Positions 1 through 41,433 of a stretch of DNA of 41,433 nucleotides are shown piece by piece (position 1 is the first letter of the stretch; the number at the start of each line of letters is the position of its first letter). The notes beneath the pieces are model-generated. The model searched no databases and had not been told where the DNA came from. It saw only the letters and a list, made by a program, of their open reading frames with translations. This stretch comes from Campylobacteraceae bacterium (GTDB taxonomy: Bacteria > Campylobacterota > Campylobacteria > Campylobacterales > Sulfurovaceae), in the NCBI GenBank assembly GCA_027034975.1, contig JALVWQ010000030.1:1-41433 (forward strand), in the 5' to 3' direction. The position numbers and the translations under genes are program-made.

Positions 1-737
1 ATTTGGCAACTTGTACACTGTTTATATTTTTTTGCTTCATATTGTGCATAAAAGAAAAAGCCTATAAGAAGTAAAATAGACGATATTGTAGCTATTTTAT
101 CATAAGTATACCAGCCGTGAAGTGTCTCTTTTGAGATATGAAATAGGGGGAGAAACAAAGAGATAAACATAAAAAAGAGTAATTTATCTGTTACGCTAAT
201 AAAATAATCTTTTTTACTATCTGTTGGACATAAATAGCTATCTATATCGGGCATATGCCCTTTCCCGGCTAATGCTTTCATTGCTTGATTTCTTTGTTGA
301 GGTTTTAATCTATCTAATAAAGAAGTATTAAATACAAAATCAACCATTCTTTGAAATGTTGCAGCTTTTTCTTTATCTTCAATTTTAAGAGTTTGCATCT
401 CTCCGTTTTCATCATCATAAATTATACTTAAATTTTCAAATCTATTGACTGTAATTGGCACATTAAAAAAATAGCTACACATTTCGGTTGATGCAAAGGG
501 TTTTTCTTGTCGAATAATTCTTGCATTAGCATATACTTTATATGTATCATCTTCTTTTATAATAAAAAGTGCATAAGGGTAGCCAATCTGTATTGCACTT
601 AAAGCATCTAAATTATGTTCAGTTGCAGTATCTATTAAGTCTTGAACCATATCCTTATAACTCTCTTTAAAACTCCTAACGGGTCCGGAGTTTACATTGA
701 TACTTTCATCAGGGTATCTTTTGAGGGGTTGGATCAT
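1..737 (-). CDS. Membrane-anchored peptide-deformylase-like protein, probably inactive (partial)
   Basis: The gene starts at ATG 737, with AGAAGG about 9 bases upstream, and runs off the window after 245 codons. The first ~140 residues resemble peptide deformylase. The GxAAxQ motif is seen as LDALSAIQIG (43-52, Gln50), and the EGCxS motif as TEMCS (84-88, Cys87). The HExDH metal motif is replaced by FQRMVDF (128-134), so both histidines and the glutamate are gone and deformylase activity is not expected. Two hydrophobic segments follow (about 184-200 and 214-231), then a CTSC pair at 241-244. It lies on the same strand downstream of sqr and a small membrane peptide, suggesting one unit. Assignment to the deformylase fold rests on motif positions and is moderately sure; the function is unknown. 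Confidence 0.65.
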   Translation of the reverse strand, partial: MIQPLKRYPDESINVNSGPVRSFKESYKDMVQDLIDTATEHNLDALSAIQIGYPYALFIIKEDDTYKVYANARIIRQEKPFASTEMCSYFFNVPITVNRFENLSIIYDDENGEMQTLKIEDKEKAATFQRMVDFVFNTSLLDRLKPQQRNQAMKALAGKGHMPDIDSYLCPTDSKKDYFISVTDKLLFFMFISLFLPLFHISKETLHGWYTYDKIATISSILLLIGFFFYAQYEAKKYKQCTSCQ

Positions 738-837
738 TGTACTAACCTTCTTTATATAATTTTATAAAAAATTTAAATTGAGTGAATTTTTTAGAAAAGT
801 TTATAGAGAGTATGGAGCATAAAGCCCCAATTTAAGA

Positions 838-999
838 TTAGTGGCTTTTTGCTACAACAATAATCATTTTTATATTAATAACAATAAATCTAATAAATTG
901 CCAGAGAACACATGTTCTTAAAAATCTTGCAAATTTACCTGGAATCATCGTCAAATTAAATTTATCATTTTTACCAAAGTTTACTTCTTCTACTTTCAT
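838..999 (-). CDS. Small single-helix membrane peptide downstream of sqr (53 aa)
   Basis: This is a 53-codon ORF with a strong ribosome binding site (AAAGGAAGAG directly before ATG 999), identical to the one in front of sqr. The N-terminal ~25 residues are polar and basic (MKVEEVNFGKNDKF...). Residues 30-50 form one hydrophobic segment (CVLWQFIRFIVINIKMIIVVA), and the tail is KSH. It begins 31 bases after the sqr stop and ends 100 bases before the deformylase-like gene, all on one strand. I do not recognise a named family. The strong start signal and position argue for a real gene. A role as a membrane partner of the monotopic sulfide:quinone oxidoreductase is inference only. Confidence 0.6.
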   Translation of the reverse strand: MKVEEVNFGKNDKFNLTMIPGKFARFLRTCVLWQFIRFIVINIKMIIVVAKSH

Positions 1000-1030
1000 A
1001 CTCTTCCTTTCTTAATTATATAGTGTTTTA

Positions 1031-2500
1031 TTATTCAGGGATCAAAGTCCAACCTGGCTTAAGTTTTGCTTTATAGATGAACAGGTAGTGAAGGATATGT
1101 TTAATCCAGTGACCTGCAAGACCAATTTCACCAAATGTATAGTCTGTGTCTCTTCCTGTTCCTGGATACTTTTCGAAATCAGGAACCACAGGATATACTG
1201 TCATTGCTGCTGCTTGGCCATCAAATATTCCTTTACCAGCACTTGCTACACAAGCTGCACCCATCTCTGCCATAGAGATTTCATGAATATGTGCATTCTC
1301 TCCATCTTTAATAAGGCTACATACAGACTCTGCAACTGCTTTTCCAATAATTCCAGAAGGCATACCCGTTCTTGGAGGAGTTGGATTAATTGGAGTACCA
1401 TTTGGTGACTTTGCAGGCTTAGAGATAATATGCGGTGGTGCAAAAGCAATACCTGCTGCAAAGATATTAGAGTAATCAGGGTTTTGATACTTTCTTGGCC
1501 AGTCACTTGCTTTCCACTCTTCGTAAGGTTTTGGAGTGTAGTCTGCATCTACTTTCATAAATCCGTTTGGTGCAAATAGTTTATCTGTAATGTCACTGCC
1601 ATCTTTTGCGTAAGCTTTTAAGCCAACACCTGCAAATGGTGGAATAAGCATTGCGAAGTCAAACTCTTCTGTACCTGTTGTTCCATCTAAGAGTTCATAA
1701 TCTAATTTACCCTCTTCAACTTTACTTACATGAGCACCGATTATCCAATCTACCCCTCTCTCTGCATAAAGAGATTCTGCAAATAGTTTAGAACTTACAA
1801 CATATCCGCCGACTTTCATATGTAAGCCACCCATTCCGAAGTCTCCCAAAAATGCTTCGTTAGAGATCCATTTAATCTCTAAGTTATCTCTAACACCTGC
1901 TTTTTTAGCTTCGTGCTCGATATTAAAGATATACTCAAATGCTGCACCTTGGCAAGTACACAATCCATGACCAGTACCTACAAGGATTTTTTGTTTCTCA
2001 GTTTTAGCTTTTTCAAAAATTCTTCTTAATTCACTGTTTGCATGCACAGCGTGGTCAGCTGTACAAACAGAAACAGTGTGTGGTCCAATTTGTCCATTTC
2101 CATCTCCAAGACCTGGAGTTGCATCGAAGTTTAGTTTTGGACCAGTAGCATTTACTAAATAGTCATACTCTAACTCTTCTGTTTGCCCCTCTTTACCTTG
2201 ACCAGTATATTCAATAGTGATAAACGGTTTATCGCTTCCCTCTTTTCCTTCTGGGTGAATAGATACAGCTTTTGCTTGTCTGTAATCTATCCCTGCTTTT
2301 GCATATACTGGCGCTAATGGAAATACAACATCCTCTTTTTTCATCTGTCCAATACCAACCCAAATATTCGATGGAATCCAGTTCCAATTTGAGTTAGGTG
2401 TTACTACAACAACTTCATGGTCATTACCAAGCCATTTTTTTGCAAATGTAGCAGTTGTGTGTCCCGCAACACCACCACCCATTACTACTAATCTTGCCAT
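1031..2500 (-). CDS. sqr: Sulfide:quinone oxidoreductase
   Basis: This is an FAD enzyme that oxidises sulfide to polysulfide or sulfur and passes electrons to membrane quinone on the periplasmic face. The 489 residues begin with the dinucleotide-binding loop GGGVAG (8-13). NATG follows at 117-120, and a conserved loop TPPRTG at 374-379 sits next to the flavin in this family. Cysteines are at 146, 181, 183, 394 and 417; Cys146, one of Cys181/183 and one of the late pair are the likely redox set. The C-terminal stretch 463-480 (GHWIKHILHYLFIYKAKL) is amphipathic and suits membrane anchoring. The length is longer than classic ~430-residue forms, so it is one of the divergent SQR types; I cannot fix which. 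AAAGGAAGAG precedes the start. Confidence 0.85.
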   Translation of the reverse strand: MARLVVMGGGVAGHTTATFAKKWLGNDHEVVVVTPNSNWNWIPSNIWVGIGQMKKEDVVFPLAPVYAKAGIDYRQAKAVSIHPEGKEGSDKPFITIEYTGQGKEGQTEELEYDYLVNATGPKLNFDATPGLGDGNGQIGPHTVSVCTADHAVHANSELRRIFEKAKTEKQKILVGTGHGLCTCQGAAFEYIFNIEHEAKKAGVRDNLEIKWISNEAFLGDFGMGGLHMKVGGYVVSSKLFAESLYAERGVDWIIGAHVSKVEEGKLDYELLDGTTGTEEFDFAMLIPPFAGVGLKAYAKDGSDITDKLFAPNGFMKVDADYTPKPYEEWKASDWPRKYQNPDYSNIFAAGIAFAPPHIISKPAKSPNGTPINPTPPRTGMPSGIIGKAVAESVCSLIKDGENAHIHEISMAEMGAACVASAGKGIFDGQAAAMTVYPVVPDFEKYPGTGRDTDYTFGEIGLAGHWIKHILHYLFIYKAKLKPGWTLIPE

Positions 2501-2540
2501 ACTCTTCCTTTATAAATTAATCTTTATACGCTTAAATTGT

Positions 2541-2546
2541 ATTATA
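2541..2546 (-). promoter_or_regulatory. Candidate -10 box for sqr
   Basis: TATAAT reads on the minus strand 41 bases before the sqr start, in a 169-base divergent gap shared with the peptide-binding protein. No good -35 hexamer lies 16-18 bases further upstream, so this is a weak promoter call. Confidence 0.35.
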
Positions 2547-2669
2547 AGTTTTATTAAAGCGTAATTAGTATGAATAGTAATGATAATTCGTTCACAATTC
2601 ATTTTAATCACTGCTACTTTTTGATACTTTTTAGATAAAATGCTGTAAAAAAACGAAAATGGAGTCTCT

Positions 2670-4175
2670 ATGTTCAAAATTGTACCTCTCTATATAGTCT
2701 CTTTTGTTTTACTCTTCTCCTCTGAGTTTCATACTTCGATATCCTCCTCTCCAAATCGGATTAATCCGCTTTTGGCAACCGATAGTGCAAGTAGTGCAAT
2801 TGCAGATTGGATCTTTAATGGATTGGTAAAGTTTGATAAAGATGCAAAGATTATAGGTGATTTAGCAAAGTCTTGGCACTTTGAAGATAACAAAACGCTC
2901 ATTTTTGAATTGCGAAGAGATGTTCTTTGGCATGATGGAGCGAAGTTTAGCTCGAAAGATGTGCTTTTTACCTATAATCTCTTAAAGTCTAAAAAGATAA
3001 CTACTCCCTATTCGAGTGATTTTGATGAGGTTTTAAGTGTAGAGTCTTTGGGTGCGTATAAAATAAAGGTAAAGTATAAAAAGCCCTATTTTAAGGCTCT
3101 CTCTATCTGGATGATGGGGATACTGCCTGAGCATTTATGGAAAAAAGAGAAGAATCCTATGCAGAGTAAGCTTAATAAATTTGCAATTGGTACAGGCCCT
3201 TATAAGATGACAAAAGCTTTTGAAGTGAATAAAAAGATAGAGCTTCTTGCCAATACGCACTATTTTGAGGGGAAGCCAAATATTGATAAACAGATATTCC
3301 ACTATGTTGGCGATGCTGCTACTGAGTTTTTGATGTTAAAGGCAAAGCAGCTTGATATTGGTGCTTTGTCGCCTTTGCAGGTGAATCGTCAAATTAATAG
3401 AGAGTTTAAAGAGAGCTTTAATATTTTTGAGCGTCCATCAAATGGATATACCTATTTAGGTTTTAATTTACGAAAAGCTCCATTTAACAACCCAAAGGCA
3501 AGAGAGGCGATAGCTTTGGCTATTAATAAGCAGGAGTTGATCGATTTACTCTTTTTTTCGCATGGTAAGCCATGCTTTGGCCCTTTTATGCCTGGAACAA
3601 ATGCCTACCCACAAGACTTAAAACCACTGCACTATAACCCAGAGCGAGCCAAAGAGATACTCAAGAGTTTAGGGTATGGCAAGAAGCATCCACTTAGCTT
3701 TACGATTACAACAAATAGTGGGAATGATATACGTGTAAAAGCTGTAGAGATTATTCAGCAGCAGCTATTGAGGGTTGGTATAGAGGTGAAGATTCGAGTG
3801 ATGGAGTGGCAAGCTTTTTTAAATACGGTAGTATTCCCAAGAAATTTTGATGCTGTTGTACTTGGATGGTCGCTTGGGCTTATTCCAGATGCCTACTCTA
3901 TCTGGCATAGTGATGGCGATAAGAAGGGTGGCTTTAACTTTGTTGGCTACCATAATGGAGAGGTAGACAAATTAATTACTCAAGCAAAGTCGGAGATAGA
4001 TAGTAAGAAGTTTGGTGCAATTTATCGAAAGATATTTAAACTAATTGTGAATGATCACCCTTATATCTTTTTATATATACCAAATTCGATAACAGCAGTA
4101 AGTAAACGGATTGAAGGAGTTGAGTCTTCTGTAGTTGGTTTACAACACAACTTTATTCATTGGAAGATTAAGTAA
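2670..4175 (+). CDS. ABC transporter substrate-binding protein, family 5 (peptide/nickel type)
   Basis: This is a periplasmic binding protein of the DppA/OppA (SBP_bac_5) family, which binds oligopeptides, metal chelates or related solutes for an ABC importer. The 501 residues start with a hydrophobic export signal (about residues 3-20). The typical order follows: an early LAKSW region, a FELRRDVLWHDGAKFSSKDV segment, the mid-protein GTGPYKM motif, and a late segment reading NFDAVVLGWSLGLIPDAYSIWHSD. GGAG lies 6 bases before the ATG. No permease or ATPase gene is adjacent, so its partner must be encoded elsewhere. Substrate cannot be told from sequence alone. It ends directly at a heptad-repeat hairpin. 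Confidence 0.82.
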   Translation: MFKIVPLYIVSFVLLFSSEFHTSISSSPNRINPLLATDSASSAIADWIFNGLVKFDKDAKIIGDLAKSWHFEDNKTLIFELRRDVLWHDGAKFSSKDVLFTYNLLKSKKITTPYSSDFDEVLSVESLGAYKIKVKYKKPYFKALSIWMMGILPEHLWKKEKNPMQSKLNKFAIGTGPYKMTKAFEVNKKIELLANTHYFEGKPNIDKQIFHYVGDAATEFLMLKAKQLDIGALSPLQVNRQINREFKESFNIFERPSNGYTYLGFNLRKAPFNNPKAREAIALAINKQELIDLLFFSHGKPCFGPFMPGTNAYPQDLKPLHYNPERAKEILKSLGYGKKHPLSFTITTNSGNDIRVKAVEIIQQQLLRVGIEVKIRVMEWQAFLNTVVFPRNFDAVVLGWSLGLIPDAYSIWHSDGDKKGGFNFVGYHNGEVDKLITQAKSEIDSKKFGAIYRKIFKLIVNDHPYIFLYIPNSITAVSKRIEGVESSVVGLQHNFIHWKIK

Positions 4176-4247
4176 GGGAGAAGGGAGAAGGATGAAGGGG
4201 TAAGTTGGTTGTTTTTTCCTTCTCCCTTCAACCTTCTTCCTTCTCCC
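4176..4247. repeat. Heptad-repeat hairpin between the peptide-binding protein and gph
   Basis: The left arm is GGGAGAA GGGAGAA GGATGAA GGGG (4176-4200). The right arm is CCTTCTC CCTTCAA CCTTCTT CCTTCTC CC (4218-4247). The arms are reverse complements with about two mismatches over 25 bases. Both show an exact 7-base period. The left arm starts at the first base after the stop codon. It could act as a transcription terminator, though no clear T-run follows. Confidence 0.8.
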
Positions 4248-4266
4248 CTAATAAAAAAGGAGAGTA

Positions 4267-4911
4267 ATGCAACAAGTAATACTATTTGATTTAGATGGTA
4301 CACTAATAGACTCAACCGAGGCAATTTTAGAGAGTTTTCGGATTGCTTTTAAAAAGTTTGGTAAGAAACCGCCAAGTAAAGAGGCAATTTTACCGCAAAT
4401 TGGGCATCCGCTCTTTGAAATGTTTGTCAATTTAGGGGTACCAAGAGAGGAGGCACAAAAGTATGTCGATGCTTATAAAGAGTCTTATCGGAAGATTCAT
4501 ACTCAAAAAACTCTGCTTTTGCCGCGGACCAAAGAGGCGGTAGAACTTGCATACAATCATGGAGCCAAATTGGGTATTGTGACAACAAAGACAGGAAAAT
4601 ACTCAAAAGAGTTAATGGAACATTTCGGTTTAATGAATTATTTCGATGTATTAATCGGGAGCGAAGATGTAAAAAGACATAAACCCCACCCCGAACCAAT
4701 TGAGAGGGCACTAGAGCTTATGGATGTTGCAAAAAGTGACAATATAACTATGATCGGAGATACATGTATGGATATGCAAGCAGCCAAGAGTGCTGGTATT
4801 GAGGCAGTAGCAGTTCCTTTTACCTATACACCACTAGAGGAGTTAAAAGTGTGTAGTAAAGTAGTAAAGAGATGTATTTTTGAAGCAGTTAGTTATATTT
4901 TATATAATTAA
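4267..4911 (+). CDS. gph: HAD-family phosphatase, phosphoglycolate phosphatase type
   Basis: This is a cytoplasmic HAD hydrolase that likely dephosphorylates 2-phosphoglycolate or a similar small phosphate ester. The 214 residues show all HAD motifs. The nucleophile loop is FDLDGTLIDS (Asp8, Asp10), motif II is VTTKTGK near 102, and the lysine motif is RHKPHPEP near 138. Motif III/IV is MIGDTCMDMQAAKSAG near 160. The alpha-helical cap between motifs I and II is of the Gph/PpaX length. AAAGGAGAG precedes the start. It could instead be a pyrophosphatase-like PpaX; the sequence does not separate these. Confidence 0.75.
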   Translation: MQQVILFDLDGTLIDSTEAILESFRIAFKKFGKKPPSKEAILPQIGHPLFEMFVNLGVPREEAQKYVDAYKESYRKIHTQKTLLLPRTKEAVELAYNHGAKLGIVTTKTGKYSKELMEHFGLMNYFDVLIGSEDVKRHKPHPEPIERALELMDVAKSDNITMIGDTCMDMQAAKSAGIEAVAVPFTYTPLEELKVCSKVVKRCIFEAVSYILYN

Positions 4912-4929
4912 TTGTAACAAAAAGGGTTA

Positions 4930-4965
4930 TTTAAGTTCATTCTATTAAAATTAATTTAACTTAAA
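4930..4965. promoter_or_regulatory. Inverted repeat in the por leader
   Basis: TTTAAGTT (4930-4937) and AACTTAAA (4958-4965) are perfect 8-base inverted arms 20 bases apart, in the 72-base gap before porG. They could be an operator or a leader hairpin. The AT content is high, so chance is possible. Confidence 0.35.
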
Positions 4966-4983
4966 AAAATAATAGGAGTTGAA

Positions 4984-5547
4984 ATGGTAGAGATTCGATG
5001 GCATTCTCGTGCAGGTCAAGGTGCTGTAACCGGTGCTAAAGGGCTTGGCGACGTAGTTGCAAGAACAGGCAAAGAGGTACAAGCATTTGCACTTTACGGC
5101 TCAGCAAAAAGAGGTGCAGCGATGCGGGCATACAATAGAATTGATGATAAGCCAATTATTAATCATGAGAAGTATATGTTACCAGATTATGTATTGGTAA
5201 TTGACCCGGCGCTTGCATTTACTGATAATATAACAGAAAATGACAAACCAACAACAAAGTATATTATTACAACACATTTAAGTAAAGATGAGTTAGTTGC
5301 ACAAATTCCTGAGTTACAAGATAAGAAAGAGAGAGTATTTGTTGTAGATGCTATTGGGATATCGCTCGATACTATTGGTAGATCTATGCCAAATACTCCT
5401 ATACTTGGTGCATTAATGAAAGTATCAGGTATGTATGAATTAGATTTCTTTTTAGATTCTATGAAGAGTGTTTTAGCGAAGTTTCCACAAAAGATTATCG
5501 ATGCAAATATGGAAGCAATGACTAGAGCATATAATGAAGTTAAGTAA
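4984..5547 (+). CDS. porG: Pyruvate:ferredoxin oxidoreductase, gamma subunit
   Basis: This is the gamma subunit of the four-subunit pyruvate:ferredoxin oxidoreductase. The complex interconverts pyruvate and acetyl-CoA plus CO2 with ferredoxin; in autotrophic Campylobacterota it runs as pyruvate synthase beside the reductive TCA cycle. The 187 residues open with the family signature RWHSRAGQGAVTGAK and a following YGSAKRGAAMRAYNRI segment. The length matches the stand-alone gamma type. AGGAG sits 7 bases before the ATG. It is first of porG-D-A-B, spaced 10 bases from porD. Confidence 0.92.
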   Translation: MVEIRWHSRAGQGAVTGAKGLGDVVARTGKEVQAFALYGSAKRGAAMRAYNRIDDKPIINHEKYMLPDYVLVIDPALAFTDNITENDKPTTKYIITTHLSKDELVAQIPELQDKKERVFVVDAIGISLDTIGRSMPNTPILGALMKVSGMYELDFFLDSMKSVLAKFPQKIIDANMEAMTRAYNEVK

Positions 5548-5557
5548 AGGATGATGG

Positions 5558-6010
5558 ATGAGTAGAGGTGTATTAGCAACAGAAAAAAGAGGAATTAGAG
5601 AGTTAGGTGCAGAAGAGTTTGTAGGATGGGATGAGGTTACACAAGGTGTAATTTTACCATCTTTTGAGAGTGAATTAAAAGAGAATGTATCTCATATAAG
5701 ACCAGAAGAGAGAGATTATTCCGATTTTAACTCTTATACTGCAACAGTTGCATCTTGGCGTGTAATTAAGCCAGTGTACAATAGAGATATATGTATCGAT
5801 TGCCAAAACTGTTGGGTTTGGTGTCCTGATACCTCTATTATCTCAAGAGATAAGCAGATGTTAGGCATCGATTACGATCACTGTAAAGGGTGTGGCGTAT
5901 GTGTTGAGGTTTGTCCTACAAACCCTAAATCTCTATTGATGTTTGGTGAAGCAGAAGAGACTGAAGATGCTTTAGCAAAATGGCCAGAGAAAAAAAAGAA
6001 AGCAAAGTAA
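5558..6010 (+). CDS. porD: Pyruvate:ferredoxin oxidoreductase, delta (ferredoxin-like) subunit
   Basis: This is the electron-transfer subunit carrying two [4Fe-4S] clusters. Cysteines 79, 82, 85 and 89 (CIDCQNCWVWCP) and 109, 112, 115 and 119 (CKGCGVCVEVCP) form the two ferredoxin motifs. Residues 1-70 are an N-terminal extension before the clusters, longer than in the ~100-residue archaeal subunits; this longer form seems usual for Campylobacterota. It lies between porG and porA with gaps of 10 and 9 bases. The start is preceded by AAAGGATG. Confidence 0.92.
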   Translation: MSRGVLATEKRGIRELGAEEFVGWDEVTQGVILPSFESELKENVSHIRPEERDYSDFNSYTATVASWRVIKPVYNRDICIDCQNCWVWCPDTSIISRDKQMLGIDYDHCKGCGVCVEVCPTNPKSLLMFGEAEETEDALAKWPEKKKKAK

Positions 6011-6019
6011 GGATAGTAA

Positions 6020-7255
6020 ATGGCAGAGAAAATGGAATTAAAAGAAGTAGAAGTTTGGGATGGTAACTATGCTGCGTCACAAGCATTAAGACAAGCTCAA
6101 GTTGATGTTGTTTCAGCGTATCCAATTACTCCATCAACTCCTATTGTTGAAAACTATGGTGCTTATGTAGCTAATGGTTATGTTGATGGCGAGTTTGTAA
6201 TGGTAGAGTCTGAGCATGCTGCAATGAGTGGTTGTGTTGGTGCAGCTGCAGCTGGTGGTAGGGTAGCAACTGCTACAAGTTCACAAGGTTTTGCACTGAT
6301 GGTGGAGGTACTTTACCAAGCAAGTGGTATGAGATTGCCAATTGTAATGACAGTTGTAAATAGAGCTTTAGCATCGCCACTAAATGTTCGTGGTGACCAT
6401 GGTGATATGTATTTAGGCAGAGATAGCGGCTGGGTGCAAATTGATGCATTTAATGCACAAGAGGCATACGACTTGACACTATGTGCATTTAAAATTGGTG
6501 AAGATATGAGAGTTCGCCTTCCGGTTATGATGCATCAGGATGGATTCTTAACTTCACATACTGCACAAAATGTTCATCCTCTTAGTGATGATGAAGCATA
6601 TAAATTTGTAGGTGATTATAAACCATACGAAGAGATGCTAGACTTTACGAAACCTGTAACTTATGGTGCGCAAACAGAAGAAGATTGGCATTATGAACAT
6701 AAAGCGAGACAACATAAAGCATTAATGGAATCAAAAGATGTTATTGATGAAGTTTTTGCAGAATTCAAAAAGCTAACAGGTAGAGAGTATAAGAGAGTAG
6801 AGAGTTACATGATGGATGATGCAGAAGTTGCTATCGTAGCACTTGGAACTACTGTTGAGACTGCAAGAGTTGCAGCAGAGCAATTAAGAGAAGAGGGGAT
6901 TAAAGCAGGTGTTGTAGCTCCTAGATGCTTTAGACCATTCCCGTTTGATGAAATTAGAGATGCACTCGAGAATACAAAAGCTATTGCTGTGCTTGACAGA
7001 TCGGCTCCAATGGGTGCAATGGGTGCACTGTTTAACGAAGTGAGTGCAGCACTCTATACAACACCAAATAGACCGTTAGTAACTAACTTTATCTATGGTT
7101 TAGGTGGGAGAGACTTCTCTGTAGAAGAGGCAAAAAGAATATTTAAAGAGCAAAAAGCGCATGCAGATGCTGGACATATAACTACACCTATTCAGCAATT
7201 TAGCGGTGTTCGCGGTCCAAAACTTGGCTTTTTCGAAACTAAAAGGGGTAACTAA
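6020..7255 (+). CDS. porA: Pyruvate:ferredoxin oxidoreductase, alpha subunit
   Basis: This is the 411-residue alpha subunit, which forms the pyrimidine side of the thiamine diphosphate site together with PorB. The typical YPITPSTPIVE motif is at about 34-44, followed by the VESEHAAMSGCVGAAAAG region and NVRGDHGD. The C-terminal part holds the transketolase-C-like domain (from about residue 270, with VIALGTTVETA-like spacing) and ends with the FIYGLGGRD region. Its stop overlaps the porB start by one base (TAATG), so the two are probably translationally coupled. Confidence 0.93.
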   Translation: MAEKMELKEVEVWDGNYAASQALRQAQVDVVSAYPITPSTPIVENYGAYVANGYVDGEFVMVESEHAAMSGCVGAAAAGGRVATATSSQGFALMVEVLYQASGMRLPIVMTVVNRALASPLNVRGDHGDMYLGRDSGWVQIDAFNAQEAYDLTLCAFKIGEDMRVRLPVMMHQDGFLTSHTAQNVHPLSDDEAYKFVGDYKPYEEMLDFTKPVTYGAQTEEDWHYEHKARQHKALMESKDVIDEVFAEFKKLTGREYKRVESYMMDDAEVAIVALGTTVETARVAAEQLREEGIKAGVVAPRCFRPFPFDEIRDALENTKAIAVLDRSAPMGAMGALFNEVSAALYTTPNRPLVTNFIYGLGGRDFSVEEAKRIFKEQKAHADAGHITTPIQQFSGVRGPKLGFFETKRGN

Positions 7256-8208
7256 TGGCAATTACAAATATTAAAAACTTAAAAGAGTTCTCAACTGCAA
7301 ATGAACGTTTTGAGGGAGCACACCTGCTTTGTCCTGGTTGTGCACACTCTATGATTGTTAGAGAGTTAATGAATGCAACAGATGACAACTTAGTAATCGC
7401 AAGTAACACAGGTTGTTTAGAGGTTTCTACAGCAGTTTATCCATATACATCTTGGGATACAAGCTGGATCCATATTGGGTTTGAGAATGCTGCTACTGCA
7501 GTTTCTGGTGCTGAGGCTATGTATAAGGCTAGAAAGAGAAAGGGGACTCTAAAAGATCCAGATGCTCCAGTGAAGTTTGTTGCATTTGGTGGTGATGGTT
7601 CTACTTATGATATTGGTTTCCAGTGGTTAAGTGGTGCTGTAGAGAGAGGTCATGACTTTACATATATCTGTTTAGATAACGAAAACTATGCAAACACTGG
7701 TGGACAAAGAAGTTCTGCAACACCTATTGGTGCACATACTTCTACTGCTCAAGCCGGGCGGGTTAGCTATGGAAAAAAAGAGAAGAAGAAAGATTTAGTT
7801 GCTATTATGGCAGCTCATGGCGCTCCATATGTGGCACAACTTGCACCAAATAAGTGGAAGATAATGGCAAAAGGTTTCCAAAAAGCTCTTGAGACTGAGG
7901 GACCATGTTTTATTAACACAGTTTCAGCGTGTACAACAGAGTGGAAGTTTGATCCAAAAGATACAATCCACATTACAGACCTTGCAACAGATACTTTAAT
8001 GTTCCCAATTTACGAAATTATTAATGGGCATGAGTTAAATATTCTCTATAGACCGAAAAATATTATTCCTGTAGAGGAGTATTTAGCTGCTCAAGGAAGA
8101 TATAAACACCTCTTTAAACCTGAGAATCGCCATGTGATTGAGCAGATTCAAAAAGAGATTAACGAGAAGTGGGAATATCTTCAAAGAAGAGAGGAGGCGA
8201 GAGTTTAA
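7255..8208 (+). CDS. porB: Pyruvate:ferredoxin oxidoreductase, beta subunit
   Basis: This is the 317-residue catalytic subunit that binds thiamine diphosphate. The cofactor motif is GGDGSTYDIGFQ (112-123) with DNENYANTGGQ (141-151) closing it. Cys26, Cys29, Cys54 and Cys226 (LCPGCAHS, NTGCLEV, SACTTEW) are the four conserved ligands of the proximal [4Fe-4S] cluster. It is the last gene of porGDAB. A TRAP transporter for a probable small organic acid starts 172 bases downstream. Confidence 0.93.
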   Translation: MAITNIKNLKEFSTANERFEGAHLLCPGCAHSMIVRELMNATDDNLVIASNTGCLEVSTAVYPYTSWDTSWIHIGFENAATAVSGAEAMYKARKRKGTLKDPDAPVKFVAFGGDGSTYDIGFQWLSGAVERGHDFTYICLDNENYANTGGQRSSATPIGAHTSTAQAGRVSYGKKEKKKDLVAIMAAHGAPYVAQLAPNKWKIMAKGFQKALETEGPCFINTVSACTTEWKFDPKDTIHITDLATDTLMFPIYEIINGHELNILYRPKNIIPVEEYLAAQGRYKHLFKPENRHVIEQIQKEINEKWEYLQRREEARV

Positions 8209-8220
8209 TCTCTTCCTCTT
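8191..8220 (+). terminator. Weak hairpin after porB
   Basis: AGAGG...GAGA-gtttaa-TCTC..CCTCT forms a bulged hairpin that spans the porB stop, with CTTTTTATTA about 10 bases later. Because of the internal loop this is only a possible terminator. Confidence 0.25.
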
Positions 8221-8380
8221 ATCAACTTTTTATTACTATATAACTCTAATTTATCCAATACTTCTATTATTTCACAAAGCCACACCTTTTTTGAACTCAT
8301 CTTTAGAAAAATGATCTAAGTCAATATTCTTAAGAGATTTTTAGTTACAATAGTTACTATAAAATTTTAAAGGAGTGTGT

Positions 8381-9460
8381 ATGAACAGATTTTTAAAAGT
8401 TGGTTTAATTGCAACAGCTGCGGCTATGCTTTTAGCTTCTCCGCTCAGTGCAAAAAAAATCCGATGGAAGTTAGCTGAGACTTGGCCATCTACGCTAACA
8501 CCACTTGCATCACCACCAGCTAAATTAGCAGCTTTAATGAAAGAGATGAGTGATGGTGAATTTATCATTAAAGTAGAAGGAAAAGAGAAACATAAAGCAC
8601 CACTTGGAATTTTAGATATGGTTAAGGGTGGACAGTATCAGATGGGTCACAGTGGTTCTTACTACTGGAAAGGGAAAGATATCAATACTGTTTGGTTTAC
8701 AACAGTTCCATTTGGTATGACCCCATCTGAACAGTATGCTTGGTTTTACTATGGCAATGGTATGAAGTATATGAAAGAAGTGTATGATAAGTTTGGTGTC
8801 TATTCATATCCAGGTGGAAATACAGGAAACCAAATGGGCGGGTGGTTTAGAAAAGAGATTAAAAGTGTAGATGACCTTAAGGGACTTAAAATGCGAATTC
8901 CTGGACTTGCCGGTGAAGTTATGGCAAAACTTGGGGTCAATGTAACGAATATTCCTGCAGGTGAGCTCTATACATCACTCGATAGAGGGACTATTGATGC
9001 TCTTGAGTGGGTAGGACCAGGTATGGATATAAAGATGGGCTTCCATAAAGTTGCAAAATACTACTATACAGGATGGCATGAACCAGCAAGTGAAATGCAG
9101 TTTTTAGTGAATAAAAAGGCTTTTGATAAGCTGCCGAAAAAGTATCAGGTTATGTTAGAGACAGCTATGAAAGCAGTATCGATGGATATGTATATCGAAA
9201 ACTTTGCAGAATCGGCTGATGCTTGGGCAAAAATGAAAAAAGAGTATCCGGATATTAAGGTAAAAACTTTCCCAAAACCAGTATTAGAAGCATTGAAAAA
9301 AGCAGCTGATGAAGTATATGCAGGGTATGCAGCAAAAAATCCGAAATTTAAAGAGATATGGACAGATTATAAAGCTTATATGAAAAAAGCAAGAGCATGG
9401 TCAATGATGAGCCAATACTACTACTTAAAAATGTCTAAAGATTTAAATATTACAAAATAA
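8381..9460 (+). CDS. dctP: TRAP transporter substrate-binding protein (DctP family, 2-oxoacid/TakP-like)
   Basis: This is a periplasmic solute receptor of a tripartite ATP-independent transporter. A clear signal peptide occupies residues 1-24 (cleavage after SPLSA). The DctP core includes LKMRIPGLAG, then NIPAGELYTSLDRGTIDALEW and the WVGPGMD and GWHEPASEM segments. These last two match the TakP-like branch, which binds pyruvate-type 2-oxoacids, lactate or calcium carboxylates. I chose ATG 8381 because AAAGGAG lies 5 bases before it; an in-frame GTG at 8375 would overlap that site. It sits right after porGDAB, which fits uptake of a small carboxylate feeding pyruvate metabolism, but the substrate is inference. 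Confidence 0.88.
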   Translation: MNRFLKVGLIATAAAMLLASPLSAKKIRWKLAETWPSTLTPLASPPAKLAALMKEMSDGEFIIKVEGKEKHKAPLGILDMVKGGQYQMGHSGSYYWKGKDINTVWFTTVPFGMTPSEQYAWFYYGNGMKYMKEVYDKFGVYSYPGGNTGNQMGGWFRKEIKSVDDLKGLKMRIPGLAGEVMAKLGVNVTNIPAGELYTSLDRGTIDALEWVGPGMDIKMGFHKVAKYYYTGWHEPASEMQFLVNKKAFDKLPKKYQVMLETAMKAVSMDMYIENFAESADAWAKMKKEYPDIKVKTFPKPVLEALKKAADEVYAGYAAKNPKFKEIWTDYKAYMKKARAWSMMSQYYYLKMSKDLNITK

Positions 9461-9461
9461 G

Positions 9462-9480
9462 AATCCGCTTTTTGCGGATT
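9462..9480 (+). terminator. Hairpin between dctP and dctQ
   Basis: AATCCGC-ttttt-GCGGATT is a perfect 7-bp stem beginning one base after the dctP stop; only a short T/G tail follows. In TRAP operons such an element commonly lets the binding protein be made in excess over the membrane subunits by partial termination or 3' end protection. Confidence 0.65.
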
Positions 9481-9485
9481 TGTTC

Positions 9486-9520
9486 AATTAAGAATTAAGA
9501 ATTAAGAGTTAAGAGTTAAA
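9486..9520. repeat. Heptad repeat (aattaag type)
   Basis: Five consecutive 7-base units: aattaag, aattaag, aattaag, agttaag, agttaaa. They lie between the dctP hairpin and the dctQ start. The downstream TTTTTATCTCTTAG could pair weakly with them. Confidence 0.8.
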
Positions 9521-9558
9521 AATAATTTTTATCTCTTAGTTTTTCATAAAGGAAAAAA

Positions 9559-10092
9559 ATGCTGCTTACACTAGAGAAAATAACAGATAAAATCATTGAT
9601 TTTGTTGGCAATATTACTGCTTTGCTTCTTATTTTGATGATTCTTAATGTTGCATACGATGTTTTTATGCGGTATGTTTTTCATAACAGTTCAATTGCGA
9701 TGCAAGAGTTAGAGTGGCACCTTTTTGCTGTGATTATGCTTTATGGAACAGGGTATGCATTACGTCACAATGCACATGTAAGAGTTGATTTTCTCTACGA
9801 TAGATTCTCGCCGAAAAAGAAGGCGTGGGTCAATATTTTAGGAACGCTGTTTTTTCTTTTACCCTTAGCTCTTTTAGTAATTTATGGCTCGTATGAGTAT
9901 GTAATGGATTCATATACAACACATGAAATTAGCGAAGATCCAGGCGGATTGCCCTATAGGTGGATTATCAAAGCACAAATCCCATTTGCATTTATCTTTT
10001 TAATCTTTTGTGCACTGAATTTTTTGCTCCATAATATTAATGTTTTAAAAGGAGCAGAGTTGCCACTTCCCCAAGAGGAGGATGAACTATGA
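9559..10092 (+). CDS. dctQ: TRAP transporter small membrane subunit
   Basis: The 177 residues contain four hydrophobic segments (about 15-35, 50-66, 90-112 and 138-160), as in DctQ subunits. The family-typical MRYVFHNSSIAMQELEWH stretch follows helix 1. The RHNAHVRVDFLYDR region between helices 2 and 3 is also diagnostic. With DctM it forms the inner-membrane part of a sodium-driven solute importer. AAAGGAAAAAA precedes the start. Its last four bases overlap the start of dctM. Confidence 0.9.
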   Translation: MLLTLEKITDKIIDFVGNITALLLILMILNVAYDVFMRYVFHNSSIAMQELEWHLFAVIMLYGTGYALRHNAHVRVDFLYDRFSPKKKAWVNILGTLFFLLPLALLVIYGSYEYVMDSYTTHEISEDPGGLPYRWIIKAQIPFAFIFLIFCALNFLLHNINVLKGAELPLPQEEDEL

Positions 10093-11429
10093 TTGGTATA
10101 GTAATGTTTTTTGCCGCACTTATAATGTTAGTAATTGGTTTTCCAGTTGCATTCACCTTTGGGGCGGTTGCACTCTACTTTGGTTTAGGAGCATCCTATT
10201 TAGAGATAATGCCAGATGGAGGAACAATAGCTGAGTGGTGGGAAGAGTTTCTCTCGATGTTTTCTATGATGCCTTATAGAATCTACTCTATTATGACTAA
10301 TAAGATTTTAATGGCAGTACCGCTTTTTATATTTATGGGGATTGTACTGCAAAAGAGCCAATTAGCTGAGCGGCTTTTAGAGTCGATGGGTACACTCTTT
10401 GGTAAGGTTAGAGGGGGTTTGGCAATCTCTACTGTTTTAATTGGTGCACTTTTGGCTGCTTCAACCGGTGTTGTTGGGGCAAGCGTGGTTGCTATGGGTG
10501 TTATCTCTTTGCCTATTATGCTTCGTAACAGATATGATAAAGCACTCAGTTGTGGAACAATTTGTGCATCCGGAACATTAGGACAGATTATTCCACCATC
10601 TATTGTACTTATTGTCTTGGCAGATGTTTTCCAATTGCCTGTAGGCGACCTCTTTAAGGCAGCAGTAATTCCCGGTTTAGCATTGGTGGGAGTCTATATT
10701 GTCTATATTCTTATAGTCTCATTCTTAAAACCAAATGTAGCACCGGCATTGAGTAGAGATTTAGAAGTTGCCTACGCAACAAGTGTAAAAAAAGCGCTTA
10801 TTGCAATTATTCCGCCATTAACACTGATTATCTTAGTGCTTGGATCAATCTTTGCAGGGATTGCGACACCTACAGAATCTGCCTCTTTAGGAGCTTTAGG
10901 GAGCTTAATACTTGCGGCATTGTATAAGAAACTGAGCTTCTCTTTGGTAAAAGAAGCATCTTTAGAGACAGTTAAAACTACCTCGATGGTATTTGCTATA
11001 TTAGTTGGTGCAACCGCATTTTCGATGGTATTTATATATAGTGGAGCAGATGAGATAGTAGAACACTTTATGACAACCCTACCTGGTGATAAATGGGGCT
11101 TTATTATTGCTACTATGCTTATTATTATGTTCCTTGGATTCTTTATCGATTTTATCGAAATATCCTATATTGTTGTGCCAATACTGCTGCCAATTTCACA
11201 AACAATAGGTATAGACCCGCTATGGTTTGCTATACTTATTGCTCTAAATTTGCAAACATCATTCCTCACCCCGCCATTTGGTTTTAGCCTCTTTTACCTA
11301 AAAGGGGTAGCCCCACCAGAGGTAAAAACTACCGATATCTATAGGGGTGTAGTGCCGTTTATTATCTTGCAAGTATTAGTTTTAGCCTCTATAGTTATTT
11401 TCCCAGAGTTGTATGGCTTTAAGGGGTAA
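10089..11429 (+). CDS. dctM: TRAP transporter large membrane subunit
   Basis: This is the 446-residue channel-forming subunit with about 12 hydrophobic segments. DctM hallmarks are AVPLFIFMGIVLQKSQLAER (about 75-94) and the GQIIPPSIVLIV region near 165. GIATPTESASLGALG near 255 and the NLQTSFLTPPFGFSLFY stretch near 385 also match. It overlaps dctQ by ATGA, indicating coupled translation, and completes a dctP-dctQ-dctM operon in canonical order. Confidence 0.93.
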   Translation: MIGIVMFFAALIMLVIGFPVAFTFGAVALYFGLGASYLEIMPDGGTIAEWWEEFLSMFSMMPYRIYSIMTNKILMAVPLFIFMGIVLQKSQLAERLLESMGTLFGKVRGGLAISTVLIGALLAASTGVVGASVVAMGVISLPIMLRNRYDKALSCGTICASGTLGQIIPPSIVLIVLADVFQLPVGDLFKAAVIPGLALVGVYIVYILIVSFLKPNVAPALSRDLEVAYATSVKKALIAIIPPLTLIILVLGSIFAGIATPTESASLGALGSLILAALYKKLSFSLVKEASLETVKTTSMVFAILVGATAFSMVFIYSGADEIVEHFMTTLPGDKWGFIIATMLIIMFLGFFIDFIEISYIVVPILLPISQTIGIDPLWFAILIALNLQTSFLTPPFGFSLFYLKGVAPPEVKTTDIYRGVVPFIILQVLVLASIVIFPELYGFKG

Positions 11430-11434
11430 GATAG

Positions 11435-11450
11435 AGGTTATAAACCTTTT
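11435..11450 (+). terminator. Short hairpin after dctM
   Basis: AGGTT-ata-AACCT followed by TTT begins a few bases after the dctM stop. A TATAAT box (11455-11460) just beyond it probably belongs to the argH promoter. Confidence 0.35.
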
Positions 11451-11486
11451 AAGATATAATTTTACAATTTATATTAGGAGATTCTA

Positions 11487-12875
11487 TTGAAAAAAAATAT
11501 AGCAAGTGCAAGAATAAATATCGAAAGTTCAAAGCTATTAAAAGAGCTAAACGACTCACTGCCATTTGATAAAGAGCTTTTTCGAGAGGATATTATTGGC
11601 TCTTTAGCACACTCTAAGATGTTAGCAAAGCAAGGAATTATTAGTAGTGAAGATTTAGAGCTAATTACAAAAGGGTTAAATGAACTACTAGAAGATATTG
11701 AAAGTGGGAAAATAGAGCTAAATGAGGGTGACGAAGATATACATATGGCAATTGAGCGGCTACTAACTGCAAAAATTGGCGACGCAGCAAAGCGAGTACA
11801 TACTGCAAGAAGCAGAAATGACCAAGTGGCAACAGACTTTAGACTCTATGTATTAAATAATAATAAAGAGATAGCTAGATTACTACTTGAGCTAATAGAG
11901 AGTTTTATAAATATTTCAAAAGAGCATAGCGATACGCTACTTCCTGGTATGACGCACTTGCAGCACGCTCAGCCAATTAACTTTGGCTACCATATGTTAG
12001 CCTATGCGAGTATGTTTAAAAGAGATTATGAACGATTTATGAGTTCATATAAACGCAATAATATCTCGCCACTTGGTTGTGCAGCACTAGCAGGTACGCC
12101 ACACCCAATAGATAGGGAGCTAACAACTAATGAACTTGGCTTTAAAGAGCCAAGCCTAAACTGCCTAGATACAGTTAGTGATAGAGATTTCGCATTAGAG
12201 ATTCTATTTAATATAGCAACAATGATGATGCACATTAGTCGCCTTAGCGAAGAGATTATTCTTTGGAGTACAAGCGAATTTAAATTTGTAACTCTAAGCG
12301 ATAAACACGCAACAGGAAGCTCTATAATGCCACAAAAGAAAAACCCAGATATTCCGGAGCTTCTTCGTGGAAAGACAGGTAGAGTAAATGGTAACTTAGT
12401 AGCACTTTTAACAGTAATGAAAGGCTTACCACTAGCTTATAACAAAGATACCCAAGAGGATAAAGAGGGTGTATTTGATAGCGTAAAAACTGCTAAGCTA
12501 TCTCTAATGGTACTAAAAGAGATGATAGATGAGATGCAAGTAAACAAAGAGAATATGGAGGCAGCTTGTAGGGTAGGGCATTTAAGTGCTACAGATTTAG
12601 CAGACTATATGGTTAAAAACTTAAATATGCCATTTCGCGATGCCTACCATTTAGTTGGAAATATCGTAAACAAAGCAGAAGAGCTAGGTAAAGATATAAG
12701 CGAATTAACTTACGAAGAGCTAAGTAGCATAGATGATAGATTTGCTAAAGATGTAATAGAAGTACTAGATATTAGAAACTCTATGAATGCAAGAGAGAGC
12801 TTTGGTGGTACCTCGACTGCAAAAACAATAGAGCAGATAGAGATAATGTCTAATTGGATAGAGAGTCAAAAATAG
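11487..12875 (+). CDS. argH: Argininosuccinate lyase
   Basis: This enzyme cleaves argininosuccinate to arginine and fumarate in the cytoplasm, the last step of arginine synthesis. The 462 residues carry the fumarase/aspartase superfamily signature [11 protein letters not shown] (277-287), with catalytic Ser278, and the general acid region THLQHAQP (156-163). [10 protein letters not shown] at 105-114 is also diagnostic. The usual N-terminal LWGGRF motif is absent; the first 20 residues read [17 protein letters not shown] instead. The start is TTG, supported by AGGAG 6 bases upstream. No other arg genes are adjacent. Confidence 0.92.
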
Positions 12876-12897
12876 TTTGAAGCTTTGGAGATACAAT

Positions 12898-13422
12898 TTG
12901 ACTTTAAAAAAGAAAATTGCAATATCCATATTAATTGTATGCAATATAAGTGTTGCTGCACCATCAATGATTTCTGAAAAGAATTCACAAAAAAATAATC
13001 ATATGCAAAATCATTCTAAAAAAAGAGATCGTTATATTTATCAAGGAGTTATAGGTGCTTTAGATGCCTATATGACTTATGATGGTGGAATGGTTGGAAT
13101 GCAAAGTGCAGTAAAAAAATGTTATGAAAAAATAGGTGATGAAGCAAATATAGAAGGTATAAAAAAGTGTTTTGCAATGGATTTAACAAGCCATTACTTT
13201 GATGAGGAGTTTAGTAGTTATATGAGCTCTCATTTTGGCTCTAATTTTCCAAGAAATCAATTTTTTCTTTTAAAAAATGTAAATATACGCTTATTAAACT
13301 CTTTTCAAAAGCATTCAATAGAAATTGATAGATACAAAGATAATATTATTAATTGGGTAATAGAGACTCAAAAAGAGTATGAAAAAAATATTGTACACTA
13401 TTTAAAAAAGAAAGAAGATTAA
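12898..13422 (+). CDS. Unknown exported protein
   Basis: This is a 174-residue protein I do not recognise. Residues 1-19 look like a signal peptide (MTLKKKIAISILIVCNISVA, probable cleavage after VAA). The mature part is lysine-rich and has two cysteines (in KKCYEK and IKKCFAMD) that could form a disulfide. I chose TTG 12898 because GGAG lies 7 bases before it and the signal sequence then starts cleanly; an earlier in-frame TTG at 12877 has no convincing ribosome site. It follows argH by 22 bases and converges on groEL. Confidence 0.6.
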   Translation: MTLKKKIAISILIVCNISVAAPSMISEKNSQKNNHMQNHSKKRDRYIYQGVIGALDAYMTYDGGMVGMQSAVKKCYEKIGDEANIEGIKKCFAMDLTSHYFDEEFSSYMSSHFGSNFPRNQFFLLKNVNIRLLNSFQKHSIEIDRYKDNIINWVIETQKEYEKNIVHYLKKKED

Positions 13423-13434
13423 GATAAAAAATAT

Positions 13435-13449
13435 AGCTTGCTTAAAGCT
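13435..13449. terminator. Terminator-like hairpin between converging genes
   Basis: AGCTT-gctta-AAGCT is a 5-bp stem. Read on the minus strand (after groEL) it is followed by ATATTTTTTATC, a reasonable T-run. It could end the groES-groEL transcript. Confidence 0.45.
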
Positions 13450-13466
13450 TAAAGGCAGGGAGGGAA

Positions 13467-15131
<1,665 letters not shown>

Positions 15132-15134
15132 TTA

Positions 15135-15401
15135 TTACTTTAATAATCCTAAAATATCATCGCTTGTTAATATTAAATACTCTTTGCCATCTAGTGTAAT
15201 ATCGTTACCTGCATATTTACCAAATACTACTGTATCACCTTCATTGATGCCCTCTTCTTGTGCATCTGGTCCAACCGCTAGCACTTTTCCTTGGAGTGGT
15301 TTCTCCTTTGCATTGTCAGGAATAATTATTCCAGAAGCTGTTGTAGTTACTTCTTCTTCTCTCTCTACTAATACTCTATTAGCTAATGGTTGAAAGTTCA
15401 T
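15135..15401 (-). CDS. groS: Co-chaperonin GroES (Hsp10)
   Basis: This is the 88-residue lid of the GroEL chamber. The start is placed at ATG 15401 ([15 protein letters not shown]), which matches the family N-terminus and has AAGGAGA 6 bases upstream; a 23-residue longer reading frame exists but overlaps the promoter. It has the mobile loop ([20 protein letters not shown], about 16-35), the [11 protein letters not shown] region and the final DDILGLL. Confidence 0.97.
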
Positions 15402-15441
15402 ATCCTTTCTCCTTGCTCTTAAAAATTTAATTTGCGATGTA

Positions 15442-15470
15442 ATTATAGTGATTTCTTCTAAAAAAGTCAA
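15442..15470 (-). promoter_or_regulatory. Sigma-70-type promoter of groES-groEL
   Basis: TTGACT (-35, 15470-15465), a 17-base spacer and TATAAT (-10, 15447-15442) read toward groES. No CIRCE element (TTAGCACTC-N9-GAGTGCTAA) or full HspR inverted repeat (CTTGAGT-N7-ACTCAAG) is visible here. Confidence 0.8.
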
Positions 15471-15595
15471 GAGTTATTCTAAAAAAACTAAAAATATATG
15501 AGTCACTTCAACTAAAGAATATTGATTTCTCCTCCATAGCATAGAAAAAAGTGCTCAATGTTAAGAAATTTAATTTTTCTTAAAGTTATTTTCTA

Positions 15596-15601
15596 TATAA
15601 T
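15596..15601 (+). promoter_or_regulatory. Candidate -10 box of tRNA-Met
   Basis: TATAAT lies 20 bases before the tRNA, followed by a GC-rich TTGCGC start region. The -35 is not consensus. Confidence 0.45.
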
Positions 15602-15621
15602 TGCGCACACAAATTAAATGT

Positions 15622-15698
15622 GGCAGGGTAGCTCAGCTGGTTAGAGCGCTGGTCTCATAAGCCGGAGGTCGCGGATTCAAGTTCCGCCCCTGCTACCA
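15622..15698 (+). tRNA. tRNA-Met (CAT), elongator
   Basis: This is a 77-base cloverleaf with encoded CCA. The acceptor stem is GGCAGGG/CCCTGCT with a G-T pair at position 1-72, and the D-stem is GCTC/GAGC. The anticodon loop is CTCATAA, with anticodon CAT. The T-stem is GCGGA/TCCGC with loop TTCAAGT. The normal first acceptor pair and sequence match elongator methionine tRNAs of Campylobacterota rather than the initiator, which lacks a paired 1-72. tRNA-Ile2 also has CAT but a different acceptor stem. The polymerase gene on the other strand ends 9 bases away. Confidence 0.95.
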
Positions 15699-15706
15699 CT
15701 TTTTAG

Positions 15707-16996
15707 TTAAATATCCTTTTCATTCCCATAACAGATAGAATCTACCCCATATTTATCGCGTATTTGCATGAGTTTAGTTTGAAGATTTTGCATCTTTCTA
15801 TCTTGTTCATACTCAAAGAGCGAGAGTGTCTTTTGTCTCTCTTCTCCAATAAAATCCGAAACAGAAAGTGATATATAGTGAATTTTCAGCTGTTTCATTT
15901 GGTCTAATTCCATAACTTTTTCGACCGCTAAATCGATAAAGAAGCGTTCGTTAAAGAGCCTGTTGGATCGAAACGAAAGCTTTTGCGAGCCTGCCCCTTG
16001 GTACTTTATTTTAAAATAGAAAAGAGTAGGGTTAAGCGAAAACTTCAAAATAGTATAGCTTAGATAGCGTGCTAAAATAGTAACGCGTCGTTTAAGCTCT
16101 TTGCGGCTCGATATAGCTGGAAAGTTACGGCTAATCCCTATACTTTTGCGGTGGCTGTAGGGGATTACAGCTTCGTTATCGTTCCCACAAATTCTCTTGT
16201 AGAGGTCGCGTCCACTTTTGCCATAGGGAATAAGGAGTTGTGGAGTCTCTTGAAGCTCTCCTAATGTTTTAATACCATATCGATGGAGCTTTTTATAAAT
16301 TGCCCGCCCAATCCCTGGAAACTCCTCTATGGGTATATTTTTTGTAAAACTTTTTATCTCTTTTTGTGTAAGTACCTTTACACCATAGGGTTTTATGCGA
16401 TCTGTTAAGAGTTTTGCTATCCACTTCGAGGGGCTTGCTCCAATCGAGATAGGGAGATCAAACTCTCTTAGAATATCGGCTTGGAGCTCTTCTATAAAAT
16501 CGTATGTATCCTCCTCTTTTATCCAGCCGTCAAGGTCTCCAAAAAACTCATCGATAGAGTACTGCTCTAGCAGCGGTATTCGCTTCTTGAGGTACTCTTT
16601 GAGTCTTTGCGAAATCTCTTGGTAGAAGAGGTGATCGCTTGGAATTACAATAAGATCGTCTGCTAGCTTTAAAGCTTCTTTTAGTGGCATACCGGTTTTG
16701 ATACCAACTGCTTTTGCCTCATAACTCTTTGTAATTACAATGCCGTGGATTGTACCATCTTCGTCTATAAAGTGCTCTTTCCAGAGGTTCAAAATATCGC
16801 CTCTATAGTTATTTTGAAACTCTAAAGTAGAGTTAAAAGCCCCTGTATTTGGCAGGAGTGTTCCAACTTTAGGGGTTGTTGCAAAGATTCTTTTATCGCT
16901 ACTCTTTGCAATAACGACTCTCTTCCCTTTTAAAAAGGGGTAACGCGTTCGCTCTGCCGAGACAAAGTAGCAATCTAAATCTAAGTGAATCTTCAT
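15707..16996 (-). CDS. Y-family DNA polymerase (DinB/UmuC-type translesion polymerase)
   Basis: This is a translesion polymerase of 429 residues. The metal ligands are Asp6 and Asp8 (HLDLDCYFVSAE) and Asp149/Glu150 (YSIDEFFGD). Compared with DinB, about 45 extra residues are inserted between the first strands and the EAKAVGIKTGMP segment (roughly 35-90). The C-terminus has a clean beta-clamp motif QKTLSLF (388-394), followed by a UmuC-like basic tail. It is divergent from the S24 repressor gene, sharing a 91-base region with it, which suggests damage-inducible control. Confidence 0.88.
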   Translation of the reverse strand: MKIHLDLDCYFVSAERTRYPFLKGKRVVIAKSSDKRIFATTPKVGTLLPNTGAFNSTLEFQNNYRGDILNLWKEHFIDEDGTIHGIVITKSYEAKAVGIKTGMPLKEALKLADDLIVIPSDHLFYQEISQRLKEYLKKRIPLLEQYSIDEFFGDLDGWIKEEDTYDFIEELQADILREFDLPISIGASPSKWIAKLLTDRIKPYGVKVLTQKEIKSFTKNIPIEEFPGIGRAIYKKLHRYGIKTLGELQETPQLLIPYGKSGRDLYKRICGNDNEAVIPYSHRKSIGISRNFPAISSRKELKRRVTILARYLSYTILKFSLNPTLFYFKIKYQGAGSQKLSFRSNRLFNERFFIDLAVEKVMELDQMKQLKIHYISLSVSDFIGEERQKTLSLFEYEQDRKMQNLQTKLMQIRDKYGVDSICYGNEKDI

Positions 16997-17012
16997 TTAA
17001 CTCCTTTTAAAG

Positions 17013-17063
17013 ATTAATTGATATTATTTTAATAATTAAGTCTAAAAACTATTAATTAATTGA
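17013..17063. promoter_or_regulatory. Candidate operator region between the polymerase and the S24 repressor
   Basis: Two copies of ATTAATTGA (17013-17021 and 17055-17063) lie 42 bases apart, four helical turns, in the 91-base divergent spacer. Between them is a further AT-rich near-palindrome TTTTAATAATTAAG. The spacing suggests a repressor bound on one DNA face, but the region is very AT-rich and repeats arise easily by chance. Confidence 0.4.
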
Positions 17064-17087
17064 AAAATTATCAACTATGGAGGGCTT

Positions 17088-17756
17088 ATGGAGAGTCAAG
17101 AGATTATCGAGAAGATAAAAGATATACTACAAAGTGAGCATGGAGTAGAGAGAGTATACGATAAAGATGTTGCTAAGGCTCTTGGTATCTCGAAAGAGTC
17201 GCTTAGCCACTTTAAAAAACGAGGGCGAATCCCACTAGAACAGATTGTCTATTTCTGTGCAGAGCGAAAAATATCGATTAATTGGATCCTCTTTGGGCAG
17301 ACTCCTAAACTTTTAGAGGAGGAGACAGATAAATACTTGCGTGTTAGCTACTTTAGTAAAATCAATGCCGGTGCCGGTGGAGGGGCAATTAATGAAGAGG
17401 CGGAGTATGAGTTTCTCCATTTAGATAGATCTTTAATAGAGCAGCTTTATCATTTGCCAATTCAAAGTGCAAAAAATCTTGCAGCCCTTAATGTTATTGG
17501 TGATTCTATGGAACCAACACTCCAAAATGGCGAGATAGTGCTTATCGACACAAAGAGCCAAGAGATCAAAAAAGATGGCATTTTTGTAATAGCCACAACA
17601 GTAGGACTCTTTGTAAAACGGATCTCTCAAAGAATCGATGGCTCTATAGAGCTTATAAGCGACAACAAAAACTACAATAGCGAAATTTTAAGCAGTGATG
17701 AGCTTACCAATACCCAAATAGTCGGAAGAGTTATTGGAAAATTGGGAGTTTTGTGA
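17088..17756 (+). CDS. LexA/CI-like self-cleaving repressor (HTH + peptidase S24)
   Basis: The 222 residues have an N-terminal CI-type helix-turn-helix (about 23-68, with DKDVAKALGISKESLSHFKK) and a C-terminal S24 peptidase domain. Catalytic Ser140 is in GDSMEPTL and Lys177 in LFVKRIS; their spacing of 37 equals that of LexA. A candidate Ala-Gly cleavage site is NAGAG (93-97). In LexA and lambda CI such proteins cleave themselves on RecA filaments after DNA damage. The divergent polymerase gene makes a local SOS-like switch the natural reading. GGAGGG lies 4 bases before the ATG. It is not classic LexA, because its HTH is of phage-repressor type. Confidence 0.87.
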   Translation: MESQEIIEKIKDILQSEHGVERVYDKDVAKALGISKESLSHFKKRGRIPLEQIVYFCAERKISINWILFGQTPKLLEEETDKYLRVSYFSKINAGAGGGAINEEAEYEFLHLDRSLIEQLYHLPIQSAKNLAALNVIGDSMEPTLQNGEIVLIDTKSQEIKKDGIFVIATTVGLFVKRISQRIDGSIELISDNKNYNSEILSSDELTNTQIVGRVIGKLGVL

Positions 17757-17770
17757 GTAAGTTTAAAGCC

Positions 17771-17808
17771 AAAAGTCATTCAAAATTCATCATTCAAAAT
17801 TCAAAATT
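17771..17808. repeat. Heptad repeat (attcaaa type)
   Basis: Units: aaaagtc, attcaaa, attcatc, attcaaa, attcaaa, att. They fill the gap between the S24 repressor and the ABC-F gene on the other strand and touch the latter's stop codon. Confidence 0.78.
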
Positions 17809-19747
17809 ATCTTTCAAGCTCCTCTTGCAGTTCGAGCAACTCTAAATATCGCTCGCTAAGTGTTTCGTATTCCTTTTGGGCTTGTGCGAGCTCTTGGCTT
17901 ACCTCTTGTAGTCCTTTTTGGTTGTAGCACTCTGGGTTGGCTAGACAGTTGTTAAGCTCATCTATTTTTGCTTCTAGCTCCTCTATTTTGGGTGGTAGTA
18001 GCTCTAAGTCTCGCTGCTCTTTGTAGCTTAGTTTCTTTTTAGGTTTGTTCTCTTTTTTTATCTCCTCTTTTGGAGCTTCTTGCAAGCTCTTCTCAAAGCT
18101 CTCTAAACCTTGTATCTCTTTTTCTATATCTAAATATTCGCTGTAGCTTTGGTGCGAAATCTCAATCTCGCCATCGCCTTTAAATATAAAGAGCTTTTGT
18201 GCCAATTTATCGACAAAGTATCTATCGTGGCTCACAAAAAGTAGGGCACCTTCGAAGCTGAGTAGCTTCTCTTCTAAAATATTAATTGTCTGAATATCCA
18301 AATCGTTTGTTGGTTCGTCTAAAATTAAGCAGTCGTACTTTTTGGTAAAGAGGAGGGCAAGTGCAACTCTATTCTTCTCGCCACCACTTAGCTGGAAAAT
18401 CTTTTTATCTAAATACTCTTTTGGGAAGAGAAAGTTTTTTAAGTAGCCATAAACATGCATATTTTTTCCATCTACAATAACTCTATCGCCTCCATCAGGA
18501 CAAAATGTCTCAATTAGAGTTGCATCATCTTTGAGCATCTCTCTATGTTGATCAAAGTAGCCAATGCTTAGTTCACCCTTCTTTATAACTCCACTATCTT
18601 GCTTTAATCTTCCAAGGAGAATTTTAAGAAGCGTCGATTTTCCACTCCCATTTGGTCCAACAATTGCTATTTTATCTCGCTGCAAGATTCTTGTAGTAAA
18701 GTTCTTTATCAACTCTTTGCCGGCAATTGTGTAGTTGAGGTTCTCTATCTCAAAGAGCATCTTCTTTTTAGCGACTATCTTCTCGCCTCTCCAGCTCTTC
18801 TTTTCGCGTTCTAGCTCTATCTTCATCTTGCGGATAAGGGTAGGGTTCTTCTTTGCTTGCTCTCGAAGTTCAAAGACTCTTCGCTTTCTGCCTTGGTTGC
18901 GTGTCTCTCTTGCTCGCACCCCTGTTGCTAACCACTCCTCTTCGCGTTTAAGCAGCCGTAAAAGGTTTTCATACTCCCTTTGCATCGACTGTAGCCGTGC
19001 CTCTTTTTGGGCTAAGTAGCTCTCGTAACCACCCTTGTAGCTAACAAGTTTTAAGTCTTCTACCTCTACAATGCGGGTTGCGATATGGTCTATAAAGTAT
19101 CTATCGTGCGAGATGAGCAAGAGAGTAAACTTCTCTTTGAGTAAAATCTCTTCTAAAAACTCTACCATATAGACATCAAGATGGTTTGTCGGTTCATCTA
19201 GTAGTAGCAGATCGGGCTTTTTTAAGATAAGCGAGGCAAGTGCAACACGCCGCTGCTCGCCACCAGAGAGTGAGGTTACTAGCCTATCTTCATACTCTTT
19301 GAGCTTAAACTCTTGCAGGGCTCGCTCTATCTTATTGCTGAGATCCCACGCATTGTGGTGGTCTAAGAAAGCAGTAACCTCTTCGTGCTCTTTTAAAATT
19401 GCTTTATCATCAGGATTTGTGGCAATTAGATTACTTAACTCTTCGTATCGCTTTTGTGCAGCTTTTAGGGTGCTTAGTTCTGCTTCTATCGCCTCTTTTA
19501 CGGTTGCCTCTTCGTCGAACTTTGGCATTTGGCTAAGCATAGCAATCTCTATAGATTTATCTCGAATAACCTTACCCTCATCGGGCTCTTCTTGCCCTGT
19601 TGCTAGCTTCATAAGTGTAGACTTACCACACCCATTTTGCCCAATAATAGCGACTCTCTCACCCTCTTCGATATGAAAGTTCAACCCATCAAAGATCTGC
19701 TTAACATCATACCGTTTTTTAATATCGTACATATCTATATATGCCAC
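17807..19747 (-). CDS. uup: ABC-F ATPase, Uup type
   Basis: This is a cytoplasmic tandem-ATPase of the ABC-F family without membrane segments; these act on ribosomes, and Uup affects precise transposon excision and branched DNA. Numbering is from GTG 19747, which has AGGTAGAG 5 bases upstream and matches the family N-terminus. Domain 1 has Walker A GQNGCGKST (36-44), signature LSGGEQRR (160-167) and Walker B LLLLDEPTNHLD. Domain 2 has GPNGSGKST, LSGGEKNR and LILDEPTNDLD. The last ~90 residues are a charged coiled coil as in Uup. A 30-residue longer frame upstream covers the heptad repeat and is not likely translated. Confidence 0.88.
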   Translation of the reverse strand: MAYIDMYDIKKRYDVKQIFDGLNFHIEEGERVAIIGQNGCGKSTLMKLATGQEEPDEGKVIRDKSIEIAMLSQMPKFDEEATVKEAIEAELSTLKAAQKRYEELSNLIATNPDDKAILKEHEEVTAFLDHHNAWDLSNKIERALQEFKLKEYEDRLVTSLSGGEQRRVALASLILKKPDLLLLDEPTNHLDVYMVEFLEEILLKEKFTLLLISHDRYFIDHIATRIVEVEDLKLVSYKGGYESYLAQKEARLQSMQREYENLLRLLKREEEWLATGVRARETRNQGRKRRVFELREQAKKNPTLIRKMKIELEREKKSWRGEKIVAKKKMLFEIENLNYTIAGKELIKNFTTRILQRDKIAIVGPNGSGKSTLLKILLGRLKQDSGVIKKGELSIGYFDQHREMLKDDATLIETFCPDGGDRVIVDGKNMHVYGYLKNFLFPKEYLDKKIFQLSGGEKNRVALALLFTKKYDCLILDEPTNDLDIQTINILEEKLLSFEGALLFVSHDRYFVDKLAQKLFIFKGDGEIEISHQSYSEYLDIEKEIQGLESFEKSLQEAPKEEIKKENKPKKKLSYKEQRDLELLPPKIEELEAKIDELNNCLANPECYNQKGLQEVSQELAQAQKEYETLSERYLELLELQEELER

Positions 19748-19791
19748 TGCTCTACCTTTTAGAAAAACTATCTGTATTTTAGCGAAATGTG

Positions 19792-19878
19792 AATAAGGGA
19801 GAAGGTAGAAGGGAGAAGGTTGAAGAAAAAGAGTCATAAAAAACCTTTACCCCTTCACCCTTCTCCCTTCCCCTTTGT
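19792..19878. repeat. Heptad-repeat hairpin (gagaagg type)
   Basis: Left arm units: aataagg, gagaagg, tagaagg, gagaagg, ttgaaga (19792-19826). Right arm units: cctttac, cccttca, cccttct, cccttcc, cctttgt (19844-19878). The arms pair imperfectly. It is the same purine/pyrimidine theme as the element at 4176-4247. It lies between divergent uup and the Ste24-like gene. Confidence 0.78.
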
Positions 19879-19925
19879 ATTTTAAGTAGTTTCTGCTATA
19901 TTTAGCAGCCAAGAAAGGAGAAAAT

Positions 19926-21170
19926 ATGTTAGAAGTATTCATTACAATATTTACAATCTATACCCTTATAAAAGTCTATGTAAGTGTTATGCAAATTGGC
20001 TACATTAGTGATGCAAAAAAGTTAGATCCAGTTTTACTACAACCTGCAAAGTATCAGATAGCAGCAAACTATGCAATTAAAAAAGAGAGGCTCGCCATTG
20101 CAGAGACTTTTGTTGAGTATGTAGTTTTTCTCTTTTGGGTCTATGGTGGCTTTAAGTACCTACAGCAAGCCCTCGGCATAGATAACGGCATACTCTCGAG
20201 TGTACTCTTTTTATTTGGTTTTTTTGCAATCAACTATATCTTAACCCTCCCACTAGAGGTTTACAGAGTCTTTGGTTTAGATAAAGCCTTTCACTTTACC
20301 AAAACAACACCGAAACTCTTTATTATAGACCAGCTCAAATCGGCTGCAATCTTTGCAGTAGTTGGGGGCATAATCTTTGCAATTTTAAGTTACATTGTAG
20401 AGAATTTCTCTAACTGGTGGCTCTGGTCGTTTGTGGTGATTTTTATATTTATAGTGCTTGTAAATATGCTCTACCCAACGCTTATCGCCCCAATCTTTAA
20501 TAAATTTAAACCACTCGATGATGCCCAGCTTAAAGCCGATATAGAAGGCATCTTAAAAGAGGTAGGTTTAAATAGCGACGGTATCTTTACAATCGATGCT
20601 AGCAAACGAGATGCAAGGCTCAATGCCTACTTTGGCGGGCTTGGTAAATCAAAACGAGTCGTACTCTTCGATACCCTGTTAGAGAAGCTTAACAGACAAG
20701 AGATCTTAGCAGTCTTAGGGCACGAACTAGGGCACTACAGCCACAAAGATGTCTTTAAAAATATCGCCTTAATGGGGCTCTTTTTATTTGCACTCTTCTT
20801 TATTGTCGGCAACTTACCAGAGTCACTCTTTTTAGAGCTAGGCTTAGTTGCTAATGGTGGTGCAAAAATTGCACTTATAGCTCTGCTGCTTCCTATATTT
20901 AGTTTTATCTATATGCCAATTATGGGCTTAGTAAGCCGCCATAATGAGTACGAAGCCGATAAATTCGGTGCAAAAATTGGAGGCAAAGAGAACCTAATCA
21001 ATGCACTCCTAAAACTAGTGAGCGAAAATAAATCCTTCCCACTCTCGCACCCACTCTATATATTCTTCTACTACTCGCACCCACCAATTATAGAGCGACT
21101 CAAAGAGCTAGGGTACGATGAGAGCAACAAAAACGATAGTGTAATCTTAGGCTTCCTAAATGATGCTTAA
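19926..21170 (+). CDS. M48 family zinc metalloprotease, Ste24/CAAX-protease type
   Basis: This is a 414-residue integral membrane protease. The zinc motif HELGH is in VLGHELGHYSHKD near residue 265, and the third ligand is in the NEYEADKFGA segment near 340. There are several hydrophobic segments (about 2-22, 62-85, 95-115, 142-165, 170-190, 285-305 and 320-340). The fold matches eukaryotic Ste24p, which in bacteria is likely a membrane protein quality-control enzyme since prenylated CAAX substrates are absent. The start has AAAGGAG 7 bases upstream. It overlaps prmC by 11 bases. Confidence 0.87.
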   Translation: MLEVFITIFTIYTLIKVYVSVMQIGYISDAKKLDPVLLQPAKYQIAANYAIKKERLAIAETFVEYVVFLFWVYGGFKYLQQALGIDNGILSSVLFLFGFFAINYILTLPLEVYRVFGLDKAFHFTKTTPKLFIIDQLKSAAIFAVVGGIIFAILSYIVENFSNWWLWSFVVIFIFIVLVNMLYPTLIAPIFNKFKPLDDAQLKADIEGILKEVGLNSDGIFTIDASKRDARLNAYFGGLGKSKRVVLFDTLLEKLNRQEILAVLGHELGHYSHKDVFKNIALMGLFLFALFFIVGNLPESLFLELGLVANGGAKIALIALLLPIFSFIYMPIMGLVSRHNEYEADKFGAKIGGKENLINALLKLVSENKSFPLSHPLYIFFYYSHPPIIERLKELGYDESNKNDSVILGFLNDA

Positions 21171-21975
21171 AAAAGCCCTCCTTTGGGCACAAAAAGAGCT
21201 AAGAGATGCTGTTGATCGCCCAAGATTAGAGGCAGAGATACTCCTCTCCCACATCCTCAATTGCCGCCGCGAAGAGCTAATACTCAAAGAGATAGAAGAT
21301 ATAGACTTCAACATTCTAAAACCCCTCATTGATCGCCGCAAGATGCAAGAGCCAATAGAGTACATCACAAACAAAGTAAGTTTCTACGACTTCGAACTCT
21401 TCATAGACAAAGGAGCCCTCATCCCTCGCCCAGAGAGCGAAATTTTGGTAGAGGAAGCCCTAAATCTAATTAAGCACTACAACATAAACAAAGTAGCCGA
21501 AATAGGAGTAGGCAGTGGAGCCCTATCGATTGCTATTGCAAGGCATAGTGAGGTTACGATAGAAGCTAGCGATATAAGCGACGATGCCCTAAAGATAGCA
21601 CAAAAAAATATAGACAATTTTAATTTAAGCGATAGAATAAAACTACACAAGTGCAGTATGGGTGAATGCTTCTCAGATTTCGACCTACTAATTAGCAACC
21701 CACCCTACATAGACCCAGACTTCAAACTAGAAAAAAATGTAGCCAATTTTGAGCCCCACACCGCCCTTTTTGCCCCTAATAAAGGGTTGGAGTTACTATT
21801 TAAAATATTAGAAGAGATCAAAAGTAAAGATATTCAATACGCAGCATGCGAAATGGGCTATGACCAAAAAGAGTCTCTTTCAAATTATGCTAAAGAGCTT
21901 GGCTTAAGTGGTAAATTAGAGTTTTATAAGGATTTGGCGGGGTTTGATAGAGGGTTTGTTTATGTTGGGGAGTAG
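21160..21975 (+). CDS. prmC: Release factor glutamine methyltransferase
   Basis: This enzyme methylates the GGQ glutamine of peptide release factors using S-adenosylmethionine. The 271 residues have the N-terminal helical domain (1-75) and the SAM loop EIGVGSGALSIAIA (about 108-121). The catalytic motif NPPYIDPDF is near 181. PRPESEILVEEAL (around 90) is also typical of PrmC. Two adjacent ATG codons (21160, 21163) lie inside the end of the upstream protease gene, with no strong ribosome site, so translation is probably coupled. Confidence 0.92.
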   Translation: MMLKKALLWAQKELRDAVDRPRLEAEILLSHILNCRREELILKEIEDIDFNILKPLIDRRKMQEPIEYITNKVSFYDFELFIDKGALIPRPESEILVEEALNLIKHYNINKVAEIGVGSGALSIAIARHSEVTIEASDISDDALKIAQKNIDNFNLSDRIKLHKCSMGECFSDFDLLISNPPYIDPDFKLEKNVANFEPHTALFAPNKGLELLFKILEEIKSKDIQYAACEMGYDQKESLSNYAKELGLSGKLEFYKDLAGFDRGFVYVGE

Positions 21976-21989
21976 GGATATTATAATTT

Positions 21990-22355
21990 TTAATTATTTA
22001 ATTTTTTTTGATATAGGTAAGAAAATATTATTGTTAATAGTATTATTGGTATTAGTAAATAGTTTTCATAAAATATAATTTTTTTAAATATAAAGCTACA
22101 TACTCCAAACAGGGAAACAAATACACCAGTCCATAAAATTAAAAAACCTAACATAAGTGATTTTTTATCGAAATATATTTTTTCATGAATATAATTTATT
22201 CCAAAAATAGTTACAATTATTGAAATAAGTTCATCCCATATATCGTAATTGCCATTACTAAAAATAATTATAAACAAAAAAGACACCACAGTAATTAAAG
22301 TACCATAATGATTATATTTGTCTATTTTTTTAATAAATATCCCTTTTTCTAACAA
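21990..22355 (-). CDS. Unknown small membrane protein
   Basis: This ORF of up to 121 residues has four hydrophobic segments (about 18-34, 42-54, 68-90 and 99-114) and very AT-rich codons. The only upstream start is TTG 22355, with no visible ribosome binding site, so the true start is uncertain or the gene may be a decayed remnant. I recognise no family. It lies at the edge of the AT-rich accessory patch. Confidence 0.4.
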   Translation of the reverse strand: MLEKGIFIKKIDKYNHYGTLITVVSFLFIIIFSNGNYDIWDELISIIVTIFGINYIHEKIYFDKKSLMLGFLILWTGVFVSLFGVCSFIFKKIIFYENYLLIPIILLTIIFSYLYQKKLNN

Positions 22356-22449
22356 GTATACAATTTTACTTCTTAAACTTTTAATCTAATATATACTTCT
22401 ATATACTTCTCTCTTCATTTTTTTTAGAAAAAAACGAAGCAAAAAAATC

Positions 22450-22586
22450 GCACAAGAGTCGAGATTTTCGGGAGCTTTGTTTAATCTCCGCTAAAAATGC
22501 AAAACTCAGCCTATGGCTTCAGACAGTTGCATTTTTTTAACGCTACAATTCAACAAATCTCTTTTTCCGAAAATCTCAAATTGTGC
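22450..22586. repeat. 137-bp imperfect palindrome, copy A
   Basis: It begins GCACAA and ends TTGTGC. Arms GAGATTTTCGG/CCGAAAATCTC (11 bp) and a degraded inner stem follow; the tip is AGCCTATGGCT. It is about 93% identical to copy B and the same length. Homology continues to the left (from about 22371) into a CTTCTCTCTTCATTTTTTTT flank. No ORF is convincingly encoded. Confidence 0.85.
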
Positions 22587-22592
22587 ATATAT

Positions 22593-22608
22593 AGCCAAGG
22601 TCTTGGCT
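22593..22608 (-). terminator. Hairpin after the lipoprotein gene
   Basis: AGCCAA-ggtc-TTGGCT lies directly after the stop codon of the minus-strand lipoprotein gene. No long T-run follows, so termination strength is uncertain. Confidence 0.45.
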
Positions 22609-22974
22609 TTATTGTAGATACCACCCTTTTGATTTCATGCAGTCTATTAATGTTGCTTGATATGTATCTTGTGGGAAAGCTGCATCTGCAGCAGCGACAC
22701 CAGCTAAAAAACCACCACCTGTACGGATTGGTCTAATATTTCCACTATATCTGCCAAAACCATTAGATTGTAAATTATATGAATAGCTTGTAGGCTGTCT
22801 ATAGGTTGTATGAATATTCGGTATTGACCTAGCTGCAATTTTACGGCAAGCTATTTTATCTTGATAAAACTGTTGTTTATTTTTGGTATTATGTTTCCAT
22901 GTTTGTTGCACACACCCATTTAATAATACACTGTAACTTAAAATTAACAGTGATATGATTCCTATTTTTTTCAT
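22609..22974 (-). CDS. Unknown lipoprotein
   Basis: This is a 121-residue protein. The signal peptide ends in a lipobox-like LLNGC with Cys21 as the probable lipid-modified residue. The mature part has QDKIACRKIA near 50, a tyrosine- and asparagine-rich middle, a glycine-rich FLAGVAAADAA stretch and a final DCMKSKGWYLQ. A C-terminal CMxxKGW-like ending is seen in several small outer-membrane lipoproteins of unknown function. The start is ATG 22974, with GAGGAGG about 6 bases upstream; a longer frame to 23070 lacks such a site and would overlap the next gene. It lies between the two palindrome copies. Confidence 0.65.
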   Translation of the reverse strand: MKKIGIISLLILSYSVLLNGCVQQTWKHNTKNKQQFYQDKIACRKIAARSIPNIHTTYRQPTSYSYNLQSNGFGRYSGNIRPIRTGGGFLAGVAAADAAFPQDTYQATLIDCMKSKGWYLQ

Positions 22975-23017
22975 AATGTTCCTCCTCTTGTTACATAATA
23001 CATATATTAAATTTAAT

Positions 23018-23440
23018 TTATTCAGAATAGATAAATTTTTCATTGCAAAAATCTTTGTAAAGTTCTTCAAAATTCATATATTTGATTGGATTTGCTTCGC
23101 CTTTTTTATAATATTTTGCAACAGATTTTTCTATAAAACAGTCTCTAATATCTAAAGCAACTTTACCTGTGAATTCTTTTCTTCCTTTTAAGCTAGGATC
23201 ATCTTGGAATGTTTTGTTTGTACGATAATAATAAGGTGTAGAATATGCTTTATGCCATTCGTCAATATAATAAACTTCTTTAATAATACCTTTATATATT
23301 GCAAATGCATATTTTACATTTTTGACTTTATTTTCATTTACTTTCCATACGCCACGAGACTCATCATACAATTCTTCCTTGCTCATATTTTCTCTAAAAC
23401 GTTTATTAATTTTGATAAAAATCGCATCTTGTTGTACCAT
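23018..23440 (-). CDS. Conserved protein of unknown function (140 aa)
   Basis: The start is ATG 23440, with AAAGGAT 5 bases upstream. The protein has no signal or membrane segment. The arrangement MSKEELYDESRGVWKV, then YAFAIYKGIIKEVYYIDEW, then GRKEFTGKVA reminds me of a small domain seen in many bacterial hypothetical proteins, sometimes next to nucleases, but I cannot name it. The aromatic-rich core and a conserved tryptophan might suit nucleic-acid or ligand binding; that is speculation. It sits between the two palindrome copies with the lipoprotein gene. Confidence 0.6.
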   Translation of the reverse strand: MVQQDAIFIKINKRFRENMSKEELYDESRGVWKVNENKVKNVKYAFAIYKGIIKEVYYIDEWHKAYSTPYYYRTNKTFQDDPSLKGRKEFTGKVALDIRDCFIEKSVAKYYKKGEANPIKYMNFEELYKDFCNEKFIYSE

Positions 23441-23510
23441 ATTTATCCTTTCACTACTCTCGTTACGAAATTGGATCTCGTAACGCATATGCCAAAAGTA
23501 TACAATGTTA

Positions 23511-23664
23511 GTTCTTAACTTTTAACTTAGTATAGGTTTCTCTCTTCATTTTTTTTCTCAAAGAGAGTGATGGCTAAAGCCACCGCTTCGCTTCACAAGA
23601 GAAAAAAACGAAGCAAAATTAGCAAATGCGGTTTGCGTAGCAAAAATTTCTTTAGAAAAAAATG
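23511..23664. other. Left flank of palindrome copy B with inserted mini-hairpins
   Basis: This stretch is homologous to the left flank of copy A (TTCTCTCTTCATTTTTTTT and AGAAAAAAACGAAGCAAAA) but holds two insertions. The first carries GTGA-TGGC-taaa-GCCA...TCAC (23567-23596). The second carries GCAAA-tgcgg-TTTGC (23622-23636). No gene is seen in 23441-23836. Confidence 0.6.
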
Positions 23665-23801
23665 GCACAAGAGTCAAGATTTTCGGGAGATTTGTTGAAT
23701 TTCCGCTAAAAATGCAAAACTCAACCTACGACTTCAGACAGTTGCATTTTTTTAACGCTACAATTCAACAAATCTCAATTTCTGAAAATCTCAAATTGTG
23801 C
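23665..23801. repeat. 137-bp imperfect palindrome, copy B
   Basis: Same termini and same length as copy A, with about ten substitutions. Its inner stem is better preserved: GAGATTTGTTGAATT pairs perfectly with AATTCAACAAATCTC. The outer stem GCACAA/TTGTGC and GATTTTC/GAAAATC also hold. The tip contains CAACCTACGACTTCAGACAG, followed by TTGCAT pairing with ATGCAA. Confidence 0.85.
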
Positions 23802-23836
23802 AGAAATAAAATAAATTTGCCGTAGATTTAAATAGA

Positions 23837-24079
23837 TTAAGCGACACTCTCTAAATTAAAATCTATAACTTCTATCATTCTGTTTTTGGTTTTGGCTTCG
23901 TTCACAATTGCTTCTAGTTGTTGCGATGTTGTATTATCTATCCACTCTTCTCCACAATTTGTGCAGATAGTTGCTGGGGTATTTCGTACAACAATTAAGT
24001 TTGTGCCTAAATCTACTGTAAAAGTTGTTGTAGAGTGCTCTTTATTGCCGTTGCAAATTGGGCATTTATTATTTTGCAT
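23837..24079 (-). CDS. YgiT-type zinc-finger antitoxin
   Basis: This is an 80-residue protein with the YgiT/MqsA N-terminal zinc finger: CPIC near residue 6-9 and CTNCGEEW near 39-46. A short helical tail follows. Unlike MqsA it lacks a C-terminal helix-turn-helix. It overlaps the upstream DUF4258 gene, the usual order for these toxin-antitoxin pairs. I chose ATG 24079, with AAGGAGG 4 bases upstream; a GTG one codon earlier is possible. Confidence 0.82.
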   Translation of the reverse strand: MQNNKCPICNGNKEHSTTTFTVDLGTNLIVVRNTPATICTNCGEEWIDNTTSQQLEAIVNEAKTKNRMIEVIDFNLESVA

Positions 24080-24386
24080 CACTCCTCCTTGTTTTAAAAT
24101 CTTCTAAAAAATAGTTGTTATCTGGAATATATGCAGTTATTACATATATTTTTATTTCAGTTTTATCTAAACTTGCTACAACATGTATTGGGTTATTTAG
24201 CTCATAAAAAAATAGAGCACTTTCAAAAGGTTTATCATCTTTATAGTGTTCTATTAGTTCACCTTTTAAAAGAACCTTAATAACATCTTGTCGACTTATG
24301 CCTCGCTGTAGCATCCGCTCTAATGAGTGTTTCCGCCACTCTATATTATTACTTGCAATAGCCTTGTGAATTAATTTTCTATTCAT
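24069..24386 (-). CDS. DUF4258 protein, probable toxin of a toxin-antitoxin pair
   Basis: This is a 105-residue protein with the DUF4258 pattern: HSLERMLQRGISRQDVIKVLLKGELIEHY, then a central strand set ESALFFYE, PIHVVASLD and IKIYVITAYIP. Members next to YgiT-type zinc-finger proteins are thought to be RNase-like toxins related to the RelE/HigB fold. The gene starts six bases after a perfect -10 box, so its mRNA should be leaderless. It overlaps the antitoxin gene by 11 bases. Confidence 0.82.
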   Translation of the reverse strand: MNRKLIHKAIASNNIEWRKHSLERMLQRGISRQDVIKVLLKGELIEHYKDDKPFESALFFYELNNPIHVVASLDKTEIKIYVITAYIPDNNYFLEDFKTRRSDAK

Positions 24387-24392
24387 ATAATT

Positions 24393-24421
24393 ATTATACC
24401 CAAGAAGTATCTAAGTGTCAA
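24393..24421 (-). promoter_or_regulatory. Consensus promoter of the DUF4258/YgiT pair
   Basis: TTGACA (24421-24416), a 17-base spacer and TATAAT (24398-24393) read toward the toxin gene. Both hexamers match sigma-70 consensus. The ATG follows the -10 box after only AATTAT, so transcription should start at or next to the start codon. Confidence 0.85.
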
Positions 24422-24541
24422 ATTTTAAATATAAGGTTATTGTTTGTTTTTAAAATTTCATTAGCTCATATTTTTTCTATCTCTGTTACTCTTTTTGCTA
24501 TAATTTAGGCTAACATAAATACCAAAGAGAGGTTGCCAAAA

Positions 24542-24820
24542 GTGGGGTGTGCTAAGTTTATTGTAAAAGGGAAGGTGCAAAGAGTTTACTATCGTAAATA
24601 TGTATCGCAAGCTCTAATGAAGGCTGGGTATATTGGGTTTGTAAAGAACTTGAAAGATGGCACCGTAGAGGTGACGTTAAAAACAGAACCGAATCAGAAT
24701 ATTTCGGAAGTTTTAGAGGTTTTAAATGCAGGTTCACCAAAGAGTGAAGTAAGCGGTATAGAGATGTCTATGTGCGACGAAGAGGTTCAGTTTACGAACA
24801 GTTTTGAAGTGAGGTATTGA
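24542..24820 (+). CDS. acyP: Acylphosphatase
   Basis: This small enzyme hydrolyses acyl phosphates. The 92 residues from GTG 24542 contain the phosphate loop GKVQRVYYR (10-18, catalytic Arg18) and GFVKNLKDGTVEV (32-44, Asn36). The usual Gly in VQG is Arg here (VQR). I prefer GTG 24542 because GAGAGG lies 9 bases before it; TTG 24533 abuts that site directly. It begins a same-strand run of small genes ending with apaH. Confidence 0.85.
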   Translation: MGCAKFIVKGKVQRVYYRKYVSQALMKAGYIGFVKNLKDGTVEVTLKTEPNQNISEVLEVLNAGSPKSEVSGIEMSMCDEEVQFTNSFEVRY

Positions 24821-24860
24821 TATAAGATGACCTAATACGATATAGATTGCAACTCTAAAC

Positions 24861-25178
24861 ATGCAAAAAAATTTTAAGATGATTCGTAATATCTTGCTCT
24901 CTTTTGATGAAATTAGAGAGGTAAAGAATGCGAACCAGACTTCGTATAAAGATACACTTGGTGTAGTAATTATGATGCGAACGAAAGGCGAGCATTTGGT
25001 TCTTACCTTTGGTAAAAGGTATTTACTTCAAGAGAAGTTTCCACAGTTGGTAGGGAGTGGTAAGGTTGTAAGACACCTCTATTTTAGAGAAAATGACACT
25101 ATAGATACTGAGCTTATAAGATCGATGATAGAGGAGAGTTTAATACTAAATATTGAACGAAGCGAGTTAAAAAGCTAA
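24861..25178 (+). CDS. DUF1801 family protein
   Basis: This is a 105-residue soluble protein matching the DUF1801 (YdhG-like) pattern by GVVIMMRTKGEHLVLTFGKRYLLQEKFPQLVGSGKVVRHLYF, cited here by position (about 29-75). The biochemical function is unknown for the family. No clear ribosome binding site precedes ATG 24861, and a second ATG lies six codons later. It sits 40 bases after acyP and 42 before the DUF4149 gene. Confidence 0.7.
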   Translation: MQKNFKMIRNILLSFDEIREVKNANQTSYKDTLGVVIMMRTKGEHLVLTFGKRYLLQEKFPQLVGSGKVVRHLYFRENDTIDTELIRSMIEESLILNIERSELKS

Positions 25179-25220
25179 TATTTAGCAAAAGTAGATAATA
25201 TCTCTCAAAAAAGGATTTCA

Positions 25221-25706
25221 ATGCAAGAGTTAAAGACGAATAGGTATTTTACAATAGTGTATCTGTTGATTTTAGGGGTAGTTATAGGGGCTAGTGTTTA
25301 TGCTGGTGCGGTGGTGGCTCCTGTTACTTTCCATAGCGAAGAGTGGTTAGGTGGTGAGCTTTTAAGTCGCTTTCAAGAGGGGCTTATAATGACGCACAAT
25401 TTTATTGGGCTGAAGTACTTTATTTTAGTTGGGATAGTTGCTGTATCTCTTTACGAGGGGTACCAATATAAGCGATTTAATAGAGATTTAGTAAAAACTT
25501 TGAGTGCACTTGGCTTTATTATGAGTAGTTTGCTCTTTAACTACTTTTATATGAGTAGTATTATTGATATGCAAAGCCAAGGCGAGAAGGTTGTAGAAAG
25601 CCCAATTTTTGAGAATATGCATAAAGGGAGTGAACTTGCTTTAACTTTTGTAATGATTTTTGCAATCATTTTATTTGTGAGAACTTTGCAAAAAGAACTT
25701 AAATAA
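25221..25706 (+). CDS. DUF4149 family membrane protein
   Basis: This is a 161-residue protein with four hydrophobic segments (about 10-33, 60-80, 92-110 and 136-155). The pattern GASVYAGAVVAPVTFHSEEWLGGELLSRFQEG at the end of helix 1 is that of DUF4149 membrane proteins. The function is unknown. AAAAAAGGA precedes the ATG. Its stop codon forms the first bases of a heptad repeat. Confidence 0.75.
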   Translation: MQELKTNRYFTIVYLLILGVVIGASVYAGAVVAPVTFHSEEWLGGELLSRFQEGLIMTHNFIGLKYFILVGIVAVSLYEGYQYKRFNRDLVKTLSALGFIMSSLLFNYFYMSSIIDMQSQGEKVVESPIFENMHKGSELALTFVMIFAIILFVRTLQKELK

Positions 25707-25738
25707 GCTAAGAGCTAAGAGCACAGAGCTTAGAGCGA
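25704..25738. repeat. Heptad repeat (agagcta type)
   Basis: Units: taagcta, agagcta, agagcac, agagctt, agagcga. The stop codon of the preceding gene is inside the first unit. The next bases TAAGGAG provide the ribosome site of the following gene. Confidence 0.8.
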
Positions 25739-25750
25739 TAAGGAGTTATT

Positions 25751-26236
25751 TTGACGCAAGAGCATCCATTTAAGCCGATTGTTTTTAAGAGTAGTAAAAC
25801 GCTTGTTTTGGGGTCGTTTCCTAGTCTTAAATCGTTTGAGAATAGTTTCTATTATGCTCATCCGCAAAATCAGTTTTGGAAGATTTTATCGCTCATTAGT
25901 GGGTATCCTGCAAATTTAAGAGACCAGAGAGTTTGGCTTCTGAAGCAGTGTAAATTGGCTTTGTGGGATATGGTTGCAAGTTGCAAACGAGAAACTTCGG
26001 CAGATAGTAATTTAGAAGATATTATACCAAACGATATAGAGGCACTCTTAAAGGAGTATCCAAATATTGAGCAGATTGCTTTTACAAGCCGCTTGGCTCA
26101 GAAGATTTACAAAAAACATTTTAGCCACTTAGATATAAAAACTATCTATCTCCCTTCGCCATCTTCTGCTTATGCAAGTATGAGTGTAGAGCAGAAAGCA
26201 AAAAAATATAAAGAGCTACTAGGAGATTGTAAGTGA
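25751..26236 (+). CDS. DNA glycosylase of the uracil-DNA glycosylase superfamily (hypoxanthine/deoxyinosine type)
   Basis: This is a 161-residue protein of the Mug-like branch that removes deaminated bases, probably hypoxanthine or uracil, from DNA. The first active-site motif is LVLGSFPSLKSF (about 19-30), followed by YYAHPQNQFWKIL. The last motif is LPSPSSAYAS near 143. The start is TTG, supported by AGGAG 5 bases upstream. Its end overlaps apaH by GTGA. Confidence 0.8.
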   Translation: MTQEHPFKPIVFKSSKTLVLGSFPSLKSFENSFYYAHPQNQFWKILSLISGYPANLRDQRVWLLKQCKLALWDMVASCKRETSADSNLEDIIPNDIEALLKEYPNIEQIAFTSRLAQKIYKKHFSHLDIKTIYLPSPSSAYASMSVEQKAKKYKELLGDCK

Positions 26237-27060
26237 CTTGGGTAGTTGGCGATATACAAGGGTGCTACAAGCCATTTAGAGAACTGCTAGAGAAGATAGA
26301 GTTTAACCCAAAAAAAGATACCCTGTGGCTTGTTGGCGATTTAGTAAATCGTGGCAAGGGGAGTTTAGAGGTTTTAGAGTATCTCTACTCTATACGAAAA
26401 AGTGTTAAGATTGTTTTAGGAAATCACGATATTGCTCTTATTGCTGTCTATTTTGGATTGAAAAAGAGTAACCCTACCATAGACCCAATTTTAAACTCTC
26501 CAGATAGAGAAAAGCTTATTTCGTGGCTTAGAGAGCAGCCATTTTTGCATATCGATTATAAACTTGGCTATGCTATGGCTCACGCTGGAGTTGCCCCAAA
26601 TATTGAGCTAGGGGCTGCAAAATACTATAGCGATGTTTTACAAAAAAGGCTACAGAGCAAAGATGCCAAAAAGTGGTTAAAGGCTATGATGAGTAAAGAG
26701 AGTGAATACTTTTTACCTAATGGCTCTAATGTAGAGCTAGAGCGGTACTTTTTAGGCTCTTTTACACGAATGCGATACTGCTACAGAGATGGGCATTTAG
26801 ATTTTAAACAGAAAGGCTCTCCAAAAGATCTGAAGAACTCTAATCTCTACCCATGGTTTGAGTGCCCCACTAAGATAAAAAAAGAGCTAAAAATTGTTTT
26901 TGGGCACTGGTCGACACTAGGTTTTTTAAATAGAGAAGATATATTAGCAACCGATACTGGGTGCGTTTGGAATGGTGAACTTACTGCTGTCTCTTTGCCT
27001 GATGAGAGGGTAGTAAGCGTGAAGTGTAGTGATGGCTTGGATCCAAAAAAAGAGGTATAA
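26233..27060 (+). CDS. apaH: Bis(5'-nucleosyl)-tetraphosphatase, symmetrical
   Basis: This enzyme splits Ap4A to two ADP and can decap Np4-RNA. The 275 residues show the metallophosphatase motifs GDIQGC (6-11), GDLVNRG (35-41) and GNHD (63-66). The later motif AHAGVAPN (about 117-124) and FGHWSTLGF (about 228-236) are also present. The start is GTG, overlapping the glycosylase stop by four bases. The pairing of a repair glycosylase with a nucleotide-stress phosphatase suggests a housekeeping/stress operon. Confidence 0.92.
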   Translation: MTWVVGDIQGCYKPFRELLEKIEFNPKKDTLWLVGDLVNRGKGSLEVLEYLYSIRKSVKIVLGNHDIALIAVYFGLKKSNPTIDPILNSPDREKLISWLREQPFLHIDYKLGYAMAHAGVAPNIELGAAKYYSDVLQKRLQSKDAKKWLKAMMSKESEYFLPNGSNVELERYFLGSFTRMRYCYRDGHLDFKQKGSPKDLKNSNLYPWFECPTKIKKELKIVFGHWSTLGFLNREDILATDTGCVWNGELTAVSLPDERVVSVKCSDGLDPKKEV

Positions 27061-27085
27061 GAAAAAGCCAAAAAGCAATAAAAAG

Positions 27086-27120
27086 GCTCTAAGCCCTATG
27101 CTCTTAGCTCTAAGCTTCTA
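27086..27120. repeat. Heptad repeat (gctctaa type)
   Basis: Units: gctctaa, gccctat, gctctta, gctctaa, gcttcta. It is close to the reverse complement of the repeat at 25704-25738, so the pair flanks the glycosylase-apaH genes in inverted orientation, 1.3 kb apart. It ends exactly at the pepA stop codon. Confidence 0.8.
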
Positions 27121-28596
27121 TTAGTAGTGTTCGCCCTCACTAGTTGATAGTTTTTCGATAAATCTTGTTACTGCTCTAACACCTGCACCGCTTGCACCTT
27201 GTGGGTTTTCGCCCCATGCGTGTTCTACAAATGCAGGTCCAGCAATATCGAGGTGGAGCCACTTCTGTTTGTTCTCCTCTTCGATAAACTCCTCTAAGAA
27301 GAGCCCTGCCGTAACTGCCCCACCATATCTTGTATTTGAGATATTGCAAATATCTGCAATAGAGCTTTTGAGTGTCTTTTTCAGGTGTCTATTAAACGGT
27401 AGGTGTGCCGCTAGTTCGCCAGAGGCTACATTGGCAGCATAGAGCATCTTATCTACTACCTTTTGGTTGTTGCCCATAACTCCAGTTGTGTATTGCCCTA
27501 AACCAACTACACAAGCTCCAGTGAGTGTTGCCATATCGATAATATAGTTCGCTTTTACCTCTTGCTGTGCGTAGCAGAGCATATCAGCTAGTACTAAACG
27601 CCCCTCGGCATCTGTATTTCGAACTTCGATAGTTTTACCATTTTTTGCAGTAAGTACATCGTCTGGTTTGTAGGCATTGCCACCTATCATATTCTCTACT
27701 GCTCCAATAAAGCCGTGTATCTCTATTGGGAGTTTAAGGCGGCTAACTGCTTGCAAAATTGCTAAAACTGCAGTTGCTCCACTTTTGTCGAGTTTCATTG
27801 TTACCATAAAGTCGCTTGGTTTCAAACTTAATCCGCCACTATCGTAAGTGAGTCCTTTACCAACTAAAGAGACAACTGATTTTGGATTTTTAGGCTTATA
27901 GCTTAGGTGTATTACTCTGGGAGAGTGGCTGCTAGCTTTTGCAACAGCAAGAAGGGCGTTCATCTTCTCTTTTTTAATATCCTCTTCTTTTAAGATTCTT
28001 ACTTCGAGTCCTTCATTCTTTGCTATATCTTTAGCAACTTTTGCCATTATTTTTGGGTAGAAGTCATCTGGCGGAGTATTGACAATATCTCTTGCTAAAT
28101 TGACCGCGGAAGCAACCTCTAACCCTTTACTTATGGCTCGTTTTGCTGCGTCAATATTGACTTTCTTCGCTCCATACTCTTCGCTCGAGATGTAGATTGC
28201 TTCAAAGTCATCGCTCTTTTCCGATTTATACTTTTCAAATTTATATGTACCTAAAAGTATAGCTTCTGCTTGGGCTCTAAGAGTTGCTGTGCATTTATCG
28301 TGGCTAAGGTAGCTAGCCATTTTTACACTTTTATACTTTTTCCCAATTAAAGAGCGTAGTGCCGTAGCAATTGCTGGTCGTATATCTTTTGCTCTAAGCG
28401 AGTCGCTCCCTACAAAGAGCTTTTTACTCTCTGCTAAGAGGCAAAGTTCATCTTGTCCACCGCTAAATCCTGCTTCTTCTAAAATATCTTTATACTCTTT
28501 TGTAAATCTATGCTCAAAATCCTTTTTTGCAACTACTATAAGCTCTATATCTGCCTCTATATCTTTTAACCTTTTCTCTATAAACTCTATTTTCAT
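27121..28596 (-). CDS. pepA: Leucyl aminopeptidase
   Basis: This is a cytoplasmic M17 aminopeptidase with two metal ions. The 491 residues have the signature NTDAEGRL (327-334). Metal ligands fit Lys247 and Asp252 (GKGLTYDSGG), Asp270 (KLDKSG), and Asp329 and Glu331. The N-terminal domain (1-150) is divergent, as usual. In E. coli PepA also binds DNA at cer sites, but nothing here shows that role. It follows trpB by 10 bases on the same strand. Confidence 0.93.
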   Translation of the reverse strand: MKIEFIEKRLKDIEADIELIVVAKKDFEHRFTKEYKDILEEAGFSGGQDELCLLAESKKLFVGSDSLRAKDIRPAIATALRSLIGKKYKSVKMASYLSHDKCTATLRAQAEAILLGTYKFEKYKSEKSDDFEAIYISSEEYGAKKVNIDAAKRAISKGLEVASAVNLARDIVNTPPDDFYPKIMAKVAKDIAKNEGLEVRILKEEDIKKEKMNALLAVAKASSHSPRVIHLSYKPKNPKSVVSLVGKGLTYDSGGLSLKPSDFMVTMKLDKSGATAVLAILQAVSRLKLPIEIHGFIGAVENMIGGNAYKPDDVLTAKNGKTIEVRNTDAEGRLVLADMLCYAQQEVKANYIIDMATLTGACVVGLGQYTTGVMGNNQKVVDKMLYAANVASGELAAHLPFNRHLKKTLKSSIADICNISNTRYGGAVTAGLFLEEFIEEENKQKWLHLDIAGPAFVEHAWGENPQGASGAGVRAVTRFIEKLSTSEGEHY

Positions 28597-28606
28597 CTTC
28601 GTATCC

Positions 28607-29809
28607 TTAATCGAAATTTAGCAACTGTTGTGCTTGAACCATATCTTTATCGCCTCGTCCTGAGACATTGACTATAACTAACTTATCTTTAAGCTCCTCT
28701 TGCGGTATCTTTTTTAAATAAGCAATTGCGTGCGAGCTCTCAAATGCTGGAATAATTCCCTCTTTTTGGCTGAGCCATACAAAGGCATCTAGGGCTTCTT
28801 GGTCGGTTATGTTATCGTATTTTACAGCTTCGAGCTCTTTTAAGTAAGCATGTTCTGGCCCAATACCTGGATAGTCTAGTCCTGCACTTATGGAGTGGGC
28901 TTCGAGTATCTGCCCATCTTCATCTTGCAAAAGATAGCTCATTTGACCATGCAGTACTCCTGGGCTCCCTTTTGCTAAGGAGGCACCATGTTTGCTATCG
29001 AGCCCTAATCCGCCGGCTTCTATACCAATACATTGGGTCTCTTTGTCTTCTAAAAAGTGGTTGAAGATACCAATTGCATTAGAGCCGCCGCCAATGCAGG
29101 CAATAACATAGTCTGGTAGTTTACCCTCTGCCTCTAATATGTCGCGTTTTGCCTCCCAGCCGATAATTGATTGAATATCACGAATCATCATAGGGTAGGG
29201 GTGTGGCCCTGCGACTGTACCAATAATATAGAATGTATCTCGAGCATTTGTAACCCAGTGGCGGATAGCATCGTTCATTGCATCTTTGAGTGTGCGGCTA
29301 CCGCTTTTTACAGCGTGCACCTTTGCCCCTAGAAGCTTCATTCTAAATACATTAAGGGCTTGTCGCTCTACATCTTTTTCGCCCATAAAAATTTCGCACT
29401 CTAAGCCAAATAGAGCTGCTACAGTTGCCGTTGCAACGCCGTGTTGTCCAGCACCTGTTTCGGCAATTACTTTCTTTTTTCCTAGGCGTTTAGCCAAGAT
29501 CGCTTGTGCTACTGTGTGGTTGATTTTGTGAGCCCCTGTGTGGTTGAGATCTTCTCTTTTCAGGTAAACCTTTGCCCCTAACTCTTTCGAGAGATTTTCG
29601 GCAAAGTAGAGAGGGCTAGGGCGACCAACATATTTTTTGTAGTAGTAGTCTACCTCTGCCCAAAAATCTCTGTCGAAACGGACAGCTTCGTAATCTCTTT
29701 TAAGCTCTTCAAGAACTGGCATAAGTGTCTCTGGTACATAGCGACCACCAAAGATACCAAAGTGTCCTAGTTCATCTGGATCATATTTGCTTGGTTTAGG
29801 AATATACAT
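28607..29809 (-). CDS. trpB: Tryptophan synthase beta chain
   Basis: This PLP enzyme joins indole and serine to make tryptophan. The 400 residues carry the PLP lysine in HTGAHKINH (90-98, Lys95), the catalytic Glu117 in AETGAGQHG and the phosphate loop GGGSNAIG (240-247). The length and N-terminus are of the TrpB1 type that normally works with TrpA, yet no trpA or other trp gene is nearby. Neighbours are pepA and mltG, so trpA must be elsewhere. Confidence 0.94.
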
Positions 29810-29842
29810 AAATTGTAACTCTCTTTTTTTGAGAGATTATAT

Positions 29843-30868
29843 CTAATTCTGGTTTAAGATATCTACACTTGTTGGGAGAGGAGAGAGCTTCGGTGCCTTT
29901 GGAAGATTCTGTTTTATTATCTGCTCAATCTTCTTTTTAAGTTGGCGGCTCTTTTTGAGTCTCTCTTTATACTTTTTAACATTTTTTAGGTGTTTTTTGT
30001 ACTCTTTGCTAAAGGTGTGGCTCTTGCCATCTTTGGACTTTACAAAGTAGAGATAATCGGTTTGAGCAGGGTTAAATGCGGCATCCAAAGAGGCCTCTGA
30101 GATGCTAGCAATTGGTTCTGGAGGAAGCCCTTTATGTTTGTAACTATTAAAAGCTGAGTTATTCTTTTTTATCATCTCTGGTGTTACAACTTTATGGGAA
30201 TTCTTTTTATAATTGAGTGTTGCATCCATCTGCAGTTTCATCCCTTTTTTGAGGCGATTATAGATTACAGAGGCAATGAGAGGCATCTCTTTATAGTTTT
30301 GTGTCTCCTTTTCGATGATAGAGGCGATAATAACCTTCTCTTTAAACCTTTTGCTCTTAAGCGGTGTTGCATACTTTTTCGAGAGCTTTGTAAAAAGGAG
30401 GGCACTTACATTAAGCATATGCTCCATTGTGCTTATCTCGTTGGTATTAAATGGTATATGGTAGTGCTTTGCAATAATAGAGGCTTCAGAAAAGAGGGCG
30501 TATCTATTGTAAATCTCTAGTAGTTTTGAGCGGTTTAATTTTGCTTGCTTCGATATTCTCTCTACAAACTCTTCGATGGTTGCACCACCATACATGATCA
30601 TTGTACGGGTCTTCTCTCTGCTGTTTTGGAGAGCAATTTTCATAATTTCATACTTTTTTGTCTGCGTTGGTACACGAATCCAGCCATCTTTTACATTGAA
30701 GAGTTTTAGCAGAGTGAGGTCGATGCTATTAAGGGGGTAGTTTGCATCTAAAGGTGGACTTTTAGCTCCTTTGTAAATATAGAGTAGTTGTGGTGTCTTT
30801 ATTGGAAAGAGAAGATAGATAAGTAGGGCTATAACTACAAGGAGTATAATTTTTATCTTGCTCTTCAC
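29843..30868 (-). CDS. mltG: Endolytic murein transglycosylase MltG (YceG-like)
   Basis: This is an inner-membrane enzyme that cuts nascent peptidoglycan glycan strands. The 341 residues have an N-terminal transmembrane helix (about 4-21). The catalytic region is ASIIEKET (182-189, Glu186 as active acid). QMDATLNY near 213 and the PPEPIASISEASLDAAFNPA stretch are family-typical, as is the YFVKSKDGKSHTF motif. The C-terminal ~60 residues are lysine-rich. The start is 10 bases after the acyltransferase stop. Confidence 0.9.
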   Translation of the reverse strand: MKSKIKIILLVVIALLIYLLFPIKTPQLLYIYKGAKSPPLDANYPLNSIDLTLLKLFNVKDGWIRVPTQTKKYEIMKIALQNSREKTRTMIMYGGATIEEFVERISKQAKLNRSKLLEIYNRYALFSEASIIAKHYHIPFNTNEISTMEHMLNVSALLFTKLSKKYATPLKSKRFKEKVIIASIIEKETQNYKEMPLIASVIYNRLKKGMKLQMDATLNYKKNSHKVVTPEMIKKNNSAFNSYKHKGLPPEPIASISEASLDAAFNPAQTDYLYFVKSKDGKSHTFSKEYKKHLKNVKKYKERLKKSRQLKKKIEQIIKQNLPKAPKLSPLPTSVDILNQN

Positions 30869-30878
30869 TCTTTCTCCT

Positions 30879-31802
30879 CTATTTATTTTTACTGAAATTA
30901 TAAATTTCAGGGTAGGTCTGTTTCCAACGCCTATGTATCCAGAGCCATTCGTGTGGTGATTGCTCGATAACCTTTTGTGTAATATTAGCTTGTTTTTGGG
31001 TATGGTTAATAATATCTTGCTCTTCGTTGCCGCTTTTTTCTATGGTAATAGGGTCGTAGAATGTTGCTTCGTACTTCTCGAAACCGACTCGAGTAATGAA
31101 AGCAGGGATAACGATTGCATCATATTTAAGTGCTAATATTGCTGCAGAGTGGGTGTGTATCGTCTTCTTCCCAAAAAACTCTACCTCTACTCCCTCTAAG
31201 TTTTGGTCTACCAAGAGCCCTAAAAGCTTTTTTGCTTTCACAGTTTTTACCATTTTGATCATGGCTCCATGTTTGCTTATCATCTCTATATCGAACTGTT
31301 GGCGGTTTTTCTTAAGTACACTATCGAGCCAAGGCTGTTTGAGTGGTCGCCCAACTCCAACTAATGGTTGGTATTTAGCCGATATTGCTAAAGGTAGGAT
31401 CTCCCAGTTGCTCTGGTGCGCTGTAATAAAGATTATTGGTTTATCGCTCGCGAGTGCATCGAGGAGAATTTTGTCGTTCTTAAAAGTAACCTTTTCTAAG
31501 AGTCTCTCTTTCGAGATATTTTGGTTCTCTATAAAGCTTCCTAAGTTTTGGGCAAGATTGGAGAACATATTTCGAATAATTTGCTCTTTTTCAGCAGGAG
31601 ATAGACGATCTTGATAGACAAAATCTAAGTTTGCTCTTGCTATTAAGCGATAGCGTTTATGGTATTTATATAAAAGAGAAGCGATAATGTGTGCAATCGA
31701 CTCCTTTATGCTTTGAGGCAGAATGTGTGAAACTCTCTTAAGCATCCAAAAAGTTAAAGCTGCAAACCACTCTTTTACTTTATTGCTTAGATTACTTTGC
31801 AT
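30879..31802 (-). CDS. Lipid A biosynthesis acyltransferase (LpxL/HtrB family)
   Basis: This is an inner-membrane acyltransferase that adds secondary acyl chains to lipid A. The 307 residues have the catalytic HX4E motif HQSNWE (129-134) and the LLVDQNLEGVEVEFFGKKT segment, then WIHRRWK near the C-terminus, all typical. The N-terminal hydrophobic segment around 33-45 likely anchors it. Whether it is the LpxL or LpxM paralogue cannot be told. It is first in a minus-strand set with mltG. Confidence 0.87.
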   Translation of the reverse strand: MQSNLSNKVKEWFAALTFWMLKRVSHILPQSIKESIAHIIASLLYKYHKRYRLIARANLDFVYQDRLSPAEKEQIIRNMFSNLAQNLGSFIENQNISKERLLEKVTFKNDKILLDALASDKPIIFITAHQSNWEILPLAISAKYQPLVGVGRPLKQPWLDSVLKKNRQQFDIEMISKHGAMIKMVKTVKAKKLLGLLVDQNLEGVEVEFFGKKTIHTHSAAILALKYDAIVIPAFITRVGFEKYEATFYDPITIEKSGNEEQDIINHTQKQANITQKVIEQSPHEWLWIHRRWKQTYPEIYNFSKNK

Positions 31803-32024
31803 TATACTTATTCTCGGTATATTGTAGAGTTATTGTATAGGTTTTTTTGTACAAAATAGAGTCTCCTTGCAATATTAACTTTATCATTTTATCAAATAAG
31901 TATTGATTTTACAATAGAGTGGGTCAATTTGTTCATAAACTCAACAACTGTAGAGAGAATTGAACGATTTTAACAAAGAGTATAGCAAAAAGTGGAATAA
32001 AATTAGTAAATATGACATGAAATG

Positions 32025-32053
32025 TTGCGATTTAAAAAAAAATATGCTAATCT
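32025..32053 (+). promoter_or_regulatory. Probable promoter of the helix-hairpin-helix membrane protein
   Basis: TTGCGA (32025-32030), a 17-base spacer and TAATCT (32048-32053) lie 34 bases before the ATG. The remaining gap 31803-32024 is AT-rich and shows nothing else I can support. Confidence 0.5.
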
Positions 32054-32086
32054 TATAAAACAATAAATGCAGAGGAGAGGAAAATC

Positions 32087-33166
32087 ATGGTAACAGCATT
32101 ACAGATTGCTTTGCTATTAATTTTGATAGCATTAATCGGAATTATTTTGGGTTATATCTTTGGTCGATTAGCATGTAAAAAAAGAGAAAGCAGTCTCTAT
32201 TTTGAGAAGAGTGACTATTGTGAGGAGCAGTATACTCAAAATTTAATAAAGGATGAGCTCTCAGGGAGTGCTAATAGTACCTTTAACAATGATTTTGCTA
32301 CAGTAGCAAGAGAGAGTGAAAGCTCAAGAGTGGATGCTGCAGTTGCTACAGATTCTGGGGGAAATAGTCAAGCTCAATCTTTGCTAGGTGGTGATGGAGC
32401 AGTGAGTGGAGATATTGCTACAGAACAAAATAGTCAAGATTTAGCTATAAGCCAAGCTTTAACTGAAGAGAAAGAGGGTAGTGTACATTTAGGTAAAGCC
32501 AGTAGTGATACTGCGAAGCAAGAGGATCAAACATCAAATGAAAGTGGAGCAGCCCAAGAACAAGATGCAAATAATACACAAGAGGGTAGCAGTAGCACCC
32601 AAGTAGATAAGAGTGAAGCTAATGAGAAAAGTAGTGCAAACGAAAGTGTCGAAGCAGTAGATGAGAACGAAGTGACCCAAGAGCAAGCTACAGATATAGC
32701 TCATAATGATGCTGCGAAGCAAGAGGATCAAACATCGAATGAGAGTGGAGCAGCCCAAGAACAAGATGCAAATAATACACAAGAGGGTAGCAGTAGCACC
32801 CAAGTAGATAAGAGTGAAGCTAATGAGAAAAGTAGTGCAAACGAAAGTGTCGAAGCAGTAGATGAGGGGGTTAAGCCACCAGTACTTTCAGAACCAAAGA
32901 ATGGTACAAAAGATAACCTATGCCGCATAAAAGGGATAGGAAATATCATAGAGGGCAAATTGAACGATCTAGGAATATTCCACTTTGAGCAGATAGCAGC
33001 TTGGAGTGAAGATGAGGTAAAATGGATAGATAGCCACTTAGCATTCTCAGGTAGAATTCTTAGAGAAGATTGGATTGGGCAGGCAAAACTTTTAGCTACA
33101 GGTGAAGAGACAGAGTTCTCTAAACGCGTAGATAAAGGGGAGGTAGCTACAAGTAAAATAGATTAG
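32087..33166 (+). CDS. Membrane-anchored helix-hairpin-helix protein with duplicated acidic linker
   Basis: The 359 residues have one N-terminal transmembrane helix (about 5-27). A long acidic, Gln/Ser/Asn-rich linker follows (about 35-275). The C-terminal domain reads LCRIKGIGNIIEGKLNDLGIFHFEQIAAW (about 280-308) and belongs to the helix-hairpin-helix group annotated as predicted flap-endonuclease-like 5' nuclease (COG3743). No catalytic acidic cluster is evident, so DNA binding or protein binding is as likely as nuclease activity. The linker holds a 52-residue segment twice (about 142-193 and 209-260), nearly identical in DNA. GGAGAGG precedes the ATG. The function is unknown. Confidence 0.75.
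   Translation: MVTALQIALLLILIALIGIILGYIFGRLACKKRESSLYFEKSDYCEEQYTQNLIKDELSGSANSTFNNDFATVARESESSRVDAAVATDSGGNSQAQSLLGGDGAVSGDIATEQNSQDLAISQALTEEKEGSVHLGKASSDTAKQEDQTSNESGAAQEQDANNTQEGSSSTQVDKSEANEKSSANESVEAVDENEVTQEQATDIAHNDAAKQEDQTSNESGAAQEQDANNTQEGSSSTQVDKSEANEKSSANESVEAVDEGVKPPVLSEPKNGTKDNLCRIKGIGNIIEGKLNDLGIFHFEQIAAWSEDEVKWIDSHLAFSGRILREDWIGQAKLLATGEETEFSKRVDKGEVATSKID
32511..32866 (+). repeat. In-frame tandem duplication within the linker
   Basis: Copies 32511-32665 and 32712-32866 are 155 bases each with two mismatches (both silent A/G changes) and are offset by 201 bases (67 codons). The near identity at the DNA level shows a recent duplication or ongoing homogenisation. Confidence 0.93.
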
Positions 33167-33182
33167 AGGATCCTCATCCTCT
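33165..33182. terminator. Hairpin between converging genes
   Basis: AGAGGAT-cctc-ATCCTCT is a perfect 7-bp stem directly at the stop of the plus-strand gene and 8 bases from the stop of the minus-strand lipoprotein gene. It could serve both; no T-run follows. Confidence 0.55.
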
Positions 33183-33189
33183 CCTCGTA

Positions 33190-33582
33190 TTATCTATTTC
33201 GATAGTAGGAGAAAATCTCACCACCTTCAGTCTTGTAAACAAACTGTTTATAGTTAATTGTTAAAATTTTATCATATGTTCTTGTGTGTGGTTCGGTATA
33301 GTTACTTTTTAGAATCACTTCATTTAAGATACCAAATCTTACTCGCCATCTTCCAGTAGCATAGAGTTTACGATTAGTTCCCCTTACCCTAGCATATGTA
33401 GCAAAACGGTGGTCATGAGTAAATTTTGTTACAACATGGGTTACTTTGCTACCGCTTTTGAGATCTTTATGCCATGTACCTATGAGTTTCTGCTCTATAG
33501 ACTTATCACTCTTTTGCTGTTCGCTACAGCTTGTGAACAGAAATGCTGTTATAAGAAGTGCTAAATATTGCTTTTTGATCAC
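33190..33582 (-). CDS. Unknown small lipoprotein
   Basis: This is a 130-residue protein with a lipoprotein signal ending in LFTSC (Cys19). The mature part starts with a polar Ser/Gln/Lys stretch, then KLIGTWHKDLKSGSKVTHVVTKFTHDHRFATYA and alternating strands, a pattern like small lipocalin-type beta barrels (GTW motif). The family is not identified. AAAGAGAAAATG precedes the start on the minus strand, a modest ribosome site. Confidence 0.6.
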   Translation of the reverse strand: MIKKQYLALLITAFLFTSCSEQQKSDKSIEQKLIGTWHKDLKSGSKVTHVVTKFTHDHRFATYARVRGTNRKLYATGRWRVRFGILNEVILKSNYTEPHTRTYDKILTINYKQFVYKTEGGEIFSYYRNR

Positions 33583-33751
33583 ATTTTCTCTTTACTTTGG
33601 TATTTTGGAATGATTTGATATTTACTGATTATAAACATATTTATCTTAAGGGAAACTTTTGGATAATATATAGAGCCAATTTACATTAGTGTTTTATAAA
33701 TGCTTTGCTAATAAACGGTAAAAGTTCGGTAAAATAGATGTATGAGGGAAA

Positions 33752-33772
33752 TTGCTTATTTAGCAAGCGGAG
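33752..33772 (-). terminator. Hairpin downstream of rpsR
   Basis: On the minus strand AGTAAGC-tctcc-GCTTGCT and an overlapping TTGCT-aaat-AGCAA-TTT can form alternative stems 15-30 bases after the rpsR stop. It is a plausible end for the rpsF-ssb-rpsR transcript. The remaining gap to 33583 shows no gene. Confidence 0.45.
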
Positions 33773-33783
33773 AGCTTACTAAA

Positions 33784-34047
33784 TTACTTGATAAGTTCAA
33801 AAGGGTTTGCAACAACTCTTTTTCTATCAACAATATATGGAATAAATGCAGCTTGTCTTGCTCTTTTAATAGCATCTGCAACCATCTCCTGGTGTTTTTT
33901 ACAGTTTCCTGTAAGTCTGCGAGGCATAATTTTGTATCTCTCACTTAAGCTAAACTTGAGTTGGTTTAAATCTTTATAGTCGATAAAATCAACTTTCCCT
34001 TGACAGTATCTGCAAAATCTCTTTTTAAATTTTCTTTTTTCAGCCAT
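33784..34047 (-). CDS. rpsR: Ribosomal protein S18
   Basis: This is an 87-residue small-subunit protein that pairs with S6 on the 16S rRNA platform. It has [13 protein letters not shown] at the N-terminus and the family motif [14 protein letters not shown] near 40-53. The two cysteines form a CxxC pair (zinc-type S18). It is last in the rpsF-ssb-rpsR set, 11 bases after ssb. Confidence 0.97.
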
Positions 34048-34058
34048 TGTTTAATCTC

Positions 34059-34574
34059 CTAAAATGGTATTTCGTCTTCATCGATATCGATTTCTGGAAT
34101 TTCCGGCTCTTGAGGTATATTTTGGTTCACACCATTTTGAGTAGGAGCTTGCTGCTGCATCGGTGCAGCTTGGCTACTTGCTTGTTGCTGTGGAGCTGCC
34201 GGTGCACTATTGTAACCACTGTTATTGTATTGGTTATTTTGTGCATCGGCTCTTGTATCTAGCATCTGCATACTCTCTACTGTTACTGAATGGCGGCTTC
34301 TTTTTGTACCATCTTGAGCAACCCACTGTTCTAAAATTAGTCTTCCTTCAACTAAAACTTTACTCCCACGGCGAAGGTACTGGCTGGCAATCTCTGCTGT
34401 GCGTCCGAAGAATGTAAGATCGATAAACATAGTCTCATCTTTAAGTTCTCCACTCGCACTTTTAAATCTTCTGTTTGTAGCGATACCTACTTTTCCTATA
34501 GCACTTCCGCTACTTGTGTAACGCATCTCTACATCTCTAGTTAAATTGCCAACGAGTATTACCTTGTTATACAT
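34059..34574 (-). CDS. ssb: Single-stranded DNA-binding protein
   Basis: This protein coats single-stranded DNA in replication and repair. The 171 residues comprise an OB fold (1-110, starting MYNKVILVGNLTRDVEMRY), a Gln/Ala/Pro/Asn-rich linker and the acidic tip ending DEDEIPF, which binds partner proteins. It lies between the two ribosomal protein genes, as in many bacteria. Confidence 0.97.
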   Translation of the reverse strand: MYNKVILVGNLTRDVEMRYTSSGSAIGKVGIATNRRFKSASGELKDETMFIDLTFFGRTAEIASQYLRRGSKVLVEGRLILEQWVAQDGTKRSRHSVTVESMQMLDTRADAQNNQYNNSGYNSAPAAPQQQASSQAAPMQQQAPTQNGVNQNIPQEPEIPEIDIDEDEIPF

Positions 34575-34593
34575 GTGAGTTCCTTTTAATTAC

Positions 34594-34962
34594 TTACGCT
34601 TCTTCTGAAGCACTCTCTTCCTCTTTTTTAGATGAACAAGCAGCAACAAGTTTCTCAAAGTGTGCAATCTCTTTTTTGTTGCTATATTTAATAGTTAAGA
34701 ATTTTAATACATCTTCATTATAGCGTAAACGGCGTTCTATTTCAGCAATTGCTGCAGCAGGTGATTTATGATAGATAATAGTATAGTAACCGCGAGCATT
34801 TCCATCAATTTCGTATGCTAGTTTTCGCATACCCATACTGTCAGTAGCAGCGATATCTCCGCCAGCATCTGTAACATAGTTTTGAACAAGTTCAACTTGT
34901 TTTGCAGTCTCTTCTTCTGTAAGTGTTGGCTTCAGAATAAAAAGTGTTTCGTAACAGTTCAT
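34594..34962 (-). CDS. rpsF: Ribosomal protein S6
   Basis: This is a 122-residue protein starting MNCYETLFILKPTLTEEE, the family N-terminus; GAAGGAAG lies 4 bases before this ATG 34962, whereas a longer frame up to 35004 has no such support. The conserved RRLRYNEDVLKFLTIK region is near 75-90, and the tail is acidic (SASEEA). It is the first gene of the rpsF-ssb-rpsR operon. Confidence 0.96.
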   Translation of the reverse strand: MNCYETLFILKPTLTEEETAKQVELVQNYVTDAGGDIAATDSMGMRKLAYEIDGNARGYYTIIYHKSPAAAIAEIERRLRYNEDVLKFLTIKYSNKKEIAHFEKLVAACSSKKEEESASEEA

Positions 34963-35066
34963 TTTCTTCCTTCTTTTGGCTTTTATCCCGCTCTGCTTAC
35001 ACATTGCGAGAAAGAATTTTTTGAAGCAAAATTATACCGAATGTTTCTTAAAGAAACACTAAAGTA

Positions 35067-36044
35067 TTAGAGAATACGCCTAATTTGGAGCAGTGCAGCA
35101 TAAAAAAGTGTCTCTTTTTGCGAACTGCTACTCTGTTTGATTGTAAGTTCAGCATCTAGCAGAATTTGATAGACTTTTAAAAGTGTTGCTGGTTTAATAC
35201 GGGTTGCAAGCGAAGCTCGCTCATTCTCTATAAACTTTGGAAGCTGATAACCTAAAATCTCTTTTGAGTTTGGTGCCCCATGCAGGCGAATATAGGCATT
35301 AAATAAGAAGAGTTGCTGCAGAAATCTTTGGATTGCACGAAGGAGCGAAAATACATCCTCTCCAAGCTCTATGAGGTGGTTGATTGTTTCTGTTATATCC
35401 TCTTTTTTAAAGAGCGATATAAGAGCTTTTTCGACTGCTAAAGGTGCAGTAGAGTAGACAAGGACATCGATATGGTGAGCCTCTATTGGCTCATTAAGAA
35501 TCGATAACTTCTCTAACTCTTTTTCTATAAGCGAGAGGTTAAAGTTAAGGGTATTTAGAAGATGGTTGAGAGCATAGGGTGCGATATTGATACCCTTCTC
35601 TTTGACAATCTTGAGTGCAAACTCATTGGCCTGTCTATAGTTTGCCTCGAAAAATCGCACTGCAATTGCAGAGTTTTTTTTGCCAAACGAGCTGACTAAG
35701 CTCTTTACATCACGGTTTGAACCCTCAAAGAGATATAAAAAGTAGTTTGATGGATTACGATTTGTACTCTCTATAAGTATTTCTAGCTCTTTCTTTGGCA
35801 CCCTTTTATCGCTGCGTAATATATAGAGATTGGTGCCGCCAAAGAGTGAACCTTGACTCAAGTAGTTGCGAGCCTGTTCGAAGTTGTAGGTATCGTAGAG
35901 ATGTTCTAAAAGCTCCTCTTTTGCTTGGAGCTTTTCGATGTAATACTTTTTATAATAATCTAAAAAAAAGTCATTTTCTCCATAGAGCAAAACTACTCGC
36001 GGTAGCCCCTCTTTGAGCAGCTTTTCGAACTCTTGTTGGTACAT
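35067..36044 (-). CDS. holA: DNA polymerase III delta subunit
   Basis: This is the clamp-loader wrench subunit. The 325 residues have the HolA pattern VVLLYGENDFFLDYYKKYY near 17-35, the QGSLFGGTNLYILR segment (about 64-77) and the C-terminal helical collar domain after 210. It touches rnr upstream (shared base at 36044) and precedes rpsF, the order seen in Helicobacter. Confidence 0.88.
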   Translation of the reverse strand: MYQQEFEKLLKEGLPRVVLLYGENDFFLDYYKKYYIEKLQAKEELLEHLYDTYNFEQARNYLSQGSLFGGTNLYILRSDKRVPKKELEILIESTNRNPSNYFLYLFEGSNRDVKSLVSSFGKKNSAIAVRFFEANYRQANEFALKIVKEKGINIAPYALNHLLNTLNFNLSLIEKELEKLSILNEPIEAHHIDVLVYSTAPLAVEKALISLFKKEDITETINHLIELGEDVFSLLRAIQRFLQQLFLFNAYIRLHGAPNSKEILGYQLPKFIENERASLATRIKPATLLKVYQILLDAELTIKQSSSSQKETLFYAALLQIRRIL

Positions 36045-38011
36045 TACGCCTCTTTCGTGCTCGTTTCGACAGCCATTATATTTGGTTTATCGATAGTCGC
36101 TTCTGTAAGTGTGATCTCTATTTTATCAAAAAGTTTTGAGCTATAGGCTTTGAGTCTCACAGTTGCCCCTCTTGCACCCTCTAAGAGTTTCGCTTTTGCT
36201 CCCTTATCGCTACTTTCGGTGTCGATCTCTACAATTTCTGCTTTGAAGCTTTTGCCTATATTCTCTTTGGCCCAGCGAGCAAATTTACGGTCTCTAAAGT
36301 CCCACTCACACTTGGTTGCCTCTCGCTCGAGTTCGCTGACTCTTGCACTTAAAGGCTCAATATTTCGTAAGAGATACTCAAGCTCCTTGGTGTCACCTCT
36401 AAGCTGTGCTTTTATTAGACGATGCAGAATTAAATCGCTGTAACGGCGAATTGGCGAGGTAAAGTGGCTATAGAAGTCAAATCCTAAACCAAAGTGTCCA
36501 ACATTAAGGGCACTGTAGCTTGCCTGCTTCATCGACTTAATGATTAACTCGTCCACTTCGTGTGCAAGTCCTACCCTTTCTGCCTCTTTTTGGATAATTC
36601 GTATCGTCTCTTCGACATCATCAGTAGGCTCCACAAAGATATTGATCGAAGCTAACTCTTGGATGAGTTGCAGTATCTTTTGCTCCTCGGGGGCTTCGTG
36701 GATTCTAAAGATAGCATCCCCTTCGCCACTAAATCGCTTAGCCGCCTCTTGGTTGGCTGCGAGCATACACTCTTCTATAAGCGAGTGTGAGGGTGTGCCT
36801 GTCTCGATGGTTGTCTCTTTGAGCAGATGCGAGTTATTGAGGAGTAATTTAATCTCTTCACTTCTAAAGTCAAAACCTCTTTGGAGTCTCTTATCTTTGA
36901 GTTTGCGAGTAAGCTTATAAAGTGGTGTGAGCCACTTAAATATTCGCTCTTCTGTATCGCTCTTGGCACTATATTGGCCTGCTAAGAATTTATCTATCTC
37001 ATCGTAGTTAAATCGTCTCTTCGAGTGGATAACTGCTTCGAAGAATTGGCTCTTTTTTACCTCTATCGTCTCTCTATCGAGCTCTATCTTTGCTACAAAG
37101 CTTAGCCGATCTACATTTGGTTTAAGAGAGCAGATATTCTCGCTCAAAACCCTTGGGAGCATCGGAAACGCTTTATGTGGTAAGTAGGTTGTAAAGCCCC
37201 TCTCTATCGCCTCTTTATCGATTGCACTAAAGTAGGGTACATAGTGGCTTACATCGGCAATAGCAACATAGAGTGTGCTTGTTGCATCATCCCAATAGAT
37301 AGCATCGTCAAAATCTTTTGCTGTTACAGGGTCGATTGTGCAGAAATCGAGATCTCGTAAATCTACTCTCTCTTTTATCTCCGCCTCTTGCATGCTGTGT
37401 GGAATACTTTTTGCCTCTTCTACGGCATCGATTGGGAACTCATCGAATCTATTAAAGAGGGTAAGTGAAATCTTCTCATCTACCTTTGGATCTTCGATAT
37501 TGCCTAAAATTTCGATAACTCTATTGTTAAGAGCATCGACCTTAAAGAGAGTGCCCTCTTTGTAGATCTTTACATCATCATTCTCTTTAAAGATAGGGGC
37601 ATCAAGCATTGTGCGAATATCAAAAAATTTTATTTGATTGTCTACTCTTTTACTTATATAGATAGTTGTTAAAATAGCGTGTTTAATAATTGCAACTACT
37701 TTGGCACTTGGTCGCCCTCGTCTTGCGATGACTCTTTTAACAACTACAAAGTCTCCATTTTTTGCCCCCTTAAGGTGCTCTGGCTCGATTAAAAGATCTT
37801 TTTGCTCTTTATACATCGAATCTAAAAAGCCGCGATTCTCTTTTGTTAAATAGAGTTTACCGGCTCTATAGATCGATTTGAGTCGCTCTAAACCATCTTC
37901 GCCCTTTTCGAGTGCTCCAATTTTTTTGAGCTCTTGGTAGGCTGCTTTATCTTTTTGATCTAACTCTTGGGCTAAAAATCCACGCGTTAGCTGTATTGCA
38001 AATGGGGTCAT
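36044..38011 (-). CDS. rnr: Ribonuclease R (RNB family exoribonuclease)
   Basis: This is a 3'-5' exoribonuclease. The 655 residues are shorter than the ~800 of E. coli, with a reduced N-terminal cold-shock region, as is common in Campylobacterota. The catalytic block is [21 protein letters not shown] (about 222-242), whose aspartates bind magnesium. [10 protein letters not shown] and the later [14 protein letters not shown] motif are also diagnostic. The terminal S1-like domain is degenerate. It overlaps htpX upstream by four bases. Confidence 0.93.
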
Positions 38012-38847
38012 CGAAGCTCTCTTTTAAGAGCCTCTAGGTGCTCAATTCTCTCTTGGGTACTAGGGTGCGTAGAGAAGAGATTTTGTAATCCCCCAAGGGC
38101 TTTGAGTGGATTTACAATAAAGAGGTGTGCACTCGCGGGGTCAGCATTATGGATTACTCCGCTTCTTGCGTAATTATCAAGCTTCGAGAGGGCACTCTGT
38201 AGCCACTCTGGGTGTTTTGTAATAAGTGCAGCACCTCTATCTGCTTCGAATTCGCGACTTCGGCTAATTGCCATTTGTATAATTGTGGCTGCCAATGGAG
38301 CTACAATCATTAAAATAATATCTACAATTGGGTTACGGTTCTCTCTATCGCCACCGAAGAAGTAGCCAAATTGCGAAATTAACGATATTGCTCCAGCAAT
38401 TGTTGCTGCAATTGTGCCTATAAGCATATCGTAGTGCTTAATGTGGCTAAGCTCATGGGCTAAGACAGCCTCTATCTCCTCTGGGGTTAAGAGCTCTAAA
38501 ATTCCCTCTGTAACTGCTACGGCTGCGTGTTCATAGTCTCGTCCCGTTGCAAATGCATTGGGTACATGGTCTGGAATAATATAGACCTTTGGCATTGGCA
38601 GATTTGCTTTTCTTGCAAGGTTTCGCACTATCTGGTAGAGTTCTGGTGCCTCTGATGGTGTAACCTCTATAGCATCGTAGTGCTTGAGAATCATCTGATC
38701 ACTATAGTAGTAGGCATAAAAGTTCATAGCAACTGCCGCTATAAAGGCGATAATCATACCAGTATTCCCTGCTATTAATTTACCAATAAATATAAATGCT
38801 AAAACCAATGTGGTCATAAAAAAATAGGTTTTAAATTTTTCAAACAT
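38008..38847 (-). CDS. htpX: Membrane zinc metalloprotease HtpX
   Basis: This M48 membrane protease takes part in quality control of inner-membrane proteins. The 279 residues have two N-terminal helices (about 9-26 and 29-46), the zinc motif HELSH (131-135) and the third ligand in [10 protein letters not shown] near 205. Two more hydrophobic segments lie at about 140-160 and 175-195. AAGGAGAAC precedes the start. It overlaps rnr by four bases, suggesting co-transcription. It is the second M48 protease in the window. Confidence 0.92.
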
Positions 38848-38866
38848 TTGTTCTCCTTTTGGTTGT

Positions 38867-39001
38867 AGAAGCTAAGAGCTTAGGGCATAGTGCTTAGAGC
38901 TAGTGGTGCGACTTCGTCGCGTTTAAATACTTACGGCTTTGCCGTTTATAAAAAGAGCGAAGCTACATTTATTAGCTCTTGGCTCTTAGCTCTACGCTTC
39001 A
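38867..39001. repeat. Compound heptad-repeat and mini-hairpin element between htpX and ilvC
   Basis: Left arm units: agaagct, aagagct, tagggca, tagtgct, tagagct (38867-38901). Right arm units: agctctt, ggctctt, agctcta, cgcttca (38974-39001), roughly complementary to the left. Inside are two perfect mini-hairpins: GCGAC-ttc-GTCGC (38908-38920) and ACGGC-ttt-GCCGT (38933-38945). No ORF is supported here. Confidence 0.78.
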
Positions 39002-39080
39002 CAAACAAGCTTTTTGCTTTCACTTTACCATATTCAAGTCAAGTAAATTGCAACCTAAATCGCATTTTATCATAAAATAA

Positions 39081-40154
<1,074 letters not shown>

Positions 40155-40170
40155 TTTACCTACAAACCTC

Positions 40171-40189
40171 TTTAGGGCTTTGCCCTAAA
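40171..40189. terminator. Perfect hairpin between converging ilvC and vapC
   Basis: TTTAGGGC-ttt-GCCCTAAA is an 8-bp stem with a 3-base loop, 16 bases after the ilvC stop and 3 before the vapC stop. A few A/T bases flank each side, so it could end both transcripts. Confidence 0.7.
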
Positions 40190-40192
40190 ATC

Positions 40193-40591
40193 TTATACCC
40201 AATTCTCAAGTTTTAAATTTTCAATTCTATTAAACTCTTTTAAATTATTTGTGACTAAAATCATATCATTGGCTTTAACAATAGCAGCAATTTGCATATC
40301 CATATTTCCTATTATTTGTCCTTGTTTTTCAAGTGTAGCTCTTATCTTTCCATACTCTATTGCACTTTTATAATCAAAATCAATAATATCAAAAGGCATT
40401 ATAAACTCTTCAATTATATTTAGGTTTCTTTCTACTTGTTGGCTTTTAAATGCACCATACAAAAGCTCAGAGACTGTAATAATAGAGAGAGCAAGATCCC
40501 CAATCTTGTGCTCAATAAGTTTCTCTTTTACTTGAGGAGGTCTATTTTTTATTGTGTATATACATATATTTGTATCTAAAAGATATTTCAA
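40193..40591 (-). CDS. vapC: VapC-type PIN-domain toxin
   Basis: This is a 132-residue PIN ribonuclease; VapC toxins usually cut tRNA or rRNA. Acidic residues fit Asp6 (LLDTNICIY), Glu42 (TVSELLYG) and Asp98 (GNMDMQIAA). The fourth position is in LVTNNLKEF (112-120), where asparagines replace the often-seen acid. It overlaps the antitoxin gene by four bases (ATGA type), so the two are translationally coupled. Confidence 0.9.
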   Translation of the reverse strand: MKYLLDTNICIYTIKNRPPQVKEKLIEHKIGDLALSIITVSELLYGAFKSQQVERNLNIIEEFIMPFDIIDFDYKSAIEYGKIRATLEKQGQIIGNMDMQIAAIVKANDMILVTNNLKEFNRIENLKLENWV

Positions 40592-40830
40592 AACAGATCC
40601 TCGCGTTTTTGTTCTGGTTGAGTTCTTTTTTGCATAAAGTCAACAGATATATCTTCTAAGCTTTTAAATATTCTATTCCAGACATTTTTAGTATCGGATT
40701 TTGGGATAAGTACTACAACTCCATTTACTTTCTTTATATAAACCTCTTTTTCGTTATCAAATCTATACTCTTTAGGCAGTCTAACTGCTTGAGATTGTCC
40801 ATTTTTAAATAACTTTGCAGTAGAAATCAT
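40588..40830 (-). CDS. vapB: VapB-type antitoxin
   Basis: This is an 80-residue antitoxin with an N-terminal AbrB/SpoVT swapped-hairpin DNA-binding domain: TAKLFKNGQSQAVRLPKEYRF, then EVYIKKVNGVVVLIP. The C-terminal part, from about 50, is the VapC-binding tail. AAAGGAG lies 5 bases before ATG 40830; a second ATG one codon earlier (40833) is only 2 bases from it. It likely represses its own promoter at the palindrome 40918-40937. Confidence 0.88.
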   Translation of the reverse strand: MISTAKLFKNGQSQAVRLPKEYRFDNEKEVYIKKVNGVVVLIPKSDTKNVWNRIFKSLEDISVDFMQKRTQPEQKREDLF

Positions 40831-40837
40831 CATAGCT

Positions 40838-40912
40838 CCTTTAACCCAAATATTGCATTTGAATTAGCAAAGCATTTGTTAAAGGTTATTAATCTCTAAT
40901 GCAAAATTTGGG
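40838..40912 (-). promoter_or_regulatory. Structured leader of vapBC
   Basis: In the mRNA leader, arms 40912-40898 and 40859-40845 are complementary with one mismatch in 15. The 38-base loop contains CCTTTAAC (40885-40878), which is complementary to GTTAAAGG (40845-40838), part of the vapB ribosome binding site. The leader can thus hide its own ribosome site, either by a hairpin or a pseudoknot-like fold. Confidence 0.55.
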
Positions 40913-40917
40913 TTTGA

Positions 40918-40958
40918 TATATACTTTAAAGTATATACTTTTTTATTCAAAAAGTCAA
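40918..40958 (-). promoter_or_regulatory. Promoter and palindromic operator of vapBC
   Basis: TTGACT (40958-40953), a 17-base spacer and TATACT (40935-40930) read toward vapB. The perfect 20-base palindrome TATATACTTTAAAGTATATA (40918-40937) covers the -10 box and the expected start point, the usual position for an autoregulated toxin-antitoxin operator. Confidence 0.8.
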
Positions 40959-40998
40959 GTATTGCAACATTAACTTAATTACTCATCTTATATTATGC

Positions 40999-41004
40999 TA
41001 TAAT
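40999..41004 (+). promoter_or_regulatory. Candidate -10 box of the peroxiredoxin gene
   Basis: TATAAT in the context ATGCTATAATTC lies 26 bases before the start codon. The TG-like extension upstream is incomplete (ATGC) and the -35 is not consensus. Confidence 0.5.
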
Positions 41005-41030
41005 TCACAAAAACTAAAAGGATATTAAAA

Positions 41031-41433
41031 ATGCTAGAAGTAGGACAAAAAGCACCTGAATTTTGTTTACCTAATCAAGATAGCGAAGAGATATGTTTAA
41101 GAGATTTTGTAGGTTCATGGGTAGTACTATACTTTTACCCAAAAGATAGCACTCCCGGATGTACAACCGAAGCTCTTGATTTTACAGCCCTAAAGAGCGA
41201 GTTTGAAAAAGAGGGTGCAACAATTTTTGGCGTAAGCCCAGACTCTATAAAAAGACACTGCAACTTTATAGCTAAAAAAGAGCTAACCATAACGCTACTT
41301 AGCGATGAAGATAAAGAGGTAGCTAAAATGTATGATGTTTGGCAGTTAAAAAAGCTTTATGGCAAAGAGTATATGGGGATTGTAAGAAGCACATTTTTAA
41401 TAGACCCAGATGGAAAAATAGCTTATATTTGGA
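41031..41433 (+). CDS. bcp: Thioredoxin-dependent peroxiredoxin, Bcp/PrxQ family (partial)
   Basis: This enzyme reduces hydrogen peroxide and organic peroxides. The first 134 residues are in the window. The peroxidatic site is FYPKDSTPGCTTEALDF with Cys44. The resolving cysteine that PrxQ enzymes often carry five residues later is Leu49 here, so it may be a 1-Cys form or use another cysteine (12, 22, or the one in HCNF near 84). AAAAGGA lies about 8 bases upstream of ATG 41031. The 3' end is cut by the window. Confidence 0.9.
   Translation, partial: MLEVGQKAPEFCLPNQDSEEICLRDFVGSWVVLYFYPKDSTPGCTTEALDFTALKSEFEKEGATIFGVSPDSIKRHCNFIAKKELTITLLSDEDKEVAKMYDVWQLKKLYGKEYMGIVRSTFLIDPDGKIAYIW

Follow-up and report, generated by a model that had tools for sequence, protein, structure and literature searches.

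The window analysed here, 41,433 nucleotides long, is one whole contig (contig C30) from a Campylobacterota genome that measures 1.77 Mb and is 97% complete. At its left end lie three genes, all on the minus strand and separated by intergenic gaps of 31 and 100 bases, the layout that the original prediction had given them: sqr, a gene for a microprotein, and a gene for a deformylase-like protein. The coordinates are as follows.

1031..2500, minus strand: sqr, 489 aa, no apparent signal peptide; redox cysteines C146, C183 and C417 plus invariant C181; single predicted C-terminal helix at the end
838..999, minus strand: microprotein gene, 53 aa; one hydrophobic helix with an invariant polar stripe (80 orthologs)
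1..737 (frame 3-737), minus strand: deformylase-like gene, N-terminal 245 of 273 aa; the frame leaves the contig
L004:3-212, at the start of contig C12 of the same genome: rest of the deformylase-like gene
2498..2511, minus strand: ribosome-binding site and start codon of sqr, AAAGGAAGAGTATG
997..1010, minus strand: ribosome-binding site and start codon of the microprotein gene, AAAGGAAGAGTATG
746..752, minus strand: putative ribosome-binding site of the deformylase-like gene, AAGAAGG, read from the sequence

The window contains the 14-mer AAAGGAAGAGTATG just two times, once at the start of sqr and once at that of the microprotein gene, and shuffled sequences never contain it, which bears out the ribosome-site sequence that the two genes had been said to share; taken by itself, the 14-mer is a common kind of ribosome-binding site followed by ATG. 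Contig C12 overlaps the end of contig C30 at 100% identity and completes the deformylase-like protein to 273 aa. Four bases beyond the stop codon of the latter, on the same strand, follow genes for a 460-aa repeat protein, a MoxR-like AAA ATPase and a VWA-like protein (L004 216-3716; names assigned by eye), a local arrangement that is not kept in most relatives. Where trio loci were examined, the gene that comes next is in most cases convergent, and the MoxR/VWA context, not being conserved, was rejected as the main link of the deformylase-like gene. An independent promoter and terminator between the genes, which would have spoken against the original prediction, were not seen: there are no terminator-like sites within positions 1-2700 of the window, and promoter-like matches there stand at chance level only. 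In our reading, the three genes form an sqr operon.

The SQR matches Pfam Pyr_redox_2 (3e-9), the FAD-binding two-Rossmann fold, and SQRs of type I (E 6e-40 for Aquifex 3hyv; structural matches to SQRs in the PDB, Z 35). C146, C183 and C417 align to the Aquifex redox positions and are invariant in 76 sequences; C181 is likewise invariant. The protein belongs with the three-cysteine enzymes, in the type I/IV clade. The type I SQRs of Aquifex aeolicus (3hyv) and Acidithiobacillus ferrooxidans (3t2z) have the same fold and the same three redox-active cysteines, but they are known as single polypeptides, whereas the SQR described here is about 60 residues longer, has one predicted C-terminal helix at its end and has the microprotein as an obligate neighbour. 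As for its type, surveys place types II, IV and VI in most of these bacteria; they report type IV from every Sulfurimonas and give it the position of sister group to type I (PMC4584964). Given this universality in Sulfurimonas and the sisterhood to type I, type IV (SqrD, as in Chlorobaculum CT0117 and Thiocapsa TrSqrD) is the most likely assignment, the likeness being one of survey distribution and phylogenetic position. In the literature searched, we found no description of a small partner of type IV SQR.

The C-terminus of the SQR appears to consist of a single helix, GHWIKHILHYLFIYKAKLKPGWTLIPE, after which the chain ends, as seen in the sequence and in models whose confidence is low in this part. 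A single C-terminal helix is present in all SQR members examined, including those of Thiodictyon and Marivivens discussed below. Most SQRs have two C-terminal amphipathic helices, and Caldivirga SqrC lacking one or both of its C-terminal helices is inactive and soluble (PMC9666304). Active expression of SQRs in foreign hosts is also stated to be difficult (PMC9666304). A second SQR-like gene is present in the same genome (G000:C66:29695-30744, L295; 395 aa); it has no microprotein match beside it and is perhaps of another SQR type.

The microprotein and its linkage to sqr

The microprotein is a real, conserved gene under coding selection, since changes between orthologs fall mainly at third codon positions (substitution rates of 0.147, 0.070 and 0.401 at positions 1, 2 and 3, over 414 ortholog pairs). 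It is found in 99 of the 120 genomes of the family, in all 11 genera. Invariant among 80 microproteins, from the window and from named public loci, are P20, R28, C30, Q34, R37, F38, N42, K44, M45 and the terminal K51-S52-H53; of these, R28, Q34 and R37 stay unchanged across a broader sample of 23 members, in which Alpha- and Gammaproteobacteria are represented. A single hydrophobic stretch, about 20 residues long (Kyte-Doolittle about 2.0), carries the polar stripe of the protein, with a hydrophobic moment of up to 0.44, a profile that would fit a helix lying in the plane of the membrane as an amphipathic element, or one bound to a partner. The 23 members have no significant match in Pfam, no PDB chain matches the microprotein up to E 10, and its best NCBIfam score is 17.6 bits against a cut-off of 70; in virus collections neither the microprotein nor the deformylase-like protein has a relative at the sensitivity used.

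In a scan of 397 genomes of the phylum (sqr at E <= 1e-40, microprotein at E < 1e-7), both genes occur in the same 111 genomes with no discordant case, a perfect co-occurrence that is in part a matter of shared ancestry within one phylum. The microprotein gene lies directly downstream of sqr in 114 of 115 instances and is thus anything but mostly away from sqr, as it would have been had the original prediction failed. In the family set, sqr lies directly upstream on the same strand for 100 of 105 microproteins. Among the five exceptions, two have an SQR gene cut by the contig end (G071, G056), one a short SQR 3' remnant upstream of the microprotein (G085), and two no SQR sequence in the upstream stretch available (G092, G095), which in G092 is 1.1 kb and transposase-like by eye. 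The named public loci, which span Sulfurimonas, Sulfurovum, Nitratifractor, Nitratiruptor, Sulfuricurvum, Arcobacteraceae and others, have sqr directly upstream of the microprotein in 79 of 80 cases, and in the remaining one the contig begins inside the locus. A 574-aa fusion of sqr and microprotein in one genome (G017) turned out to be an artefact of an N run in the contig.

The same arrangement is met among more distant copies. Namely, second sqr paralogues are each directly followed by a distinct microprotein subtype of their own, and in a divergent family, whose SQR is just 54% identical, a homologue of 59-61 aa still comes after sqr. Beyond the phylum, where the search covered plasmids, an SQR of the same clade followed by a 52-aa homologue, labelled hypothetical protein, is found on plasmids of Candidatus Thiodictyon syntrophicum (Gammaproteobacteria; SQR identity 61%) and of Marivivens sp. 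JLT3646 (Alphaproteobacteria; 59.5%). Cys30 is without a counterpart in both of these microproteins. In Campylobacterota, then, the microprotein is the obligate genetic partner of this SQR class, and it accompanies SQR in two other classes as well.

Two further arrangements were seen. At one locus (L272 5300-7130) a divergent MerR gene adjoins the microprotein and deformylase-like genes in the absence of sqr, the sole such pairing encountered. In one divergent family (L281, L282, L283), sqr and the microprotein gene are followed by a thioredoxin-like gene and, two genes on, by a thioredoxin reductase-like gene; the deformylase-like gene is absent there.

The deformylase-like protein

The third protein has a recognizable deformylase domain (Pfam Pep_deformylase, 5.6e-20; Helicobacter pylori deformylase 2ew5, E 1.2e-24), and its modelled fold is in common with that of 2ew5 (158 residues aligned, Z 24.3, rmsd 1.6). 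The loss of HExDH that had been read from the window holds, the window having FQRMVDF in its place, and across the 59 members of the family the residues of an active deformylase, the Cys of EGCLS and the two His and the Glu of HExDH, are gone. In particular, the metal Cys is replaced by Thr, Ser or Asp in 56 of 59 members and kept in 3, while the first metal His, the catalytic Glu and the second His are kept in none, the first being Arg in 57, the next Lys in 53 and the last Tyr, Met or Phe in 58. Compared with peptide deformylase, the changes are thus mostly Cys to Thr, His to Arg, Glu to Lys and His to Tyr, with the addition of a three-helix membrane domain containing CxxCQ. The true deformylase of the same genome (172 aa) retains every metal ligand and the catalytic Glu, and true deformylases, at 160-200 aa, score far lower against the deformylase-like profile. 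The catalytic residues are lost, and the domain can be taken as catalytically dead; because the replacement residues are themselves conserved, it is a repurposed domain rather than a decayed one.

The dead domain is followed by predicted membrane helices, as had been proposed, but there are three of them in the full protein and not two, the gene having been cut by the contig end in the window. Between helices 2 and 3 lies CxxCQ, present in 58 of 59 members, and the topology is such that this loop would be cytoplasmic if the deformylase domain is cytoplasmic.

The distribution of the gene follows that of sqr. It is found in 79 of the 111 sqr genomes and in 0 of the 286 others (Fisher p ~1e-57), and 72 of its 87 copies directly follow the microprotein gene, so that the synteny proposed for it is also found. 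It is missing from 32 of the 111 sqr genomes and in one genus lies away from sqr, and for these reasons it is not required for SQR. The original prediction is thus supported, with its weights changed: the deformylase-like protein is an optional, sqr-dependent accessory, and the bond of the microprotein with SQR is much the tighter and wider of the two.

Several genomes have extra copies off sqr, beside genes for MerR, a carboxymuconolactone decarboxylase-like (AhpD-type) protein and a secreted DsrE-like protein, and this neighbourhood is a pointer to sulfur metabolism. Four of the loci with such orphan paralogues in MerR / AhpD-like / DsrE-like clusters (L273, L277, L278, L280) possibly belong to a sulfur-responsive regulon. 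On a Sulfurovum mangrovi plasmid (L294 5868-6683) the deformylase-like gene is broken into two frames, each annotated as peptide deformylase; annotations on the Sulfurovum mangrovi record call the deformylase-like protein 'peptide deformylase' and the microprotein 'hypothetical protein'.

Possible roles of the two partners

From genes that travel together to proteins that work together, one has to go by inference. Natural loci were translated through their stop codons, each stop being taken as Gly, and the chains so obtained were aligned and folded with AlphaFold, giving a model of SQR, microprotein and deformylase-like protein (860 aa) and one of SQR and microprotein (548 aa), in which the fused chain biases the models toward contact. 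Confidence is high for the SQR core, the deformylase part and the membrane part but not for the microprotein, whose pLDDT is about 35-59 in both, and no interface between SQR and the peptide, for which the original prediction had called for complex structures, is demonstrated by these models. In both models, the ranges aligned to type I and human SQR, which include the last residues of these enzymes, extend into the microprotein helix, an overlap that we take as a hint only; some unrelated flavoproteins also give ranges reaching this helix, and sequence profiles do not confirm it, as they do not reach into the C-terminus of known SQRs.

We infer that this SQR, which is probably of type IV, has in the microprotein an obligate small subunit located at the membrane, a reading that we favour somewhat. 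The helix of the microprotein would lie in or on the membrane, against the C-terminal anchor region of SQR, and would support membrane attachment, oligomer stability or quinone access of the enzyme. Since the SQR appears to end after one helix where most have two, the microprotein may stand in for the second, perhaps supplying in trans the amphipathic anchor helix that most SQRs have in cis; we regard this specific version, in which the anchor is split, as rather doubtful. CydX of cytochrome bd is a small single-helix subunit of a respiratory enzyme and would offer a parallel in the way it works, being likewise a short membrane peptide encoded directly after a large catalytic gene. The two have no known sequence relation, and the partner here is a monotopic flavoprotein, whereas cytochrome bd is a polytopic oxidase.

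One can argue that the microprotein is instead an assembly or insertion factor, for example in FAD loading or in delivering SQR to the membrane, and not a stoichiometric subunit. Its small size and obligate co-occurrence suit either role, and a transient contact could be made through the invariant C30 and the KSH terminus; however, the one-to-one matching of paralogues seen here, where each sqr copy has its own microprotein subtype, is less usual for such factors, and we find this explanation unlikely. A regulator or inhibitor of SQR activity, sensing sulfide or redox state through C30, would account for a cysteine invariant in 80 of 80 of the Campylobacterota set, but C30 is missing in Thiodictyon and Marivivens, and loss in some lineages would be expected of a regulator, yet none of the 111 genomes has lost the microprotein; we consider this quite improbable. 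Finally, the trio could be together by descent, a neighbourhood inherited in the lineage without functional coupling. The comparison does lie mostly inside one phylum; however, flanking genes differ between loci and the trio stays, sqr copies that are paralogous, or borne on plasmids in other phyla, still have the microprotein, and both partners are absent from genomes without sqr, all of which makes mere descent very improbable indeed.

The deformylase-like protein would be an optional accessory of SQR in which the deformylase pocket is reused for binding, and it most likely would handle sulfane sulfur leaving SQR or help assembly. Of these, sulfane-sulfur handling is a tentative proposal, and we would not go beyond calling it possible. 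The gene may also have come to the sqr operon by chance and serve a separate process, for example with the MoxR ATPase and VWA genes that, together with the repeat protein, follow it so closely in this genome; its position off sqr in one genus and as paralogues would be in keeping with this. That said, those downstream genes are not conserved, convergent genes being usual elsewhere, and the gene is confined to sqr genomes (79 of 79), its orphans standing by DsrE and AhpD-like genes, and a separate process is, in our estimate, distinctly unlikely. In its fullest form, the accessory and subunit readings combine into a picture where the whole SQR class consists of two polypeptides, with the last amphipathic anchor and quinone-site helix made as a separate microprotein, and where in Campylobacterota a repurposed membrane deformylase receives or routes sulfane sulfur; as a whole, we hold this to be unlikely.

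Among openly licensed papers we found no description of the microprotein or the deformylase-like protein beside sqr, in line with the earlier statement that no described SQR system with both proteins was known. SQR, which is regarded as an enzyme of one subunit, provides a main sulfide oxidation route in vents, caves and sulfidic sediments. Given that sqr and the peptide are in the same 111 genomes and neither is ever present in a genome that lacks the other, this 'single-protein' SQR probably has an unrecognised small partner. If so, the poor foreign expression of this SQR class could be put down, simply and testably, to the lack of that small subunit. Likewise, the dead deformylase, if our reading of it is true, would be a membrane pseudoenzyme derived from a near-universal bacterial enzyme and recruited to sulfur metabolism.
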